Both the position numbers and the translations under genes were made by a program. 64,000 nucleotides of DNA from Phaeobacter sp. A36a-5a (GTDB taxonomy: Bacteria > Pseudomonadota > Alphaproteobacteria > Rhodobacterales > Rhodobacteraceae), in assembly GCF_037911135.1 (NCBI RefSeq), contig NZ_JBBLYU010000004.1, positions 186,001 to 250,000 on the forward strand. The letters run 5' to 3'. Positions 1-64,000 of the stretch are shown piece after piece. The notes under the pieces are model-generated. The model searched no databases. It worked only from the letters and a program-made list of their open reading frames with translations, and was not told the DNA's origin. Numbering within the stretch: the stretch's first letter is position 1; every line of letters begins with the position of its first letter.

Positions 1-360
1 GCCGACCTGATATGCGGTCTGAAGATTCTCGATCACCATGGCGCTGTCGGTGAAATCCTCGCCGTAATCCAACAGCCCGTCGACATTGGCCAGAACCGGA
101 TTGCTGGTCCACAAACGGCGAAGGGCGCGGGTACGGATCCGCGCCGGAATGGTCTCTTTCAGGAACACGCTGAAGTCATCGCCCTGTTGCATCTCATCGG
201 GGTCCGGCAGGTTCAGCTCTTGCAGGATCTCGGCGTCACTTTTCTCCTCCAGCGCCTCTTCGGCGGCCTGACGTGCGGCAGCAGCGACCTCGGCGGCCTC
301 AGCCTCCTGTTCGGCCGCAACACGGGCGCGGCGGCGGGACCAGAAATCATCCCGGCTCAT
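1..360 (-). CDS. DUF3306 domain protein (3' end outside window)
   Basis: The first 120 residues of a protein whose C-terminus runs off the left edge. It opens MSRDDFWSRRRARV, then a long Ala/Glu-rich helix (about residues 15-40), then a segment with LNLPDPDEM and ARIRTRALRRLWTSNP. This is the arrangement of DUF3306, a family of unknown biochemical function known for sitting beside DUF3305 and formate dehydrogenase genes in Rhodobacteraceae. The start ATG overlaps the stop of the upstream DUF3305 gene by four bases (ATGA), so the two are translationally coupled. By analogy the operon should continue leftward into the TorD-like chaperone and formate dehydrogenase subunits; these are not in the window. 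Confidence 0.88.
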   Translation of the reverse strand, partial: MSRDDFWSRRRARVAAEQEAEAAEVAAAARQAAEEALEEKSDAEILQELNLPDPDEMQQGDDFSVFLKETIPARIRTRALRRLWTSNPVLANVDGLLDYGEDFTDSAMVIENLQTAYQVG

Positions 361-932
361 GACAGGCGCGCCTTCTTCAGGGCGGGCGAGCGATAGACAT
401 CGGTCATCTGCGAGATGCGCGGATCGCCGATCCCGTCCTCGCTGGCGTCGGTCTTGACCCGGTCCCGGCGTCGTTTCTTGAACGGCTCGTCGTGAAAATG
501 CAGCTGCGCAAAATCGCGGACCCAGGCAATCAGCCCGTCCGGCATCGGTACTTTTTCCACCAGATCCTCGCCGTTGTCGGCGTAATCCTGCGCCTCATAG
601 GGCGAGGCCGTCACCAAGAGCACCTCAAGCGGCCGATCGTCCGACACGCCGTCGCGCAGGACCACATAGATGCAGGGTGGTTCCGCGGTCAGCCCGTGCA
701 GATAGGCCTCGGCCTCGCTCCGGTGCAGCTCCAGCGGCAGGGTGGCGGCGTGGTACTCCCGCACCTCGCCCGCTTCGCGTAACAGCTGCCAGTCCGCCTG
801 CGCCGCGCCCGGTAGCACCGAGGTTGCCTTCCACGACCAGCGCGCCCAACGGGTCACCCCCGGCTGACGCCGCAGGACGACACCCAGCGGCATCACATCC
901 GTCTTTGCACTGCGATCCCCGGTCTCAGACAC
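357..932 (-). CDS. DUF3305 domain protein
   Basis: A 191-residue protein with the DUF3305 core (PLGVVLRRQPGVTRWARW near residues 15-32, and a YHAATLPLELHRSEAEAY region near 60-77). The function is unknown; the family accompanies formate dehydrogenase operons. Translation is placed at a GTG (932); an internal ATG at 893, just before PLGVV, is a reasonable alternative because many family members begin there. It is the first gene of the leftward operon and is coupled by ATGA overlap to the DUF3306 gene. It is divergent from the ferredoxin-like gene at 1288. Confidence 0.85.
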   Translation of the reverse strand: MSETGDRSAKTDVMPLGVVLRRQPGVTRWARWSWKATSVLPGAAQADWQLLREAGEVREYHAATLPLELHRSEAEAYLHGLTAEPPCIYVVLRDGVSDDRPLEVLLVTASPYEAQDYADNGEDLVEKVPMPDGLIAWVRDFAQLHFHDEPFKKRRRDRVKTDASEDGIGDPRISQMTDVYRSPALKKARLS

Positions 933-1287
933 GTCAACGCCCTATTTGGTCAGTTCGGTTGACAAAACAGTGCCGCATTCTGCGACCACACGGGAAGATA
1001 ACTTTTGCTGATGGCGCGTTAAATCAACATCAAAGGTCAATTTGACCAGCCCGACATGCCCCCTTTGGACAGTGCGGACGAAAAGTCTAATTCGACTAAT
1101 TCACTCAGGCTTAACGCAGGAGAAGCGCGATGCCTTGCCACGGCGAATCACTTGCCTCATCTGAGCCACCCGGCGGCACGGCTGACCGGCAAATTGCGGT
1201 TTACCTGCTTGCGCAAACATGCCTAGTCTAAGCCCGGAGTGGCGGATTTCTGCTGCTTTCACCAAGCGAGAAACACGCGGAGAAAAC
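933..1287. promoter_or_regulatory. Divergent intergenic region, formate dehydrogenase accessory genes
   Basis: A 355-bp gap between the leftward DUF3305 operon and the rightward ferredoxin-like gene, so promoters for both must lie here. The clearest element is a perfect 13-bp inverted repeat, GGTCAATTTGACC, at 1035-1047. A looser GTCA...TGAC arrangement sits near 949-963. The 23 in-frame codons before 1288 are read as leader, not protein. Which regulator binds is unknown. Confidence 0.5.
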
Positions 1288-3237
1288 ATGTCTAAGCAAT
1301 TGATTTTATGTGATTGTGCCGGAACGCAATCAATCGATTCCGAGGCATTGTCCCGTAGCACAGGCCTGCCCTGTTCAAAGCTGCATTCAGCGCTTTGCAC
1401 CGATCAAATCGAACAGGCGGCACAGGCCATCTCGCAGGGGGACGCAATTATTTGCTGCGCCCAGGAGCACCGGATTTTCGAGGCGCTGGCACAGGAAATC
1501 GACCAGCCGGCCCCGGCCTTTGTCGACCTGCGCGACCGGGCCGGATGGACCGCCGATACCGCCTCGACGCTGCCCAAAATGACCGCGCTGATTGCTGAGG
1601 CAACGCTGACACCGCCCCTGTCAAAGACCATAGACCTGCATTCGGAGGGGCTCTGCCTGATCCTTGGCGCGCCGGAGGTGGCCTATGCCGCAGCCGAGCG
1701 GCTGCAGGAGAGCCTCGCGGTGACCGTGCTTCTCGAGACGCCGAGCGACCCCCCTCATAGCCGCGCCTACGATGTGATTTCCGGCCAGCTGCGCCATGCG
1801 CGGGGCGCCTTGGGACAGTTTTCCGTCACCATCGACCGGCTGCAACAGCTGGACGTCACCGGGCGCAGCTGGACCTGGGACGAGGCGCGCGACGGCGGGC
1901 AGTCGGTCTGCGATATCATTCTCGACCTGCGCGGCGGCCAGCCGTTGTTTCCCGCGCCCGAAAAACGTGACGGCTACCTGCGCGCCGATCCAAAGTCCGC
2001 CCCGGCCGTCGCCGAGGCCACGCTGAGCGCCAGCCAGCTGGTCGGCACTTTCGAAAAACCCCTCTACGTGCGCAGCGAGCCGTTGCTTTGCGCCCATTCG
2101 CGCGCCGAGCAGACCGGTTGCACCCGCTGCCTCGATGTCTGCCCGACCGGTGCCATCAGCCCGGCCGGCGATCATGTCAGCATTGACCCGATGATCTGCG
2201 CCGGATGTGGCTCCTGCGCCGTGCTCTGCCCCTCCGGCGCAATCACCTATGACGCGCCGCCAACCGATGCGCTGATGCGCCGGATCCAGACCCTGGCCAA
2301 GGCATATGCAGAGGCTGGTGGCAGCGCCCCCCGCCTGCTGGTGGTCGATCAGCACGGTGATCAGATGGTCGAGCTGGCCGCCCGCCACGGCCGCGGCCTG
2401 CCGGCGGATGTGATCCCCCTGTCGGTTGAGGCGCTCAACAGTTTTGGTCACGCCGAAGCCCTCGCCGCCCTCGCTGCCGGTTTCGCCGAGGTTTCGGTGC
2501 TGCTCTCGCCTAGGGCTGAGCGCGACGTGCAGGACCACGAGCTGGCTCTGGCCACGGCGATTGCCGGGCCCTACCTGCATCTGCTGGAGCTGAACGACCC
2601 GGACCAGCTGAGCGACCGCCTCTTTGACCGCATCGGCGCTCAGGCGCGGGTGGAAACCCCGCAGCGCCCGATGGGCACACGGCGCCAGATCACCCGTCAG
2701 GCCGCCAAGGCTCTGCTGCCCGAAGCCGAAACGCTGCCCCTGCCCGAGGGCGCCCCCTATGGCGCTGTTCTGGTCGCCGCCGACAAATGCACGCTCTGCC
2801 TCTCCTGTGTCTCGCTCTGCCCCTCCGGCGCGCTGGGGGACAACCCGGACCTGCCGCAGCTGCGCTTTCAGGAGGATGCCTGTCTGCAATGCGGTCTCTG
2901 CGCCAATGTCTGCCCGGAGGACGCGATCCGCTACGAGCCACGCCTGAACCTGACATCCGACGCGCTGTCACAGGTGGTCCTGCACGAGGAAGAACCCTTT
3001 GCCTGCGTCGAATGCGGTTCGCTCTTCGGCGTCAAATCCACTATCGACAAGATCACCGAGAAACTGGCCGGGAAACATTCGATGTTCGCCAACCCGGATG
3101 CCGCCCGGATGATCCAGATGTGTGACAATTGCCGGGTCAACGCGCAGTTCCATCAAAAGAACTCGCCCTTTGCAGGCGCGGAGCGCCCCCGTGTCCGCAC
3201 CACCGAGGACTACCTCAGCAAACGCAAGGATCACTGA
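1288..3237 (+). CDS. Multi-cluster 4Fe-4S ferredoxin-type protein of formate dehydrogenase loci
   Basis: A 649-residue soluble iron-sulfur protein. Two tandem pairs of 4Fe-4S motifs are visible: residues about 272-345 (CTRCLDVCPTG, then CAGCGSCAVLCPSG) and 501-550 (CTLCLSCVSLCPSG, then CLQCGLCANVCPED). Two further CxxC pairs near 573 (CVEC) and 612 (CDNC) suggest one more metal site, and the N-terminus has CDC at about 7-9. This architecture is commonly found beside DUF3305/DUF3306 and formate dehydrogenase in Rhodobacteraceae, so a role in electron transfer or enzyme assembly is inferred. The ATG at 1288 (MSKQLILCDCAG) is preferred over the upstream ATG at 1219 because a GGAGA ribosome-binding site precedes it and the family begins there. 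Confidence 0.88.
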   Translation: MSKQLILCDCAGTQSIDSEALSRSTGLPCSKLHSALCTDQIEQAAQAISQGDAIICCAQEHRIFEALAQEIDQPAPAFVDLRDRAGWTADTASTLPKMTALIAEATLTPPLSKTIDLHSEGLCLILGAPEVAYAAAERLQESLAVTVLLETPSDPPHSRAYDVISGQLRHARGALGQFSVTIDRLQQLDVTGRSWTWDEARDGGQSVCDIILDLRGGQPLFPAPEKRDGYLRADPKSAPAVAEATLSASQLVGTFEKPLYVRSEPLLCAHSRAEQTGCTRCLDVCPTGAISPAGDHVSIDPMICAGCGSCAVLCPSGAITYDAPPTDALMRRIQTLAKAYAEAGGSAPRLLVVDQHGDQMVELAARHGRGLPADVIPLSVEALNSFGHAEALAALAAGFAEVSVLLSPRAERDVQDHELALATAIAGPYLHLLELNDPDQLSDRLFDRIGAQARVETPQRPMGTRRQITRQAAKALLPEAETLPLPEGAPYGAVLVAADKCTLCLSCVSLCPSGALGDNPDLPQLRFQEDACLQCGLCANVCPEDAIRYEPRLNLTSDALSQVVLHEEEPFACVECGSLFGVKSTIDKITEKLAGKHSMFANPDAARMIQMCDNCRVNAQFHQKNSPFAGAERPRVRTTEDYLSKRKDH

Positions 3238-3266
3238 TCCCGAAATGCCGCGATAAGATGATGACG

Positions 3267-4049
3267 CTACTTATGCTCCAACGGCGCCCCCAGATCCGCG
3301 GGGCTGAGCACGGCCACATAGGCGAGGATATTCTCCAGCTCGTCCAGCGTGAGTTCGACCGGAACAATCGGCGAGGGGCGTGCCTCGTCGAAGGGCGGCG
3401 TGATCTCGGCAATCTGGGTAAAGGCGGGATGCGGGTTCAGCGCGTAGAAGGCCTGAAACCGCTCCTCCCAATTGGCGAGGCTGCGCAACACATAGAACGA
3501 CGGGGTCGAGCCGATACTGTTGATCCGTCCGGCCTCCTCCACCGCGTGACAGCGCCCGCAGTGGGATTTGGACAGATCGTATCCACGTCCGGCGTCGCCG
3601 TCCCATGTGGTCACAGCCACCGCGGCCTGTGCCTGCTTCGGCACCCGGAACATCTGGCGCCCCTCGGGGGCAAAGGCGGCAATCGTGCGCGCGCCCACAT
3701 CAGAGGTCAGCCAGTCTGCAAAGCGCCGCGCCCCGGCGTGATCCGGCGCGATCAGCTCCAGATGCCAGACGGTCCCGTCCCCCTCCATCACGGGCTGGCC
3801 GGTCGTGCCCAGCATCATCTCGGCGACATCATTGCTGTCGACCAGTTCGATCCGCACCTGCGTCTTCAGCGAAAACCGCGGCAACAGAAACCCCAGCACC
3901 CCGGTCTCCACCAGTGGCGCAGGCGCGGCCAGTCGCAGCTTTGCCGGATCGCTCTCGGCCTGTCCGCTGGCCGGTCGCAGGATCAGCGCAAGCAGAATTA
4001 TCGCCAGTATTCCCGCGTAACCGCGCAAAAGAGTACATACCCAGACCAT
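3267..4049 (-). CDS. Exported short binding-protein-like domain fused to cytochrome c
   Basis: A 260-residue protein with an N-terminal hydrophobic segment (residues 9-25) and a likely signal peptide ending near ASGQA (27-31). One c-type haem site, CGRCH, lies at 164-168 with a C-terminal cytochrome c fold around it, so the protein is periplasmic or membrane-anchored. Residues about 38-135 resemble the outer parts of a tungstate/molybdate-type binding protein: a GVLGFLLPRF segment matches GLAEVLLPQI of TupA nearby, and FADWLTSDVGARTIAAF matches LEGWLVSDTAKELINGY. The middle of that fold is missing. The start at ATG 4049 is chosen over a TTG at 4106. It is convergent with the ferredoxin-like gene (29-bp gap) and divergent from mrp. 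A redox partner role is inferred only. Confidence 0.75.
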   Translation of the reverse strand: MVWVCTLLRGYAGILAIILLALILRPASGQAESDPAKLRLAAPAPLVETGVLGFLLPRFSLKTQVRIELVDSNDVAEMMLGTTGQPVMEGDGTVWHLELIAPDHAGARRFADWLTSDVGARTIAAFAPEGRQMFRVPKQAQAAVAVTTWDGDAGRGYDLSKSHCGRCHAVEEAGRINSIGSTPSFYVLRSLANWEERFQAFYALNPHPAFTQIAEITPPFDEARPSPIVPVELTLDELENILAYVAVLSPADLGAPLEHK

Positions 4050-4178
4050 ATGAAATGCTAGGAAACCACCTACATCCCCGTCAAGAGCCGTTACAGCCGG
4101 GGCCAAAAGCCCCGCAGGCCATCAAAAACAATCAAGCCAGCTTAGACCAAGCTCGCCCCAATAAGGAGCAACCCCGGC

Positions 4179-5243
4179 GTGTCCCTCACTCGTGAAACTG
4201 TCCTAGAGGCGCTCAAGACCATCAAAGACCCGGTGTCCGGCAGCGATATCGTCGCCGCCGGCATCGTCCGCGCGCTCAATATCGAAGAGGGCACAGTCCG
4301 CTTTGTGCTGGAAATCGACCCGGCCAAATCCGATATCTACGCGCCCGTGCGCGATGAAGCCGACGCAAAGGTGACGGCGCTGCCCGGCGCGGGCAAGGTT
4401 TCGGCCATGCTGACCGCCCATTCCGAAAAGGCGCCGCCGGACCTGAAGCCCAAACCGGCCGCCCAGCCGCAGGGGCCGCAGAAAATTCCCGGCGTCGACC
4501 GGATCATCGCGGTTGCCTCCGGCAAGGGCGGCGTCGGCAAGTCCACGGTTTCGGCGAATATCGCCTGTGCCCTGGCCGCTCAGGGCCGCCGTGTCGGCCT
4601 GCTTGATGCTGATGTCTACGGCCCTTCGCAGCCCAGGATGCTGGGGGTCTCCGGTCGGCCCGCCAGCCCGGATGGCAAAACCATCCTGCCGATGCGCAAC
4701 CACGGGGTCACCATGATGTCGATCGGCCTGATGACCAACGAGGATCAGGCGGTTGTCTGGCGCGGCCCGATGCTGATGGGGGCCCTCCAGCAGATGATGA
4801 TGCAGGTGCAATGGGGCGCGCTGGACGTGCTGATCGTGGACCTGCCGCCGGGCACCGGTGATGTGCAGATGACGTTGGCGCAAAAGGCGCATGTGGACGG
4901 CGCCATCGTGGTGTCCACCCCGCAGGACGTGGCGTTGATCGACGCCCGCAAGGGCATCGACATGTTCCAGAAACTCAACGTGCCGATCATCGGCATGGTG
5001 GAAAACATGTCCACGCATATCTGCTCCAACTGCGGGCATGAGGAACATGTCTTTGGCCATGGCGGCGTTGCTGCCGAGGCTGAGAAACTGAATGTGCCGC
5101 TGCTGGCGGAGATCCCGCTGCATCTGGATGTGCGCGTTGCCGCCGACGGTGGCGCGCCGATTGCGGTCAGCAAACCCGACAGCGCGCAGGCCAAGGCGTT
5201 CCATGATCTGGCGGCAGATCTGATCGCCAAGGGTCAGGCCTGA
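4179..5243 (+). CDS. apbC: Iron-sulfur cluster carrier protein Mrp/ApbC
   Basis: A 354-residue P-loop ATPase that carries and delivers 4Fe-4S clusters in the cytoplasm. It has an N-terminal DUF59/MIP18 domain (about 1-80), a Pro-rich linker (84-100), the deviant Walker A SGKGGVGKS at 114-122, and the cluster-bridging CxxC (CSNC) at 282-285. Length and domain order match the family. It starts at GTG 4179, which is preceded by a good AAGGAGC site. A gene for cluster delivery beside a multi-cluster ferredoxin and a formate dehydrogenase locus fits the need to assemble many clusters. It is followed after 4 bp by the ligase-like gene, so it probably heads a three-gene operon. Confidence 0.95.
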   Translation: MSLTRETVLEALKTIKDPVSGSDIVAAGIVRALNIEEGTVRFVLEIDPAKSDIYAPVRDEADAKVTALPGAGKVSAMLTAHSEKAPPDLKPKPAAQPQGPQKIPGVDRIIAVASGKGGVGKSTVSANIACALAAQGRRVGLLDADVYGPSQPRMLGVSGRPASPDGKTILPMRNHGVTMMSIGLMTNEDQAVVWRGPMLMGALQQMMMQVQWGALDVLIVDLPPGTGDVQMTLAQKAHVDGAIVVSTPQDVALIDARKGIDMFQKLNVPIIGMVENMSTHICSNCGHEEHVFGHGGVAAEAEKLNVPLLAEIPLHLDVRVAADGGAPIAVSKPDSAQAKAFHDLAADLIAKGQA

Positions 5244-5247
5244 TCCG

Positions 5248-5964
5248 ATGGCCGAAATGAGCGACCTCAGCTTCCCCCCCCTGATGGAGGGGCTCGCGCT
5301 CAGCGGGGCCGACGATCCCTTTGCCATCGCCTGTCAGAAGGCGGTTCTGGGCTGCGACGCAGGTCTGGTGGTGCATAACCTGCTGCATGACCGGCTTCAG
5401 GCGGCCTTTGTCTTTGCGCCCGAGGTTGCCCTGCGGCAGGCCATGACCATGCTTCCGGTCTGCGGTATTGCACTGCAAAACGCCCTTGGCGCGCTGGCCC
5501 CGCCCGAGGTGGCGGTGCATCTGCAATGGGACGGCGGTCTGCGCATCAATGGCGGTCGCTGCGGCCGGCTGCGTGCCGCCGCCAGTACAACCGCGCCATC
5601 AGAGGTGCCAGACTGGCTGGTCATCGGCCTCGACCTGCCGCTCTGGCCGCCGAGCGACGGGGAAACCGGCGATCGTCCCGAGGATACCGCGCTTTATGCC
5701 GAGGGCTGCGCCGATGTGGATGCAGGCCAGTTACTGGAAAGCTGGGCCCGCCACGCGCTGCACTGGATCAACCGCTGGGAAGAGGACGGCACGGAGCCGG
5801 TGCACACGACCTGGCGCGGCCTTGCCCAGGATATTGGCGAAACCGTCACCCATGCGGGCCTGAATGGCACCTTCCTCGGCGTGGACGAAGATTTCGGCCT
5901 GCTGTTGCGGGACGAGGCGACAACCCATCTGATCCCCCTGACCACCCTACTGGAGACACCGTGA
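5248..5964 (+). CDS. Biotin/lipoate-ligase-like protein with DUF4444 tail, probably inactive as a ligase
   Basis: A 238-residue protein matching the biotin/lipoate protein ligase family with a C-terminal DUF4444 domain (about residues 180-238, including FLGVDEDFGLLLRD). The ligase core looks degenerate. The GRGRxGR loop that binds the acyl-adenylate is absent from the N-terminal half; the KWPND block reads QWDGG at 93-97; and the region of the catalytic lysine reads GGRCGR at 102-107, with arginine. A non-catalytic or altered role is inferred. It lies 4 bp after mrp and overlaps the start of the DUF6505 gene (stop TGA shares its A with the next ATG), so the three genes are probably one transcript. 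Confidence 0.8.
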   Translation: MAEMSDLSFPPLMEGLALSGADDPFAIACQKAVLGCDAGLVVHNLLHDRLQAAFVFAPEVALRQAMTMLPVCGIALQNALGALAPPEVAVHLQWDGGLRINGGRCGRLRAAASTTAPSEVPDWLVIGLDLPLWPPSDGETGDRPEDTALYAEGCADVDAGQLLESWARHALHWINRWEEDGTEPVHTTWRGLAQDIGETVTHAGLNGTFLGVDEDFGLLLRDEATTHLIPLTTLLETP

Positions 5965-6440
5965 TGCAGCTTGCCCGCGCCATTCATTTCGACGAGAGCG
6001 ATCAGAACGTCTTTGCCAGCCCGGCCCGCACCGGCGAATGGTGTATTTCGGGCGGGTTTGAGTTTTCCAACTGGGAAGAGGCCGACCTGATCGGCAAGCA
6101 ACGCCAGGCCTTTGCCAATGGCTGGATGGGGCTGGAAACCGGCGGGCGTGTCACCTTCGTTGCGGTGACGCGGATCGAGGAGAGCGAGCTGGCAGGCCTC
6201 ACCGATCTGCTGGCCGCGCATTTCGTCAGCTACTACGGCGCCCCGGATCTGGCCGCCGCCCACCCGGTGGCTGCGGAAGAGCTGGCACATATGGCGGAAC
6301 TCTGCGCCGATCACGCGCCCAATACGCTGCTGACGGTGATGCGCGAGCTGACAGAGGCGGGCGTCAAGGAAAGCTATCGCAGCATCGAGCCGCAGGAGGC
6401 GGGCCTGGAACAATTCGCCATCCATGTGACCGACGACTGA
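5964..6440 (+). CDS. DUF6505 family protein
   Basis: A 158-residue cytoplasmic protein without signal or membrane segments, beginning MQLARAIHFDESD and with a conserved GEWCISGGFEFSNWEE block near residues 23-38. This matches DUF6505, a family of unknown function. The ATG overlaps the stop codon of the ligase-like gene by one base. Its constant company with the ligase-like gene, and here with mrp and formate dehydrogenase accessory genes, suggests a part in the same maturation process, but nothing in the sequence proves it. Confidence 0.8.
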   Translation: MQLARAIHFDESDQNVFASPARTGEWCISGGFEFSNWEEADLIGKQRQAFANGWMGLETGGRVTFVAVTRIEESELAGLTDLLAAHFVSYYGAPDLAAAHPVAAEELAHMAELCADHAPNTLLTVMRELTEAGVKESYRSIEPQEAGLEQFAIHVTDD

Positions 6441-6526
6441 TAGACCACGCACGGCGCGAAGCCCGCAACCGGCCCCTCCCGCCCGGAGTGCGGCGGGTCA
6501 AAGCCCCCCGCTCCCGTTGGGCCAGG

Positions 6527-6546
6527 CGCCGCGCTCAGGCGCGGCG
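6527..6546. terminator. Possible hairpin between convergent DUF6505 and tupA genes
   Basis: A 7-bp GC stem (CGCCGCG / CGCGGCG) with a 6-nt loop in the 142-bp convergent gap. There is no clear T-tract, so termination is only suggested by position. Confidence 0.35.
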
Positions 6547-6582
6547 TCTGCACATTGCAACCGCTGTGGATGCCGCTATCGC

Positions 6583-7386
6583 CTATGGCGCCGCGTTGAA
6601 CACAAACAGCGCCTCGCCATTGATCTGGTAGCCGTTGATCAGCTCCTTGGCGGTATCCGACACCAGCCAGCCTTCCAGCCGGGCTGCGGATTCTGCCTTC
6701 ACATGGGGGTGTTTCTGCGGGTTGACCGGCAGATAGGCATATTGGTTGAACAACACCGGATCCCCCGCATAGAGCAGCGCCAGATCGCCCTTGTTGGCGA
6801 AATTGAGCCAGCTTGCGCGGTCCGACATGATGTAGCCCCCCATGCCAGAGGCTGTATTCAGCGCTGCCCCCATGCCTGCGCCAACAGCGTTGTACCAGCC
6901 GCCAAATCCGTCAGGTGACAGATCCGCCGCGGCCCACAGGCTCAGCTCTTTCTTGTGGGTGCCGCTGTCATCGCCGCGACTGACAAAAGCCACCTCGGAT
7001 ACGGCCACTTTTTGCAGTGCCTCCGCTGCCGACTGCGCGCGGCCAATGCCCGCCGGGTCCGCCTTGGGGCCTACAAAGACGAAATCATTATACATGATCT
7101 CGCGGCGATGGGTGCCGTTGCCGCCTGCCAAAAACGCCTCCTCGGCCTTCTTCGAATGCACCAGAATCGCATCCACATCGCCCGCCTCGCCCAGACGGAT
7201 CGCCTGACCGGTGCCCACCACCAACAGCTGCACCTCCAGCCCCAGATCCGACTTGATCTGCGGCAGCAGAACCTCTGCCAGACCGGAGTTGTGGAAGGAT
7301 GTGGTCACCGCCAGCTTCATCTCCTCCGCCAGCGTCGCCGTCCCCATTGTCAGCGCAGCCAGTGCCCCCAGCACAATCCGTTTCAT
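6583..7386 (-). CDS. tupA: Tungstate ABC transporter, periplasmic binding protein TupA
   Basis: A 267-residue exported binding protein with a signal peptide (residues 1-20, ending TATLAE). It opens with LAVTTSFHNSGL, the anion-pocket Thr-Thr-Ser typical of TupA, and has FVSRGDDSGTHKKELSLW mid-protein, the second pocket segment. Family knowledge gives high-affinity tungstate capture; molybdate cannot be excluded from sequence. It is the last gene of tupB-tupC-tupA and its ATG overlaps the tupC stop by four bases. Proximity to a formate dehydrogenase locus suggests the metal feeds that enzyme. Confidence 0.9.
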   Translation of the reverse strand: MKRIVLGALAALTMGTATLAEEMKLAVTTSFHNSGLAEVLLPQIKSDLGLEVQLLVVGTGQAIRLGEAGDVDAILVHSKKAEEAFLAGGNGTHRREIMYNDFVFVGPKADPAGIGRAQSAAEALQKVAVSEVAFVSRGDDSGTHKKELSLWAAADLSPDGFGGWYNAVGAGMGAALNTASGMGGYIMSDRASWLNFANKGDLALLYAGDPVLFNQYAYLPVNPQKHPHVKAESAARLEGWLVSDTAKELINGYQINGEALFVFNAAP

Positions 7387-8108
7387 TCGACAATGTCTCC
7401 TCTTAGAAATGCGCGGCCCTGTTCGGTATGGGGTCGGGTAAAAAATGCCTCCGCCGCTGAAAACTCGGCAATCTGACCGTGCAGAACAAACAGCACCTCA
7501 TCCGCCAGACGCTGTGCCTGACCCATATTGTGGGTCGACATGATCAGCCGGGTGCCTGCCGCTACCGCTTCGGTCAGGATCTCCTCGATTTCGCGAGTGG
7601 CGCGCCCGTCGAGCGAGGCGCAAGGCTCATCCAGGAACAGCAGCTGCGGCTTGCGGATCAGGGCCCGTGCCAGCGCCAGTTTCTGCCGCTCACCGCCCGA
7701 CAGCAGCACCGCAGGCCGGTGCAGCGCATCGCCGCCCAGACCGATCCGCTCAGCCCAGATCTCGGCCTCGGCCAGCGCCACCTTGCGGGGCACCCGGTTC
7801 AGCCGCAGCGGATAGGCGATATTTTCCACCACAGAGCGGCGCATCATCACCGGCGTCTGAAACACAAAGGCCTGGCGCCGCTGGGCTTCGGCCATGGCGC
7901 AACCCCAGCTGATCCGCCCCTGCCCCAGTCGCAGGATGCCATGCAGCATCTTCAGCAGGGAGGTCTTGCCCGAACCATTCGGTCCGATCACGATGGTCGT
8001 CCCCTGTCCGTCCAGCCGCAGATCCACCGGACCAATCAGTGTCTTGCCACGACGGCGCACCTGCGCCGCCTCGACAACCAGCGGAAAAAGACTGCTCACC
8101 TTGCTCAC
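7383..8108 (-). CDS. tupC: Tungstate ABC transporter, ATP-binding protein TupC
   Basis: A 241-residue single ABC ATPase: Walker A GPNGSGKT at 42-49, signature LSGGERQKLALARAL near 138, and Walker B LLFLDEP followed by the D-loop ASLD. It powers tungstate import with TupB. It starts at GTG 8108, overlapping the tupB stop (GTGA), and its stop overlaps the tupA start (ATGA), giving a tightly coupled three-gene operon. Confidence 0.92.
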   Translation of the reverse strand: MSKVSSLFPLVVEAAQVRRRGKTLIGPVDLRLDGQGTTIVIGPNGSGKTSLLKMLHGILRLGQGRISWGCAMAEAQRRQAFVFQTPVMMRRSVVENIAYPLRLNRVPRKVALAEAEIWAERIGLGGDALHRPAVLLSGGERQKLALARALIRKPQLLFLDEPCASLDGRATREIEEILTEAVAAGTRLIMSTHNMGQAQRLADEVLFVLHGQIAEFSAAEAFFTRPHTEQGRAFLRGDIVE

Positions 8109-8809
8109 CAGCGGCCCTCGCTCTCGGTCTGACCCAGCCAGTGGATGGTCAGATTCACCGCCACCGCCAATGCGATCAGCACAAAGCCAAGCCCCAGCGC
8201 CATGGCAAAATCCCCTTTGCCGGTCTCCAGCGCAATCGCCGTCGTCAGCACCCGGGTGGCATGGTCGATATTGCCGCCAACGATCATGATCGCCCCCACC
8301 TCACCGATCGCGCGACCAAACCCAGCCAGCGCCGCCGTGAGCAGCGCCCGCCGCCCGTCCCACAGCAGCGTGGCAATGCGCTGGCTCTGGCTGGCATTCA
8401 GCGAAATCAGCAGATCGTGGTAATCGCTCCACAGATCGCGCAGCGACTGATGCGCGATCGAGGCGATGAGCGGCACGATGATGATCACCTGCGCAATGAT
8501 CATCGCGGTCGGGGTGAACAGCAGCCCCAGTACCCCGAACGGACCGGCCCGCGACAGCAGCACATAGACCACCAGCCCCACGACCACCGGCGGCAGCCCC
8601 ATCAGGGCGTTGAGCACCGCAATAGTGACCCGACGCAGGCGAAACCGGCGCACCGACAGCAGCGCCGCCAGCGGCAGCGCAATCACCGAGGCCACCAGCA
8701 ACGCGGTCAAAGTGACCCGCAACGAACGCAGCGTGATCTCGACCAGATCGCCATCCAGCGTGACCACCAGCCAAAAGGCCTGGACCAATCCTTCCCAGAG
8801 ATCAGACAT
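8105..8809 (-). CDS. tupB: Tungstate ABC transporter, permease TupB
   Basis: A 234-residue inner-membrane permease with about five or six hydrophobic segments. It carries the cytoplasmic EAA-type loop (WDGRRALLTAALAGFGRAIGE region) characteristic of molybdate/tungstate-class permeases. The start is set at the ATG 8809 (MSDLWEGLVQ); the longer reading from a TTG at 8878 adds a non-hydrophobic leader not expected in the family. First gene of tupBCA. Confidence 0.9.
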   Translation of the reverse strand: MSDLWEGLVQAFWLVVTLDGDLVEITLRSLRVTLTALLVASVIALPLAALLSVRRFRLRRVTIAVLNALMGLPPVVVGLVVYVLLSRAGPFGVLGLLFTPTAMIIAQVIIIVPLIASIAHQSLRDLWSDYHDLLISLNASQSQRIATLLWDGRRALLTAALAGFGRAIGEVGAIMIVGGNIDHATRVLTTAIALETGKGDFAMALGLGFVLIALAVAVNLTIHWLGQTESEGRW

Positions 8810-9155
8810 GGAGGCGGATTTTCTCCCTTGTGGGACCGGTCTTACCGCTTCCCGATACTGTGTGAACGCTATCTGCAAACCACAATATCAGCCCGCCCAA
8901 TAGACAAAAACGACACCGGGTGTGAAAATTGGACAAATTGACCGCGCACTGTTTGCGCTGACATCGCCCGATGGTCAGATGGTCTTGGCGCCGCCCCCAG
9001 CGTCAGGTTGCCGATGCGCCCCGATTGCCGCCGATTTGCACCAGGATTTCCGGTTTTTACGCAACAAAGCGGCTGCACTCGCTTGCGTGCTAAATGTGAA
9101 CATGAAACAAGAATTCCCCAAAGTGCCACGTCAGGCGCAGCTTTGAGGAAATGCC
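8810..9155. promoter_or_regulatory. Divergent intergenic region between tupB and nadA
   Basis: A 346-bp gap that must hold the leftward tup promoter and the rightward nad promoter. It is AT-richer than the genes around it (for example near 8875-8945 and 9090-9120). I see no perfect long palindrome. A GAGGAAA ribosome-binding site immediately precedes nadA. Confidence 0.4.
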
Positions 9156-10208
9156 ATGTTCGATCTGCAAACCATGCGCGATCAGCTCGCCAATCACTAT
9201 GACCTTGCGCCAAATCCTGCTCTGGCCGCAGAGATGTCAGAGATCTACGCCAAGATGGACCGGGTGGTGAACCCCGTCGACTGGGCCACCTACGCGCCCT
9301 ATGTCGCCGCCATCCTCGCCTTGAAAAAAGAACGCAACGCTGTGATTCTGGCGCATAACTACATGACGCCTGAAATCTACCACGGGGTCGCCGACGTGGT
9401 GGGCGACAGCCTCCAGCTCGCCATGGAGGCCACCAAGGTGGAGGCCGACGTCATCGTGCAATGCGGTGTGCATTTCATGGCTGAAACCTCCAAGATCCTC
9501 AGCCCCGACAAGATCGTGCTGATCCCCGATATGGAGGCCGGCTGTTCGCTGGCGGAATCGATCACCGCAGAGGGCATTGCCCAGATGCGGGCGAAATATC
9601 CCGGCGCGCCGGTTGTCACCTATGTGAACACCACGGCCGAGGTCAAAGCCGCCTCCGATATCTGCTGCACCTCCTCCAACGCGGCCCAGATCGTGGCCGC
9701 ACAGGACGCCGACACGGTGATCATGACCCCGGACCAGTATCTGGCGCAGAACATCGCTCAGCAGGTGCCGGAAAAGAACGTGGTCTGGTGGGAAGGCTCC
9801 TGCATCGTGCACGAGCAATACACCGCCAAGGACCTGCGCGATTTCCGCGAATGGAACCCCGGCACCCGGCTGATTGCGCATCCCGAATGCCCGCCGGATG
9901 TGGTGAATGAGGCCGATTTCTCCGGCTCCACCAGTGGCATCATCAAATATGTGACCGACGAAAAGCCCGAAAAGGCGATGTTGATCACCGAATGTTCGAT
10001 GGCCTCGAACATTGCCGACCAATTGCCGGAGGTTGAATTCGTCGGCCCCTGCAACATGTGCCCCTACATGAAGAAGATCACGCTGGAGAAAATCCTCTGG
10101 TCGCTGCACACGATGTCCGAACCGGTTGAAGTCGATCCCGAGGTCGCCGAAAAGGCCCGTGTGGCGGTGCAGCGGATGATTGATCTCAGCCAGAAACTGG
10201 GGATCTGA
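9156..10208 (+). CDS. nadA: Quinolinate synthase NadA
   Basis: A 350-residue enzyme that condenses iminoaspartate with dihydroxyacetone phosphate to quinolinate, the second step of de novo NAD synthesis. It uses a 4Fe-4S cluster; the expected cysteines are seen at 103 (QCGVHFMAE), 170/171 (CCTSSNA) and 299 (CNMCPYM). AHNYMTPEI near residue 66 is the family's substrate-binding segment. It has a good ribosome-binding site and heads nadA-nadB-nadC, with nadB starting 4 bp after its stop. Confidence 0.97.
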   Translation: MFDLQTMRDQLANHYDLAPNPALAAEMSEIYAKMDRVVNPVDWATYAPYVAAILALKKERNAVILAHNYMTPEIYHGVADVVGDSLQLAMEATKVEADVIVQCGVHFMAETSKILSPDKIVLIPDMEAGCSLAESITAEGIAQMRAKYPGAPVVTYVNTTAEVKAASDICCTSSNAAQIVAAQDADTVIMTPDQYLAQNIAQQVPEKNVVWWEGSCIVHEQYTAKDLRDFREWNPGTRLIAHPECPPDVVNEADFSGSTSGIIKYVTDEKPEKAMLITECSMASNIADQLPEVEFVGPCNMCPYMKKITLEKILWSLHTMSEPVEVDPEVAEKARVAVQRMIDLSQKLGI

Positions 10209-10211
10209 TCC

Positions 10212-11882
10212 TTGGACACCCCCGGCGCCAAGGTCGTCTCTGACCATCAGGCCGACAACACGGCAGAGGCCCAGCTGGATGTGCAGGCCCTGACCGAAGC
10301 CACCGCCGCCTGTGACACTGATCGCGTGGTGATCGTTGGCGCGGGGATGGCCGCGCTCTATGCCGCCCTCGAACTGGCCCCGCGGCCGGTGCTGATGATC
10401 TCACCCGAAACACTTGGCGAGGGCGCCAGCTCGGCTTGGGCGCAGGGCGGCGTTGCCGCCGCGATGGATCAGGCCGACAGCCCTGCCGCCCACGCCACCG
10501 ATACGGTGCGCGCCGGTGCTGGCACTGTCGACGCCGAGGTCGCCGCCATGGTCACACAGGTTGCCCAGGATCATATTCTCGATCTGACCGACCTTGGCAC
10601 ACCCTTTGATCGCACCGCTGACGGCGGCTTTGTCATGAGCCGCGAGGCCGCCCATTCCATGGCCCGTGTTGTCCGGGTGAAAGGCGATCAGGCCGGTCGG
10701 CAGATCATGGAAACGCTGATTGCCGCCGTGCGCGCCACAGCCTCGGTTCAGGTCCACGAAGGCACCCAGGCCGTGCGGCTGGAGGTGGCAGACGACCGCG
10801 TCACCGGCGTCTGGGTCAGCGATGCTGGCGGCACCTCGGTGCCCGTGCTGATCCGTGCCCCTGCGATCCTTCTGGCGGGGGGCGGTTCCGGGGGGCTGTT
10901 TGCGCATACCACCAACCCGCCCCGCATCCGGGGCCAGGTGATCGGATTTGCCGCCCGCGCCGGTGCCCGCATTGCCGATCCTGAATTTGTCCAGTTTCAC
11001 CCCACCGCCTTTGACATCGGCGAAGACCCCGCGCCCCTCGCCACCGAGGCGCTGCGCGGCGATGGCGCCACGCTGATCAACAAGGACGGCATCCGCTTCA
11101 TGCTGGCCGCGCACCCGGACGCCGAACTGGCCCCTCGTGACATCGTCGCCCGCGCAATCTTTGCCGAAACCCAGGCCGGCCGCCGCCCGATGCTGGACAC
11201 CCGCGAAGCTCTTGGCGCCGAGGTGCTGACCCGCTTTCCAACCGTGGCTGAGACCTGCGCCCGCGCCGGTATTGATCCCGTTGCGGACCCGATCCCGGTG
11301 GCGGTTGCCGCCCATTATCACATGGGAGGGGTCGATACCGACATGCAGGGGCGCGCCAGCCTCGGCCGTCTCTGGGTCTGTGGCGAAGCCTCCTCGACCG
11401 GGCTGCATGGCGCCAATCGGCTTGCCTCCAACGGGCTTCTGGAGGCTCTGGTCTATGCCCGCACCTCTGCCCGGGACATTGCCGCAACACTTGGCCCTCA
11501 ACCGGACCAGATGCGCACGCCGCCTGCACTGTCCCTCAGTTTCGCCCCTGCCACAACGCCCGCCGCCCCGGCCAGCGCCATCGCCCGCCTGCGCGAAACC
11601 ATGACTGCCCATGTCGGTGTGCGCCGCGACGAAGCCGGGCTGAAAACCGCCCTCAGAACGATCGAGGAGCTGCTGGCAGAGTTCGGCGACGACGAGAGCT
11701 TTGCCAATATGTGCGCCACCGCCACCCTGATTGCTGCCGCCGCGCTGGACCGCCGCGAAAGCCGGGGCGGCCATTTCCGCGACGATTATCCTGAGGCCGA
11801 CCCGGCGCAGGCCTATCGCACCGGTATTACCCTCACCGAGGCGCGTGCGATCCGCGCCGCCGCCGTCAAGGATCCGACATGA
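10212..11882 (+). CDS. nadB: L-aspartate oxidase NadB
   Basis: A 556-residue flavoprotein that oxidises L-aspartate to iminoaspartate, the substrate of NadA. It has the FAD dinucleotide fold (VIVGAGMAALYAALEL near residues 36-51), SSAWAQGGVAAA, and the family signature HYHMGG followed by GLHGANRLASNGLLEALVY. The only suitable start in frame near the nadA stop is TTG 10212, which gives a roughly 30-residue extension before the FAD motif; a start further in is possible. Its stop overlaps the nadC start by four bases. Confidence 0.95.
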   Translation: MDTPGAKVVSDHQADNTAEAQLDVQALTEATAACDTDRVVIVGAGMAALYAALELAPRPVLMISPETLGEGASSAWAQGGVAAAMDQADSPAAHATDTVRAGAGTVDAEVAAMVTQVAQDHILDLTDLGTPFDRTADGGFVMSREAAHSMARVVRVKGDQAGRQIMETLIAAVRATASVQVHEGTQAVRLEVADDRVTGVWVSDAGGTSVPVLIRAPAILLAGGGSGGLFAHTTNPPRIRGQVIGFAARAGARIADPEFVQFHPTAFDIGEDPAPLATEALRGDGATLINKDGIRFMLAAHPDAELAPRDIVARAIFAETQAGRRPMLDTREALGAEVLTRFPTVAETCARAGIDPVADPIPVAVAAHYHMGGVDTDMQGRASLGRLWVCGEASSTGLHGANRLASNGLLEALVYARTSARDIAATLGPQPDQMRTPPALSLSFAPATTPAAPASAIARLRETMTAHVGVRRDEAGLKTALRTIEELLAEFGDDESFANMCATATLIAAAALDRRESRGGHFRDDYPEADPAQAYRTGITLTEARAIRAAAVKDPT

Positions 11883-12733
11883 CCCCGTCCTTTGCCACTC
11901 TGCCCGACCTGATCCTGGAACCGCTGGTCCGCGCTGCCTTGCTGGAAGACCTCGGCCAGAGCGGGGATATCACCACACGCGCGGTGATCCCGGCAGGCAC
12001 CACCTATGAGGCCCGGCTCAATGCGCGCGATACCGGCGTTATCTCCGGTATGCAGATTGCCCGTATCGCTTTTCATCTGGTTGATCCCTCGCTGAAGATC
12101 GAAACGCGCGTGGCTGACGGCAGCCCCTGCACTCCTGGTCAGACCCTGATGACCATCGCAGGATCAGCCGCGTCGATCCTCTCGGGCGAACGTGTGGCGC
12201 TGAATTTTGCAGGCCGCCTCTCTGGCATCGCCAGCCTGACGGCCTCCTTTGTGGCAGAGACCAAGGGGACCGCCACCCGCATCACCTGCACCCGCAAGAC
12301 CACACCCGGTCTGCGCATGGTCGAAAAGCAGGCCGTCCTGCATGGGGGCGGATACAACCACCGCTACGGTCTCTCCGATGCGATCCTGATCAAGGACAAT
12401 CACATCGCCGCCGCAGGCGGTGTCGCCGCCGTCCTGCGCGCAGCCACGACCAACGTCAGCCACATGATGAAGGTAGAGATCGAGGTGGACACCCTCGAAC
12501 AGTTGCAGGAGGTGCTGGAGACGGGCGGCGCCGATGTGGTGCTGCTCGACAATATGGACACGCCAACCCTGACGAAGGCCGTGGCGATGGCCAAAGGTCA
12601 TCTGGTCACCGAAGCCTCCGGCAATATGCGCCGCGACCGCATTGCCGAGGTGTCAGCCACGGGGGTTGATTATATCTCCTCCGGCGCGCTGACCCATTCG
12701 GCGCAGACGCTGGATCTCGGTCTCGATTTCTGA
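11879..12733 (+). CDS. nadC: Nicotinate-nucleotide pyrophosphorylase (carboxylating) NadC
   Basis: A 284-residue quinolinate phosphoribosyltransferase, converting quinolinate and PRPP to nicotinate mononucleotide. Recognisable segments are LLEDLGQSGDITTRAV near the N-terminus, the TRKTTPGLR loop, LIKDNHI and VEIEVD, and the C-terminal VDYISSGALTHS phosphate site. The ATG overlaps the nadB stop (ATGA). It is the last gene before the strong terminator at 12776. Confidence 0.97.
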   Translation: MTPSFATLPDLILEPLVRAALLEDLGQSGDITTRAVIPAGTTYEARLNARDTGVISGMQIARIAFHLVDPSLKIETRVADGSPCTPGQTLMTIAGSAASILSGERVALNFAGRLSGIASLTASFVAETKGTATRITCTRKTTPGLRMVEKQAVLHGGGYNHRYGLSDAILIKDNHIAAAGGVAAVLRAATTNVSHMMKVEIEVDTLEQLQEVLETGGADVVLLDNMDTPTLTKAVAMAKGHLVTEASGNMRRDRIAEVSATGVDYISSGALTHSAQTLDLGLDF

Positions 12734-12775
12734 GGTCTTCGCACCTTCTGGTTTCTTGACCAGACCTGATCAGAA

Positions 12776-12801
12776 AAACGGGGGCCTGCACGCCCCCGTT
12801 T
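12776..12801. terminator. Bidirectional intrinsic terminator between nadC and the gtr operon
   Basis: A perfect 10-bp stem (AAACGGGGGC / GCCCCCGTTT) with a 6-nt loop. A-rich sequence precedes it and T-rich sequence follows, so it can stop both the rightward nad transcript and the leftward gtr transcript. It sits in the 94-bp convergent gap. Confidence 0.85.
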
Positions 12802-12827
12802 CTCGTTTGATGTTCTTTGCGCCGTCC

Positions 12828-14288
12828 TCAGCCGCCCGCAGGCACGTTATGCGCCGCCGCACGGATCGGCGTTGCCGACAACATCACCACGCTGCCCACG
12901 TCCAGATTGCGCACCTCATAGTCGGGCCCCTTGGCACCGGCCTGAACCTCCGCCGGCAGATGGGCGCAGGCCGTCGGTGTCATCGCGCAGATCACCACAT
13001 CACGCCCGGTCAGTTGCGTCAGGCGAAAGGCCACCGACAGATCGTGCTGCAAGCCGGCTTTCTTGCCCGATGGCAGCGACAGATAGGTGCCGGTGACATA
13101 GATCGGACCTTCCACTGGGAGGATCTGATCGGCCATCCTGCGGCTGTCGGCTTGCCAGGCGGTCACATCGCGATGCTGGAGCAGGTTGAACGCCAGGTAG
13201 ATCAGCGCCACAAAGGCCAGGAGATTGCGTCCGATGCGGTCCCAGACGCCGCCCCGCGCCGCCAATTCCTGCGAAAGCAGCCCCAGCAGCACCGCGTAAT
13301 ACAGCCATACAAAGCCGGAGACACGCGGCGGCAGGGTGATGCCGGTCTTGATCGTCTGCACAAAGATCAGCCCCATCCCGAGGCAGATCCCCGCCAGCGG
13401 ATAGATCGCGCGCCAGGGGTCGGATCTGCCGACCAGCCAGACGGCCCAGCCAAACAGCGCCACCTGAAATACGGTCAGCGGCAGGAAGTGGAACGAGACC
13501 AGCGAGGCCGAGCTGCCGAGAAAATCACCGATCAGCCCGATATTTGCCAGCAGCGATGCCAGATCATGCGCCGGCTTCGGCATCCGCCACTCCGCCATCG
13601 GGATCCCGAAGACACCGTGAAACAGGTAGTTCAGCGTATAGATCGACGCCATCGCCAGCGCAAAACACAGGATAAACAGCCCCAGCAGCGATGCCAGATC
13701 CCGGGCAGAGCGCTGCGTGTCCGCACGGGTCAGACAGAGCGCCAGCAGAAAGAACGGATAGGTCGTATAGGCGGTCAGCGCCAGCGGCACAAAGGGCACC
13801 AGCAGCCAGCGGCAGGCCCGGTCCGACAGTTGCGTGGTCGCCAGCGCATAGATGGCAAGGATCGCCATGCCCGGGATCAGCGTGTTGAACCACAGTGAAA
13901 TCAGCAGCGCAGGCGCCGACAGCCCCGCAATCAGCGCCACCGCGCCCTTGCGCCACAGCGCCGCCCCGGCCCCCAGCGCATTATGCGCCAGACAGCCCAG
14001 CACCACGGCCCAAAACCCGTTGTAGATCAGATAGTTGGCCCAGCTCGGCAACAGTGTCTCGCGCAGGTGCCACAGGTAATTGACCCAGCGCCCCTCCATC
14101 AGGGTTTTGACATAATAGGTCTCTGCATCGCCAAACAGCGCAGGGTAATCATCGTGACGGATCAGCGGATCCGGCAGCTGGAACACCGCCGCGATCAGCA
14201 GCCCGAAAAAGGCCACCGCGATTGTCGCCAGCAGGGGCGTTGCAGCGTCCCGGCGCGCCACAACCGGACTGTCCATCACCAGTGTCAT
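12828..14288 (-). CDS. Polytopic membrane glycosyltransferase-like protein (Gtr type)
   Basis: A 486-residue inner-membrane protein with about ten hydrophobic segments. An Asp-Asp pair (RHDDYP, near residue 44) follows the first membrane segment, and the C-terminal soluble part is about 100 residues. This is the layout of GT-C/GtrII-like enzymes that transfer a lipid-carried sugar onto a surface glycan outside the membrane. Context supports this: it ends a gtrB-gtrA operon. The acceptor and sugar are unknown. The ATG overlaps the methyltransferase stop (TAATG). Confidence 0.7.
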   Translation of the reverse strand: MTLVMDSPVVARRDAATPLLATIAVAFFGLLIAAVFQLPDPLIRHDDYPALFGDAETYYVKTLMEGRWVNYLWHLRETLLPSWANYLIYNGFWAVVLGCLAHNALGAGAALWRKGAVALIAGLSAPALLISLWFNTLIPGMAILAIYALATTQLSDRACRWLLVPFVPLALTAYTTYPFFLLALCLTRADTQRSARDLASLLGLFILCFALAMASIYTLNYLFHGVFGIPMAEWRMPKPAHDLASLLANIGLIGDFLGSSASLVSFHFLPLTVFQVALFGWAVWLVGRSDPWRAIYPLAGICLGMGLIFVQTIKTGITLPPRVSGFVWLYYAVLLGLLSQELAARGGVWDRIGRNLLAFVALIYLAFNLLQHRDVTAWQADSRRMADQILPVEGPIYVTGTYLSLPSGKKAGLQHDLSVAFRLTQLTGRDVVICAMTPTACAHLPAEVQAGAKGPDYEVRNLDVGSVVMLSATPIRAAAHNVPAGG

Positions 14289-15073
14289 TATATCGTGCCC
14301 TTTGCCGTATCCGCACCCAACAGCCCTGCCGCCCGCGCCTGCCGCGCGATGATCGCAGCGCGGATCTGTGCGATCCGGGTCACCATCAACTGCGGCATCA
14401 GCGACACCACACCCCGGCGCAGCCGCCAGCCAAGACTGCCCGCAGGCGGCACCGGCTGCCCCGCCAAAAGCTCCGTTGCCAGAACCTCCTCCGGCAGACC
14501 CGCACGCCCCGCTTCATTCACATAGAGCACAGTATTGTAGCGATACCAGGGTTCTACCCCCTCGGCCTCTCTCAGCGCCGGGCGTACGCAGTCAAACGCC
14601 CGATAGCCCCGCGCGGCAAAGAGATCCTGCCAGAAGGACAGCGGCTGTTCATTGATATGAAACTCGCCGCCCTGCCCCGGAACAGCCGCCGAAAACAGCA
14701 CCCGATCGGCATGGCGCGTCAGCCCCGCAACCAAGGTTGCGGAGGCCGCCGTCGGCAGATGTTCACCAACCTCCAGGCTCTGCGCCAGCTCGAACCGCCG
14801 ACCCAGATCAAACTCGCCAGTCAGATCCGCCGCATGGTAACACGCCGCCGGGATCGCCAGACGGTTACGATCCACATAATCGCCGTCCACCCCGGCGATG
14901 TCAGCAACGCCGGAATTCGCCCATTCACTGAGCCAGACACCGCGACCGCTGCCCAGATCCAGCACGCTCCGCGCGCCAAGCCAGGGCTGCACCGCCGCGA
15001 TCAGCGCCTTCGCCGAGCTGCGCGCGCCGGCCTCGATGTAATCGTAGAATTCATTTGAATACACATGCGACAT
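14288..15073 (-). CDS. Class I SAM-dependent methyltransferase
   Basis: A 261-residue protein with the SAM-binding motif VLDLGSGRGVWLSEW near residues 35-49, the acidic residue of motif II (VDGDYVDR), and a downstream SLEVGEHLP segment. These features match small-molecule or glycan methyltransferases. The start at ATG 15073 (MSHVYSNEFYDYIEAG) has an AGAGGAG ribosome-binding site; the longer reading to 15211 overlaps gtrA out of frame. It sits between gtrA and the membrane glycosyltransferase, so methylation of a surface sugar is inferred. Confidence 0.82.
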   Translation of the reverse strand: MSHVYSNEFYDYIEAGARSSAKALIAAVQPWLGARSVLDLGSGRGVWLSEWANSGVADIAGVDGDYVDRNRLAIPAACYHAADLTGEFDLGRRFELAQSLEVGEHLPTAASATLVAGLTRHADRVLFSAAVPGQGGEFHINEQPLSFWQDLFAARGYRAFDCVRPALREAEGVEPWYRYNTVLYVNEAGRAGLPEEVLATELLAGQPVPPAGSLGWRLRRGVVSLMPQLMVTRIAQIRAAIIARQARAAGLLGADTAKGTI

Positions 15074-15089
15074 TTCTTGCCACTCCTCT

Positions 15090-15491
15090 TTACGCGCCGT
15101 GTCCGGCGTAGACCCAGATCTTGAAAAACAGGTAGTTCTGAACCGGCAGCCAGACTGCGGCGGTGGTCGCCGCCAGCCACTCCGGCCAGCCCAGCATCGG
15201 GCCGATGACACCCGTCAGCAGCGCCGAAGTCACAAACCCAAGGCCGACCGTGCAGCCAAACCGCAGCGCCTGGTCCGGCTGGCCCAGCTTCTGGCGGAAC
15301 GTCCAGACGGTCTGGCCGACATATTGCGCCAGAACCGCCAGGCCAAAAGCCAGCGCATTGGCCAGCCCCGCCGCCAGACCGATATGCAGGAACCCCAGGA
15401 ACGCCAGCACATAGAGCGCTGCAACCGAGACGCCGACAATGGCAAAGCGGATCAACTGGCCGAGATCTTTCTGAACGGCGGCGCGGATCAT
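15090..15491 (-). CDS. gtrA: GtrA family membrane protein (putative lipid-sugar flippase)
   Basis: A 133-residue protein with four hydrophobic segments and the family pattern LIRFAIVGVSVAALYVLAF at the start and VQNYLFFKIWVY at the end. GtrA-type proteins are thought to move undecaprenyl-phosphate sugars across the inner membrane. The ATG overlaps the gtrB stop (ATGA), tying it to the enzyme that makes that lipid-sugar. Confidence 0.88.
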   Translation of the reverse strand: MIRAAVQKDLGQLIRFAIVGVSVAALYVLAFLGFLHIGLAAGLANALAFGLAVLAQYVGQTVWTFRQKLGQPDQALRFGCTVGLGFVTSALLTGVIGPMLGWPEWLAATTAAVWLPVQNYLFFKIWVYAGHGA

Positions 15492-16492
15492 GACGCTTCT
15501 TTTTGGGCCGGTTCAGCCAGTGGCGCCGCTACGGCGCGGCTGTCGCCGATGAAATCGACCGCATGGGCGGCGGGATGCCCGGTCTGCTGCGACAGGAAAT
15601 ACAGCGGGCGCTGTTTGCTCTCCATATAAAGCCGTCCGACATATTCGCCGAGGATCCCCAGCGTCAGCAGCTGGATCGCGGAGAAGAAAGAGATCGCCAG
15701 CAGAACCGAGGCCCAACCGGCAACGGTGTTGAACAGGATCAGCGAGCCAAAGACATAGATCGCCATCAGCACGGTCACCAACAGGCTGAAGAACGCCAGC
15801 CGCGTGGCCATTTTCAGCGGTTTGGTGGAAAACCCGGTCAACGCATCGGTGGCAAAGCGCAGCATCGCCTTGAACGGATATTTAGTCTCGCCTGCGACGC
15901 GGGCTTCGCGGATGTATTCCAGGCCGATCTGGTGGAATCCGGCCCAGGCGAACATACCGCGAATAAACCGTGCGCGTTCCGGCATTTTCAGCACCGCATC
16001 CAGCGAGCGACGGCTCACCAGACGGAAATCGCCGGTGTCTTTGGGGATATCCACATCCGACAGCGTATTGAGAAAACGGTAGAACAGATAGGCCGTCGCC
16101 TTCTTGAACAGGGTTTCCCCCTGGCGCTCGGCGCGGCGGCCATAGACCACGTCATAGCCGCGATCCATCATCATCATCATATCGGGCAGAATTTCCGGCG
16201 GATCCTGAAGATCGGCATCCAGCATGAAAATCCGCGCGCCGGTCGCCGCCTCCAGCCCAGCCGTCAACGCAACCTGATGGCCCCGGTTGGCCGACAGACG
16301 AATGCCGCGCACCACCGGATGCCGTTCATGCGCGGCCTCCATCGCGGCCCAGGTTTCATCGCTGGAACCATCGTCGACCAGAATGATCTCGGCCCGTTCC
16401 GTCCAGGGTTCGATTGCCTGCACCAACCGATCCACCAACAGGGGGATGGACTCTTCCTCATTATAGCAGGGTACAACAACGGATAGATGCAC
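15488..16492 (-). CDS. gtrB: GtrB-type glycosyltransferase family 2 (polyprenyl-phosphate sugar synthase)
   Basis: A 334-residue enzyme: GT2 catalytic domain at about 1-220 (VVVPCYNEEES near 5-15, VDDGSSDET, MLDADLQDPPE) and two membrane helices in the C-terminal third, as in GtrB and DPM1-like proteins. It loads a hexose onto undecaprenyl phosphate on the cytoplasmic face. It starts at GTG 16492. First gene of the leftward operon; the 211-bp gap upstream (16493-16703) should hold its promoter. Confidence 0.88.
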   Translation of the reverse strand: MHLSVVVPCYNEEESIPLLVDRLVQAIEPWTERAEIILVDDGSSDETWAAMEAAHERHPVVRGIRLSANRGHQVALTAGLEAATGARIFMLDADLQDPPEILPDMMMMMDRGYDVVYGRRAERQGETLFKKATAYLFYRFLNTLSDVDIPKDTGDFRLVSRRSLDAVLKMPERARFIRGMFAWAGFHQIGLEYIREARVAGETKYPFKAMLRFATDALTGFSTKPLKMATRLAFFSLLVTVLMAIYVFGSLILFNTVAGWASVLLAISFFSAIQLLTLGILGEYVGRLYMESKQRPLYFLSQQTGHPAAHAVDFIGDSRAVAAPLAEPAQKEAS

Positions 16493-16703
16493 CTTCTCGC
16501 CCCAATTCTGTTTATCGTCTGCTCACAACCGAGGGACCATCCGCCCGGCATTCCAGCGCGATGAAAACATCTCAAGGGGGGTATTCTCACCCGAAATGGT
16601 TAACGCGCAGTTCCGTTTTTGGTCACAGAACGTGGCCAAACCGTGGCGAACTGGGGGTCAATCCGGGGAAAAACAGCGATTTTTAACAGGATTTGATGCG
16701 AAA

Positions 16704-18692
16704 TCACAAACAATCGCGCGGCAGGCTCTCGCTCCATTCCTTAACGCAGACCTCGGTCTGCCCGGCACCTTCGCAGGCCACAACCCGGCGCCAGAGATGG
16801 AAATTCTCCCGATCACCGCGCATCTCATTGTCGGTATCGACCTGCACCTGCCAGTCACCACGCGCAAATGTAAACCGCCACTGGCTGGAGAATGTCGCAG
16901 TTGCCGGATTATCTGGATGCACCGCATAACGCATGGCAACATGGCTACCAACCTCCATGCCGTGCTGCGGATCAATGGCCGCGCCATAGTCATCAAAGCT
17001 CTCCAACACCAGCGTGCCATCCAGTTCTTCATAGCTGCTGGATGTGCCGGAGGGCGCGCGCGTCACCTCGGCCTGATAGGTCGGAAAATTGCGCGCGGCG
17101 CGCGGCGCCTGCGGGTCGCTTTCTGCTCCGCCCTGGCGTTCCGGCAGGATCAGCGCACAGCCCTCCAGATGCAGGGTCAGCGCCACAGGTTCGGGGCTTG
17201 GCCAGATGATCGGCCAATAGGAGGTCGACAGCGCCAGCCGCAGCTTATGCCCAGCCCTCAGACGATGCGCGCATTCATTAAGCGCAAACTCCACCTCATA
17301 GCGCCTGCCGGGAACCAGCCGCGCGGCGGTTTCATGGCTGTCGTCATGGCACAGGTTGCGTCCCCGATAGGTGATGCGCTGCGACACGCCATTCGGGGCC
17401 ACATCACACAGCCGCGCCATCACCTGCGCCACCGGTCTGTCGACAGAGAACGCCAGCCGCAGCCGCGCCCGACCCAGCAACTCCAGCGGGGTCTCAAGCG
17501 GCGCCGTATCGAAACAGGCCGACAGCGCATCATCACCCGCCTGATCGCCCGGCAGTTCATTGTCGATCCGCATACCTGCGCAGAAATACCCGCTCCCCAT
17601 GCCCAGGGTTGCTGGATTGGATACCACAACCTCCCCCGCACCCGGCACCGCCTGCAACGTACCCTGCTGTCCCAGATGATGCGCCACCTCGCGCACATTC
17701 GGGGAGGGCCATGCAGTCTCAGCAATCCAGCGCCCCTGCCGGGGTTTGTTTTCCTTGGTCGGATTGAAATGCTCCTGCATGTAGGTGCGATAATCCGGCA
17801 GATCCTCCACGCCGCTGTCTACGCCCTTCAGCCAGCGATCAAACCAGCGCAGCACCTCGCCGTGGAAATCATGCCCTTCCAGCTTGGAAATATGGGCATA
17901 GCGGTGCTCCCACGGGCCGATCAGCGCATTGGCGGGCGCCTGCATATGGGCCGCCAGTGCAGGTGGTGCATTCACATAGGCATCGGCCCAGCCGGTGATC
18001 GCCAGCACTGGCACCTTGATCGCAGACCAATCCTCGCAGACCGATCCATGTTTCCAGAAATCATCCCGCCGACTGTGACGCAGCCAGTCTGCGGCCATAA
18101 ACGGCAGCGTCTCGATCCGCTCCACCCAGGCCTCGCGCCAATCCGGGCGCAGCTCGGGATCCAGCGGGCGGGTTTGATAGGCAAACATCTGCGAGGCCCA
18201 ATTGGCATTATCGCTGAGCAGGCAGCCCCCCATGAAATGGATATCATCGGCATAGCGATCCACGGTTGAGGCCACGCTGACCACCGCCTTCAACGCCTCT
18301 GGCTGACGCGCGGCCAGCTGCAACCCGTTGAAGCCGCCCCAGGAGATCCCAATCATGCCGATATTCCCATCGCAACAGGCCTGCGCCGCAAGCCAGGCCA
18401 GCACCGCCTCGCCGTCGCTCAGCTCCTGTTCGGAATACTCATCGTCAAACACCCCCTCGCTATCGCCCGTGCCGGCGATATCCACCCGCAGGCAGACATA
18501 GCCCTCAGCCGCAAAGACCGGATGCGTGGTGGCATCGCGCGGCGCGGTGCCGTCTCGTTTGCGATAGGGCAGATATTCCAGGATCCCAGGATAACACCCC
18601 TCTGCCGCTGGCCGCCACATCCGCGCCGCAAGCCGACGCCCATCTGGCAGCGGGATCCACAGATGTTCAACTCCGGTGATCTCCATCGCCAT
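16704..18692 (-). CDS. CocE/NonD family hydrolase (X-Pro dipeptidyl-peptidase-like)
   Basis: A 662-residue alpha/beta hydrolase. The nucleophile elbow GISWGG lies near residues 130-135, a following ITGWADAYV segment holds the acid, and GPWEHRYAH holds the likely histidine. The C-terminal third is the beta-sandwich typical of CocE/PepX proteins (GHKLRLALSTSYWP). Substrates of the family range from esters to acyl-amino compounds, so none is assigned. Start ATG 18692 is preceded by AGGAAGAGG; ATG 18686 is nearly as good. It is 72 bp downstream of the CoA-transferase and may be cotranscribed with it. Confidence 0.88.
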   Translation of the reverse strand: MAMEITGVEHLWIPLPDGRRLAARMWRPAAEGCYPGILEYLPYRKRDGTAPRDATTHPVFAAEGYVCLRVDIAGTGDSEGVFDDEYSEQELSDGEAVLAWLAAQACCDGNIGMIGISWGGFNGLQLAARQPEALKAVVSVASTVDRYADDIHFMGGCLLSDNANWASQMFAYQTRPLDPELRPDWREAWVERIETLPFMAADWLRHSRRDDFWKHGSVCEDWSAIKVPVLAITGWADAYVNAPPALAAHMQAPANALIGPWEHRYAHISKLEGHDFHGEVLRWFDRWLKGVDSGVEDLPDYRTYMQEHFNPTKENKPRQGRWIAETAWPSPNVREVAHHLGQQGTLQAVPGAGEVVVSNPATLGMGSGYFCAGMRIDNELPGDQAGDDALSACFDTAPLETPLELLGRARLRLAFSVDRPVAQVMARLCDVAPNGVSQRITYRGRNLCHDDSHETAARLVPGRRYEVEFALNECAHRLRAGHKLRLALSTSYWPIIWPSPEPVALTLHLEGCALILPERQGGAESDPQAPRAARNFPTYQAEVTRAPSGTSSSYEELDGTLVLESFDDYGAAIDPQHGMEVGSHVAMRYAVHPDNPATATFSSQWRFTFARGDWQVQVDTDNEMRGDRENFHLWRRVVACEGAGQTEVCVKEWSESLPRDCL

Positions 18693-18764
18693 GGCGCGCC
18701 CTCTTCCTGTCTGGCTCAATCTCAAGCTGTTGCCGCCCACCCAATCGGCAGGCGATCCGGAGGT

Positions 18765-19892
18765 CTAGTCTCCCTGCGACATATCCTGCGCCACCGGCAG
18801 GATTGGCGCGGATTTCTCCAGCGCCAGCTCCGCATCGGAAAACACCCAAGGACCACGCACGCCCGGCACATCCTCCGGCGCAATCTGCATCTGGCGGTGC
18901 CTGATCTGCGGGTCCTCAAACGCCTGCCCAATGGTGTTGATCGGCCCCGCAGGCACGGTCGCGGCCTCCAGCGCCGCCAACAGATCCGCCTGCCCCCATT
19001 GCGCCAGCGCTGCCGCCAGCATCGGTGTCAATTCGCCCCGGTTGGCCACCCGCAGCTGGTTGGAGGTAAAGCGCGGATCAACCGCAAGCGCCGCCATGTT
19101 CAAAACCTCGCAGAGCCGCGCAAACTGGCCGTCATTGCCAACGGCAAGGATCACATGCCCGTCGCGCACCGCCATCACCTGATAGGGCGCAATATTGGGA
19201 TGCTCATTGCCCATCCGGGTCGGGCTGGTGCCGGTTGCCAGATAGTTCATGTTCTGATTGGCCAGCATCGCGGTGGCGCAATCCAGCAGAGACATGTCGA
19301 TATGCTGCCCCCGCCCGGTTCTATGGCGCTGCTCCACCGCTGCCAGAATGCCGATGGTGCCATAAAGCCCGGTGACAATATCGGTGATCGCCACCCCAAC
19401 CTTCTGCGGCTCGCCCTCCGGCGCACCGGTGATCGACATCAGCCCGGACATGCCCTGCAACAGGAAATCATAGCCCGCCCGCGTCGCATAAGGCCCATCC
19501 TGCCCAAAGCCGGTCACCGAACAGTAGATCAGACGTGGATTGACCGCTTTCAGGCTGCCATAATCCAGCCCGTATTTCGCCAGCCCGCCGACCTTGAAAT
19601 TCTCGATCAGGATATCGGCATCCCGGATCAGCTCCAGCACCGTCTGTTTGCCGTCTTCAGTGCGAAAATCCGCAGTGACGCAGGACTTACCCCGGTTCGC
19701 CGCATAGTAATAGGCCGCTGTTTTATCACCGTCGCGCTCGATAAAAGGCGGGCCCCAGCGACGGGTATCATCCCCTTCGGGGCTTTCGACCTTGATGACC
19801 TCCGCCCCCAGATCGGCAAGCGACTGGCCAATCCATGGCCCCGCAAGAATACGGGCCAGTTCGACCACCTTCAAACCTGCAAGCGGTGTCAT
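18765..19892 (-). CDS. CaiB/BaiF class III CoA-transferase
   Basis: A 375-residue CoA-transferase: VELARILAGPWIGQSLADLGAEVIKVE at the N-terminus, the RGKSCVTADFRTEDG region, and GLDYGSLKAVNPRLIYCSVTGFGQDGPY. The family's catalytic aspartate is expected near residue 165 (HIDMSLLDC region). The CoA donor and acceptor are not identifiable. ATG 19892 follows an AGGAG site; the 18 upstream codons are unlike the family. It is the last intact gene before the island-flanking repeat. Confidence 0.93.
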   Translation of the reverse strand: MTPLAGLKVVELARILAGPWIGQSLADLGAEVIKVESPEGDDTRRWGPPFIERDGDKTAAYYYAANRGKSCVTADFRTEDGKQTVLELIRDADILIENFKVGGLAKYGLDYGSLKAVNPRLIYCSVTGFGQDGPYATRAGYDFLLQGMSGLMSITGAPEGEPQKVGVAITDIVTGLYGTIGILAAVEQRHRTGRGQHIDMSLLDCATAMLANQNMNYLATGTSPTRMGNEHPNIAPYQVMAVRDGHVILAVGNDGQFARLCEVLNMAALAVDPRFTSNQLRVANRGELTPMLAAALAQWGQADLLAALEAATVPAGPINTIGQAFEDPQIRHRQMQIAPEDVPGVRGPWVFSDAELALEKSAPILPVAQDMSQGD

Positions 19893-20076
19893 CGGCACTC
19901 CTGTCAGTCCGCCCGCAATCTGCGGGACATCCCCCTGCCAAGGCACGGCAGAGTGTTCTGACAGAGACTTAGCCTATCCATTCCTCTGCGGGCAAATAAT
20001 TTGATCAAAACATGCGGAGAGTCTTAAGAAGGGAGTGGCCAGGCGGGACAAGCGGATGTTGCTCTCTTAAGTGTGA

Positions 20077-20328
20077 TTATTGCGATCGGTTAGCATAATT
20101 CCGCAAGAATTTCCACGCTACGAACCCAAGCAATACTAATCCAAGCAAAGCGAAGGGTACTGCTGATCGCAAATCGGTCATAAAACAACATTCTCGATAC
20201 GCTGCCAAAAACTCCTCATCCCACTCCGCAAAACCGCTATGGGTGAAGAACACGCCTTTGCCCACTTGAACGATTAGCCAAGCTGCAAAGATGAGTAATA
20301 TTCCACAAACGAGGACAATCCATTTCAT
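20077..20328 (-). CDS. Small two-helix membrane protein, unknown
   Basis: An 83-residue reading frame with two clear hydrophobic segments (residues 3-22 and 57-75) separated by an acidic, cysteine-containing loop (AEWDEEFLAAYRECC). Base composition is AT-richer than the genes to its left. No convincing ribosome-binding site precedes the ATG. The pattern of two membrane helices ending in a basic tail (KFLRNYANRSQ) supports a real gene, but no family is recognised. Confidence 0.45.
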   Translation of the reverse strand: MKWIVLVCGILLIFAAWLIVQVGKGVFFTHSGFAEWDEEFLAAYRECCFMTDLRSAVPFALLGLVLLGFVAWKFLRNYANRSQ

Positions 20329-20364
20329 ATTTGCAATATAGCTGCGTTGCAGAAAGGAGCAACG

Positions 20365-20679
20365 ATGACCTCAGAGCAGACCAGCAGGGCGTCCGGAACC
20401 AGCAGAACAGTTGGCGCCAAATTCCACCGTATGAGGCATCGCTGAGCGACACGATGCAACAGCAGCTACAGCGCCAAGCCGCCCTGCCAGACCTGCTGCA
20501 GCTCCAGCGCGTCGTTCAGATGCAGCACATCGGCGCGCGCGCCGGGTTACAAGCGCCCCAGATCGGGCCGCCTGATCAAATCCGTCGGTCGGCTCGTGGC
20601 CATCTCCAGCGCCGTCTCCAACGGCAGATCGCAGGTCTCGACCAGGATCTGCACCGCCGTGGCCAGCTCCAGATGGGCG
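20365..20679. repeat. Left copy of 315-bp direct repeat (nagA 3' end)
   Basis: Ungapped match to 30722-31036 with 7 differences in 315 bases, six of them transitions. It holds about 100 bp of nagA downstream flank plus the last 214 bp of the nagA coding strand. It marks the left edge of the inserted or rearranged segment. Confidence 0.93.
20466..20679 (-). pseudogene. Truncated nagA 3' fragment
   Basis: The final 71 codons of a nagA copy, ending at the same TAG as the intact gene. Its upstream coding sequence is missing and replaced at 20680 by an IS5-type transposase fragment, so it cannot be expressed as a deacetylase. It is a by-product of the event that built the island boundary. Confidence 0.88.
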
Positions 20680-20883
20680 ACCGGGGCTGCCATCATGCGG
20701 CGCGAGCCAGGTCATCTCTTTGTCCAACCAGATCAGAAGCGACCCGCGCTTTCTGAGCGCATCGTTGTAGCTGAACCAATTCGTCGTACGGTAGCGGGCA
20801 GGTGCGGGCTTGCTCATCTGCCCCGTCTAACCGCATGGATTCGTGATGTGAATCCTTAACACTCAGAGTTCTGCAACAACGCC
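20680..20883 (-). mobile_element. Remnant of an IS5-family insertion sequence
   Basis: The minus strand from 20817 encodes MSKPAPARYRTTNW, then GSLLIWLDKEMTWLAPHDG, the conserved N-terminus of an IS5-family transposase frequent in Roseobacter genomes. The frame is lost at 20680 where nagA-derived DNA begins, leaving about 46 transposase codons. The outer end (GTTGTTGCAGAACTC read leftward from about 20880) looks like the terminal repeat. Non-functional. Confidence 0.8.
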
Positions 20884-20951
20884 TTCAAAGCTGCCAATGC
20901 GACTTTCACCTTGAATGCAGGGCTGTGGTTCCGTCTGGGTCGTCTTGCCAT
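20880..20951 (-). pseudogene. Fragment of an IS3-family transposase orfA
   Basis: The minus strand reads MARRPRRNHSPAFKVKVALA and continues for 24 codons, the conserved start of IS3-family OrfA proteins. The reading frame stops being IS3-like where the IS5 end begins near 20880, so the IS5 element appears to have inserted into an IS3 element. No rest of the IS3 element is visible. Confidence 0.72.
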
Positions 20952-21014
20952 CGTTGTTCCTTCGTCCCGGCACACTGCCGGATGAGGAACGGGAAATCCA
21001 CCTAGCTCAACTGT

Positions 21015-21155
21015 TCATATTTCTCGGGCCACATCTCCATCACGGTCAAGGCATTGTTTCCCCCACTCTTTAACAAGCTTTTTGGCCCGACTGAGCACTT
21101 CGTCACTGGAGGTCGGGTGATCCGGTGCGATCGGTACTAGTATTTTCCGGGGCAT
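21015..21155 (-). CDS. Short open reading frame, unknown (possible gene fragment)
   Basis: A 46-codon frame opening MPRKILVPIAPDHP with an AAGGAT site 8 bp upstream. The start resembles the beta-strand opening of several nucleotide-binding or racemase-like proteins, but it is too short to assign and ends soon after a lysine-rich stretch. It may be the remnant of a longer gene at the island edge. The remaining DNA from 20952 to 21353 holds only this frame and the lysR promoter region. Confidence 0.25.
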   Translation of the reverse strand: MPRKILVPIAPDHPTSSDEVLSRAKKLVKEWGKQCLDRDGDVAREI

Positions 21156-21353
21156 GAATGTGATCCTTTGCTGTGACGAAGGTTAGGTGACTGCCCCTCG
21201 AACCTATCGACGTTGCCGAACATCAATAAAAATCAAAAAAATTCTCAAATTTCATAAATGAAATTTATACGATACCTTGCGCGGCGAACACAGCAAGCCT
21301 CAATGAAGCATTTTCCGAACGACCTCTATCGGAGAAGACAGGAACAGAACCAA

Positions 21354-22256
21354 ATGAACACTCGTCTCAACTTAGAACAAATACGGGCATTTCTGACCGT
21401 CGTGCGCCTCGGTGGATTTAGCAAGGCAGCCGATGAGCTAGGCTTGACACAACCAGCCGTGACTACGCGGATCAAAAACCTAGAAAACACCTTGGGCGTG
21501 GAGTTGTTTGAAAGAACGAGTGGAGGCGTTCTTTTGACCAAGAGAGGGGATATTCTCGCCCGCTATGCAAAACAGTTCGAACAGCTTTCAGAGCTCGTGC
21601 AACGAGATGTTATGGATCCCTCAGGTATCGAGGGCCATCTTCGCCTAGGAGTTTCCGAAACTATCGTTCAATGCTGGTTACCGTTATTCATTGAAGAGCT
21701 TCATCGAATGTATCCTGCCCTCGAAATCGAGATCAACGTCGATATATCGGTCAACCTCCGTACAATGTTGCTTGATAGAGAGATCGACCTTGCCGTCTTA
21801 CTAGGGCCAATTTCTGAGTACTCTGTCGACAACGTCGAGTTACCAGAAGTGGATCTTGCCTGGTACCGAGCCGAAAGTGACCAAAGCTCCAACGACCAAC
21901 CGTCTCGATACCTAGAAAAGCCCATATTTACATATGCAAGAAATACGCGTCCTTTTCGGGAATTGCGCTCTGAACTTCTTGAACATTTGGGTCCAAACTA
22001 CTCACTCTTCCCCTCCTCTTCGCTGTCAGCTTGCTTTCGCTTAGTTGAATCTGGCTTGGGCGTCGCTGCATTGCCGCGTGTCTTGGGGCAGCGCTTCGTA
22101 TCTGAAGGGCGAATTTGCGAGTTCGATCCTGGGTGGCGCCCAAACCCCCTGAAATTCTCAGCGTCTTTCCTCGGTGAACCAAAGAGCCATCTACTAGAAA
22201 CCGCAGCGGCCATCGCAAGCGCCACTGCACAAAGCTTCGACGATAAAAAACTTTAA
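21354..22256 (+). CDS. LysR-family transcriptional regulator
   Basis: A 300-residue regulator with an N-terminal winged helix-turn-helix (about 5-65: LEQIRAFLTVVRLGGFSKAA, LTQPAVTTRIKNLE) and a C-terminal effector domain of the periplasmic-binding-protein type. The start is set at ATG 21354, where the family begins; ATG 21258 would add 32 residues. GC content is clearly lower than in the flanking chromosome. It lies directly upstream of, and in the same direction as, the DUF1445-TRAP-oxoprolinase genes, so it probably controls them. Confidence 0.9.
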   Translation: MNTRLNLEQIRAFLTVVRLGGFSKAADELGLTQPAVTTRIKNLENTLGVELFERTSGGVLLTKRGDILARYAKQFEQLSELVQRDVMDPSGIEGHLRLGVSETIVQCWLPLFIEELHRMYPALEIEINVDISVNLRTMLLDREIDLAVLLGPISEYSVDNVELPEVDLAWYRAESDQSSNDQPSRYLEKPIFTYARNTRPFRELRSELLEHLGPNYSLFPSSSLSACFRLVESGLGVAALPRVLGQRFVSEGRICEFDPGWRPNPLKFSASFLGEPKSHLLETAAAIASATAQSFDDKKL

Positions 22257-22333
22257 TGGGATTGCGAAGATCTTTTTAATTTGTTTTTATGTTAGCCCAG
22301 ATCGATACTCCCACCACTGGGAGGAATCGTACT

Positions 22334-23164
22334 TTGCCAATCTCACATGCAGAACTTGTCCAAAAACCTCTAGCAGAAATTCGAGACGTTATTCGCCGCG
22401 ACAGCTACCACTCTCACACAGCTGGGCTGGGTAACGGATTTCTTCAAGCCAACATCGCAATCATGCCCTCAGAGTCCGCCCTGGACTTCATGCGCTACTG
22501 CCAACGCAACCCCAAGCCATGTCCGTTGACCGGTGTCTCCGACACTGGGAATCCAAAGATGTTCACCATGGGCAGGGACATCGATATTCGTACTGATGTT
22601 CCGGCTTACAATATTTATCGTGACGGGAAGCTGGAAAGCACTGTCGGGAACATTCGAGACATCTGGCACAACGACTTGGTCGCATTTGCTCTGGGCTGCT
22701 CTTTCACATTCGAGCATGCACTCAATGATGCAGGCATTCAACTGTGGCACATTAATAATAACAAAACAGTGCCAATGTTCCGCACATCAATCGAAACCGT
22801 TCCATCGGGACCGTTTGGCGGTCCGATGGTCGTCAGCATGCGGGCAATTCCTGAAGATCAGCTAAAAACCGCAATCTCCATTTCTAAGAACTACCCCCTT
22901 GCGCATGGGGCACCAGTGCATTGGGGCGATCCTGCGGAAATCGGGATTCAAGACGTTAACCTCCCTGATTGGGGCGATCCAGCGCCAGTGGAAGCCGGGT
23001 TTATACCCGTTTTCTGGGCCTGCGGCGTTACTCCACAGGCAGCTATCGAGCAGGCCAAACTCCCTCTCTGCATCACACATAAGCCGGGTCATATGCTGAT
23101 TACCGATATACCGCAGGATGCAGAGAATCCGATCTTAGCACCCGACAATCATCAATCAAACTAA
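22334..23164 (+). CDS. DUF1445 / D-glutamate cyclase-family protein (putative hydro-lyase)
   Basis: A protein of about 276 residues with the DUF1445 core: TAGLGNGFLQANIAIMP near residue 30, FMRYCQRNPKPCPL, and GCSFTFEHAL. Characterised relatives (mammalian DGLUCY) interconvert D-glutamate and 5-oxo-D-proline; bacterial members are annotated only as hydro-lyases. Neighbouring 5-oxoprolinase and TRAP importer genes favour the cyclase role. The start is uncertain: TTG 22334 has a strong GGGAGGAA site seven bases upstream and gives the usual family length, while ATG 22289 has no ribosome-binding site and adds 15 residues. Confidence 0.85.
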   Translation: MPISHAELVQKPLAEIRDVIRRDSYHSHTAGLGNGFLQANIAIMPSESALDFMRYCQRNPKPCPLTGVSDTGNPKMFTMGRDIDIRTDVPAYNIYRDGKLESTVGNIRDIWHNDLVAFALGCSFTFEHALNDAGIQLWHINNNKTVPMFRTSIETVPSGPFGGPMVVSMRAIPEDQLKTAISISKNYPLAHGAPVHWGDPAEIGIQDVNLPDWGDPAPVEAGFIPVFWACGVTPQAAIEQAKLPLCITHKPGHMLITDIPQDAENPILAPDNHQSN

Positions 23165-23184
23165 GTCCAAACAGGAGAACTAAG

Positions 23185-24222
23185 ATGAGAAAATTCACTG
23201 CATATCTGGCGGCAACCGCATTGCTTGCATCGCCTGTAATCGCAGAAGATTTGGCTGTCGTCGGCAGTTGGTCCGGCTTGCCACTTCACAAACAATTTGA
23301 AGCACCTTTCTGGTCGGAAACCCTACCAACAGCTTCCGGTGGATCAATCAACGTTAGCCTGACCACGCACAACCAAATGAACCTTGGTGTTGGAGACGTT
23401 TTCCGTCTGCTCGGGGACGGCGTTTATGACGTTGCAATGACAGTTGGCGACTATGCAGTGGCCGATGCGCCAGAACTCGAAGGTCTGGATGTGCCGCTGC
23501 TTGCACTTACGGCCGACGAAGCCCGCGCGATGGTCGATGCTGCACGTCCGATGGTTAGCGACATCTATCGGGACCGCTTCAACAGTCACGTTCTGGCGAT
23601 CGCGCCCTACCCACCACAGGTCGTATTCTGCAATGGTGACGTGAACTCTCTTGCTGACCTCAAAGGCCTAAAGGTCCGTGCCTCTGGGCGTATGACCGCC
23701 AAGTTCCTCGAAGCCCTTGGAGCTGAGGGTGTCAACGTCAGCTTTGCCGAAGTACCTGGTGCTCTCCAGAAAGGGGTGGTCGATTGCGCCGTAACTGGTG
23801 CCGGATCTGGCTACAGCTCTGGGTGGTGGGAAGTATCTACCAATCTTTTGGCCATCCCCTTGGGTGGTTGGGATCCGGTGGTCACCGCCATCAATCTGGA
23901 CAAATGGAATTCTCTAAGCACCGAAACTCAGGAATTGATCCAAACCCAGGTGTCAGCCGAATTTGAGGAGCCTGCATGGGAAGTCGCTCAAGACGCGCTG
24001 GTCAATGACATCGCCTGCTTGACAGGGAATGGCGAGTGCCCATCTGGCGAAACGCGTAACATGAAGCTTGTCGAAGTTTCGGAAGAAGACTTCAACAACG
24101 CGAGGGAAACCCTGGTCAGCGAAGTTCTCCCGGCGTGGGCTGAACGCGCAGGTGCTGATTGGGCCAAGCGGTGGAACACTAGCGTCGGTCAAGTCGTCGG
24201 CGTGTCTGTTGCCGTAGAATAA
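23185..24222 (+). CDS. TRAP transporter substrate-binding protein (DctP family)
   Basis: A 345-residue exported protein with a signal peptide (residues 1-20, ending SPVIAE) and the DctP fold. The hinge segment LKGLKVRASGRMTAKFLEALGA near residues 160-180 includes the arginine that pairs with the substrate carboxylate in this family. A carboxylate ligand is therefore expected, and 5-oxoproline or glutamate is suggested by the neighbours. An AGGAGAA site precedes the ATG. It works with the small and large permeases immediately downstream. Confidence 0.92.
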   Translation: MRKFTAYLAATALLASPVIAEDLAVVGSWSGLPLHKQFEAPFWSETLPTASGGSINVSLTTHNQMNLGVGDVFRLLGDGVYDVAMTVGDYAVADAPELEGLDVPLLALTADEARAMVDAARPMVSDIYRDRFNSHVLAIAPYPPQVVFCNGDVNSLADLKGLKVRASGRMTAKFLEALGAEGVNVSFAEVPGALQKGVVDCAVTGAGSGYSSGWWEVSTNLLAIPLGGWDPVVTAINLDKWNSLSTETQELIQTQVSAEFEEPAWEVAQDALVNDIACLTGNGECPSGETRNMKLVEVSEEDFNNARETLVSEVLPAWAERAGADWAKRWNTSVGQVVGVSVAVE

Positions 24223-24248
24223 CAGATAGTTCCCTGGGAGTGCTTCCA

Positions 24249-24803
24249 ATGCCCGAGAAAATACTTGCGACGATGAAGCGGCTCAATCGAGCAGTAGCAA
24301 TGCTGATTGGTGTTCTGCTCTTGACATGTGTCGTGTTCATCATCGCTGAAATCATGATCAGGCAGTTGGGAGGCACTCTCGGCGGAACTGATGAAATAAG
24401 TGGCTACGTCATGGCTGTTGTGACGTCCTGGGGTATGGGATTTGCCCTGCTCGAACTCAGTCACATTCGGATCGATATTCTCCGGGGGCGTGTCAACGCC
24501 CTCGGACGGTCCCTCTTCGACCTGTTCTCTCTGTTCGTCTTGTCGAGCACCGTCACCGTGATTGCCATCAGGTCCTGGCCTGTCGTTGAGCGGTCAATCA
24601 TAAACAGTTCGCGCGCCAATACACCGCTGGAGACACCTCTGGCACTGGTTCAACTACCGTGGTTTGCGGGCTGGCTTTGGTTTGCGTTCATCGCATGGCT
24701 GACGTTGGTCGCCGCAGTCATGCTGGTGTTGCGCGGTGAATTTGAAAAATCCGAAGCTGCCGTCGGGATCGTCGGCGAAGAAGACGCGGAGATCCACACA
24801 TGA
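24249..24803 (+). CDS. TRAP transporter small permease (DctQ family)
   Basis: A 184-residue inner-membrane protein with four hydrophobic segments (about 16-38, 55-72, 93-113, 137-160) and the DctQ pattern NRAVAMLIGVLL and EIMIRQLGG. It links the binding protein to the large permease. Start ATG 24249 follows GGGAG; GTG 24240 is also in frame. It overlaps the large-permease start by four bases. Confidence 0.9.
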   Translation: MPEKILATMKRLNRAVAMLIGVLLLTCVVFIIAEIMIRQLGGTLGGTDEISGYVMAVVTSWGMGFALLELSHIRIDILRGRVNALGRSLFDLFSLFVLSSTVTVIAIRSWPVVERSIINSSRANTPLETPLALVQLPWFAGWLWFAFIAWLTLVAAVMLVLRGEFEKSEAAVGIVGEEDAEIHT

Positions 24804-26086
24804 TTTGGTCAATTTCAGTCGGCCTGCTGGCCCTGCTTTCGCTCTCAATCCCTGTTGGGATCGTGTTATTCCTCCTTGGTTTCGGAATCGACGCATTCTT
24901 CAGCCCTTTTCCGCTGACCAAAGGACTCGGAAACTTGGTCTGGTCGACATCAAACAATGCCACATTGATCGCCATTCCATTCTTTGTCTTGCTCGGTGAG
25001 GTCCTAGTCCGCAGCGGTATCGCCAACAGAACTTACGCCGCGCTGGACCGTTGGGTGTCTTGGATGCCAGGGGGGCTGGTCCACGCGAATGTGGCTACCT
25101 CGACGATGTTTTCGGCCATTTCGGGCTCGTCTGTCGCGACGGCCGCGACCGTCGCAACGGTCGCCATGCCACAGGCTGAAAAGCTCGGGTATGACCCAAA
25201 GCTCTTCTCAGGGGCCATCGCCGCTGGCGGTACACTTGGCATCATGATCCCGCCATCAATCAACCTTATCGTCTACGGTTTCCTGACGCAGTCATCTATC
25301 CCGCAACTTTTTCTCGCGGGTCTCATGCCAGGTCTTTTGCTTGCGGTGGGCTTCATGCTCATCACTGTGCTCATTTGTATGATCCGACCCGAATTGGGCG
25401 GTGTTCGACGGGTGTTCCCGATCTCTGAGATGATCCGCGGACTCTTTCAGCTCATCCCCATCGTCATCCTTTTCGGTGCTATCATCGGGACCATCTACAT
25501 GGGGTGGGCCACTCCGACAGAGGCAGCGGCAGTTGGTGTTGCAGGCGCAGTGCTCATCGCAGCAGCCTTTGGTGGCGTTTCAATCAAGATGATCAGTGAG
25601 AGCATCGTTGGCACCATCAAGATCACCTCCATGATCATGCTGGTTATCATTGGGGCGTCTTTCCTGAACTTCACACTGGCCTCAGCCGGTCTGGGCGCGG
25701 AACTTCAGGCTCTGCTCAATGGGCTTGGGTTTTCACCATTGATGACCATGCTGGTGATTGTCTGCATGTACATTGTACTCGGATTTTTCATCGAGACCTT
25801 GTCGCTGATGGTTGTAACGATCCCGATCATCGTGCCCCTGGTCGCGGCGCTTGGGTACGATGTGATTTGGTTTGGGATAATGATGATCGTTCTGGTTGAG
25901 ATGGCTCTTATCTCACCTCCGGTCGGCTTGAACCTCTATGTCGTGCAAGGCGCACGTAAGAGCGGGAAACTGAGCGACGTGATGCTGGGTACCATCCCGT
26001 TCGTCTTTGTGATGCTGCTTATGGTAGCGGCCTTACTCGCGTTCCCTCAGATCGCTCTCTACCTTCCGGAATCCATCCAGCGATAA
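24800..26086 (+). CDS. TRAP transporter large permease (DctM family)
   Basis: A 428-residue polytopic protein with about twelve hydrophobic segments. Family hallmarks are SGSSVATAATVATVAMPQ near residues 110-127 and the conserved GGTLGIMIPPSINLIVYG near 148-165. It is the sodium-coupled transport subunit. The ATG overlaps the small-permease stop (ATGA), so the three TRAP genes are coupled. A GC-rich hairpin follows before the oxoprolinase gene. Confidence 0.94.
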   Translation: MIWSISVGLLALLSLSIPVGIVLFLLGFGIDAFFSPFPLTKGLGNLVWSTSNNATLIAIPFFVLLGEVLVRSGIANRTYAALDRWVSWMPGGLVHANVATSTMFSAISGSSVATAATVATVAMPQAEKLGYDPKLFSGAIAAGGTLGIMIPPSINLIVYGFLTQSSIPQLFLAGLMPGLLLAVGFMLITVLICMIRPELGGVRRVFPISEMIRGLFQLIPIVILFGAIIGTIYMGWATPTEAAAVGVAGAVLIAAAFGGVSIKMISESIVGTIKITSMIMLVIIGASFLNFTLASAGLGAELQALLNGLGFSPLMTMLVIVCMYIVLGFFIETLSLMVVTIPIIVPLVAALGYDVIWFGIMMIVLVEMALISPPVGLNLYVVQGARKSGKLSDVMLGTIPFVFVMLLMVAALLAFPQIALYLPESIQR

Positions 26087-26088
26087 CC

Positions 26089-26110
26089 GCGGCCCTAAGG
26101 GGCCGCATTT
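26089..26110 (+). terminator. Hairpin between TRAP permease and oxoprolinase genes
   Basis: A perfect 7-bp stem (GCGGCCC / GGGCCGC) with a 4-nt loop followed by ATTT, in a 75-bp gap between co-directional genes. It could be a partial terminator or an mRNA-stabilising stem that sets the ratio of transporter to enzyme. Confidence 0.55.
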
Positions 26111-26161
26111 CACCAAAGAAAACATGCCAGGCAGTTGCCCGGCAAACAAAGGAGCTATGCC

Positions 26162-29100
26162 ATGTGGCAATTTTGGGTCGACCGAGGCGGTACGTTTACC
26201 GACATCGTCGCACGAAAACCGGACGGAACGCTTCAGTCCCATAAACTACTTTCCGAAAACCCCGAGCGTTACAAAGACGCGGCAGTTCAAGGGGTCCGAG
26301 AAATTCTAGGCTTGGACGCGGACAGCCCTATCCCCGAAGGCACGATCGATGCAGTCAAGATGGGGACAACCGTCGCAACCAATGCGCTTCTGGAACGCAA
26401 AGGCGATCGGACAATCCTGCTCATCACAAAAGGAATGAGAGACTTGCTGCGCATCGGCTACCAGAACCGGCCGCGCTTATTTGATCTGAACATTCAGTTG
26501 CCTGAGCTGCTCTATGAAGAGGTCATTGAAGTTGAAGAGCGCGTCGATGCCGATGGCAATGTCATCGAACCCTTGAACCTGCGTCAAGTCCGCGACGCGC
26601 TGTCTCAGGCCTACGGGCGCGGGTACCGCTCTGTCGCGGTGGCACTGATGCATGGCTACAGATTCCACGACAACGAGCTAAAGATCGGCGAGATGGCAAA
26701 GCAATCCGGCTTCACCCAGGTCTCGCTTAGCCACAAGGTTAGCCCGCTGATCAAGCTTGTCTCCCGTGGGGATACAACCGTTGTGGATGCCTATCTGTCG
26801 CCAATCCTTCGCCGATATGTTCAGCAAGTCAGCGATGCGCTTGGTGCCACACGCGGTGGATGTAGGTCCTTGATGTTCATGCAGTCCAATGGTGGGTTGA
26901 CCGATGCAAACCTGTTCCAAGGTAAGGATGCAATCCTATCTGGCCCTGCTGGCGGCGTGGTCGGCATGGTGCGCAGTGCAGAAGCCCTTGGTTTTAACAA
27001 ACTCATCGGTTTTGACATGGGCGGCACTTCTACCGATGTGTGCCACTATGCGGGAGAATTCGAACGTTCCTTTGAAACCGAGGTCGCAGGCGTGCGGATG
27101 CGAGCACCGATGATGAGCATCCACACTGTTGCAGCTGGCGGTGGCTCGATCCTCAGCTTCTCAAACGGACGCATGCAAGTGGGTCCCGAGAGCGCCGGTG
27201 CAAACCCAGGCCCGGCTTCATACCGCCGTGGCGGCCCGCTTGCCGTAACCGACTGCAACGTTTTGCTTGGCAAGCTTCAACCAGATCACTTCCCGCATGT
27301 GTTTGGCCTCAATGGCGACGAACCGCTGGACGTGGCGGTCGTGCGTGAGAAATTTACAGCGCTTGCCAAAGAAATATCGGCAGAAACCGGGGAACCAGAG
27401 CGCAGTCCGGAACAACTTGCCGAAGGTTTCCTGCGCATCGCCGTGGAAAACATGGCAAATGCGATCAAGCAGATCAGTGTTCAGCGCGGCTATGATGTGA
27501 CCCAATACACCATGAACTGTTTTGGTGGTGCGGGGGGGCAGCACGCCTGTCAGGTTGCGGATGTCCTGGGCATGGAGAGTATATTCATTCACCCGTTTGC
27601 GGGCGTTCTCTCAGCATTCGGTATGGGGTTGGCGGATGTACGTGCCCTGCGGGAATACCAGTTTGCGCAGCCCATCAAAAATATCTCTGAAGCGGAGACT
27701 GTTCTGAAAGGGCTGGATGCTGAAACGCATAACGAAGTTCTGGAACAGGGTGTATCCAAAGAGGCGATTCAAATTGTTCGCACAGCTCATATTAGGACCG
27801 ATGGCTCACATCAGACCCTGGACGTTCCTTTTGGAACCGTCGAGGAGATGCGTAAAGGATTTGAGGAAGCGCACGAGCAGCGCTTCGGCTTTGTGCCGGA
27901 CTACAATCAGCTAATCATCGACCTTCTGACATCAGAATCCATCGGATCCACTGGCGAAGATGTAACGCTTCCTGTCAATGAAGAAGGGCGTGGTAAGAAC
28001 CTGAACGCCTCCATGTATAGCAATGGCCGTTGGCAAGATGTTCCAATGGTGGATCGAACCGGCTTGACCATTGGTGACAAGGTCACCGGACCAGCAATCA
28101 TTTTTGAGCCCACTGGGACCAATGCCATCGAAGATGGTTGGCAAGCAGAATGCCGCGAAGGTGGCAACCTTGTGCTGACGCGGATTGTGCCATTGGAACG
28201 CAAAGAGGCGATTGGCACGACCGTCGATCCAGTAATGCTTGAGGTGTTTAACAACCTGTTCATGTCGATTGCCGAACAAATGGGGGCAACTTTAGCCAAC
28301 ACCGCTTATTCGGTAAACATCAAGGAACGGTTTGATTTTTCCTGTGCGATCTTTGATGCCAACGGCGACCTGGTGGCCAATGCACCACACGTGCCTGTCC
28401 ACCTTGGGTCCATGAGCGGCAGCGTCAAATCTATTCTCAGCGAAAACACAGACAAGATCCGCCCGGGCGATGTGTTCATGATGAACAATCCCTTTAATGG
28501 CGGCACACACCTGCCGGATGTCACCGTCATCACCCCGGTGTTTGACGCGGATGGGGAAAACATCATCTTTGTCACAGCATCCCGCGGTCACCATGCGGAT
28601 ATTGGTGGCAAAACCCCGGGTTCAGCCCCGCCAGACAGCAAGACCATTGATGAGGAAGGTATCCTGATCGACAACTTCCTGCTGGTGGATCGCGGCACTT
28701 TGCGCGAAGCAGAAGCGCGCGCTTTGCTGGGCAGCGGACCATATCCCTGCCGGAACATCGATCAGAATATGGCTGATCTGGCAGCGCAGGTGGCTGCAAA
28801 TGCCACGGGCGTCAAAGAGTTGCAGAATATCGTAGAGCAGTTTGGGCTTGGTGTCGTGCACGCCTATATGGGCCATGTGCAAGACAACGCCGAAGAAAGC
28901 GTACGCCGGGTTCTGGATGTTCTAAAGGATTGCTCGTTTGAATATCCACTGGACGGTGGTGCAAAGATCTGTGTCAGCATTTCGGTGGACCGAGTCGAGC
29001 GCAAGGCGATCATCGATTTTGAAGGCACCTCTGATCAGAGTCCTTTGAATTACAATGCTCCTTACTCGATTTGCCGCGCAGTTGTTCTTTACGTTTTCCG

Positions 29101-29791
29101 CACGCTGGTCGGGTCCGATATTCCGATGAACGAAGGTTGCATGAAGCCGCTGGAGGTTCGAACGCCAAAGGGATCAATGATCAACCCGGAATTCCCAGCT
29201 GCGGTGATCTCCGGTAATACCGAAGTCAGCCAGGCCATTGCCGATACGCTTTATGGTGCTTTGGGTGTTATCGCCGGCTCGCAGGGCACTATGAACAACT
29301 TCGTTTACGGGAACGATGAGTATCAAAACTATGAAACGATCTGCGGTGGCACAGGCGCAGGGGATGGTTTTGACGGGGCCAGTGCGGTGCACAGCCATAT
29401 GACAAACACCCGCATGACGGACCCGGAGGTTCTGGAAACTCGGTTCCCGGTGCGCGTGGATGAATTCTCGATCCGGCAGGACTCTGGCGGCGCGGGAGAA
29501 ACCACGGGCGGCAACGGGATTATCCGCAAGCTGCGGTTCCTCACTCCGATGACCGTCACGGTGCTGTCTTCGCATCGGGAAACCGTGCCCCATGGCGCAG
29601 CAGGTGGTGAACCGGGCAAACCCGGTGAAAACTCGGTTAAGCGCAGCAACGGGGATGTGCAAATGCTGAAAGGGAATGATGAAACTCAAATGGGGGTCGA
29701 TGACGTCTTCATCATGAAAACCCCAGGCGGAGGCGGCTTTGGCACCGCAAAGGCATCTTTGATGCCCCGCCTGCTGGGGGCCATCCGATGA
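26162..29791 (+). CDS. 5-oxoprolinase / hydantoinase A-B fusion protein
   Basis: A 1209-residue cytoplasmic enzyme with both subunits fused, as in ATP-dependent 5-oxoprolinase (5-oxo-L-proline + ATP + 2 H2O to L-glutamate). The HyuA half (about 1-690) opens WVDRGGTFTDIVARKPDG and has KMGTTVATNALLERKG and GFDMGGTSTDV for nucleotide binding. The HyuB half (about 700-1209) has NIKERFDFSCAIFD, GDVFMMNNPFNGGTHLPDV and ASRGHHADIGG. Hydantoin or related cyclic amides are possible alternative substrates. ATG 26162 follows an AAAGGAGC site. The stop overlaps the start of the broken glutamate dehydrogenase gene (ATGA). Confidence 0.92.
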   Translation: MWQFWVDRGGTFTDIVARKPDGTLQSHKLLSENPERYKDAAVQGVREILGLDADSPIPEGTIDAVKMGTTVATNALLERKGDRTILLITKGMRDLLRIGYQNRPRLFDLNIQLPELLYEEVIEVEERVDADGNVIEPLNLRQVRDALSQAYGRGYRSVAVALMHGYRFHDNELKIGEMAKQSGFTQVSLSHKVSPLIKLVSRGDTTVVDAYLSPILRRYVQQVSDALGATRGGCRSLMFMQSNGGLTDANLFQGKDAILSGPAGGVVGMVRSAEALGFNKLIGFDMGGTSTDVCHYAGEFERSFETEVAGVRMRAPMMSIHTVAAGGGSILSFSNGRMQVGPESAGANPGPASYRRGGPLAVTDCNVLLGKLQPDHFPHVFGLNGDEPLDVAVVREKFTALAKEISAETGEPERSPEQLAEGFLRIAVENMANAIKQISVQRGYDVTQYTMNCFGGAGGQHACQVADVLGMESIFIHPFAGVLSAFGMGLADVRALREYQFAQPIKNISEAETVLKGLDAETHNEVLEQGVSKEAIQIVRTAHIRTDGSHQTLDVPFGTVEEMRKGFEEAHEQRFGFVPDYNQLIIDLLTSESIGSTGEDVTLPVNEEGRGKNLNASMYSNGRWQDVPMVDRTGLTIGDKVTGPAIIFEPTGTNAIEDGWQAECREGGNLVLTRIVPLERKEAIGTTVDPVMLEVFNNLFMSIAEQMGATLANTAYSVNIKERFDFSCAIFDANGDLVANAPHVPVHLGSMSGSVKSILSENTDKIRPGDVFMMNNPFNGGTHLPDVTVITPVFDADGENIIFVTASRGHHADIGGKTPGSAPPDSKTIDEEGILIDNFLLVDRGTLREAEARALLGSGPYPCRNIDQNMADLAAQVAANATGVKELQNIVEQFGLGVVHAYMGHVQDNAEESVRRVLDVLKDCSFEYPLDGGAKICVSISVDRVERKAIIDFEGTSDQSPLNYNAPYSICRAVVLYVFRTLVGSDIPMNEGCMKPLEVRTPKGSMINPEFPAAVISGNTEVSQAIADTLYGALGVIAGSQGTMNNFVYGNDEYQNYETICGGTGAGDGFDGASAVHSHMTNTRMTDPEVLETRFPVRVDEFSIRQDSGGAGETTGGNGIIRKLRFLTPMTVTVLSSHRETVPHGAAGGEPGKPGENSVKRSNGDVQMLKGNDETQMGVDDVFIMKTPGGGGFGTAKASLMPRLLGAIR

Positions 29792-30434
29792 GTCGTGCGT
29801 TCTTGCCTGATGTGAATGCCATGTTTAACGACATAGCATCCACAATCGATTTACCAGAAGGGCTGGATGAGAAATAATCCGCATCTGCCACGCGACCTAT
29901 GTGACCCGCTTCGGTGTGCGGCTGCGTGGCAAAATGCACTCCTTTACAGGGTGGCGCGCGGTGCATTCCACCCAAAACCCTCCGGCAAAGGGCGGCATCC
30001 GATATTCTCCGGATACCGATCAGGAAGAGGTTGAGGCGCTGGCGGCGCTTATGACTCATAAATGTGCTTTGTTGGGGCCGCCGTTCGGCGGCTCCAAGGG
30101 CGCCCTGCGGATCGACCCACGCGACCGGGAAGAACATGAGCTGGAAAAAATCACCCGGCGCTTTGCCCAGGAATTGATCCGCCATGGGTTCCTGAACTCA
30201 GGCATGAATGTTCCGGCACCCGACAGGGACACCAATGAGCTGACCATGATGTGGATCGCCGATGAATACCAGCGCCAGAAGCCCGAAGATATCAACGGCC
30301 TGGCCTGTGATACCGGCAAACCCCTGGGGGGCAGCGGGATTGAAGGCGGCACCTATGCGCCAGATGGAGCAGAGGCGCTGCACGATGAATGTGACACTCT
30401 GATCTCAGCCGCTATGGAACGGAAGGTGGCTTAA
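29788..30434 (+). pseudogene. Broken Glu/Leu/Phe/Val dehydrogenase (glutamate dehydrogenase)
   Basis: The frame opening at 29788 (MSRAFLPDVNAMF, ending LPEGLDEK) stops at a TAA at about 29875. Family-like sequence continues in another frame (CHATYVTRFGVRLRGKMHSF), so one base has been lost at the AAATAA. The dehydrogenase N-terminal domain then runs intact through GGIRYSP, PFGGSKGALRIDP and CDTGKPLGGSGIEG. It then jumps to YAPDGAEALHDECDTLISAA, skipping most of the NAD-binding domain, and ends early. It is normally about 450-480 residues. It would have turned the glutamate made by the oxoprolinase into 2-oxoglutarate. The region 29901-30434 alone is open but cannot make a working enzyme. Confidence 0.85.
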
Positions 30435-30721
30435 ACGAGCACCTGGGGCGGCACTAAAACGTGACAGGTCCAACACGGGCCGCATCGCAGAATTATTTTT
30501 CTGCAACCGCGAGAGATTGCTGTGTAAGCACTGGCTGCATTAGCAAAAGTCGGGTCCGTCCCGCATTGTGTCACCTCACCGGCTGCAAAACCTCGCAGTC
30601 GCAGCGAACGGCCGGCTGCGGCGCAGCAGAAACCCTCGGCTGGTTGCGTCAAATGACCGACTTTGCAACGCACACTATCCGCGCTTTTCTGCCATTCGTG
30701 GGTCGTGCAGGATCGGTCAGC
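30435..30721. other. Non-coding right margin of the island
   Basis: This 287-bp stretch between the broken dehydrogenase and the right repeat holds no convincing gene; open frames on both strands lack family signal and codon structure. It returns to high GC, with small inverted repeats (GCAGAA...TTCTGC at about 30487). No intact insertion sequence end is recognised. Confidence 0.5.
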
Positions 30722-31036
30722 ATGACCTCAGAGCAGACCAGCAGGGCGTCCGGAACCAGCAAAACAATTGGCGCCAAATTTCACCGTATGAGGCATCGCT
30801 GAGCGACACGATGCAACAGCAGCTACAGCGCCAAGCCGCCCTGCCAGACCTGCTGCAGCTCCAGCGCGTCGTTCAGATGCAGCACATCGGCGCGCGCGCC
30901 GGGTTGCAAGCGCCCCAGATCGGGCCGCCTGATCAAATCCGCCGGCCGGCTCGTGGCCATCTCCAGCGCCGTCTCCAACGGCAGATCGCAGGTCTCGACC
31001 AGGATCTGCACCGCCGTTGCCAGCTCCAGATGGGCG
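30722..31036. repeat. Right copy of 315-bp direct repeat (within intact nagA)
   Basis: Partner of 20365-20679 (7 differences in 315). This copy is continuous with the complete nagA gene, so it is the native locus or a restored one. The two copies are 10.36 kb apart in the same orientation. Confidence 0.93.
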
Positions 31037-31983
31037 CCCGCAAGGGTGCCGTCAGCCAGCGTCAACCGATTGCCGTCACGGCGGATTTCGCGACCATTCA
31101 GGGTAAAGCGGTCGATATCGGAGCCGCCGGTGGCCATGGAATCGCTGACCAGAAACAGTTGCCCGGGCCCGGTCTTGGCCGCCAGCGCCGCCCGCATGGA
31201 TGCCGGATGCACATGCACCGCGTCCGCAATCAGCCCCGCTGACAGCCCGCCAAGATCAAGGGCGGCGCCGACAACACCGGGTTCGCGATTGCCAAGCTGG
31301 CTCTGGGCGTTGAACAGATGGGTGACGCAGCGCGCGCCTGCCGCAACCGCCGCCACGCAATCGGCGTGGCTCGCATCGGTATGACCCAGCGACACCAGCA
31401 CGCCCGCCTCGCTCAACCGCCGGATCTGCGCCGGGGTCGCCGCTTCGGTCGCCAGCGTCACCTTCAGCACCGGCAACCGGGTGGCCGCTGCGCATAACAT
31501 CTCCAGATCGGTCTCGCTCATCGGGCGTATCAAAGACGCATCATGCGCGCCCTTGCGCGACACCGCCAGATGCGGCCCCTCCAGATGCAGCCCGATGATG
31601 CCCGGAACCCCGGCGGCAATCGCGGCGTCCACGGCGTCGATGGCGCGGGCGACGAAATCCGGCGTATCGGTAATCAGCGTCGGCAGGATCGAGGTCGCGC
31701 CAATCTGCGCATGGGCCGCTGCGATGACCTGCAACTGCTCCAGCTCGGGCGCGTCGTTGAACATCACCCCGCCGCCACCGTTGACCTGCAGGTCGACAAA
31801 CCCCGCCGTCAGGATCCCACCGGTCAGCTCCGTCACCTCCGCCCCCTCGGGCAGTTTGCCGACGGGCAGGACGGCCGCGATCTGGTCGCCGCGCAGGACC
31901 AGCGCGCTGTCCTCCTCCCAGCCCACCGGGGTCAGGATGCGGGCACCGGTCAGCGCACGCAGCGGTTGCCGGTCGCCGGTCAT
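30823..31983 (-). CDS. nagA: N-acetylglucosamine-6-phosphate deacetylase NagA
   Basis: A 386-residue amidohydrolase-fold enzyme converting GlcNAc-6-phosphate to glucosamine-6-phosphate and acetate. The NagA metal and substrate motifs are visible: LQVNGGGGVMFND, the metal glutamate in GLHLEGPHL, SLGHTDAS, CVTHLFNAQ, and the catalytic aspartate in LVSDSMATGG. The ATG overlaps the stop of the SIS deaminase gene by four bases. It is the last gene of the leftward amino-sugar arm; its 3' end is duplicated at 20365. Confidence 0.96.
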   Translation of the reverse strand: MTGDRQPLRALTGARILTPVGWEEDSALVLRGDQIAAVLPVGKLPEGAEVTELTGGILTAGFVDLQVNGGGGVMFNDAPELEQLQVIAAAHAQIGATSILPTLITDTPDFVARAIDAVDAAIAAGVPGIIGLHLEGPHLAVSRKGAHDASLIRPMSETDLEMLCAAATRLPVLKVTLATEAATPAQIRRLSEAGVLVSLGHTDASHADCVAAVAAGARCVTHLFNAQSQLGNREPGVVGAALDLGGLSAGLIADAVHVHPASMRAALAAKTGPGQLFLVSDSMATGGSDIDRFTLNGREIRRDGNRLTLADGTLAGAHLELATAVQILVETCDLPLETALEMATSRPADLIRRPDLGRLQPGARADVLHLNDALELQQVWQGGLAL

Positions 31984-33008
31984 ACCGTTTCCGTCACTTT
32001 TTTCAGGTGGCGGGGCGCATCGGGGTCAATCCCGCGCGAGGCGGCAAAGGCTTCAACCATCGCATAAAAGGACACGATCAGGCTGATCGGATCAGTCAGC
32101 GCATGGTCCGTGCGGATATGATCCACCCGTCGCGCCGCCGTCACCTTGTCGCTGGTGGCAAAGACCTGCGCGCCCTTGCCCGCGATCTGATCGGCGATAC
32201 CCGCCAGCGCGTCCTCAGCGGCATCCGCCGCCGCAAAGCCCAGCACCGGAAAGCCCTCTTCCACAATAGACACCGGCCCATGCAGCACCTCCGCCGAGGA
32301 ATAGCTCTCCGCATGAAGCTGGCAGGTTTCCTTGAACTTCAGCGCCGCCTCATTCGACACCGCCAGCGCCTGACCACGCCCCAGCGTGAACAGCGATGAC
32401 CGCGCGCCGATGGCCTCGCGCACCTCTGGCCAGTCAATGCGGCAGGCGCGCTCCAACTGCTCCGGCAAGGCGTGCAGCGCCGCAAGCACCGCCTGATTGC
32501 GATCCCATTTGGCCAGCAGCCACAGCCCCGCCACTGCCGAGGTGACAAAGGTCTTCGTCGCGGCCACGCTCAACTCGGGCCCTGCGTGAATATCCAGCGC
32601 ATGGTCCGACGCAGCCGCCAGCGGCGAGGCGGCATCATTGGTCAGCGCCACCGCCAGCGCCCCGTCACGGCGCGCGCTTTCCGCCATCGCCACGATGTCC
32701 GGGCTTTTGCCCGACTGCGACACCGCCAGGCTCAGCGCCCCCTGCAGCCGCAACGGCGCCTTGTAGATCGACGCGACCGACGGCCCGACCGAGGCAACAG
32801 GCACCCCCAACAGGATCTCGCTGGCATATTTCAGATAGGTGCAGACATGGTCGGACGATCCGCGTGCCACCGTCACCATAATATTCGGATCAAGGCGGCG
32901 CACCGCCTCGGCCACCGCGTCAATATCCGCCTCGCCCTGACTCAGCAGTCGATCCACGGCGGTCGGGATCTCGTCGATCTCGCGACGCATCTTGGTGATA
33001 TCTGTCAT
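31980..33008 (-). CDS. SIS-domain glucosamine-6-phosphate deaminase (NagB-II/AgaS type)
   Basis: A 342-residue protein with two SIS sugar-phosphate isomerase domains (about 30-165 and 190-325), like the isomerase half of GlmS but without the glutaminase domain. Key segments are TVARGSSDHVCTY, VSQSGKSPD and GRGQALAVSNEAALKFKETC. Such proteins convert glucosamine-6-phosphate to fructose-6-phosphate plus ammonia and replace classical NagB in many alphaproteobacteria. Coupled to nagA by ATGA overlap. Confidence 0.9.
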   Translation of the reverse strand: MTDITKMRREIDEIPTAVDRLLSQGEADIDAVAEAVRRLDPNIMVTVARGSSDHVCTYLKYASEILLGVPVASVGPSVASIYKAPLRLQGALSLAVSQSGKSPDIVAMAESARRDGALAVALTNDAASPLAAASDHALDIHAGPELSVAATKTFVTSAVAGLWLLAKWDRNQAVLAALHALPEQLERACRIDWPEVREAIGARSSLFTLGRGQALAVSNEAALKFKETCQLHAESYSSAEVLHGPVSIVEEGFPVLGFAAADAAEDALAGIADQIAGKGAQVFATSDKVTAARRVDHIRTDHALTDPISLIVSFYAMVEAFAASRGIDPDAPRHLKKVTETV

Positions 33009-33032
33009 GGTTCCCTCCTCAGGGTCGCCAGG

Positions 33033-33791
33033 TTAGCTCGTCCCGAGCCGCAGCTCGGCGACAAAATCATAAGCATCGCCGCGATAGATCGAGCGGGTGA
33101 ACTCCACCACGCGACGGTTGCGCAAATAAGACGTCCGCACGATGCTTAGGCCCGCCATTCCCGGCTCCACCCCCAGCAGCTGCGCCTCATACTCCGGCAG
33201 GTTGATCGCCGAAATCCGCTGCAAGGCCCGCACCGGGCGGCTGCCGGTCTGCTCCAGCACCTCATAAAGCGACCCCCGGACTGCCTGCGGATTGGGCAGG
33301 ATATCCACCGGAAGCGAGGCCCGCTCGATCGCCATCGGACGCCCATTGGCACGCCGCAGACGGGCAATACGCGCAACCGCCTCCCCCGAGGTCAGCGCCA
33401 GCGCCATCACCTCCTCCGGCGAAGGGGTATGGATGCCGCGTTCCAGCCATTCGACGCTGGTGTCATAGCCGCGCCGCTCCATGTCCTCGGTAAACGAGGT
33501 GAGCTGCGACAGCGACTGCTCCACCTTGGGCGTGCCATCGGACACAAAACTCCCCGAGCCCTGCCGCTGCACCACGATGCCCCGATCCACCAGATCCTGC
33601 ATGGCGCGGCGCACGGTGACGCGCGACAGTCCGGTCAGCGTTGCAATCTCTCGTTCGGCGGGCAAGGGCGCGCTCTTGGGCAGCAGCCCGGTCTCGATAC
33701 CGTCCTCGATACGCTGGCGCAGCCGCACATAGCGTGGCCCGGCGGCGTCCTCCAGCCAGGCGGCCGGTTTCAGGAATTCCTCGACCGTCAT
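33033..33791 (-). CDS. GntR-family regulator with UTRA domain (NagR-like)
   Basis: A 252-residue repressor: winged helix at about 18-85 (RYVRLRQRIEDGIETGLL, PAEREIATLTGLSRVTVRRAMQDL) and a UTRA effector domain at about 105-245. It probably senses a GlcNAc-derived phosphate and controls both arms of the cluster. ATG 33791 overlaps the kinase stop (ATGA); a longer reading to 33983 has no family similarity. The inverted 17-bp elements at 34738 and 34861 are its likely operators. Confidence 0.92.
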   Translation of the reverse strand: MTVEEFLKPAAWLEDAAGPRYVRLRQRIEDGIETGLLPKSAPLPAEREIATLTGLSRVTVRRAMQDLVDRGIVVQRQGSGSFVSDGTPKVEQSLSQLTSFTEDMERRGYDTSVEWLERGIHTPSPEEVMALALTSGEAVARIARLRRANGRPMAIERASLPVDILPNPQAVRGSLYEVLEQTGSRPVRALQRISAINLPEYEAQLLGVEPGMAGLSIVRTSYLRNRRVVEFTRSIYRGDAYDFVAELRLGTS

Positions 33792-34735
33792 AGCGCCTCC
33801 TGCCGGATCTCGCGGGCAAAGCGGCGCGCCAGCTCCAGCGCCCCGTCCAGCGGCGAGCCCTCCGGCGCCTGCAGGTACTGCGCCACATCCGCAGGCAGAT
33901 AGGCGGCGTATTGCGCCGCCACACCGCCGATATGATAAACCGGTTCCTCCGGTCGACGTCCCAGCGCCTGCAACCCGTGGCACAGATACTCCGCCCCTTC
34001 GGCCATCAGCCGCCGCCCCACGGAATCGCCCGCAGCGGCAGCCTGCGCCACCCGCGGCGCATAGGCGCCAAAGGCCGCCGGACGCGCGGTCTGGGCAAAC
34101 CGGACAATCTCGGCAGTCTGATTGGAAAAATCCCTGAGACAGCTGCGCAGCAGCGGCGTCATCGGCTCGATCCCTTCGGCCGCCTGTAGCGTCAGCTGCA
34201 ACAAACGCCGCCCCAGCCAGCCGCCCGAGGCCTCATCGCCAAGAACCGCCCCGTGACCACCAATAAGCGTGACCTGCCCCGCCACCTGACGGCCCAGAAA
34301 TGACCCGGTGCCGACACCGATCAGACAGGCAGTGCCCTCGCCAAGCGCCCCGACAACCGCAGGCATCCGGTCATCTTCGACCCGGATATGCCGATGCGGC
34401 AGGGCCGAGGCGACAAAGGCTGCCGACCCGGCATCAATCACCCCCGCCAGCCCTGCATAGACCGGGATCTGGTGGAAAGCCTCATCGTCAAGGCCCGCCT
34501 GACGTTGCAGATCGCCCAATCCCGCGCGCAGCGTCTCAACCGCAAGCTTGGGCGCGGTATAGACATTGGCGCTTCCCCCGGTGACCACCAGCCGACGCGG
34601 CGACGCCCCGCAGCTCTTGGGCGCGGAGGTATCAGGCAGATCAGCCGCAGGATCGCCCGCCTCCAGCAGGACAAAGCGACAGGAGGTCCCCCCTCCGTCC
34701 ACGGCGATTAGATATGGAAAGCACGAGTCAGTCAT
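33788..34735 (-). CDS. BadF/BadG/BcrA/BcrD-family kinase (putative N-acetylglucosamine kinase)
   Basis: A 315-residue ASKHA-fold ATPase: phosphate-1 motif LIAVDGGGTSCRFVL at the N-terminus, GTGSFLGRQVAG for phosphate-2 and GGHGAVLGDEASGGWLGRRLL, as in GlcNAc kinases. Because the cluster's importer is an ABC type that does not phosphorylate its cargo, a kinase supplying GlcNAc-6-phosphate for NagA fits. First gene of the leftward arm; its start codon lies 3 bp left of a putative operator on the promoter side. Confidence 0.88.
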   Translation of the reverse strand: MTDSCFPYLIAVDGGGTSCRFVLLEAGDPAADLPDTSAPKSCGASPRRLVVTGGSANVYTAPKLAVETLRAGLGDLQRQAGLDDEAFHQIPVYAGLAGVIDAGSAAFVASALPHRHIRVEDDRMPAVVGALGEGTACLIGVGTGSFLGRQVAGQVTLIGGHGAVLGDEASGGWLGRRLLQLTLQAAEGIEPMTPLLRSCLRDFSNQTAEIVRFAQTARPAAFGAYAPRVAQAAAAGDSVGRRLMAEGAEYLCHGLQALGRRPEEPVYHIGGVAAQYAAYLPADVAQYLQAPEGSPLDGALELARRFAREIRQEAL

Positions 34736-34737
34736 GC

Positions 34738-34754
34738 AATACCTATAAGATACC
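34738..34754 (-). promoter_or_regulatory. Putative GntR (NagR-like) operator, kinase side
   Basis: Read on the minus strand the element is GGTATCTTATAGGTATT, matching the copy at 34861-34877 at 15 of 17 positions in the opposite orientation. It abuts the kinase start codon, where bound repressor would block expression of the leftward arm. Confidence 0.6.
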
Positions 34755-34860
34755 TTTTAACCAAAAGAAAGACCTATCGGCCGCAAGTATTGGTGCCACA
34801 ATCGATAAAACCTTGAAAAGCCTACATCAGATCAAGAAAATAATTAAATGGTAGACAAGT

Positions 34861-34877
34861 GGTATTGTATAGGTATT
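34861..34877 (+). promoter_or_regulatory. Putative GntR (NagR-like) operator, murQ side
   Basis: GGTATTGTATAGGTATT, 35 bp before the murQ start. It overlaps a possible promoter (TAGACA at about 34851 and TATTAA at about 34873), so binding would occlude polymerase. Inverted partner of the element at 34738-34754. Confidence 0.6.
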
Positions 34878-34912
34878 AAATACTTCTCATTCACCTGAGG
34901 GGGAGGAATCAC

Positions 34913-35842
34913 ATGGCATCGACCAGCCAACAACCGTCCGCAGCACGTATATCGGCGCCCACCGATGCGCAGACGGAAACGCTGCACCCCCGCGCCAGGG
35001 GGCTCGATCTGCGCGCCGATGCCGATATCCTCGACACGCTTCTCGACGGGCAATCGCGCGCACTGGCAGCTGTAGACAGCGCCCGCCCCGCCATCGCCGC
35101 AGGCGCCGCTCTGCTGACGGAATGCCTGCGCAACGCTGGTCACCTGCACTATGCGGCGGCAGGTTCCTCGGCCCTTATGGCGCTGGCTGATGGCGCCGAA
35201 CTGCCCGGCACATTCGGCATCAGCGCCGATCAGATCTCCATTCACATGGCCGGCGGCATCCCATCCGACGGGCGGATGCCCGGCCATACTGAAGATGACA
35301 GCGCGGCCGGCAGCAAGGCTGCCGCCGCAGTGACCGCAGGTGATGTGGCGATCACCCTTTCCGCCAGCGGCACCACGCCATTCCCGATCGGCTTTGCAAA
35401 AACCGCACAGGCCGCCGGCGCCAAGGTCATCGCGATCGCCAACAACGCAGACACGCCACTGCTGCAACTGGCCGATGTGGCAATCTGCCTGCCAACACCG
35501 CCGGAGGTCATCGCAGGCTCCACCCGCATGGGCGCCGGAACCGCGCAGAAGGCCGCGCTCAACATGATGTCGACGCTGGCAGGCATCCGGTTGGGGCATG
35601 TGATGGACGGTATGATGGTCAATCTGATCGCAGATAACGCCAAGCTGCGCCAACGCGCGATCCGCATAGTCTGCACCCTCACACAGCAGGACGCCGAGGC
35701 CGCCGCCCGCGCGCTGGATCAGACCGGCGGCGCGGTGAAAGCCGCCATTCTGCTGTTGCAGGGTGCGGCCTCCCCCACTGCGGCGGACACGCTGCTGCGC
35801 CATAACAAGGACAACCTGCGAGCCGCGCTCGCACAGGTGTAA
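34913..35842 (+). CDS. murQ: N-acetylmuramic acid 6-phosphate etherase MurQ
   Basis: A 309-residue SIS-domain lyase that cleaves the lactyl ether of MurNAc-6-phosphate to GlcNAc-6-phosphate and D-lactate. MurQ segments are TETLHPRARGLDL, AAGSSALMALAD, the long MAGGIPSDGRMPGHTEDD region, TLSASGTTPF and TPPEVIAGSTRMGAGTAQK. A GGGGGAGGA site precedes the ATG. Its presence beside nagA and a GlcNAc-type kinase means the cluster can use peptidoglycan amino sugars as well as chitin-type GlcNAc. Confidence 0.93.
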   Translation: MASTSQQPSAARISAPTDAQTETLHPRARGLDLRADADILDTLLDGQSRALAAVDSARPAIAAGAALLTECLRNAGHLHYAAAGSSALMALADGAELPGTFGISADQISIHMAGGIPSDGRMPGHTEDDSAAGSKAAAAVTAGDVAITLSASGTTPFPIGFAKTAQAAGAKVIAIANNADTPLLQLADVAICLPTPPEVIAGSTRMGAGTAQKAALNMMSTLAGIRLGHVMDGMMVNLIADNAKLRQRAIRIVCTLTQQDAEAAARALDQTGGAVKAAILLLQGAASPTAADTLLRHNKDNLRAALAQV

Positions 35843-35919
35843 CGGTCGGCCACGCGCCACCCAAGAGGTCACCAAGACCCTGATTTCAAATACCAAACAT
35901 GCAAACTGGGAGATACAGA

Positions 35920-37173
35920 ATGACACGCAAACTCTTTACCCTCGCGCTGCTCGGCTCGACCGTGCTCGGCGGCGCAGCCGCTGCCGAAGACGTCACGCTG
36001 ACGATTGAGAGCTGGCGCAACGATGACCTCGCCCTCTGGCAGGACAAGATCATCCCCGCCTTTGAGGCCGCCAACCCCGGCATCAAGCTGAAGTTCACCC
36101 CCTCTGCCCCGGCGGAATATAACGCCGTGCTGAACTCCAAACTGGATGCGGGCAGCGCCGGCGATCTGATCACCTGCCGCCCCTTTGATGCTTCGCTTGG
36201 TCTTTATGACAAGGGCCAGCTGGCCGATCTGTCCGATCTTGAGGCGATGAGTAGCTTCTCCGACGTGGCCAAATCCGCCTGGCAGACAGATGACGGCTCC
36301 GCCACCTTCTGCGTGCCGATTGCTTCGGTGATCCACGGCTTCATCTACAACAAGGACGCCTTTGCCGAGCTGGGCGTGGACGTACCGGAGACCGAAGACG
36401 AGTTCTTCGCGGCGCTGGAAAAGATCAAGGAAGACGGCAATTACATTCCGCTGGCGATGGGCACCAACGACCAGTGGGAAGCCGCCACCATGGGCTATAA
36501 CAACATCGGCCCGAACTACTGGAAAGGCGAGGAAGGCCGTCTTGCCCTGATCGCAGGCGAGCAGAAACTGACCGACGAGCAGTGGGTTGCCCCTTATGAG
36601 ACCCTGTCGAAATGGGGTGCCTACATGGGCGACGGCTACGAGGCGCAGACCTATCCCGACAGCCAGAACATCTTCACCCTGGGCCGCGCCGCGATCTATC
36701 CGGCAGGCAGCTGGGAAATCTCCGGCTTCAACACCCAGGCCGATTTCGCCATGGGCGCCTTCAAACCGCCAGTCAAAGCGGCGGGCGACACCTGCTACAT
36801 CTCGGATCACACCGATATCGCAGTTGGCCTGAATGCCGCCTCCCCCAATGCAGAAGCTGCCAAGACCTTCCTGAACTGGGTCGGCTCGCCTGAATTCGCC
36901 GCAATCTACGCCAACGCGCTGCCGGGCTTCTTCTCGCTGTCGAACCATGAGGTCGCGATGGAAGATCCGCTGGCGCAGGAATTCGTCTCCTGGCGTGGCG
37001 AATGTGAGAGCACCATCCGCTCCACCTATCAGATCCTGTCGCGCGGCACGCCGAACCTCGAAAACGAAACCTGGGGGGCCTCCGTTGCCGCGATCAAGGG
37101 CACCAAGGCCGCCGCTGATCTCGGCGCTGAACTGCAAGAGGGTCTGGCCAGCTGGTACGAGCCGCAGAAATAA
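35920..37173 (+). CDS. ABC transporter substrate-binding protein, amino sugar type
   Basis: A 417-residue periplasmic binding protein of the CUT1 class with a signal peptide (about 1-22, ending GAAAAED). It begins VTLTIESWRNDD and continues with the family pattern KIIPAFEAANPGIKL. Substrate is inferred from context as GlcNAc, MurNAc or short chitooligosaccharides. ATG 35920 follows GGGAGAT. A stem-loop separates it from the permease genes, which usually allows more binding protein than permease. Confidence 0.9.
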   Translation: MTRKLFTLALLGSTVLGGAAAAEDVTLTIESWRNDDLALWQDKIIPAFEAANPGIKLKFTPSAPAEYNAVLNSKLDAGSAGDLITCRPFDASLGLYDKGQLADLSDLEAMSSFSDVAKSAWQTDDGSATFCVPIASVIHGFIYNKDAFAELGVDVPETEDEFFAALEKIKEDGNYIPLAMGTNDQWEAATMGYNNIGPNYWKGEEGRLALIAGEQKLTDEQWVAPYETLSKWGAYMGDGYEAQTYPDSQNIFTLGRAAIYPAGSWEISGFNTQADFAMGAFKPPVKAAGDTCYISDHTDIAVGLNAASPNAEAAKTFLNWVGSPEFAAIYANALPGFFSLSNHEVAMEDPLAQEFVSWRGECESTIRSTYQILSRGTPNLENETWGASVAAIKGTKAAADLGAELQEGLASWYEPQK

Positions 37174-37207
37174 GCGCGCCGCGATCTGACTGACCACAGA
37201 CTCAGGA

Positions 37208-37234
37208 GTCCGGGCGGCCTCACGCGGCCCGGAC
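37208..37234 (+). other. Stem-loop between binding-protein and permease genes
   Basis: An 8-bp stem (GTCCGGGC / GCCCGGAC) with an 11-nt loop, no T-tract. Its position matches stems that protect the upstream binding-protein message from 3' decay in other ABC operons. Confidence 0.55.
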
Positions 37235-37256
37235 CCGTCGACAGATGGGACACATC

Positions 37257-38183
37257 ATGCAAAACACCCCTTATAAACCGCGCAGACGCTGGCATATCGC
37301 CGTTTTTCTGGCGCCCGCTGTGCTGGTCTATACGGCCATCATGATCTTCCCACTGTTCAATACCCTGCGGCTCGCGCTCTATAGCGAAAGCGACCAGATC
37401 CGCCAGTTCGTCGGCCTCGCCAATTTCCAGACCCTGTTCGGCAACCCCAACTGGTCGGAACAGTTCTGGAATGCGCTTGGCAATAATTTCTGGTTCTTCA
37501 TCGTGCATATGCTGGTGCAGAACCCAATCGGGGTGGCGCTGGCGGCGATCCTCAGCCATCCCCGGCTCCGGTTTGCCGCACTCTATCGCACCGCGATCTT
37601 CGTGCCGACCATCCTCAGCTTTGTCATCGTCGGCTTCGCCTGGAAACTGATCCTCTCGCCGATCTGGGGCATCACCCCCGACCTCCTCGACGCCATTGGC
37701 CTGAAGTGGCTGTTTGCCCCCTGGCTGGGCAAGGAAGACTACGCGCTGACCACGCTGGCGCTGATCTCTGTCTGGCAGTTTGTCGGCATCCCGATGATGC
37801 TGATCTACGCAGCCCTGCTGTCGATCCCCGAAGAGGTGATCGAAGCCGGCGAGGTTGATGGCATCACCGGCATGTCCGCCTTCTGGAAAATCAAACTGCC
37901 GCTGATCCTACCCTCCATCGGGATTATCTCGATCCTGACATTTGTAGGCAACTTCAACGCCTTCGACCTGATCTACACCACCCAAGGTGCACTTGCCGGG
38001 CCGGATTTCTCGACCGATATCCTCGGCACCTTCATGTATCGCACCTTCTTCGGCTTTCAGCTGCAACTGGGCGATCCGCATATGGGGTCCGCCATTGCCA
38101 CCGCCATGTTCGCGATCATCCTGATCGGTGTCTGCATCTATCTCTTCGGCATCCAGACCCGTCTGCGCCGCTACCAGTTCTGA
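37257..38183 (+). CDS. ABC transporter permease (MalF type)
   Basis: A 308-residue CUT1 permease with six hydrophobic segments and the EAA loop (IPEEVIEAGEVDGITGMSAFWKIKLPLI near 190-217) that contacts the ATPase. ATG 37257 (MQNTPYKPRRR) is preferred because GATGGGA lies upstream; ATG 37245 is also in frame. Partner of the MalG-type permease that follows after 7 bp. Confidence 0.92.
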   Translation: MQNTPYKPRRRWHIAVFLAPAVLVYTAIMIFPLFNTLRLALYSESDQIRQFVGLANFQTLFGNPNWSEQFWNALGNNFWFFIVHMLVQNPIGVALAAILSHPRLRFAALYRTAIFVPTILSFVIVGFAWKLILSPIWGITPDLLDAIGLKWLFAPWLGKEDYALTTLALISVWQFVGIPMMLIYAALLSIPEEVIEAGEVDGITGMSAFWKIKLPLILPSIGIISILTFVGNFNAFDLIYTTQGALAGPDFSTDILGTFMYRTFFGFQLQLGDPHMGSAIATAMFAIILIGVCIYLFGIQTRLRRYQF

Positions 38184-38190
38184 GGATCCG

Positions 38191-39033
38191 ATGATGCATA
38201 AATCCCGCTCAAACCCGTTCAACAGCATCCTCGCCCACGGTGCGCTGATCACCTACACGCTGATCGCCCTGTTTCCGGTGTTTGTGATCCTGGTAAACAG
38301 CTTCAAAACCCGCAAAGCGATCTTTCGCGACCCTCTCGGCCTGCCGACATCCGACACATTCTCGCTGGTCGGCTATCAGACCGTCCTGAAGCAGGGGGAT
38401 TTCTTCCTCTACTTTCAGAACTCGATGATTGTCACCGTGGTGTCGCTGGCGCTGGTGCTGCTGTTTGGCGCAATGGCCGCCTTCGCCCTCGCGGAATACC
38501 GGTTCAAGGGCAATATGCTGCTCGGCCTGTACCTCGCCCTTGGCATCATGATCCCGATCCGCATCGGCACCGTCGCCATTCTGGAGCTGATGGTGGACAC
38601 CGGGCTGGTCAATACACTGACTGCGCTGATCCTCGTCTATACCGCGCAGGGTCTGCCGCTGGCGGTGTTCATCCTGTCGGAATTCATGAAACAGGTGAGC
38701 GATGATCTGAAGAACGCAGGCCGCATCGACGGGCTTTCGGAATACACCATCTTCTTCCGCCTCGTGCTGCCGCTGGTGCGCCCGGCCATGGCCACCGTCG
38801 CCGTCTTCAACATGATCCCGATCTGGAACGATCTCTGGTTCCCGCTGATCCTGGCCCCGGCCGAGGAAACCAAGACGCTGACACTGGGCAGCCAGGTCTT
38901 CATCGGCCAGTTCGTGACAGACTGGAACGCCGTGCTCTCGGCGCTGTCGATGGCGATCCTGCCGGTCATGGTGCTCTATGTGATCTTCTCGCGCCAACTG
39001 ATCCGCGGTATCACCTCAGGAGCGGTGAAATGA
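38191..39033 (+). CDS. ABC transporter permease (MalG type)
   Basis: A 280-residue CUT1 permease with six hydrophobic segments and the EAA loop (DDLKNAGRIDGLSEYTIFFRLVLPL near 168-192). Start at the first ATG of the ATGATG pair after AGGATCCG. The 157-bp gap that follows holds GC-rich imperfect inverted repeats and no gene. Confidence 0.93.
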   Translation: MMHKSRSNPFNSILAHGALITYTLIALFPVFVILVNSFKTRKAIFRDPLGLPTSDTFSLVGYQTVLKQGDFFLYFQNSMIVTVVSLALVLLFGAMAAFALAEYRFKGNMLLGLYLALGIMIPIRIGTVAILELMVDTGLVNTLTALILVYTAQGLPLAVFILSEFMKQVSDDLKNAGRIDGLSEYTIFFRLVLPLVRPAMATVAVFNMIPIWNDLWFPLILAPAEETKTLTLGSQVFIGQFVTDWNAVLSALSMAILPVMVLYVIFSRQLIRGITSGAVK

Positions 39034-39190
39034 GCCGACATATCACACTATGCGCTCGTCCGGCAGCAGTGCCGGGCTGCGTCGGGCCAGCCCCCCGGAG
39101 CGGCAGTCTTCAGCCGCTTGTTGGCCCGGCGCTCAGCCTGTCCTCTCGCCATCGTCACAGCAGCCATCCTCACCACAGCGGAGGCCCCAA

Positions 39191-40291
39191 ATGACCCGCG
39201 TACTGATCGCAGGCCTTGGCAATATGGGCTTTGCCCATGCGCTGGCTCACCACAATGACGAAACCGCGCAGATCGTCGGCCTCGTCAACCGCTCCGGCGC
39301 GCCTGCACAGGCCCCCTTGCAGGACTATCCGGTTTATAGCGATTTCCATCAGGCGCTGGCGCAGACCAAACCCGATCTGGTGGTCATCGCCACCTATTCC
39401 GACAGCCATGCCGCCTATGCCATTGCCGCAATGGAGGCCGGCGCGGATGTCTTCGTCGAAAAGCCGCTGGCCACCACGGTTGCCGATGCCCGCGCAGTGA
39501 CCGACGCCGCCCGCCGTCTGGGGCGCAAGCTGATGGTGGGCTATATCCTGCGTCACCATCCCAGCTGGCAGCGCCTGATTGCCGAGGCCCGCGATCTCGG
39601 GCCCCCGTATGTGTTCCGCATGAACCTCAACCAGCAGTCCGATGGCCCTACATGGCAGACCCACAAGGCACTGATGCAGACCACTTCGCCAATCGTGGAC
39701 TGCGGCGTGCATTATGTCGATGTGATGTGCCAGATCACCGATGCCACACCCCAGCGCGTCCATGGCATCGGCCTGCGCCTGTCGGATGAAATTGCCGAGG
39801 ATATGTATAATTACGGCCAGTTTCAGGTGACCTTCTCTGACGGGTCCGTCGGCTGGTACGAGGCAGGCTGGGGACCGATGATGTCCGAAACCGCGTATTT
39901 CGTAAAAGACGTGGTGTCCCCCAACGGATCCGTCTCGATCACCGAAACAGACAAGGCTGGCTCGGACGATGTCGATGGCCATACCGCCGTCGGCAGCCTG
40001 ATCGTGCATCGCAGCACGCAAGACACCCCGGACCGCCGCATCGACCTGCCCGAGGAACCCGACCATCAGGCGCTCTGCGCTGCCGAACAGACCCATATGC
40101 TGCGGGTCATTGCCGAGGACATCGACATGGAGCGGCACATGCAGGACGCCGTTGCCTCGCTGGCGATCTGTCTGGCCGCCGACCAGAGCATCCGCAGCGG
40201 CGCGCCCGTTGACCTGACCACAGTACAGACAGAACGGACCGAGGCCGCGGCGACAGCGCCCACCTCGCCCTCTGCGAACCCGAAGACCTGA
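39191..40291 (+). CDS. Gfo/Idh/MocA-family oxidoreductase
   Basis: A 366-residue NAD(P)-dependent oxidoreductase: Rossmann motif IAGLGNMGFAHALAHH at 5-20, the EKPLATT motif near 95 with the catalytic-site lysine, and a C-terminal alpha/beta domain. The substrate is unknown; its place between ABC permease and ATPase genes of an amino-sugar operon points to a sugar or sugar-acid derived from the transported compound. ATG 39191 begins at the Rossmann strand; the earlier in-frame codons are not family-like. Confidence 0.88.
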   Translation: MTRVLIAGLGNMGFAHALAHHNDETAQIVGLVNRSGAPAQAPLQDYPVYSDFHQALAQTKPDLVVIATYSDSHAAYAIAAMEAGADVFVEKPLATTVADARAVTDAARRLGRKLMVGYILRHHPSWQRLIAEARDLGPPYVFRMNLNQQSDGPTWQTHKALMQTTSPIVDCGVHYVDVMCQITDATPQRVHGIGLRLSDEIAEDMYNYGQFQVTFSDGSVGWYEAGWGPMMSETAYFVKDVVSPNGSVSITETDKAGSDDVDGHTAVGSLIVHRSTQDTPDRRIDLPEEPDHQALCAAEQTHMLRVIAEDIDMERHMQDAVASLAICLAADQSIRSGAPVDLTTVQTERTEAAATAPTSPSANPKT

Positions 40292-40303
40292 AGGATCCCC
40301 GCC

Positions 40304-41299
40304 ATGACCGCCCTACAGCTTACCAATGTCTGCAAATCCTTCGGCCCGGTCGAGGTGCTGAAAGATATCAACCTCACCGTGGAGGACGGCGAATTCGTGG
40401 TCTTTGTCGGCCCGTCGGGATGTGGCAAATCCACCCTTCTGCGGGTGATCTCCGGGCTTGAGGACGCCACGGCGGGTGAGATCACCATCGGCGGCCAGAC
40501 CGTCACCACCACGCCCCCCGCCAAACGCGGCATCGCCATGGTGTTCCAGTCCTATGCGCTTTATCCGCATCTCACCGTGCGCGAAAACATGGCGCTTGCC
40601 CTGAAACAGGAACGCCAGCCCAAGGAGGAAATCGCCGCCCGCGTCGCCGAAGCCAGCCGGATGCTGTCGCTGGAGGACTACCTCAATCGCCGCCCCTCGG
40701 AACTGTCGGGCGGTCAGCGGCAGCGCGTCGCCATTGGCCGCGCCGTGGTGCGCGAACCCAAGCTGTTCCTGTTTGACGAACCGCTCTCCAACCTCGATGC
40801 CGCCCTGCGCATGAACACCCGTCTGGAAATCGCCCGCCTGCACCGTCAGCTGTCGGCCAGCATGATCTACGTCACCCACGACCAGATCGAAGCGATGACC
40901 CTTGCGGATAAAATCGTCGTGCTGCGCGACGGCCGTATCGAACAGGTCGGCACCCCGATGGAACTCTACAACAATCCCGCCAACCGTTTTGTGGCGGAAT
41001 TCATTGGCGCACCAGCCATGAATTTTGTCCCCGCCCCGCGTCTGGGCGGCAACCCCGGACAGTTCATCGGCATTCGCCCGGAATATGCCCGCATCAGCCC
41101 GGATGGCCCGCTCACAGGCGAGGTGATTCACGTGGAAAAACTGGGCGGCGACACCAATATTCTGGTCGACATGGGCGAGGATCTGACCTTTACCGCCCGC
41201 CTCTTTGGTCAGCATGACACCCATGTGGGCGAAACGCTGACCTTTGACTTTGATCCGGCCAACTGCCTCGCCTTTGATGCTGCGGGTCAGCGGGTCTGA
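40304..41299 (+). CDS. ABC transporter ATP-binding protein (MalK/UgpC family)
   Basis: A 331-residue ATPase: Walker A GPSGCGKST near 38-46, Q-loop VFQSYALYPHLTV, signature LSGGQRQRVAIGRA, Walker B KLFLFDEPLSNLD, switch histidine in YVTHD, and a C-terminal TOBE domain (about 240-331). It energises the CUT1 importer encoded just upstream and closes the rightward amino-sugar arm. Confidence 0.94.
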   Translation: MTALQLTNVCKSFGPVEVLKDINLTVEDGEFVVFVGPSGCGKSTLLRVISGLEDATAGEITIGGQTVTTTPPAKRGIAMVFQSYALYPHLTVRENMALALKQERQPKEEIAARVAEASRMLSLEDYLNRRPSELSGGQRQRVAIGRAVVREPKLFLFDEPLSNLDAALRMNTRLEIARLHRQLSASMIYVTHDQIEAMTLADKIVVLRDGRIEQVGTPMELYNNPANRFVAEFIGAPAMNFVPAPRLGGNPGQFIGIRPEYARISPDGPLTGEVIHVEKLGGDTNILVDMGEDLTFTARLFGQHDTHVGETLTFDFDPANCLAFDAAGQRV

Positions 41300-41359
41300 T
41301 CCGGCACGCCCCGGCCCGCCCCTCATTCCGGCTCCCATTTTCACCCGTGACAGCCCGAT

Positions 41360-41388
41360 TTGGGCCTATTCGCGCGGCCTGCTATATT
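41360..41388 (+). promoter_or_regulatory. Sigma70-like promoter of the Entner-Doudoroff operon
   Basis: TTGGGC at 41360-41365 and TATATT at 41383-41388 with a 17-bp spacer. It lies about 100 bp before the pgi start and just upstream of the palindrome at 41409. Confidence 0.55.
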
Positions 41389-41408
41389 AGGGCGTTACAA
41401 ATGCACAT

Positions 41409-41420
41409 GTTAGCGCTAAC
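41409..41420. promoter_or_regulatory. LacI-type operator palindrome upstream of pgi
   Basis: GTTAGCGCTAAC, a perfect 12-bp palindrome with the central CG typical of LacI-family operators. It is about 20 bp downstream of the TATATT box, so a bound repressor would block transcription. No LacI-family gene is in the window. Confidence 0.7.
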
Positions 41421-41483
41421 TAATCGGCAGCGGTGCCCTTGAGTGATTCGCAACGGGGCAAGGACAACCGAGGGAGACCGACG

Positions 41484-43124
41484 ATGACGCAGACCCGGAC
41501 GCAAATCTGGCAGCTTCTGGAACAGCACCGGACAGAGACCGCCGATATCCCGCTCCTGTCGCTCTTCGAGACGCCAGACCGGTTTCAGAGCTTCTCCGCC
41601 GAAACCGACGGGCTGCTGCTGGACTATTCCAAAACCGCGCTGGACGCCACCGCGCTCTCGCTGCTGGAGCGTCTCACGGCCGAGGCCGGTCTTGCCGATC
41701 GCATCAGCCAGATGTTTCGGGGCGAGAAGATCAACACCACCGAAGACCGCGCCGTTCTGCATACTGCCCTGCGGGCACAGACTGACGCGCCGATCCTGGT
41801 CGATGGCGAGGATATCCTGCCGCCGGTGCGTCAGACCCTGCAACAGATGGAAAGCTTTGCCGAGGCGCTGCGCGATGGCAGCCTGCGCTCCAGCACCGGC
41901 GCCAAATTCACCGATGTGATCAATATCGGCATCGGCGGCTCCGACCTTGGCCCGGCGATGGCCACGCTGGCGCTGGCGCCCTACCACGACGGTCCGCGCT
42001 GCCATTTCGTCTCCAACGTCGATGGCGCCCATATCGCCGACACGCTGAAAGCTCTGGATCCGCAGACCACATTGGTGATCATCGCCTCCAAAACCTTCAC
42101 CACCATCGAGACGATGACCAATGCCCGCACCGCGCAGGACTGGCTGCGGGCCGCACTGGGGGATGACACCTCTGCGCATCTGGCGGCGGTTTCCACCGCG
42201 CTGGACAAAACCGGTGCCTTTGGCATTGCCCCCGAACGGGTCTTTGGCTTTGCCGATTGGGTGGGCGGGCGTTATTCGCTCTGGGGGCCGGTTGGCCTGC
42301 CGATCATGATCGCCATCGGGGCCACGAATTTCCGCGAGTTCCTGTCGGGCGGGGCGGCGATGGACCGCCATTTCCGCACCGCACCGTTTCGCGAAAACCT
42401 GCCGGTGATGCTGGCCGCCACAGGGATCTGGCACCACAATATCTGCGGTTACAGCAGCCGCGCCATTCTGCCCTACGACCAGCGCCTGTCCCGCTTCCCG
42501 GCCTATCTCCAGCAGCTGGATATGGAGAGCAACGGCAAGAGCGTCGCACTGGATGGCAGCCCGCTGCCACGCAACTCCGGTCCCATCGTCTGGGGCGAAC
42601 CCGGCACCAATGGCCAGCACGCCTTCTACCAGCTGCTGCATCAGGGCACCCGCGTGGTGCCTGCCGAATTCCTGATCGCCGCCGAAGCGCATGAGGGCGA
42701 TCTGACCGATCACCACCAGCTGCTGGTCTCCAACTGCCTCGCCCAGTCCAAAGCCCTGATGCTGGGCCGCTCCCGCGAGGAGGCCCGCACCATCGCTGCC
42801 AAACGCGGCTTTACCGGCGACGCGCTGGAGCAGATGGCAGGTCATCTCGCCTTTGCAGGCAACCGCCCCTCGGTGACCCTGGCCTATCCGAAGCTGACGC
42901 CCTTCGTGCTGGGCCAGCTGATCGCGCTATATGAACACCGTGTGTTTGTCGAAGGTGTGGTCTGGGGGCTCAACTCCTTTGATCAATGGGGCGTCGAACT
43001 GGGCAAGGAGCTGGCCGTCAGCCTGTTGCCGCTGGTTGATGGCAGCGCTCCGGCCGAGGCTTATGAGGCCAAAGACGGCTCCACCCGTGGCCTGCTGTCG
43101 AAACTCACCCAACCGCAACCCTAG
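41484..43124 (+). CDS. pgi: Glucose-6-phosphate isomerase Pgi
   Basis: A 546-residue SIS-fold isomerase interconverting fructose-6-phosphate and glucose-6-phosphate. Signatures: [16 protein letters not shown] near residue 150, [29 protein letters not shown], and the C-terminal [31 protein letters not shown], the family's second signature. ATG 41484 follows GAGGGAGA. First gene of pgi-zwf-edd-eda. Here it would feed fructose-6-phosphate from the amino-sugar and fructose routes into Entner-Doudoroff. Confidence 0.97.
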
Positions 43125-43173
43125 CCACCAAAAAGACCGCCAATTTCCCCTTCGAGCTGTCAGAGAGAGAGCC

Positions 43174-44634
43174 ATGGTTTCCCGCGTCATTCCCGTCCAG
43201 TCCTTTGATCTCGTGCTGTTTGGCGCGACCGGAGATCTTGCCCGCCGCAAGATCCTGCCCAGCCTGTTCCACCGCTTCCAGATCGGCCAGTTCTCCGACG
43301 ATTGCCGCATTATCGGCACCTCCCGCAGCGACATGGACCGCAAAGGCTTCCAGCAGATGGTCGCCGATGCCATCCGCACCTTTGGCCAGCCGGGCGAAAC
43401 CAGCGACGACGAAATCGCGGCCTTCGTCACTCTGCTGCACTACACCGCCGTCGATGCGCGCGGCGACAATGGCTGGCAGGCGCTTGGCGATCTGCTGCGC
43501 GACGATGCCATCCGCGCCTTCTACCTCTCGGTCGGGCCCAGCCTGTTCCCCGATATCGCCGGCCGTCTGCGCTCCACCGGGATCGCCACCCCCGACAGCC
43601 GCATCGTGTTGGAAAAACCCTTCGGCCATGATCTGGCCTCGGCCCAGGCGCTGAACGCCGCCCTGCGCGCCAATTTCGAAGAACATCAGATCTACCGGAT
43701 CGACCATTATCTGGGCAAAGAGACCGTCCAGAACCTGATGGCCCTGCGCTTTGCCAATTCGCTGTTTGAACCCCTGTGGAATTCCTCCCACATCGACCAT
43801 GTGCAGATCACCGTCGCCGAAAGCATCGGCGTCAAAGGGCGCGGCGAATATTACGACAAATCCGGCGCCATGCGCGATATGGTCCAGAACCACCTGATGC
43901 AGCTACTGTGCCTCACCGCGATGGAGCCCCCCGCCCGTTTCACCCCCAACGCCGTGCGCGACGAAAAGGTGAAGGTGATCGAGGCGCTGAACCCCGTCGC
44001 CCCGGATCAGATCGCCCGTGGCCAATACCGCGGCCCGGAGGGAGAATCCTACCGCGAGCACGCAGGCAACCCTTCCAGCACCACCGAAAGCTTTATCGCG
44101 ATGAAGGTGGAGGTCGCCAACTGGCGATGGGCCGGCACGCCGTTTTATCTGCGCACCGGCAAATGCCTGCGCGCCCGCGAGTCGGAAATCGCCGTCTTCT
44201 TTCGCGATCCGCCGCATAACATCTTTGCCGAGGACACCGGCACCGGCGGTATCAAGGGCAATGTGCTGGTGATCCGCCTGCAACCGGACGAAGGCATCAC
44301 CCTGCGCACCACGATCAAGGATCCCGGTCCCGGCGGCATGCGTCTGACCGGCGCCAATCTCGACATGACCTTTGCCGACAGCCTGCCAGAGGCTGGCCGG
44401 CCGCAGGACGCCTATGAACGGCTGATCATGGATGTGATCCGCGGCAACCAGACGCTGTTCATGCGTGGCGATGAGGTCGAGGCCGCCTGGGCCTGGGCCG
44501 ATCCCATCATCGCGGGTTGGGCTGACAACAGCAATGACACGCCGCAGCCCTATGATCCCGGCAGCTCCGGGCCAGAGGACGCGCTGCTGCTGATGCACCG
44601 CGACAATCGCCGCTGGCGCGGCATCGGCTCCTGA
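43174..44634 (+). CDS. zwf: Glucose-6-phosphate 1-dehydrogenase Zwf
   Basis: A 486-residue enzyme oxidising glucose-6-phosphate to 6-phosphogluconolactone with NAD(P)+. It has the nucleotide motif GATGDLA at 17-23, the active-site RIDHYLGKE near 175, and the C-terminal domain found in bacterial enzymes. ATG 43174 follows AGAGAGAG. Second gene of the operon. No 6-phosphogluconolactonase gene (pgl) lies between zwf and edd, so that step must be encoded elsewhere or be spontaneous. Confidence 0.96.
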   Translation: MVSRVIPVQSFDLVLFGATGDLARRKILPSLFHRFQIGQFSDDCRIIGTSRSDMDRKGFQQMVADAIRTFGQPGETSDDEIAAFVTLLHYTAVDARGDNGWQALGDLLRDDAIRAFYLSVGPSLFPDIAGRLRSTGIATPDSRIVLEKPFGHDLASAQALNAALRANFEEHQIYRIDHYLGKETVQNLMALRFANSLFEPLWNSSHIDHVQITVAESIGVKGRGEYYDKSGAMRDMVQNHLMQLLCLTAMEPPARFTPNAVRDEKVKVIEALNPVAPDQIARGQYRGPEGESYREHAGNPSSTTESFIAMKVEVANWRWAGTPFYLRTGKCLRARESEIAVFFRDPPHNIFAEDTGTGGIKGNVLVIRLQPDEGITLRTTIKDPGPGGMRLTGANLDMTFADSLPEAGRPQDAYERLIMDVIRGNQTLFMRGDEVEAAWAWADPIIAGWADNSNDTPQPYDPGSSGPEDALLLMHRDNRRWRGIGS

Positions 44635-44702
44635 GCCTGCCCGCCCACCCCGCCACTGAGACCCACGACCAACCGGCACCTGACGACTGAAAGAGGCACC
44701 CG

Positions 44703-46526
44703 ATGCGTTTGAACCAGACACTCCGCGACGTCACAGACCGAATTATCGCCCGCAGCGCCAAACCTCGCGCCGCCTATCTCGATCGGATGCGCGCCGCCAA
44801 GGGCAAAGGCCCCGCCCGCGCCCATCTGTCGTGCAGCGGTCAGGCCCATGCCTATGCCGCCACCGGCGAGGACCAGATGTCCCTCGCCGAAGGCACCGCC
44901 GGACACCTCGGCATTGTCACCGCCTATAACGACATGCTCTCGGCGCATCAGCCGTTTGAAACCTATCCGCAGCGGATCCGCGACGCCGTGCGCCGCGTCG
45001 GCGGCACTGCGCAGGTGGCCGGTGGGGTCCCTGCCATGTGCGATGGCGTCACCCAGGGCGAGGCGGGGATGGAGCTCAGCCTGTTCTCCCGCGATACCAT
45101 CGCCATGGCCACCGGCATCGCCCTCAGCCACAACGTGTTTGATGCCACTGTCTATCTCGGCGTCTGTGACAAGATCGTGCCGGGTCTGGTCATTGGCGCG
45201 CAGGTCTTTGGCCATCTTCCCGCCGTCTTCCTCCCCGCAGGCCCGATGACCTCTGGCATCTCCAATGATGACAAGGCCAAGGTCCGCCAGAAGTTCGCCG
45301 CCGGTGAAATCGGGCGCGACGAGCTGCTGAAATCCGAGATGGCCGCCTATCACGGCCCCGGCACCTGCACCTTCTACGGCACTGCAAATACCAACCAGAT
45401 GCTGATGGAGTTCATGGGCCTGCACCTGCCCGGCTCCTCCTTCGTCAATCCCGGCACTGACATGCGCGCCGCCCTGACCGAGGAAGGCGCCCGCCGCGCC
45501 CTCGCGCTCAGCGCGCTTGGCAATGATTACACACCGGTCTGCGACATCCTTGATGAACGCGCCTATGTGAACGGCATCGTCGGGCTGATGACCACCGGCG
45601 GCTCCACCAATCTGCTGATCCACCTGATCGCCATGGCCCGCGCCGGCGGCATCATTCTGGACTGGCAGGATTTCTCCGAACTCTCTGACGTCGTGCCGCT
45701 GCTGGCGCGGGTCTATCCCAACGGTCTGGCCGATGTGAACCACTTCCACGCGGCTGGCGGGCTTGGCTATGTGATCGGCCAGCTGCTGAACTCTGGTCAC
45801 CTCCACGCCGATACGCGCACGGTCGCAGGCAGCGGGCTGGAGAGCTACACCGCCGAACCCTTCCTCAGCGACGATGGTCTGGTGTGGAAACCCGGCGCCG
45901 CCGAGACCCTCAACGACAAAATCATTCGCCCCGCCAGCGCCCCCTTCCAGCCTACTGGCGGTCTGGCGCGTCTCTCCGGCAACCTCGGCACCGGCGTGAT
46001 GAAAATCTCCGCCGTGGCCGAAGAGCACCGCATCGTCGAGGCCCCCGCCCGCGTCTTTCATGATCAGGAGGAGGCCAAGGCCGCCTTCAAGGCGGGTGAG
46101 CTGGACAAGGGCGATGTGGTGATCGTGGTCCGCTTCCAGGGGCCAAAGGCCAACGGAATGCCGGAACTCCACTCGATGACGCCCTTCCTCGGCATCATGC
46201 AGGGGCGCGGCCAGAAGGTGGCGCTGGTCACCGATGGCCGCATGTCCGGCGCCTCGGGCAAGATCCCTTCCGCCATCCATGTGGTGCCAGAGGCGCTGGA
46301 TGGTGGTCCGATTTCCAAACTGCGCGACGGTGACATGGTGCGGGTTGATGCCCTCACCGGGACGCTGGAGGTCAAGGCCGAGGGTTTTGACGACCGCGCC
46401 CCCGTGGTGGCCGACCTCTCCGCCTATCAGCACGGCACCGGCCGTGAGATGTTCGCACTGTTCCGCAATTCCGTCACCTCGGCCGACACCGGCGCCACCG
46501 TATTCTCGACCCTGATCGGAGACTGA
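44703..46526 (+). CDS. edd: Phosphogluconate dehydratase Edd
   Basis: A 607-residue IlvD/Edd-family iron-sulfur dehydratase converting 6-phosphogluconate to KDPG. Recognised segments: [44 protein letters not shown] (cluster cysteine), [21 protein letters not shown] and [19 protein letters not shown]. The length fits Edd, not IlvD (about 560). Three bases separate it from eda. Confidence 0.96.
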
Positions 46527-46529
46527 CCC

Positions 46530-47177
46530 ATGCCCATCACCCCAAAAGATGCCAGCGCCCGCGCCCGCGAGATCTGCCAGCTGGCCCCGATCGTGCCGGT
46601 GCTGGTTGTCCATGACGTCGCCCACGCCCGCCCGCTGGCCGAGGCCCTGGTCGCGGGTGGCCTGCCCGCGCTGGAGGTCACCCTGCGCACCCCCTCCGCG
46701 CTGGATGTGATTGCCGAAATGGCCAAGGTCGAGGGCGGCGTCGTTGGTGCCGGCACGCTGATCACGCCGGAGGATGTGACCCGCGCCGTCGCGGCCGGTG
46801 CGCAATTCGGCGTCTCCCCCGGCGCCACCGACACGCTGCTGGACGCGGCTGAGGCCGCCGGTCTGCCGATGCTGCCCGGTGCCGCCACCGCCTCCGAGGC
46901 GATGCGCCTTCTGGACCGCGGCTATGACATGCTGAAATTCTTCCCGGCTGAGGCCTCCGGCGGCGCTCCTGCGCTCAAGTCCATCGGCGCTCCCCTGCCG
47001 CAGATCAGTTTCTGCCCCACCGGCGGCGTCAGCCCGGACAATGCAGACAGCTACCTGTCGCTGTCCAATGTGGTCTGTGCCGGCGGCAGCTGGGTCGCCC
47101 CGTCCAAACTGGTTGAGGCAGGCGACTGGGACGGCATCCGCGACCTCGCCCGCGCTGCAAGCCAACTGGCACGCTGA
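46530..47177 (+). CDS. eda: KDPG aldolase Eda
   Basis: A 215-residue class I aldolase splitting 2-keto-3-deoxy-6-phosphogluconate into pyruvate and glyceraldehyde-3-phosphate. The Schiff-base lysine is K136 (GYDMLKFFPAE), the general base glutamate lies in LEVTLRTPSAL near 50, and FCPTGGVSPDNA forms the phosphate site. Last gene of the operon, ahead of a hairpin at 47203. Confidence 0.96.
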   Translation: MPITPKDASARAREICQLAPIVPVLVVHDVAHARPLAEALVAGGLPALEVTLRTPSALDVIAEMAKVEGGVVGAGTLITPEDVTRAVAAGAQFGVSPGATDTLLDAAEAAGLPMLPGAATASEAMRLLDRGYDMLKFFPAEASGGAPALKSIGAPLPQISFCPTGGVSPDNADSYLSLSNVVCAGGSWVAPSKLVEAGDWDGIRDLARAASQLAR

Positions 47178-47202
47178 CCGCGCAGACCTGATGTCCCCCA
47201 TC

Positions 47203-47235
47203 CCCCGCAGCCCCGTGCAATACGGCGCTGCGGGG
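47203..47235. terminator. Hairpin terminator after eda
   Basis: An 8-bp outer stem (CCCCGCAG / CTGCGGGG) and a 4-bp inner stem (CCGT / ACGG) around a 5-nt loop, in the 92-bp gap between convergent eda and the GFA-family gene. There is no strong T-tract, but position and stability support termination from either side. Confidence 0.65.
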
Positions 47236-47269
47236 CAGTCACGCCCCTATGGGTCTAGATCCAGATCGA

Positions 47270-47662
47270 TCAGGCCGGATGGCCGCTGGATTTTGGCGCA
47301 TCGTCGCAAATCTCGTACCAGCCAGGCTTCTCCGACACGAATTCATGAAACCGGTTTCTCGTCGCAATCTCGCTGTCCAGCGCATTTGCGGCAATCGGGA
47401 AACTGTCCTCCTCTGACAGGATCTCCCCAAGCGAGCTGCCGCAGACCCTGCAGAAACATCTGCCGTATTTGTAAGGCGGGGCTGGTTGGTACAGGGCCAC
47501 CTGATCTTTGCCCTCAACCCAGCTCAGATCCTCCCGCTTGACAAAAACGATGGTGCTCGCCCCTGCCTTTCGGCAACGCGAACAATGGCAGGTCCCCATC
47601 ATGGATGGTTCCGCCTTCAGTCGGAATTTGACCGTTCCACAGCAACAGCTCCCCTCAATCAT
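47270..47662 (-). CDS. GFA-family (glutathione-dependent formaldehyde-activating-like) protein
   Basis: A 130-residue zinc-binding protein with the family cysteines: CCCGTV near residues 5-10, CHCSRCRK near 26-33 and CRVCGSSL near 74-81. GFA-domain proteins are small zinc proteins of mostly unknown function despite the name. ATG 47662 follows an AAGGA site; the upstream extension to 47734 is not family-like. A single gene between operons. Confidence 0.88.
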   Translation of the reverse strand: MIEGSCCCGTVKFRLKAEPSMMGTCHCSRCRKAGASTIVFVKREDLSWVEGKDQVALYQPAPPYKYGRCFCRVCGSSLGEILSEEDSFPIAANALDSEIATRNRFHEFVSEKPGWYEICDDAPKSSGHPA

Positions 47663-47796
47663 CTGATAATCCTTCACTAGACAATTCTGAAGAACATTAC
47701 GTGAACATATGATCCCTGACAATCCCCAACGCAAAGCGCCACACCGGCAGTTGTGACCGGGTGGCGCCTCAGCAGATCAAATGTCGGATCGCGGCC

Positions 47797-48768
47797 CTAG
47801 CCCGCCAGCTCGTCGCGCCAGGGCGGATTGGCACCGGGGCGGGAAACGGTGACGGCGGCGGCCCGTGCACCGTAGCCCAGACAGGCCCGCAGCTGCTCCA
47901 GATCCATCGCGCCGCTGGCGGCATCCGCCAGCACGCCTGCCTCGCTCGCTGCCGCCAGAAAGCCTGCGTTGAACGTGTCGCCCGCGCCCACCGTATCGGC
48001 CACCTCCGCCGCCTGTGCGGGCACCTCCACCGTCGGGCCGGAGCGCAGATAGCCCTTGGCGCCCTTGCTGCCCAAGGTGAGGATCACCAAGCCGGGGCCC
48101 TGTCCTGCCTCTGCGGCCAGAACCTGCCGGATCTTGTCCTCAATCGGAGCGTCGCCCGGATAGATCCAGTGCAGATCCTCATCCGATACTTTGACGATCC
48201 CGGCCCCTGCCACCATCGCCGTGAGCCGCCTGCGATAGGCCGCCTCGTCGCTGGCAAACCCGGCCCGCACATTGGGGTCGATCATGATGATGCGCTGTCC
48301 GGTTTCCCGCGCGGCCAGACGCGCGTAGGTCTCAGCCGCCGCGCCGTTGCACAAGGATATCCCCCCGAAGAACAGCGTCTTGACCTGTTCCGGCAACTCG
48401 GGCAGCCGGTCCGGTCGCAGGCTGGCCCCGGCAGAATTCTCGTCAAAGAAATGATAGGCCGCATGGCCATCCTTCAGATGCACAAATGCCAGTGTGGTCG
48501 GCTGATCAGAGACCTCCGCCAGCGCGTGATCCACATGCGACGCGTCGAGCGCCGACATCAGCTGCTGCCCGAAGAGATCCCGCGACAGGCCGGTGAACAG
48601 GCCGGTTGCCTGCCCCAGCCGCCCCAGAGCGATTGCGGTGTTGAACACCGCGCCGCCGCAATGGGGCACAAAACCGGTCTGCGCGTCCGCGCCGTCCACC
48701 ATTGGCACGGCTCCCGCGACCGGTGCCGGGATCATGTCGATCAGCGCCTCGCCACAACACAGGATCAT
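47797..48768 (-). CDS. frcK: PfkB-family carbohydrate kinase (fructokinase FrcK-like)
   Basis: A 323-residue ribokinase-fold sugar kinase: GGAVFNTAIALGRLG near 38-52, and the C-terminal DTVGAGDTFNAGFLAA with the catalytic aspartate in GAGD. The preceding frcBCA-type transporter makes fructose the likely substrate, giving fructose-6-phosphate. The ATG overlaps the stop of the upstream P-loop kinase gene by four bases. Last gene of the operon. Confidence 0.88.
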   Translation of the reverse strand: MILCCGEALIDMIPAPVAGAVPMVDGADAQTGFVPHCGGAVFNTAIALGRLGQATGLFTGLSRDLFGQQLMSALDASHVDHALAEVSDQPTTLAFVHLKDGHAAYHFFDENSAGASLRPDRLPELPEQVKTLFFGGISLCNGAAAETYARLAARETGQRIIMIDPNVRAGFASDEAAYRRRLTAMVAGAGIVKVSDEDLHWIYPGDAPIEDKIRQVLAAEAGQGPGLVILTLGSKGAKGYLRSGPTVEVPAQAAEVADTVGAGDTFNAGFLAAASEAGVLADAASGAMDLEQLRACLGYGARAAAVTVSRPGANPPWRDELAG

Positions 48769-49409
48769 TCTGTCTCACCTTTCCAGATCACATCCGCAGG
48801 CAGCGCCGCCTCGGCGATGCGATCGGCGTTGGCCATATCGTTGCGCTCGGCCCGTGCCTCGGCCTCGGCATCGCTCAGCCCATGGGCCTGCCAGCGCGCC
48901 ACAAGCCGCTCCCGCAGCACCTCGCGCGGCACATCGACCCGGACCGACAGATCCCAGATTGCCGCCAGATCCCGCCAGACGGGCGCGTCGAACAGCAGGT
49001 AATTGCCCTCGACCACGGTAACCTCGACCCCTGCATCAACCCGCGCTGCGCCTGCAATGGCGATATCCTGCGCCCGGTCGAACAGCGGATAGACCACCTC
49101 CTCCTCTGTCGCCATCGCCGCCATCAGCCGCTGAAACCCCGCCGCATCAAAGCTCTCGGGCGCGCCTTTCCGCGCCAGCAAATCCATTTCGGACAGCAGC
49201 CCGTTGTCCAGATGAAACCCATCCATCGGCACCACCGACGCCGGTGTGCCATTGGCGCAGAGCGCCCGCACCAACAGCTCCGCCAGAGTGGATTTGCCGC
49301 TGCCCGGCGCGCCCGCCAGCGCCACCAGACGGCGCGCGCGCCCATCGGCAACGGGCAGCGCCTGCACGGCGGTCACCAGATCCGCCAGATATGTCATGTC
49401 CCGTGTCAT
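48765..49409 (-). CDS. P-loop kinase, uridine kinase/phosphoribulokinase-like
   Basis: A 214-residue P-loop kinase: Walker A LAGAPGSGKSTLAE near residues 32-45, then VVPMDGFHLDNGLL with the acidic catalytic residue, and VVEGNYLLFD before a lid rich in Arg. It resembles uridine kinase and pantothenate kinase, but its substrate is unknown. It lies inside the sugar operon between the ABC ATPase and frcK, coupled to both by ATGA overlaps; a role with a second transported sugar is inferred. ATG 49409 is chosen for the overlap; ATG 49397 is also possible. Confidence 0.8.
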   Translation of the reverse strand: MTRDMTYLADLVTAVQALPVADGRARRLVALAGAPGSGKSTLAELLVRALCANGTPASVVPMDGFHLDNGLLSEMDLLARKGAPESFDAAGFQRLMAAMATEEEVVYPLFDRAQDIAIAGAARVDAGVEVTVVEGNYLLFDAPVWRDLAAIWDLSVRVDVPREVLRERLVARWQAHGLSDAEAEARAERNDMANADRIAEAALPADVIWKGETE

Positions 49410-50182
49410 GCTGCTGTCAGATCCCCGGATGGGTCCTGCGCGCCAGTCATATAGGCCACCGCATCGGACATGCTGTGCTGTTTGGGGTCGATCACGCAAA
49501 GCCGCTTGCCCAGCCGATGCACGTGAATGCGATCGGCAACCTCGAACACATGCGGCATGTTGTGGCTGATCAGGATGATTGGGATGCCGCGCGACCGCAC
49601 GTCCTGGATCAGCTCCAGAACCCGGCGGCTTTCCTTCACGCCCAGCGCCGCCGTCGGCTCGTCCAGAATAATCACCTTGGACCCAAAGGCCGCCGCCCGC
49701 GCCACGGCCACGCCCTGACGCTGACCACCCGACAGCGTCTCCACCGCCTGATTGATGTTCTGAATGGTCATCAGCCCCAGCTCATTCAGCTTGTCGCGGG
49801 CAATCTGCTCCATCCGCGCGCGATCCAGCTGCCGCAGCAGATTGCCCCGCCAGCCGGGTTTGCGCAGCTCCCGCCCCATGAACATATTGTCGGCAATCGA
49901 CAGCGCAGGCGACATCGCCAGCGTCTGATAGACCGTCTCGATCCCCTCTTCACGGGCATCAATCGGCGACTGGAACGCCACCTTCCGCCCCTCCAGCCAG
50001 ACCTCGCCCGCGTCGGGGATCACCGCGCCGGAAATCGCCTTGATCAGCGAGGATTTCCCGGCGCCATTGTCACCGATCACCGCCAGAATCTCCCCCGGCA
50101 TCAGATCGAAATCGCAATGGTCCAGCGCCGTGACACGCCCATAGCGCTTTACCAGACCTCGGGCTTTCAAAATGGGTTCCAT
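49406..50182 (-). CDS. frcA: Sugar ABC transporter ATP-binding protein FrcA
   Basis: A 258-residue single-domain ATPase of the CUT2 class: Walker A GDNGAGKSS near 37-45, signature LSGGQRQGVAVARA, Walker B VIILDEPTAALG, and ISHNMPHVFEVADRIHVHRLGKR after the switch histidine. A single nucleotide-binding domain, not the RbsA double one, is as in FrcA. The start shares one base with the frcC stop (TGATG). Confidence 0.9.
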   Translation of the reverse strand: MEPILKARGLVKRYGRVTALDHCDFDLMPGEILAVIGDNGAGKSSLIKAISGAVIPDAGEVWLEGRKVAFQSPIDAREEGIETVYQTLAMSPALSIADNMFMGRELRKPGWRGNLLRQLDRARMEQIARDKLNELGLMTIQNINQAVETLSGGQRQGVAVARAAAFGSKVIILDEPTAALGVKESRRVLELIQDVRSRGIPIILISHNMPHVFEVADRIHVHRLGKRLCVIDPKQHSMSDAVAYMTGAQDPSGDLTAA

Positions 50183-51243
50183 CAGACCGATACCTTTCTG
50201 ATCCACTGGTCTACCGCCACCGCGGCAATGATAAGCAGGCCGATCAGCAGATAGGTCCACTGCGCATCCGCCCCCAGCAGGCGCAGCCCCAGGGTAAAGA
50301 CGCCCACGATCAGCGCGCCGAAGAATGCCCCCAGGATCGAGCCGCGACCGCCAAACAGCGAAATGCCCCCGATCACCACCGCCGTGATGCTCTCGATATT
50401 GGCGAGCTGTCCCGAGGTCGGCGAGACCGACCCGATCCGCCCGATCATCGCCCAGCCTGCAAAGGCGCAGATCAGCCCCGACAGCATATAGACCGAGATC
50501 AACACGCGGTTCACCTTGACCCCTGACAGCTCCGCCGCCTCCGGGTCATCGCCAACCGCATAGACATGCCGCCCCCAGGCCGTATGCCGCAGCACATAGG
50601 CCAGCAGAACCACCAGAATGACCAGGAAAATCACACCATAGGTGAAGACCGCACCACCAATCTTGATCTTCTCGCCAAACAGCTGCAACAGCGGGGCGTC
50701 GGTGGCGATCACCTGGCTGCGAATGGTCTCATTTGCGGAATAGAGGAAATTCGTCGCCAGCACGATCTGCCACATGCCCAGCGTCACGATAAACGGCGGC
50801 AGCTTCATCCGCGCCACCAGCCAGCCGTTGATAAAGCCGCAGAGGGTGCCGCAGATCAGTCCGCAGACCACCGCGATTTCCGGCGGCACCCCGTAGCGAA
50901 AGGTGAACTGACCCATCACCACCGAGCTCAGCACCATGATCGCCCCCACCGACAGGTCGATACCTGCCGTCAGGATCACCAGCGACTGCGCGCAGGCCAC
51001 GATGCCGACAATGCCCACCTGTTGCAGGATCAGCGTCAGCGCAAAGGGCGAAAAGAACTTCGAGCCCAGCAGCAGCCCAAAGACGATCACCGACAGCACC
51101 AGCACGATCAGCGGCACCAGCGATGGCGTCACATGCAGCAGATGCTGCAACCGGCTGATAAAGGAGGCCTCTCCCTGGTCAAAATCCGCAACGGCCTCGG
51201 GGCTGCCGCTGGCCGCCGCTTCATAGCTGTGGGGCGTGGTCAT
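50182..51243 (-). CDS. frcC: Sugar ABC transporter permease FrcC
   Basis: A 353-residue CUT2 permease with about nine or ten hydrophobic segments. Its N-terminus is cytoplasmic and acidic, and the family block LVILTAGIDLSVGAIMVLSSVVMG is followed by GFINGWLVARMKLPPFIVTLGM. ATG 51243 follows GGAG; the longer frame to 51354 is not family-like. Works with FrcA and FrcB. Confidence 0.92.
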   Translation of the reverse strand: MTTPHSYEAAASGSPEAVADFDQGEASFISRLQHLLHVTPSLVPLIVLVLSVIVFGLLLGSKFFSPFALTLILQQVGIVGIVACAQSLVILTAGIDLSVGAIMVLSSVVMGQFTFRYGVPPEIAVVCGLICGTLCGFINGWLVARMKLPPFIVTLGMWQIVLATNFLYSANETIRSQVIATDAPLLQLFGEKIKIGGAVFTYGVIFLVILVVLLAYVLRHTAWGRHVYAVGDDPEAAELSGVKVNRVLISVYMLSGLICAFAGWAMIGRIGSVSPTSGQLANIESITAVVIGGISLFGGRGSILGAFFGALIVGVFTLGLRLLGADAQWTYLLIGLLIIAAVAVDQWIRKVSV

Positions 51244-51329
51244 ATCTGTCTCCGTAAGATCCGGCGTCCGATGGGCCTGACACCCACAGCCGGGGATGCG
51301 GCTGCGACAGGGATCGCAGCGGTGCAGAA

Positions 51330-51400
51330 GGGGCGATGTTTCCACCGCCCCCATGGCTCGCCTTGGCTAACAGCCCCTTGTCTGGCCTGCCTCTAAGGGG
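51330..51400 (-). other. Two stem-loops between frcB and frcC
   Basis: In the 169-bp gap, stem GGGGCG / CGCCCC (51330-51351, 10-nt loop) and stem CCCCTT / AAGGGG (51374-51400, 15-nt loop). Both lie just after the frcB stop in the direction of transcription. They probably limit read-through or protect the frcB message, favouring binding protein over permease. Confidence 0.55.
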
Positions 51401-51412
51401 TGTGTCACCTGA

Positions 51413-52429
51413 TCACCCCCAGCAGAGGTTCATGCCCTCTTCGGTGTCGATGCTCTCGACGCCCTCGGCAGGCTGATCGGTCACCAGCGCCACGCCGGTG
51501 TCAAAGAACGCCTTGCCCGGTGTCGGCGCAGGCTTCTCACCCGTGGTGGCCCAGGCGCTGATCGCCTCGATCCCCTTGGACGCCATCAGCAGCGGATACT
51601 GCTGCGAGGTCGCACCGATGACGCCGTCCTTGATGTTCTGCACGCCGGGACAGCCGCCATCGACCGAGACAATCAGCACGTCGTTTTCGCGCCCGATTGC
51701 CTTCAGCGCCTCATAGGCACCGGCAGCGGCGGGTTCATTGATGGTATAGACCACATTGATCATCGGGTCCTTCGCCAGCAGGTTCTCCATCGCGCGGCGA
51801 CCGCCCTCTTCATTGCCTGCGGTAATGTCATTGCCGACAATGCGCGGATCAGTCTCATCGCCCCATTTGTTGGGATCGCCAAGATCAATGCCGAACCCCT
51901 GCAGGAAGCCCTGATCGCGCAGCACGCCCACGGTGGGCTGGCTGACAGCAAGGTCCAGCATCGCGATCTTGGCATTGGCAGCCTCATCGCCAAGGCTCGC
52001 CGCCGCCCATTTGCCAATCAGCTCACCAGCCAGGAAATTGTCGGTGGCAAATGTCGCATCGGCCGAGTCGATCGGCTCCAGCGGCGTGTCCAGCGCAATC
52101 ACCACCAGCCCCGCATCGCGCGCCTGCTGCACCGCCGGTACAATCGACGAGGTATCGGAGGCGGTCAGCAGGATGCCCTTGGCGCCATCGGCAATGCAGG
52201 TCTCAATCGCGGCAACCTGGGTTTCATGGTCGCCATCCACCTTCCCGGCAAAGCTCTTGAGCGTCATGCCCAGCTCCGCCGCCTTGGCCTCGGCGCCCTC
52301 TTTCATCTTGACGAAAAACGGATTGGTATCGGTCTTGGTGATCAGGCAGGCCGTCACACCCTCTGCGGCAAAGGCGCTGCCGGTCATGGCAGCAATTCCA
52401 ACGGCTGTTCCCAGTAGGATCTTCTTCAT
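51413..52429 (-). CDS. frcB: Sugar ABC transporter substrate-binding protein FrcB
   Basis: A 338-residue periplasmic sugar-binding protein with a signal peptide (about 1-22, ending GSAFAAEG) and the type-I binding-protein fold: [21 protein letters not shown] near 29-49, ALDTPLEP with the sugar-binding Asp, and [17 protein letters not shown]. Fructose is the likely ligand by similarity to FrcB; mannose or ribose also bind some members. ATG 52429 follows GGGAGGA. The open frame extending to 53416 is antisense to frcR and rejected. Confidence 0.9.
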
Positions 52430-52536
52430 GATGTCCTCCCTCAGCATCACAACGCAACAAAACAGGACGGGCAAACCGTCGTGTCGCCCATAGTGGGCCG
52501 TGATTCTGGCCTCTCTGTCAATATATAAATCAACTT

Positions 52537-52549
52537 GACTTATTAAGTC
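52537..52549. promoter_or_regulatory. Operator-like palindrome between frcB and frcR
   Basis: GACTTATTAAGTC, a perfect 13-bp inverted repeat with a single central base, in the AT-rich part of the 168-bp divergent gap. It is the best candidate site for the adjacent ROK repressor. Confidence 0.6.
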
Positions 52550-52597
52550 GATCTTCGCACTTTTCTTAGGTCTCAAAGCGTGATTAGGGTCCGCCGC

Positions 52598-53800
52598 ATG
52601 GAACATGAGCAAGTCAGATCCCTGAGCGGCGGCGTCAATCAGACCGGCGTGCGCGTCTTCAACGAACGGCTGATCCTGTCTCTGCTGCAACGCCACGGCC
52701 CGATGCCCGGCAGCGCGCTGGCCCGTGGCACCGGCCTGTCGCCGCAGACTGTCTCTGTCATCCTGCGCAAACTGGAAACCGACGGGCTGTTGCAGCGTGG
52801 CGAAACGCAGCGCGGCCGGGTCGGCAAACCTTCGGTCCCGATGGGCCTCAACCCCGATGGCCTGTTTTCCTACGGGCTGAAAATCGGCCGCCGCAGTGTC
52901 GAAGTGCTCTTGATGGATGTCTGCGGTGCGGTGCGCCAGCAGCTGCGCCTGCGCTACCCCTATCCCACCCCCGCCGTGGTCTTTGATTTCCTGCGCGACA
53001 GCATCGCCCAGATGGAGGCCGCGCTGCCCGCAGACCTGCTGCCCCGCATCTGCGGCATTGGCGTGGCAGCCCCCTTTCAGCTTTGGACCTGGCACGCCCA
53101 GATCAATGCCCCGGCAGAGGCGCTTGCGGCTTGGCAAACGGTTGATTTCGCGTCTGAAATAGCGCGCTTCAGCACCCTGCCCGTACATGTCGTGAATGAC
53201 GCCACCGCCGCCTGCCGCGCCGAACATATGTATGGCCGGGGCAAGGCCTATCGCGATTATGCCTATTTCTTTGTCGGCGCCTTTATCGGCGGTGGCGTGG
53301 TGCTGAACCACCGCGTGCTTGAGGGCAATCAGGGCAATGCCGGCGCGCTTGGGTCCCTGTCGATGCTGGGTCCGGACGGGCAGGAAACCAAGCTGCTGGA
53401 TCTCGCCTCCATCCATCTGCTCGAACAGCGGCTGCGCGATGCGGGCAAGGATCCCGGCCAGCTCTGGCAGCTGCCGATGCTCTGGTCCGGGTTCGAGGCT
53501 GAGCTGACCCCCTGGCTCGATCAGGCCGCCGACGCCATTGCCCGCGCCAGCCTCGCCACCTGCGCGGTCATCGACTTCGAGGCGGTGCTGATTGACGGTG
53601 CCCTGCCCGACAGCGTGCGCAACGCCCTGGTCGAGCGTACCCGCACAGCCTTGTCCACTCTCGACGCCCGTGGCCTGATCCTGCCGCGCATCGACCCCGG
53701 TGCCATCGGCCCTAACGCCCGCGCCATCGGCGCTGCCAGCGGCCCGATCATCTCGCAGTATCTGCTCGACACCAACTCGGTGTTCAACGCCGCCCTGTGA
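52598..53800 (+). CDS. frcR: ROK-family transcriptional repressor (FrcR-like)
   Basis: A 400-residue regulator: an N-terminal winged helix (about 20-80: [32 protein letters not shown]) and a ROK sugar-kinase-like domain (about 95-395; [13 protein letters not shown] near 230). It would sense the sugar or its phosphate and repress the divergent frcBCA-kinase operon. ATG 52598 is chosen over GTG 52580 because AGGG precedes it at suitable spacing. It is convergent with the acetyltransferase gene (6-bp gap). Confidence 0.9.
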
Positions 53801-53806
53801 TCGCCA

Positions 53807-54337
53807 TCAGCCGCAACAGGCCCGCGCAAAGACATCATTGAGATAGGCTTGATCCGCGATCACAAACCGTGTCTCGCCAATCCGGTCAAAACCTTGCGAC
53901 AGGTAAAACCCCTTGGCGGGCGCGTTCTCGGCATTGCTGGCCAGCCAGACGGATTGCACGCCCTCCTCCGCGCAATATTCCAGCCCCGCCCACAGCAGCG
54001 CTGCGCCAATCCCCCGCCCATGGTGGCGCGGCTGCACATAAAGCGTTGTGATCTCCACGTCCGAACAGCCTGGCACAGGCCCCGGACTGCCCCGGCTGAT
54101 GCGGATATAGCCATCAATGCCGACCCGGTTCTGCGAGACGATAAAATGCTCCTGCGGGTTGGCCAGATGAGCCTCAAAGCGCGCGGCCGTCAGCTGCGCC
54201 AGTGCATAATCGGCAAAGAACCCGCTCACCCCTTCACGCAGATAGGTGCCAACCCAGACCTCCAGCGACAGCGCCGCTAGGCTGGAGGCATCCGCCACAT
54301 CTGCAACCCGCAGAGTGAGATCTGGGTGGTCGGTCAC
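53807..54337 (-). CDS. GNAT-family N-acetyltransferase
   Basis: A 176-residue acetyltransferase with motif A for acetyl-CoA (VEITTLYVQPRHHGRGIGAALL near 94-115) and the C-terminal LASNAENAPAKGFYLSQGFDRIGE typical of amino-group GNAT enzymes. The acceptor is unknown. It starts at GTG 54337. Confidence 0.88.
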   Translation of the reverse strand: MTDHPDLTLRVADVADASSLAALSLEVWVGTYLREGVSGFFADYALAQLTAARFEAHLANPQEHFIVSQNRVGIDGYIRISRGSPGPVPGCSDVEITTLYVQPRHHGRGIGAALLWAGLEYCAEEGVQSVWLASNAENAPAKGFYLSQGFDRIGETRFVIADQAYLNDVFARACCG

Positions 54338-54446
54338 GTCAATGGGTCCTTTCTCTCATCGGAAATTCAGCGTGGGAATATGATGGGCAAGGTTCTGGTT
54401 TGGCGCGGCCCGCGCCTGTCAGCCGGGCAAACGGCAGTCTACACCG

Positions 54447-57400
54447 TCAAATCTCCTCAACATCCATCACCCCGTCCAGCGACTTCAGGGCGCCTTTGAT
54501 TTGGGGATTGATGGGGAAGGGCTGGCCCAGATCCATCTCAACGTCACCGGGCAGGCCGGGATCCTGCAGGTACATATAGACCTCCCCGCGCGAGGCGTTG
54601 CGGGCGGCTTTCTTGGCGTCTTCCAGCACCTGCGCCACCGTCGCCACTGCGCTTGCCTGCGAGATATAGACCCGCAGCGAACTGCGCCCGGCGTCAGCAA
54701 TCGCCGCATCCACCGGCCCGACAGATCGCACCAGCAGCTTCAGCTGATCGCTTTCCATCGTGGCCTCGGCGGTGATCACCACCTTGGCACCGGTTTCCAG
54801 GTATTCGCGTGATTTCTCCAGCACTTCGGAAAACAGCGTGACCTCATAGCCGCCGCTGGTGTCCGACAGCTGGGCAAAGGCAAAGCGGTTGCCGCGCGCC
54901 GATTTGCGTTCCTGCCGCCCGGCCACAACCCCGGCCATCTTCGCCATGAAGGGACCGCGCTCGGCCTTGGCCGTGACCTCGTCCAGCGTCATCACATCCT
55001 TGCGTTTGAGCGCAGGCATGTAGTCGTCCAGCGGGTGGCCCGAGAGGTAGAAACCAATCGCCTTGAACTCCTCCGACAGCCGTTCGGCGGGCAGCCAGTC
55101 GGGCACGTTGGGCAGGCGCGGTTCGGGCAGGTCCTCGCCCGCCTCGCCAAACAGCGAGACCTGGCTGGAATTGCGCTGATCATGCACAGCGGCGGAATAA
55201 TCCACCAGCGCGCCGAGGCTCTCAAACACCCGGCGCCGGTTGCTGTCCAGCTGGTCAAAGCCGCCCGCCCGCGCCAGCATTTCCAGCGGACGCTTGCCGA
55301 CCTTTTTCAGATCCACCCGGCGGGCAAAATCAAACAGCGTGGCAAAGGGTTTGTCCTGCCCGCTCTCGCGCCGCGCCGTTGTCACCAGCCGCATCGCCTC
55401 GACACCGACGTTTTTCAGCGCGCCCAGCGCATAGACCAGCTCGCCCTTGACCACATTGAATGTCGCCTCGGAGCGGTTCACACAGGGCGGCACATAGGGC
55501 AGGCTCAGGCCTTTTTTGACCTCTTCGAAATAGATCGCCAGCTTATCCGTCAGATGGATATCACAGTTCATGACGCCAGCCATGAACTCCACCGGGTGGT
55601 TCGCCTTCAGCCAGCCGGTCTGGTAGCTGACCACCGCATAGGCCGCCGCGTGCGATTTGTTGAAGCCGTAGTTGGCGAATTTCTCCAGAAGGTCGAACAC
55701 CTCCGACGCCTTCTTGGCAGGCACGCCGTTTTCTGCCGCCCCCTTTTCAAATTTGGGGCGTTCGGCGTCCATCGCCTCCTTGATCTTCTTACCCATGGCG
55801 CGACGCAGCAGGTCGGCGCCGCCCAGCGTGTAATTCGCCATCACCTGGGCGATCTGCATCACCTGTTCCTGATAGACGATAATGCCTTGGGTTTCCTCAA
55901 GGATATGGTCGATCAGCGGATGCACCGACTGGATCTTGCGCAGTCCATTCTTGACCTCGCAATAGACCGGGATGTTCTCCATCGGACCCGGACGATAGAG
56001 CGCCACCAGCGCCACGATATCCTCGATACAGGTGGGTTTCATGCGCTTCAGCGCGTCCATCATGCCGGTGGATTCCACCTGGAATACCGCCACCGTCTTG
56101 GCCCGCGAATAAAGGTCATAGGTAACGGCATCGTCCAGCGGGATGGCGTTGATCTGGTTCTCCGCCCCCTCCGGCGGATCATAAAGCTGGGTGCCATCGG
56201 CGGCGACATGCAGATCGCGGCCCGACTGGAAAATCAGGTCCATCGCGTTCTGAATGACGGTGAGCGTCTTCAGGCCGAGGAAGTCGAACTTCACCAGACC
56301 GGCCTGTTCCACCCATTTCATGTTGAACTGGGTGGCGGGCATGTCGGAGCGCGGATCGCGGTAAAGCGGCACCAGCGCATCCAGTGGTCGGTCACCGATC
56401 ACCACGCCCGCCGCGTGGGTGCCCGCTGATCGCAACAGCCCCTCAACCTGCATGCCGTATTTCAACAGCCGGTCGACAACCTCTTCGTTCTCCGCCTCCT
56501 CGCGCAGCCGCGGCTCTTCGCGCAGACTGTCCACGATGGACATCGGTTTCACGCCTTCGACCGGGATCAGCTTCGACAGCCGATCCACCTGGCCATAGGG
56601 CATCTGCAGAACCCGCCCCATATCGCGCACCGCCGCCTTCGACAGCAGCGCGCCAAAGGTGATGATCTGCCCCACCTTGTCGCGGCCATATTTCTCCTGC
56701 ACGTATTTGATCACCTCTTCGCGGCGATCCATGCAGAAGTCGATGTCGAAGTCGGGCATCGACACCCGTTCGGGGTTGAGAAAGCGTTCGAACAGCAAGC
56801 TGTAGCGCAGCGGGTCAAGGTCGGTAATCGTCAGCGCATAGGCCACGAGCGAGCCCGCACCGGAACCCCGCCCCGGCCCCACCGGAATGTCGTGATCCTT
56901 GGCCCATTGGATAAAGTCCGCAACGATCAGGAAATAGCCCGGGAACCCCATCCCCTCGATGATGCCCAGCTCAAAATCCAGCCGCTCCTGATACTCCTCG
57001 ACGCTGACGGCATGGGGGATCACGGCGAGACGTTTTTGCAGCCCCTCATTGGCGATGCGGCGCAATTCGGCCACCTCGTCATCGGCAAACTTCGGCAGGA
57101 TCGGATCGCGCCGATAGGCCATGAAAGCGCAGCGTTTGGCGATCTCCACGGTGTTTTCCAGCGCCTCGGGCAGGTCGGCAAACAGCGCGACCATTTCCTC
57201 CTGGCTCTTGAAGTAATGCTGCGCGGTAAGCCTGCGGCGCGGCTCCACCTGATCGACATAGGCGCCTTCCGCGATACAGATCATCGCATCATGGGCCTCA
57301 TACATTTCCGTGTTGGGGAAATAGACATCATTGGTGGCAACCAGCGGCAGGTCCATCGCATAGGCCATCTCGATATGGCCCCGCTCGGTCAGCTGTTCAG

Positions 57401-57959
57401 CTTCAGGCTGGCCGTGTTCGCCCGGATGGCGCTGCAACTCCACATAAAGCCGATCTGGAAAGATCGCTTTCAGCCGCTGCATCAGGGCCTCTGCCGCCGG
57501 GCGCTGCCCCTGCTGCAACAGCCGCCCCACCGGCCCATCCGGCCCGCCGCTCAGACAGATCACATCGCCTGCATATTGCGCCAGCTCCTCCAGCGTCACA
57601 TGCGGCAGCTCGCTGCCCTGCCGCAGATAGAGGCAGGAATTGAGCTTCATCAGATGCTCATAGCCGGTCTCGCTCTGCGCCAGCAGCACCAGCGGCGCTG
57701 GCGGTTTGGGCCGCTCGCCCGGGGCAGGCTCGGCAGACCGCAGATCGACCTGGCAGCCGATGATAGGCTGCACCCCTGCGCCACTGGCCGACACCGAAAA
57801 CTCCAGCGCCGAGAACAGGTTGTTGCTGTCGGTCACCGCAATCGCGGGCATCTCGTGTTTTTTGCAAAGATCCGGCAGCTTCTTCAGCCGCAATGCGCCT
57901 TCCAAAAGCGAATATTCGGTATGGGTGCGCAGGTGAATGAATCGGGGAGAGCTTGTCAT
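54447..57959 (-). CDS. dnaE: DNA polymerase III alpha subunit DnaE
   Basis: The 1170-residue replicative polymerase. Domains in order: PHP domain (about 1-280, opening FIHLRTHTEYSLLEGAL), the C-family polymerase core with catalytic aspartates in PDFDIDF (D405 and D407) and KFDFLGLKTL (the third, near 560), helix-hairpin-helix region, OB-fold (about 985-1060), and a C-terminal tau-binding region. Length matches other alphaproteobacterial DnaE1 proteins. A single housekeeping gene in an otherwise catabolic region. Confidence 0.97.
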   Translation of the reverse strand: MTSSPRFIHLRTHTEYSLLEGALRLKKLPDLCKKHEMPAIAVTDSNNLFSALEFSVSASGAGVQPIIGCQVDLRSAEPAPGERPKPPAPLVLLAQSETGYEHLMKLNSCLYLRQGSELPHVTLEELAQYAGDVICLSGGPDGPVGRLLQQGQRPAAEALMQRLKAIFPDRLYVELQRHPGEHGQPEAEQLTERGHIEMAYAMDLPLVATNDVYFPNTEMYEAHDAMICIAEGAYVDQVEPRRRLTAQHYFKSQEEMVALFADLPEALENTVEIAKRCAFMAYRRDPILPKFADDEVAELRRIANEGLQKRLAVIPHAVSVEEYQERLDFELGIIEGMGFPGYFLIVADFIQWAKDHDIPVGPGRGSGAGSLVAYALTITDLDPLRYSLLFERFLNPERVSMPDFDIDFCMDRREEVIKYVQEKYGRDKVGQIITFGALLSKAAVRDMGRVLQMPYGQVDRLSKLIPVEGVKPMSIVDSLREEPRLREEAENEEVVDRLLKYGMQVEGLLRSAGTHAAGVVIGDRPLDALVPLYRDPRSDMPATQFNMKWVEQAGLVKFDFLGLKTLTVIQNAMDLIFQSGRDLHVAADGTQLYDPPEGAENQINAIPLDDAVTYDLYSRAKTVAVFQVESTGMMDALKRMKPTCIEDIVALVALYRPGPMENIPVYCEVKNGLRKIQSVHPLIDHILEETQGIIVYQEQVMQIAQVMANYTLGGADLLRRAMGKKIKEAMDAERPKFEKGAAENGVPAKKASEVFDLLEKFANYGFNKSHAAAYAVVSYQTGWLKANHPVEFMAGVMNCDIHLTDKLAIYFEEVKKGLSLPYVPPCVNRSEATFNVVKGELVYALGALKNVGVEAMRLVTTARRESGQDKPFATLFDFARRVDLKKVGKRPLEMLARAGGFDQLDSNRRRVFESLGALVDYSAAVHDQRNSSQVSLFGEAGEDLPEPRLPNVPDWLPAERLSEEFKAIGFYLSGHPLDDYMPALKRKDVMTLDEVTAKAERGPFMAKMAGVVAGRQERKSARGNRFAFAQLSDTSGGYEVTLFSEVLEKSREYLETGAKVVITAEATMESDQLKLLVRSVGPVDAAIADAGRSSLRVYISQASAVATVAQVLEDAKKAARNASRGEVYMYLQDPGLPGDVEMDLGQPFPINPQIKGALKSLDGVMDVEEI

Positions 57960-58354
57960 CCCGCCAAGCTAGCGTCAGCGCCGCCAAGGTTAAAGCGGTT
58001 CCGCACCAGAGAAGCCGCGACCCTGCCCATCCCCCGTTCCGCCGCGCAGGTTTCACCCGATGCCGCAATATTCAGCGATTATTATTCTGCTTTCTTTGAA
58101 AGTCTTATCGAACCCAACCATCAACGCCGCGACAATCTGACCTAAAGTCGTTCAAAAAGAACAGCATACGCCGGTATTCAGCAAGGATCTTGCGCCCCGC
58201 ATCGACTCCATGGCAGAGTCACTTTTCCTTGCCAGAACAACAGCCTGCTTTCTAGGCTATCGGCAACGGAACCACCAAGGCCCGCCATGTCTTCTACGTC
58301 GCATCGAAGGGATGGCACCAAGGGAAAACCAGAGTAACGCGACGGGTTTCTGAC
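57960..58354. promoter_or_regulatory. Divergent intergenic region between dnaE and xdhA
   Basis: A 395-bp gap holding both promoters. I see one perfect 13-bp inverted repeat, CTTTCTTTGAAAG, at 58090-58102 and AT-rich stretches around 58070-58165. No small gene with a credible ribosome-binding site is seen. Confidence 0.4.
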
Positions 58355-59749
58355 ATGACAATCACCTTTCGGCTGAACGGTGAAGAGGTCGCGCTGACGG
58401 AGGTTTCTCCGACGGCGACGCTGCTGGACTGGCTGCGCGAAGAGCGCGGGCTGACCGGCACCAAAGAAGGCTGCAACGAGGGCGACTGCGGCGCCTGCAC
58501 CGTGATGGTGACCGACGCCAAAGGCGCCAAACCGCTCAATGCCTGCATCCTGTTCCTGCCGCAGCTGCACGGCAAATCCATCCGCACCGTCGAAGGCGCG
58601 GCCGGCCCCGATGGCCAGCTGCATCCGGTGCAGGAGGCGATGATCACCCACCACGGCAGCCAATGCGGTTTCTGCACGCCGGGGTTCATCATGTCGATGG
58701 TGACCGCCCACAAAAATGGCGCCTCGGATCACGACGACCAGCTGGCAGGCAATCTCTGCCGCTGCACCGGCTATGCGCCGATCATCCGCGCCGCCGAGGC
58801 CGCCAGCGCCGAACCCGTCCCCGACTGGATCCACGGCGAAGATGCCATCAGCCTGCCTGACACAGGCGGCGATGCCACGTCTCTGCGCCCCACCTCCGCC
58901 GACCAGCTGGCCGCCGCCTATGCTGCCCGCCCGGACGCGACGCTGATTGCAGGCGCCACGGATGTCGGTCTCTGGGTGACCAAACAGCTGCGCGATCTGT
59001 CGGATGTGATTTTCCTCGATGGCTGCGATGACCTGAAAGGTATCTCCGAACAGCCCGACGGCAGCCTGCGTATCGGTGCGATGGTGGATATGAACCAGCT
59101 GCGCAGCGCCCTCGCCGCGCGGCATCCGTCTTATGGCGAAATGCTGCGCCGCTTTGCCAGCCAGCAGGTGCGCGCCGCCGCCACCATCGGCGGCAATATC
59201 GCCAATGGCTCCCCCATCGGGGACAATCCGCCTGCGCTGATCGCACTTGGTGCAACGCTGGAGCTGCGCAAGGGCGACAGCCGCCGCAGCCTGCCGCTTG
59301 AGGATTTCTTCATCGACTATGGCAAGCAGGACCGCCAGCCCGGTGAATTTGTCGAGGCGATCACCCTGCCCGCATGCCCGAAGGGGCAGACCGATGGCTT
59401 GCGCGTCTACAAGCTCTCCAAACGGTTCGATCAGGATATCTCCGCCGTTCTGGGGGCCTTTAACCTGACGGTCGACGCCGGCCGGATCACCGCCGCGCGC
59501 ATCGCCTTTGGCGGCATGGCGGGCGTGCCCAAACGCGCCAGCCACGTGGAGGCCGCCCTGATTGGTCAAGACCTGTCGGCCGCAACACTCGCCACCGCGC
59601 GGGGCGAATTTGCCCGCGACTTCACCCCGATGAACGATATGCGCGCCTCTGCCGATTACCGGCTGGAGGCTGCGGCAAATATGCTCGCACGCTACTTTGA
59701 CGATCTGGGCCAGACAAGCGCACCCACACATGTGCTGGAGGTGAAGTGA
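58355..59749 (+). CDS. xdhA: Xanthine dehydrogenase small (Fe-S/FAD) subunit XdhA
   Basis: A 464-residue subunit. The plant-type 2Fe-2S cluster uses C40, C45, C48 and C64 ([12 protein letters not shown]); the second 2Fe-2S cluster uses C104, C107, C135 and C137 ([14 protein letters not shown]). The FAD domain follows (about 180-350, with [12 protein letters not shown]) and a CO-dehydrogenase flavoprotein C-terminal domain ends it. It passes electrons from the molybdenum site in XdhB to NAD+. Its stop shares one base with the xdhB start. Confidence 0.96.
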
Positions 59750-62115
59750 TGGCTGTTGCAAAACCCCTCCCCCATGATGCGGCACGGCTACATGTGACCG
59801 GTCAGGCGCGCTATGTCGATGACATCCCGACCCCGCGCGACACCCTGCATCTGGCCTTTGGCCTTTCGACCGTGGCCCATGGTGACATCACCGCACTGGA
59901 GCTGGACGCCGTGCGCCAGAGCAATGGCGTGGTTGCCGTGCTGACGGCAAAAGATCTGCCGTTTGACAATGACGTCTCGCCGTCTGCCCATGACGAGCCG
60001 CTGCTGGCCAAGGGGTCTGTCCACTATATCGGCCAGCCGGTGTTTCTGGTGGTGGCAACCTCCCATCGTGCTGCGCGGGTGGCCGCGCGCAAAGGTCAGG
60101 TCAGCTACGCCGAACGCCCGGCCCTCCTGACGCTGGAGGATGCGCTGGCCGCCGACAGCCGGTTTGAAGACGGCCCACGCATCTACAGCAAAGGCGACGC
60201 AGGCAGCGCCATCTCCGCCGCCGCCCATGTGGTCGAAGATACGTTCGACATTGGCGGGCAGGAGCATTTCTACCTCGAAGGTCAGGCCGCCCTCGCCCAG
60301 CCGCAGGAAGATGGCGGCATGCTGGTCAACTCCTCGACCCAGCACCCGACCGAGATCCAGCACAAGGTGGCCGAGGCCATCGGCCTGCCGATGCACAGCG
60401 TGCGGGTTGAGACCCGGCGCATGGGTGGCGGCTTTGGTGGCAAGGAAAGTCAGGGCAACGCGCTGGCCGTCGCCTGCGCCATCGCCGCACGCGCCACCGG
60501 TCGGACCTGCAAGATGCGCTATGACCGCGACGACGACATGACCATCACCGGCAAGCGTCACGCCTTTCGCATTTCCTACCGCGCGGGCTTTGACGCCGAG
60601 GGGCGCATTCTGGGGGTTGAGTTCACCCATCTGGTCGATTGCGGCTGGGCACAGGACCTGTCGCTGCCGGTGGCCGACCGCGCCATGCTGCACAGCGACA
60701 ACGCCTATGCGATCCCCGCGATCCGCATCGAAAGCCACCGGCTGAAGACCAACCGGCAGAGCGCCACCGCCTATCGCGGCTTTGGCGGTCCGCAGGGGAT
60801 GGTCGGGATCGAGCGGGTGATGGATCACGCGGCCCATAAGCTGGGGCTGGATCCGGTCGATCTGCGCATGAAGAACTATTACGATGCCCCCCAAACGGCG
60901 GGCGACGGGGGCGCTGCCCCCCGGCCTGCGGCCTCCCCCCGGGATATTTCCGGCCAGAAGATATCCGGCCAGAAGACGGACAATACCACGCCCTACGGGA
61001 TGGAGGTCACCGATTTCGAGCTGCACGGGATGACCCGGCAGCTGCTGGAGAGCGCGGATTATGCCGCGCGCAAGGCCGAGATCGCCAAATGGAACGCCGG
61101 GAATGAGCGGCTCAAGCGCGGGATTGCGTTTTCTCCGGTCAAATTCGGCATTTCCTTCACCCTCACCCATCTCAATCAGGCGGGTGCGCTGGTGCATGTC
61201 TATCAGGACGGCTCGGTCCATCTGAACCATGGTGGCACCGAGATGGGGCAAGGCCTGTTCCAGAAGGTGGCACAGGTGGCCGCCAGCCGTTTTGGCATCG
61301 GGCTGGAAAAGGTGAAGATCACCGCCACCGACACGGCCAAAGTGCCCAATACCTCGGCCACCGCCGCCTCCTCCGGCACCGATCTGAACGGGATGGCGGT
61401 AAAGGCCGCCTGCGACAGCATTCGCGACCGTATGGCCGATCATCTGGCCGAGCGCTATCAGGTCACCGCAGCGGAGGTGGTGTTTGCCGATGATGAGGTG
61501 CGGATCGGCGCCGAGGCCCTGCCCTTCGCCCGTGCAGCACAGATCTGCTATGAGGGGCGTATCAGCCTGTCGGCCACCGGGTTCTACAAAACGCCGAAAC
61601 TGGAATGGGACCGCATTCAGGGCAAGGGGCGGCCGTTTTTCTACTTTGCCTATGGCGCTGCGATCACCGAAGTTGTCGTCGACCGCCTGACCGGCGAAAA
61701 CCGCATTCTGCGCGCCGACGTGCTGCATGATGCCGGCGCCTCGCTGAACCCGGCGCTGGATATCGGCCAGGTCGAAGGCGCCTATGTGCAGGGTGCAGGC
61801 TGGCTCACCACAGAGGAACTGGTCTGGGATCAGACCGGCAATCTGCGCACCCATGCGCCCTCCACCTACAAGATCCCCGCCTGTTCGGATCGGCCCGATG
61901 TGTTCAATGTGGCTCTTTGGGACGGCGAGAACCGCGAGGACAGCATCTATCGCTCCAAAGCGGTGGGAGAGCCGCCCTTTATGCTGGGGATTTCCGCCTG
62001 GCTGGCGCTTGGTGATGCGGTCGGGCACTTCGCGCCCGCCTATCCTGCGCTCAATGCCCCCGCCACGGCGGAGGAGATCTGGCGCGCGATGCGTCGCATC
62101 GCGCCGGGGGCCTGA
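59749..62115 (+). CDS. xdhB: Xanthine dehydrogenase molybdopterin-binding subunit XdhB
   Basis: A 788-residue molybdenum-cofactor subunit oxidising hypoxanthine to xanthine and xanthine to urate. Signatures: GGQEHFYLEGQAALA, RMGGGFGGKESQ, AYRGFGGPQGM, HLNHGGTEMGQGLFQKV, and the catalytic glutamate in VGEPPFML near 741. An extra Pro/Ala/Gly-rich stretch of about 25-30 residues follows NYYDAP (residue 376 onward); it is encoded by a REP-like repeat listed separately. Start at ATG 59749 (TGATG overlap with xdhA). Confidence 0.95.
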   Translation: MAVAKPLPHDAARLHVTGQARYVDDIPTPRDTLHLAFGLSTVAHGDITALELDAVRQSNGVVAVLTAKDLPFDNDVSPSAHDEPLLAKGSVHYIGQPVFLVVATSHRAARVAARKGQVSYAERPALLTLEDALAADSRFEDGPRIYSKGDAGSAISAAAHVVEDTFDIGGQEHFYLEGQAALAQPQEDGGMLVNSSTQHPTEIQHKVAEAIGLPMHSVRVETRRMGGGFGGKESQGNALAVACAIAARATGRTCKMRYDRDDDMTITGKRHAFRISYRAGFDAEGRILGVEFTHLVDCGWAQDLSLPVADRAMLHSDNAYAIPAIRIESHRLKTNRQSATAYRGFGGPQGMVGIERVMDHAAHKLGLDPVDLRMKNYYDAPQTAGDGGAAPRPAASPRDISGQKISGQKTDNTTPYGMEVTDFELHGMTRQLLESADYAARKAEIAKWNAGNERLKRGIAFSPVKFGISFTLTHLNQAGALVHVYQDGSVHLNHGGTEMGQGLFQKVAQVAASRFGIGLEKVKITATDTAKVPNTSATAASSGTDLNGMAVKAACDSIRDRMADHLAERYQVTAAEVVFADDEVRIGAEALPFARAAQICYEGRISLSATGFYKTPKLEWDRIQGKGRPFFYFAYGAAITEVVVDRLTGENRILRADVLHDAGASLNPALDIGQVEGAYVQGAGWLTTEELVWDQTGNLRTHAPSTYKIPACSDRPDVFNVALWDGENREDSIYRSKAVGEPPFMLGISAWLALGDAVGHFAPAYPALNAPATAEEIWRAMRRIAPGA
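60893..60976. repeat. REP-like repetitive element inserted in frame in xdhB
   Basis: An inverted repeat GGGGGC-GCT-GCCCCC (60907-60921), a GGCCTGCGGCC block, then two tandem near-copies: GATATTTCCGGCCAGAA (60943-60959) and GATATCCGGCCAGAA (60960-60974). This resembles short palindromic elements that are normally intergenic in Roseobacter genomes. The frame is kept through it. Confidence 0.65.
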
Positions 62116-62118
62116 GCC

Positions 62119-63078
62119 ATGGGGTTTGATCTTCAGGATCTGCGCCGCAGGATCGGCGCCCATGGCACGGTGGTGCGGGTGGTGATTGCCGCCATCCGCG
62201 GCTCTTCCCCGCGTGAGGTGGGCGCCGCCATGCTGGTCTGGGACGACGGCCAGTCCGGCACCATCGGCGGGGGCGCGCTGGAGCATGAGGCCGCCGAGGC
62301 TGCCCGCCGCCAGTTGCAGGATGGCAAGACCCGTTTGCAGTCCATCCGCGCGCTTGGCCCGGATCTGGGGCAATGCTGCGGCGGCTCCGTCACCCTGTGG
62401 AGCGAGATCTACCGCGCTGCCGATCTGGACCGGCTGGATGGCGATGTGATCCTGCGCGCCCTGTCCACCGAGCTGGGCGAGCCGGGCGAGCCACCCCTGG
62501 GCCTGCGCCGCAAGCTGGCGCTGGCCCGCAGCCAGGGGCAGCGGCCCGACGCGCAGCTGGCCGACGGCTGGCTGCTGGAACCGGTCCATCGTGCCGAAAC
62601 CCCGCTGTGGATCTGGGGGGCGGGCCATGTCGGCCGCGCTCTGGTTGATGTGCTGGCGCCGCTGCCGGATCTCGACATCACCTGGGTCGATACCGGCCCT
62701 GACCGTTTTCCCGCCCGGATCCCGCCCTCAGTCACTATGGTTCCGGCGGCGGAACCTGCGGCACTGGTGCCGCATGCCCCTGAAAATGCACGGCATTTGG
62801 TGCTTACCTATTCCCATGCGCTGGATCTGGCGCTATGCCACGCCTTATTGCTGCGCGGCTTTGCCTTTGCCGGGGTGATCGGATCTGCCACCAAATGGGC
62901 ACGGTTCCGGTCGCGGCTGGCGGATCTTGGCCACCGGCCCGAGCAGATCGCCCGGCTCACCTGCCCGATCGGGGATCCCGGCCTTGGCAAACATCCGCAG
63001 ATGATTGCGGTCGGGGTCGCGGCAGAGCTCTTGCGGATGGGCGCAACAGACGAGTTGAAGAAGGACAGACGCGCGTGA
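62119..63078 (+). CDS. xdhC: Xanthine dehydrogenase accessory protein XdhC
   Basis: A 319-residue chaperone that binds molybdenum cofactor, adds the terminal sulfido ligand with a desulfurase and delivers it to XdhB. It has the N-terminal XdhC/CoxI domain (VVIAAIRGSSPREVGAAMLV near 16-35, and GQCCGGSVTLW) and the C-terminal Rossmann domain (WIWGAGHVGRALVDVL near 171-186). It starts 3 bp after xdhB and its stop overlaps the next gene (GTGA). Confidence 0.95.
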   Translation: MGFDLQDLRRRIGAHGTVVRVVIAAIRGSSPREVGAAMLVWDDGQSGTIGGGALEHEAAEAARRQLQDGKTRLQSIRALGPDLGQCCGGSVTLWSEIYRAADLDRLDGDVILRALSTELGEPGEPPLGLRRKLALARSQGQRPDAQLADGWLLEPVHRAETPLWIWGAGHVGRALVDVLAPLPDLDITWVDTGPDRFPARIPPSVTMVPAAEPAALVPHAPENARHLVLTYSHALDLALCHALLLRGFAFAGVIGSATKWARFRSRLADLGHRPEQIARLTCPIGDPGLGKHPQMIAVGVAAELLRMGATDELKKDRRA

Positions 63079-64000
63079 CCCAACCTCTCCTGAGCCTGCA
63101 AGGTTTGACAAAGGCCTATCCTGGTGTTGTTGCCAACGATACGGTCTCCTTTGATATCGGCGCGGGAGAGGTTCATGCCCTGCTCGGCGAAAACGGCGCC
63201 GGGAAATCGACGCTGGTCAAGATGATCTACGGGCTGGTGAAACCGGACAGCGGTACCATGCTGCTGCGCGGCGCCCCCTATGCCCCGGCCGAGCCGCGAC
63301 AGGCACGGGCGGATGGCATCGCGATGGTGTTTCAGCATTTTTCGCTGTTTGACGCGCTGAACGTGGCGGAGAATATCGCCCTTGGCATGGAACAGCCGCC
63401 CGCCCTGCGCGATCTGGCCAGCCGCATCCGCGAGGTTTCGGAAACCTATGGCCTGCCGCTGGACCCCTATCGCACGGTGGGCGATCTCTCTGCCGGCGAA
63501 CGCCAGCGGGTGGAGATCATCCGCTGCCTGTTGCAGGACCCCAAGCTGCTGATCATGGATGAGCCGACCTCGGTTCTCACCCCGCAGGAGGTGGATATCC
63601 TGTTCCAGACCTTGCAGAAGCTGCGCTCCGAGGGCACCTCGATCCTGTATATTTCGCACAAGCTGGAAGAGATCCGCACGCTCTGTGATCACGCCACCAT
63701 CCTGCGGCTGGGCAAGAATGTCGGCGAATGTGTCCCCTCTGAAACCTCGGCCCGCGATATGGCCGAGCTGATGGTGGGCACCGCGCTGCAGACACCGGAG
63801 CGCGCGGGCCGCGATCTGGGCGATGTGGCGCTGGATATCACCGGCCTGTCGGTGCCTGCGCCCTCGGCCTTTGGCACGGCGCTGAAGAATGTGCATATGA
63901 CCGTCCGCAAGGGCGAAATCCTCGGCATTGGCGGGGTGGCGGGCAATGGCCAGGACGAGCTTCTGGGCGTGCTGTCCGGCGAAACCACCACCGCTGCCGA
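63075..64000 (+). CDS. Nucleoside/sugar-type ABC transporter ATP-binding protein (3' end outside window)
   Basis: The first 308 residues of a double-domain ATPase that continues past the right edge. Walker A GENGAGKST at 38-46, Q-loop VFQHFSLFDAL, signature LSAGERQRVEI, Walker B LLIMDEPTSVL and LYISHKLEE complete the first domain; a second begins near residue 255. This layout fits RbsA/BmpA-linked nucleoside importers. Coupling to xdhC through GTGA overlap suggests import of purines or nucleosides for the xanthine dehydrogenase. Confidence 0.88.
   Translation, partial: MTQPLLSLQGLTKAYPGVVANDTVSFDIGAGEVHALLGENGAGKSTLVKMIYGLVKPDSGTMLLRGAPYAPAEPRQARADGIAMVFQHFSLFDALNVAENIALGMEQPPALRDLASRIREVSETYGLPLDPYRTVGDLSAGERQRVEIIRCLLQDPKLLIMDEPTSVLTPQEVDILFQTLQKLRSEGTSILYISHKLEEIRTLCDHATILRLGKNVGECVPSETSARDMAELMVGTALQTPERAGRDLGDVALDITGLSVPAPSAFGTALKNVHMTVRKGEILGIGGVAGNGQDELLGVLSGETTTAA

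Follow-up and report, generated by a model that had tools for sequence, protein, structure and literature searches.

In the window, by which we mean the whole stretch of 64,000 nucleotides of Phaeobacter sp. A36a-5a DNA that was analysed, a single open reading frame encodes an exported protein, here called CytX, in which part of a tungstate-binding protein of the TupA type is joined to a cytochrome c. The genes around it were assigned as follows.

357–932, minus strand: DUF3305 formate dehydrogenase (FDH) accessory protein (Pfam, E 2e-45)
1219–3237, plus strand: multi-4Fe-4S accessory protein (Fer4) of the FDH3 locus, tail-to-tail with CytX (neighbour in 80/80 named-genome loci)
3267–4049, minus strand: CytX, exported fusion of TupA lobe A and cytochrome c (260 aa ORF; sequence and homologues)
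4179–5243, plus strand: Mrp/ApbC-type Fe-S carrier, divergent from CytX (neighbour in 79/80 named-genome loci)
5248–5964, plus strand: biotin/lipoate-ligase-like protein with DUF4444 (domain match), which follows Mrp as a fixed part of the block
6583–7386, minus strand: intact TupA with both lobes and the TTS motif (NCBIfam TupA, E 1e-52)
7383–8108, minus strand: TupC, ABC transporter ATPase (domain match)
8105–8878, minus strand: TupB, permease (NCBIfam TupB, E 4e-48)

The CytX gene, which is transcribed towards Fer4 and away from Mrp, lies outside the fdhA-fdhB-gamma transcription unit, which is found further along in the same genome together with DUF3305, DUF3306 and a TorD-like chaperone. 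The tupA-tupC-tupB set lies about 2.5 kb from CytX, on the side away from the fdh genes. The first-pass annotation had placed the gene between formate dehydrogenase accessory genes and the tungstate transporter; this placement is correct, but the Mrp gene, the lipoate-ligase-like gene and one further ORF intervene before tup. FdhA of this genome (L002) carries a twin-arginine-like leader, and therefore the FDH enzyme should share the compartment of CytX. The locus also encodes a second cytochrome, outside the window at the end of the fdh operon (L002:2283-3617, minus strand), a protein with WD40 repeats that ends in a cytochrome c (CSICH, with the Met retained) and is also present in the fdh loci L120, L122, L126, L131, L172 and L174.

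No second copy of CytX was found in the Phaeobacter sp. A36a-5a genome. A scan of genome contigs with the single protein returned no relatives and an alignment-based scan was needed, which yielded 411; full-length or near-full-length homologues numbered 91 among 248 genomes of the family, and an alignment of 80 of them served as the family profile. In databases these proteins are annotated merely as ‘hypothetical protein’ or ‘c-type cytochrome’. In Sagittula stellata E-37, where the annotation of the equivalent block includes ‘formate dehydrogenase FDH3 subunit beta’, CytX is WP_005864027.1, labelled ‘hypothetical protein’. The family databases searched hold no model spanning the whole of CytX, and a literature search returned no paper on CytX or on fusions of binding proteins with cytochrome c; the published account of DUF3305 and FDH found in that search does not mention a cytochrome c. 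This architecture, whose parts are known, appears in none of the families and papers searched.

One TupA lobe followed by a cytochrome c

The layout of the protein, all of it on the minus strand, is as follows.

3957–4049, residues 1–31: signal-like N-terminal segment without a lipobox (sequence)
3633–3944, residues 36–139: TupA lobe A alone, without the ligand motif (model and profiles)
3864–3878: R58-F-x-L-K62 motif (R and K invariant in 80/80, not conserved in TupA)
3603–3632, residues 140–149: variable linker (pairwise identity)
3270–3602, residues 150–260: cytochrome c domain (weak Pfam Cytochrom_C match, model)
3546–3560, residues 164–168: CGRCH haem-attachment site (C, R, C and H invariant in 80 sequences)
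3429–3431: His207 in the NPHP motif, proposed distal haem ligand (invariant)

Hydrophobic leaders are present in the homologues too, and mean pairwise identity within CytX is 17% in the linker, 38% in the lobe and 54% in the cytochrome. The AlphaFold model has a mean pLDDT of 90.8, with values of 93–98 in the lobe, whose predicted fold is of the TupA/ModA type, as the first-pass annotation had supposed. Its best structural match is TupA (5my5 chain 2-251), with a Z of 14.9 and an rmsd of 2.1 Å over 105 residues by VIA-align, followed by TupA-like 3muq (Z 12.8), 3kn3 (12.0) and ModA (11.8). Foldseek returned nothing at E < 0.001 with either of the models searched, and the TupA assignment is built on VIA-align, HMMER and hhalign.

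Searches with the single CytX sequence gave matches to TupA that were below threshold yet correctly placed, with 3muq aligning at residues 37–84 and 103–126 and the NCBIfam TupA model (NF041772) at residues 103–136 (E 0.021). With the family profile, the TupA-type structures 3muq (E 3.7e-4), 3cvg (5.2e-4) and 5my5 (1.1e-3) were recovered from the PDB; 3muq and 5my5 align in two collinear pieces, the N piece to the N-terminus and the C piece to the C-terminus, and 3cvg aligns in the C-terminal piece. In hhalign against 50 TupA sequences, 104 of 105 columns were aligned with lobe B skipped (probability 96.5–98.5), and each half of the lobe alone found its own place, the N half at TupA 2–38 (95.2) and the C half at TupA 210–245 (97.3). 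The reversed profile and 40 column shuffles, run as controls against TupA, gave probabilities of at most 1.8. At E < 0.1 the NCBIfam TupA model was matched by 25/80 members, and other Pfam solute-binding-protein models were matched by one or two members each. Against the model’s cut-off of 400 bits the CytX of the window scores 14 bits, and the window’s intact TupA, at 179 bits, likewise falls under it.

In TupA, lobe A consists of residues 2–76 and 201–251 and lobe B of residues 91–200 (PMC5517513). Because the pattern of matches fits these boundaries, residues 36–139 of CytX correspond to lobe A alone, and the protein consists of one complete TupA lobe, with lobe B missing, followed by a class I-like cytochrome c. 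What CytX shares with TupA of the TupABC transporter (5my5, 3lr1; NF041772) is the fold of lobe A, a collinear sequence and the ‘GL..LLP’ and ‘WL.S..G...I..F...G..LF’ segments; it differs in the deletion of lobe B, the loss of TTTS and the other ligand residues, the lack of an ABC transporter of its own and the fused cytochrome. Profiles, hhalign and structural alignment thereby confirm the earlier proposal of an exported protein that keeps the first and last TupA-like segments without the middle, and the single CxxCH that had been noted after them is present as C164-G-R-C-H168.

Tungstate in TupA is contacted by T9–T11 and S12 in lobe A and by R118, T124 and D170 in lobe B (PMC5517513). The TTS is kept in 50/50 aligned TupA rows having residues there, and the CytX columns at its position (43–45) hold mostly P, A and E. 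The lobe B residues R118, T124 and D170 are absent from CytX together with their lobe, the whole domain being only about 105 residues long and the region being skipped in hhalign. Because TTTS is lost and lobe B is missing, CytX should not be expected, from its sequence, to bind tungstate in the manner of TupA. Other positions are fixed: R58, K62 and W113 are invariant in 80/80 homologues, the lobe is retained by all 80 aligned family members, and dN/dS on the five closest pairs is about 0.2 in the lobe and about 0.12 in the cytochrome, placing both domains under purifying selection. With R58, K62 and W113 invariant and a dN/dS near 0.2, the lobe appears altered yet maintained, not decaying.

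The haem domain and its invariant histidine

Pfam Cytochrom_C is matched weakly by 64/80 members, and the protein of the window scores below its cut-off. The top structural matches of the cytochrome-domain model are class I cytochromes c at modest Z values of 5–7.7, and its first Foldseek match is SoxX of SoxAX (1h31/1h32 chain B). A single-target search of CytX against SoxX gave an i-E of 5e-5 in two pieces, and kinship between the two haem domains is only suggestive. With class I cytochromes c, SoxX among them, CytX shares a CxxCH close to the domain’s start and, probably, the general fold, and the long loop after the distal-ligand motif is similar (MPAF in SoxX, HPAF in CytX); it differs in having no Met ligand, in the invariant His of NPHP and in a signature of its own, GSTPSF...NPHPAFTQ.

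No conserved Met was found at the distal-ligand position of CytX, where the aligned residue is F, V, L, H or I, and Met is absent there in 45/46 sequences of CytX and its stand-alone relatives. His207 is invariant in 80/80 CytX sequences and in 46/46 when stand-alone relatives are included. In a profile alignment to the genome’s own SoxX, His207 falls on the Met of MPAF, and in a MAFFT alignment with a Met-keeping relative it lies three residues before the Met. The distal haem ligand is probably His207 instead of Met, which would give a bis-His haem with His168 and His207.

CytX at FDH3 loci, and its gain and loss

CytX and DUF3305, an accessory gene of the FDH3 type, occur together in 90 of the 248 genomes, CytX without DUF3305 in 1 and DUF3305 without CytX in 30 (Fisher p 7e-40). 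In the one genome with CytX alone (G008) the contig ends at 10.3 kb. Contig ends aside, the order fdh-TorD-DUF3306-DUF3305-Fer4-CytX-Mrp is essentially unchanged in 57/60 loci, and Mrp-CytX-Fer4 is kept in 79/80 loci from named genomes, which include Phaeobacter, Shimia, Roseovarius, Ruegeria, Mameliella and Jannaschia. CytX is encoded almost exclusively at FDH3 loci. The tup operon lies within 8 kb of CytX in 30/80 named-genome loci; among the 61 genomes checked for it, TupA is present in 30/30 with DUF3305 vs 12/31 without, and tungstate uptake tracks the FDH3-type enzyme, not CytX specifically. Of the co-occurrence with fdh and tup genes that had been anticipated, the first part therefore stands firmly (90/91 CytX genomes with DUF3305) and the second, with tup close by in only 30/80 loci, partially.

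Outside its own family, full-length CytX was found in just two genomes, both belonging to a related one (f80). A stand-alone cytochrome without the lobe occurs elsewhere in Alphaproteobacteria, often in fdh or tup loci (L166–L169, L171, L172, L174, L177), with TupA nearby in L167, L169 and L172. In L166 this lobe-less cytochrome sits exactly at the CytX site, between Mrp and Fer4. These stand-alone proteins share the cytochrome domain and the locus with CytX, and have no TupA lobe and no assigned function. Because stand-alone cytochromes occur in fdh and tup loci, with that of L166 at the CytX site itself, the haem domain appears to be the FDH-linked part and the lobe the addition. A lobe-less protein is also found at the CytX locus of G342, the sole genome of its order in the set. 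In L177 (7665-10340) a stand-alone CytX-type cytochrome immediately precedes tupB-tupC-tupA and reads in the same direction, which suggests that it is co-transcribed with the tungstate transporter. In two genomes of the CytX family itself, lobe-less CytX-type cytochromes were also observed with no fdh gene nearby, in L051 (genome G004) and L072 (genome G054), and the fdh locus of G004 (L133) has no CytX.

In loci lacking CytX, Fer4 and Mrp are usually side by side, with a gap of 0.05–0.4 kb. In seven loci (L119, L122, L123, L129, L130, L131 and L132) CytX is cleanly missing between the two genes, and these offer natural controls for its function. On the Fer4 tree the label for CytX presence switches 11 times, and at least 9 of these switches are forced by well-supported branches. 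As at least 9 gain or loss events have taken place on this tree, FDH3 would work without CytX, and its repeated loss points to a step that is accessory and not essential. The simplest story is that a cytochrome in an fdh/tup locus was joined to a piece of tupA about once, and that the fusion was then repeatedly and cleanly lost.

Proposed function of CytX

We propose, with a probability of about one half, that CytX works in the periplasm as an accessory redox protein to the FDH3-type formate dehydrogenase, with the TupA lobe for docking and the haem for electrons. The lobe, having no ligand site, would serve as a docking module on periplasmic FdhAB through the conserved R58 and K62, and the haem would shuttle electrons between FDH3 and further carriers of the periplasm, in a secondary pathway beside the quinone-linked one of the gamma subunit. 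With His168 and His207 as its ligands, the haem would be of low potential. CytX would be optional, several lineages having FDH3 and no CytX. That a docking fold combined with a haem could pass electrons to or from a periplasmic FDH had been put forward from the sequence at the outset, and the TupA-type fold and the fdh linkage leave it the best reading. Our literature search found no description of an electron route of FDH3 beyond the quinone-linked gamma subunit.

A partial precedent exists in methanol oxidation, where XoxJ, a periplasmic-binding-protein-like partner in the XoxF/XoxG system, is needed for XoxF function and is its proposed activator (PMC7391723). As in XoxG/XoxJ (MxaG/MxaJ), a periplasmic dehydrogenase has a cytochrome dedicated to it and a partner that resembles periplasmic binding proteins (PMC7391723); CytX differs in being one chain and not two proteins, in the enzyme concerned and in residing in an fdh locus instead of a methanol dehydrogenase operon. 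At slightly less than even odds, CytX may be a natural single-lobe binding protein that began as a tungstate receptor. In this reading the receptor was joined to a cytochrome gene in an fdh/tup locus and then gave up one lobe and the ligand site; the lobe that was left would have become the docking module of a dedicated carrier of electrons (or of an activator) for a W/Mo FDH, and CytX would be the single-chain equivalent of the XoxG and XoxJ pair.

The main rival is a role in maturation or activation, in which CytX binds newly exported FdhA or FdhB and haem electrons switch the W/Mo centre or the Fe-S clusters to the active state. The parallel with XoxJ as proposed XoxF activator (PMC7391723) favours such a role, as do the fixed neighbours of CytX, which are all of the biogenesis type (Mrp/ApbC, the TorD-like chaperone, DUF3305, DUF3306 and the multi-4Fe-4S protein). 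However, CytX has been lost cleanly in several lineages that keep FDH3, which is not what one would expect of a core assembly factor, and we consider this explanation rather unlikely.

It is improbable that CytX is a redox or gas sensor, whose haem, with an open or weak sixth ligand, would signal the redox state to a partner via the lobe. The absence of a conserved Met ligand (45/46 without Met at the aligned position) is consistent with this, and in the genome of the window the far end of the locus carries genes for a sensor kinase and a sigma-54-type regulator, the regulator also being present in Sagittula; but these regulator genes are at least 8 kb away and do not adjoin CytX, which is itself without an output domain. 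A non-functional leftover of a tupA-cytochrome gene fusion, with the lobe a mere passenger, would account for the faster evolution of the lobe (38% vs 54% mean pairwise identity) and for a locus such as L166 with the cytochrome alone at the equivalent site, but is quite improbable given R58, K62 and W113 invariant in 80 sequences, a lobe dN/dS of about 0.2 and the presence of the lobe in all 80 aligned members. Least of all can CytX be expected to sense or bind tungstate or molybdate, or to couple metal status to respiration, as the first-pass annotation had also suggested: despite the kinship of its lobe with TupA, a tup operon close by in part of the loci and TupA in 30/30 DUF3305 genomes, the contact residues are lost (TTTS) or lie in the deleted lobe B (R118, T124, D170), and close tup linkage holds in about half of the loci or fewer (within 8 kb in 30/80 only), making this idea highly improbable.

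CytX is kept in hundreds of sequenced, marine Rhodobacteraceae-type genomes. If the proposed docking and electron-carrying role is correct, CytX would be the missing redox partner or activator of periplasmic FDH3 enzymes, and it would show that a periplasmic binding protein can be pared down to a single lobe and put to new use as an interaction domain.
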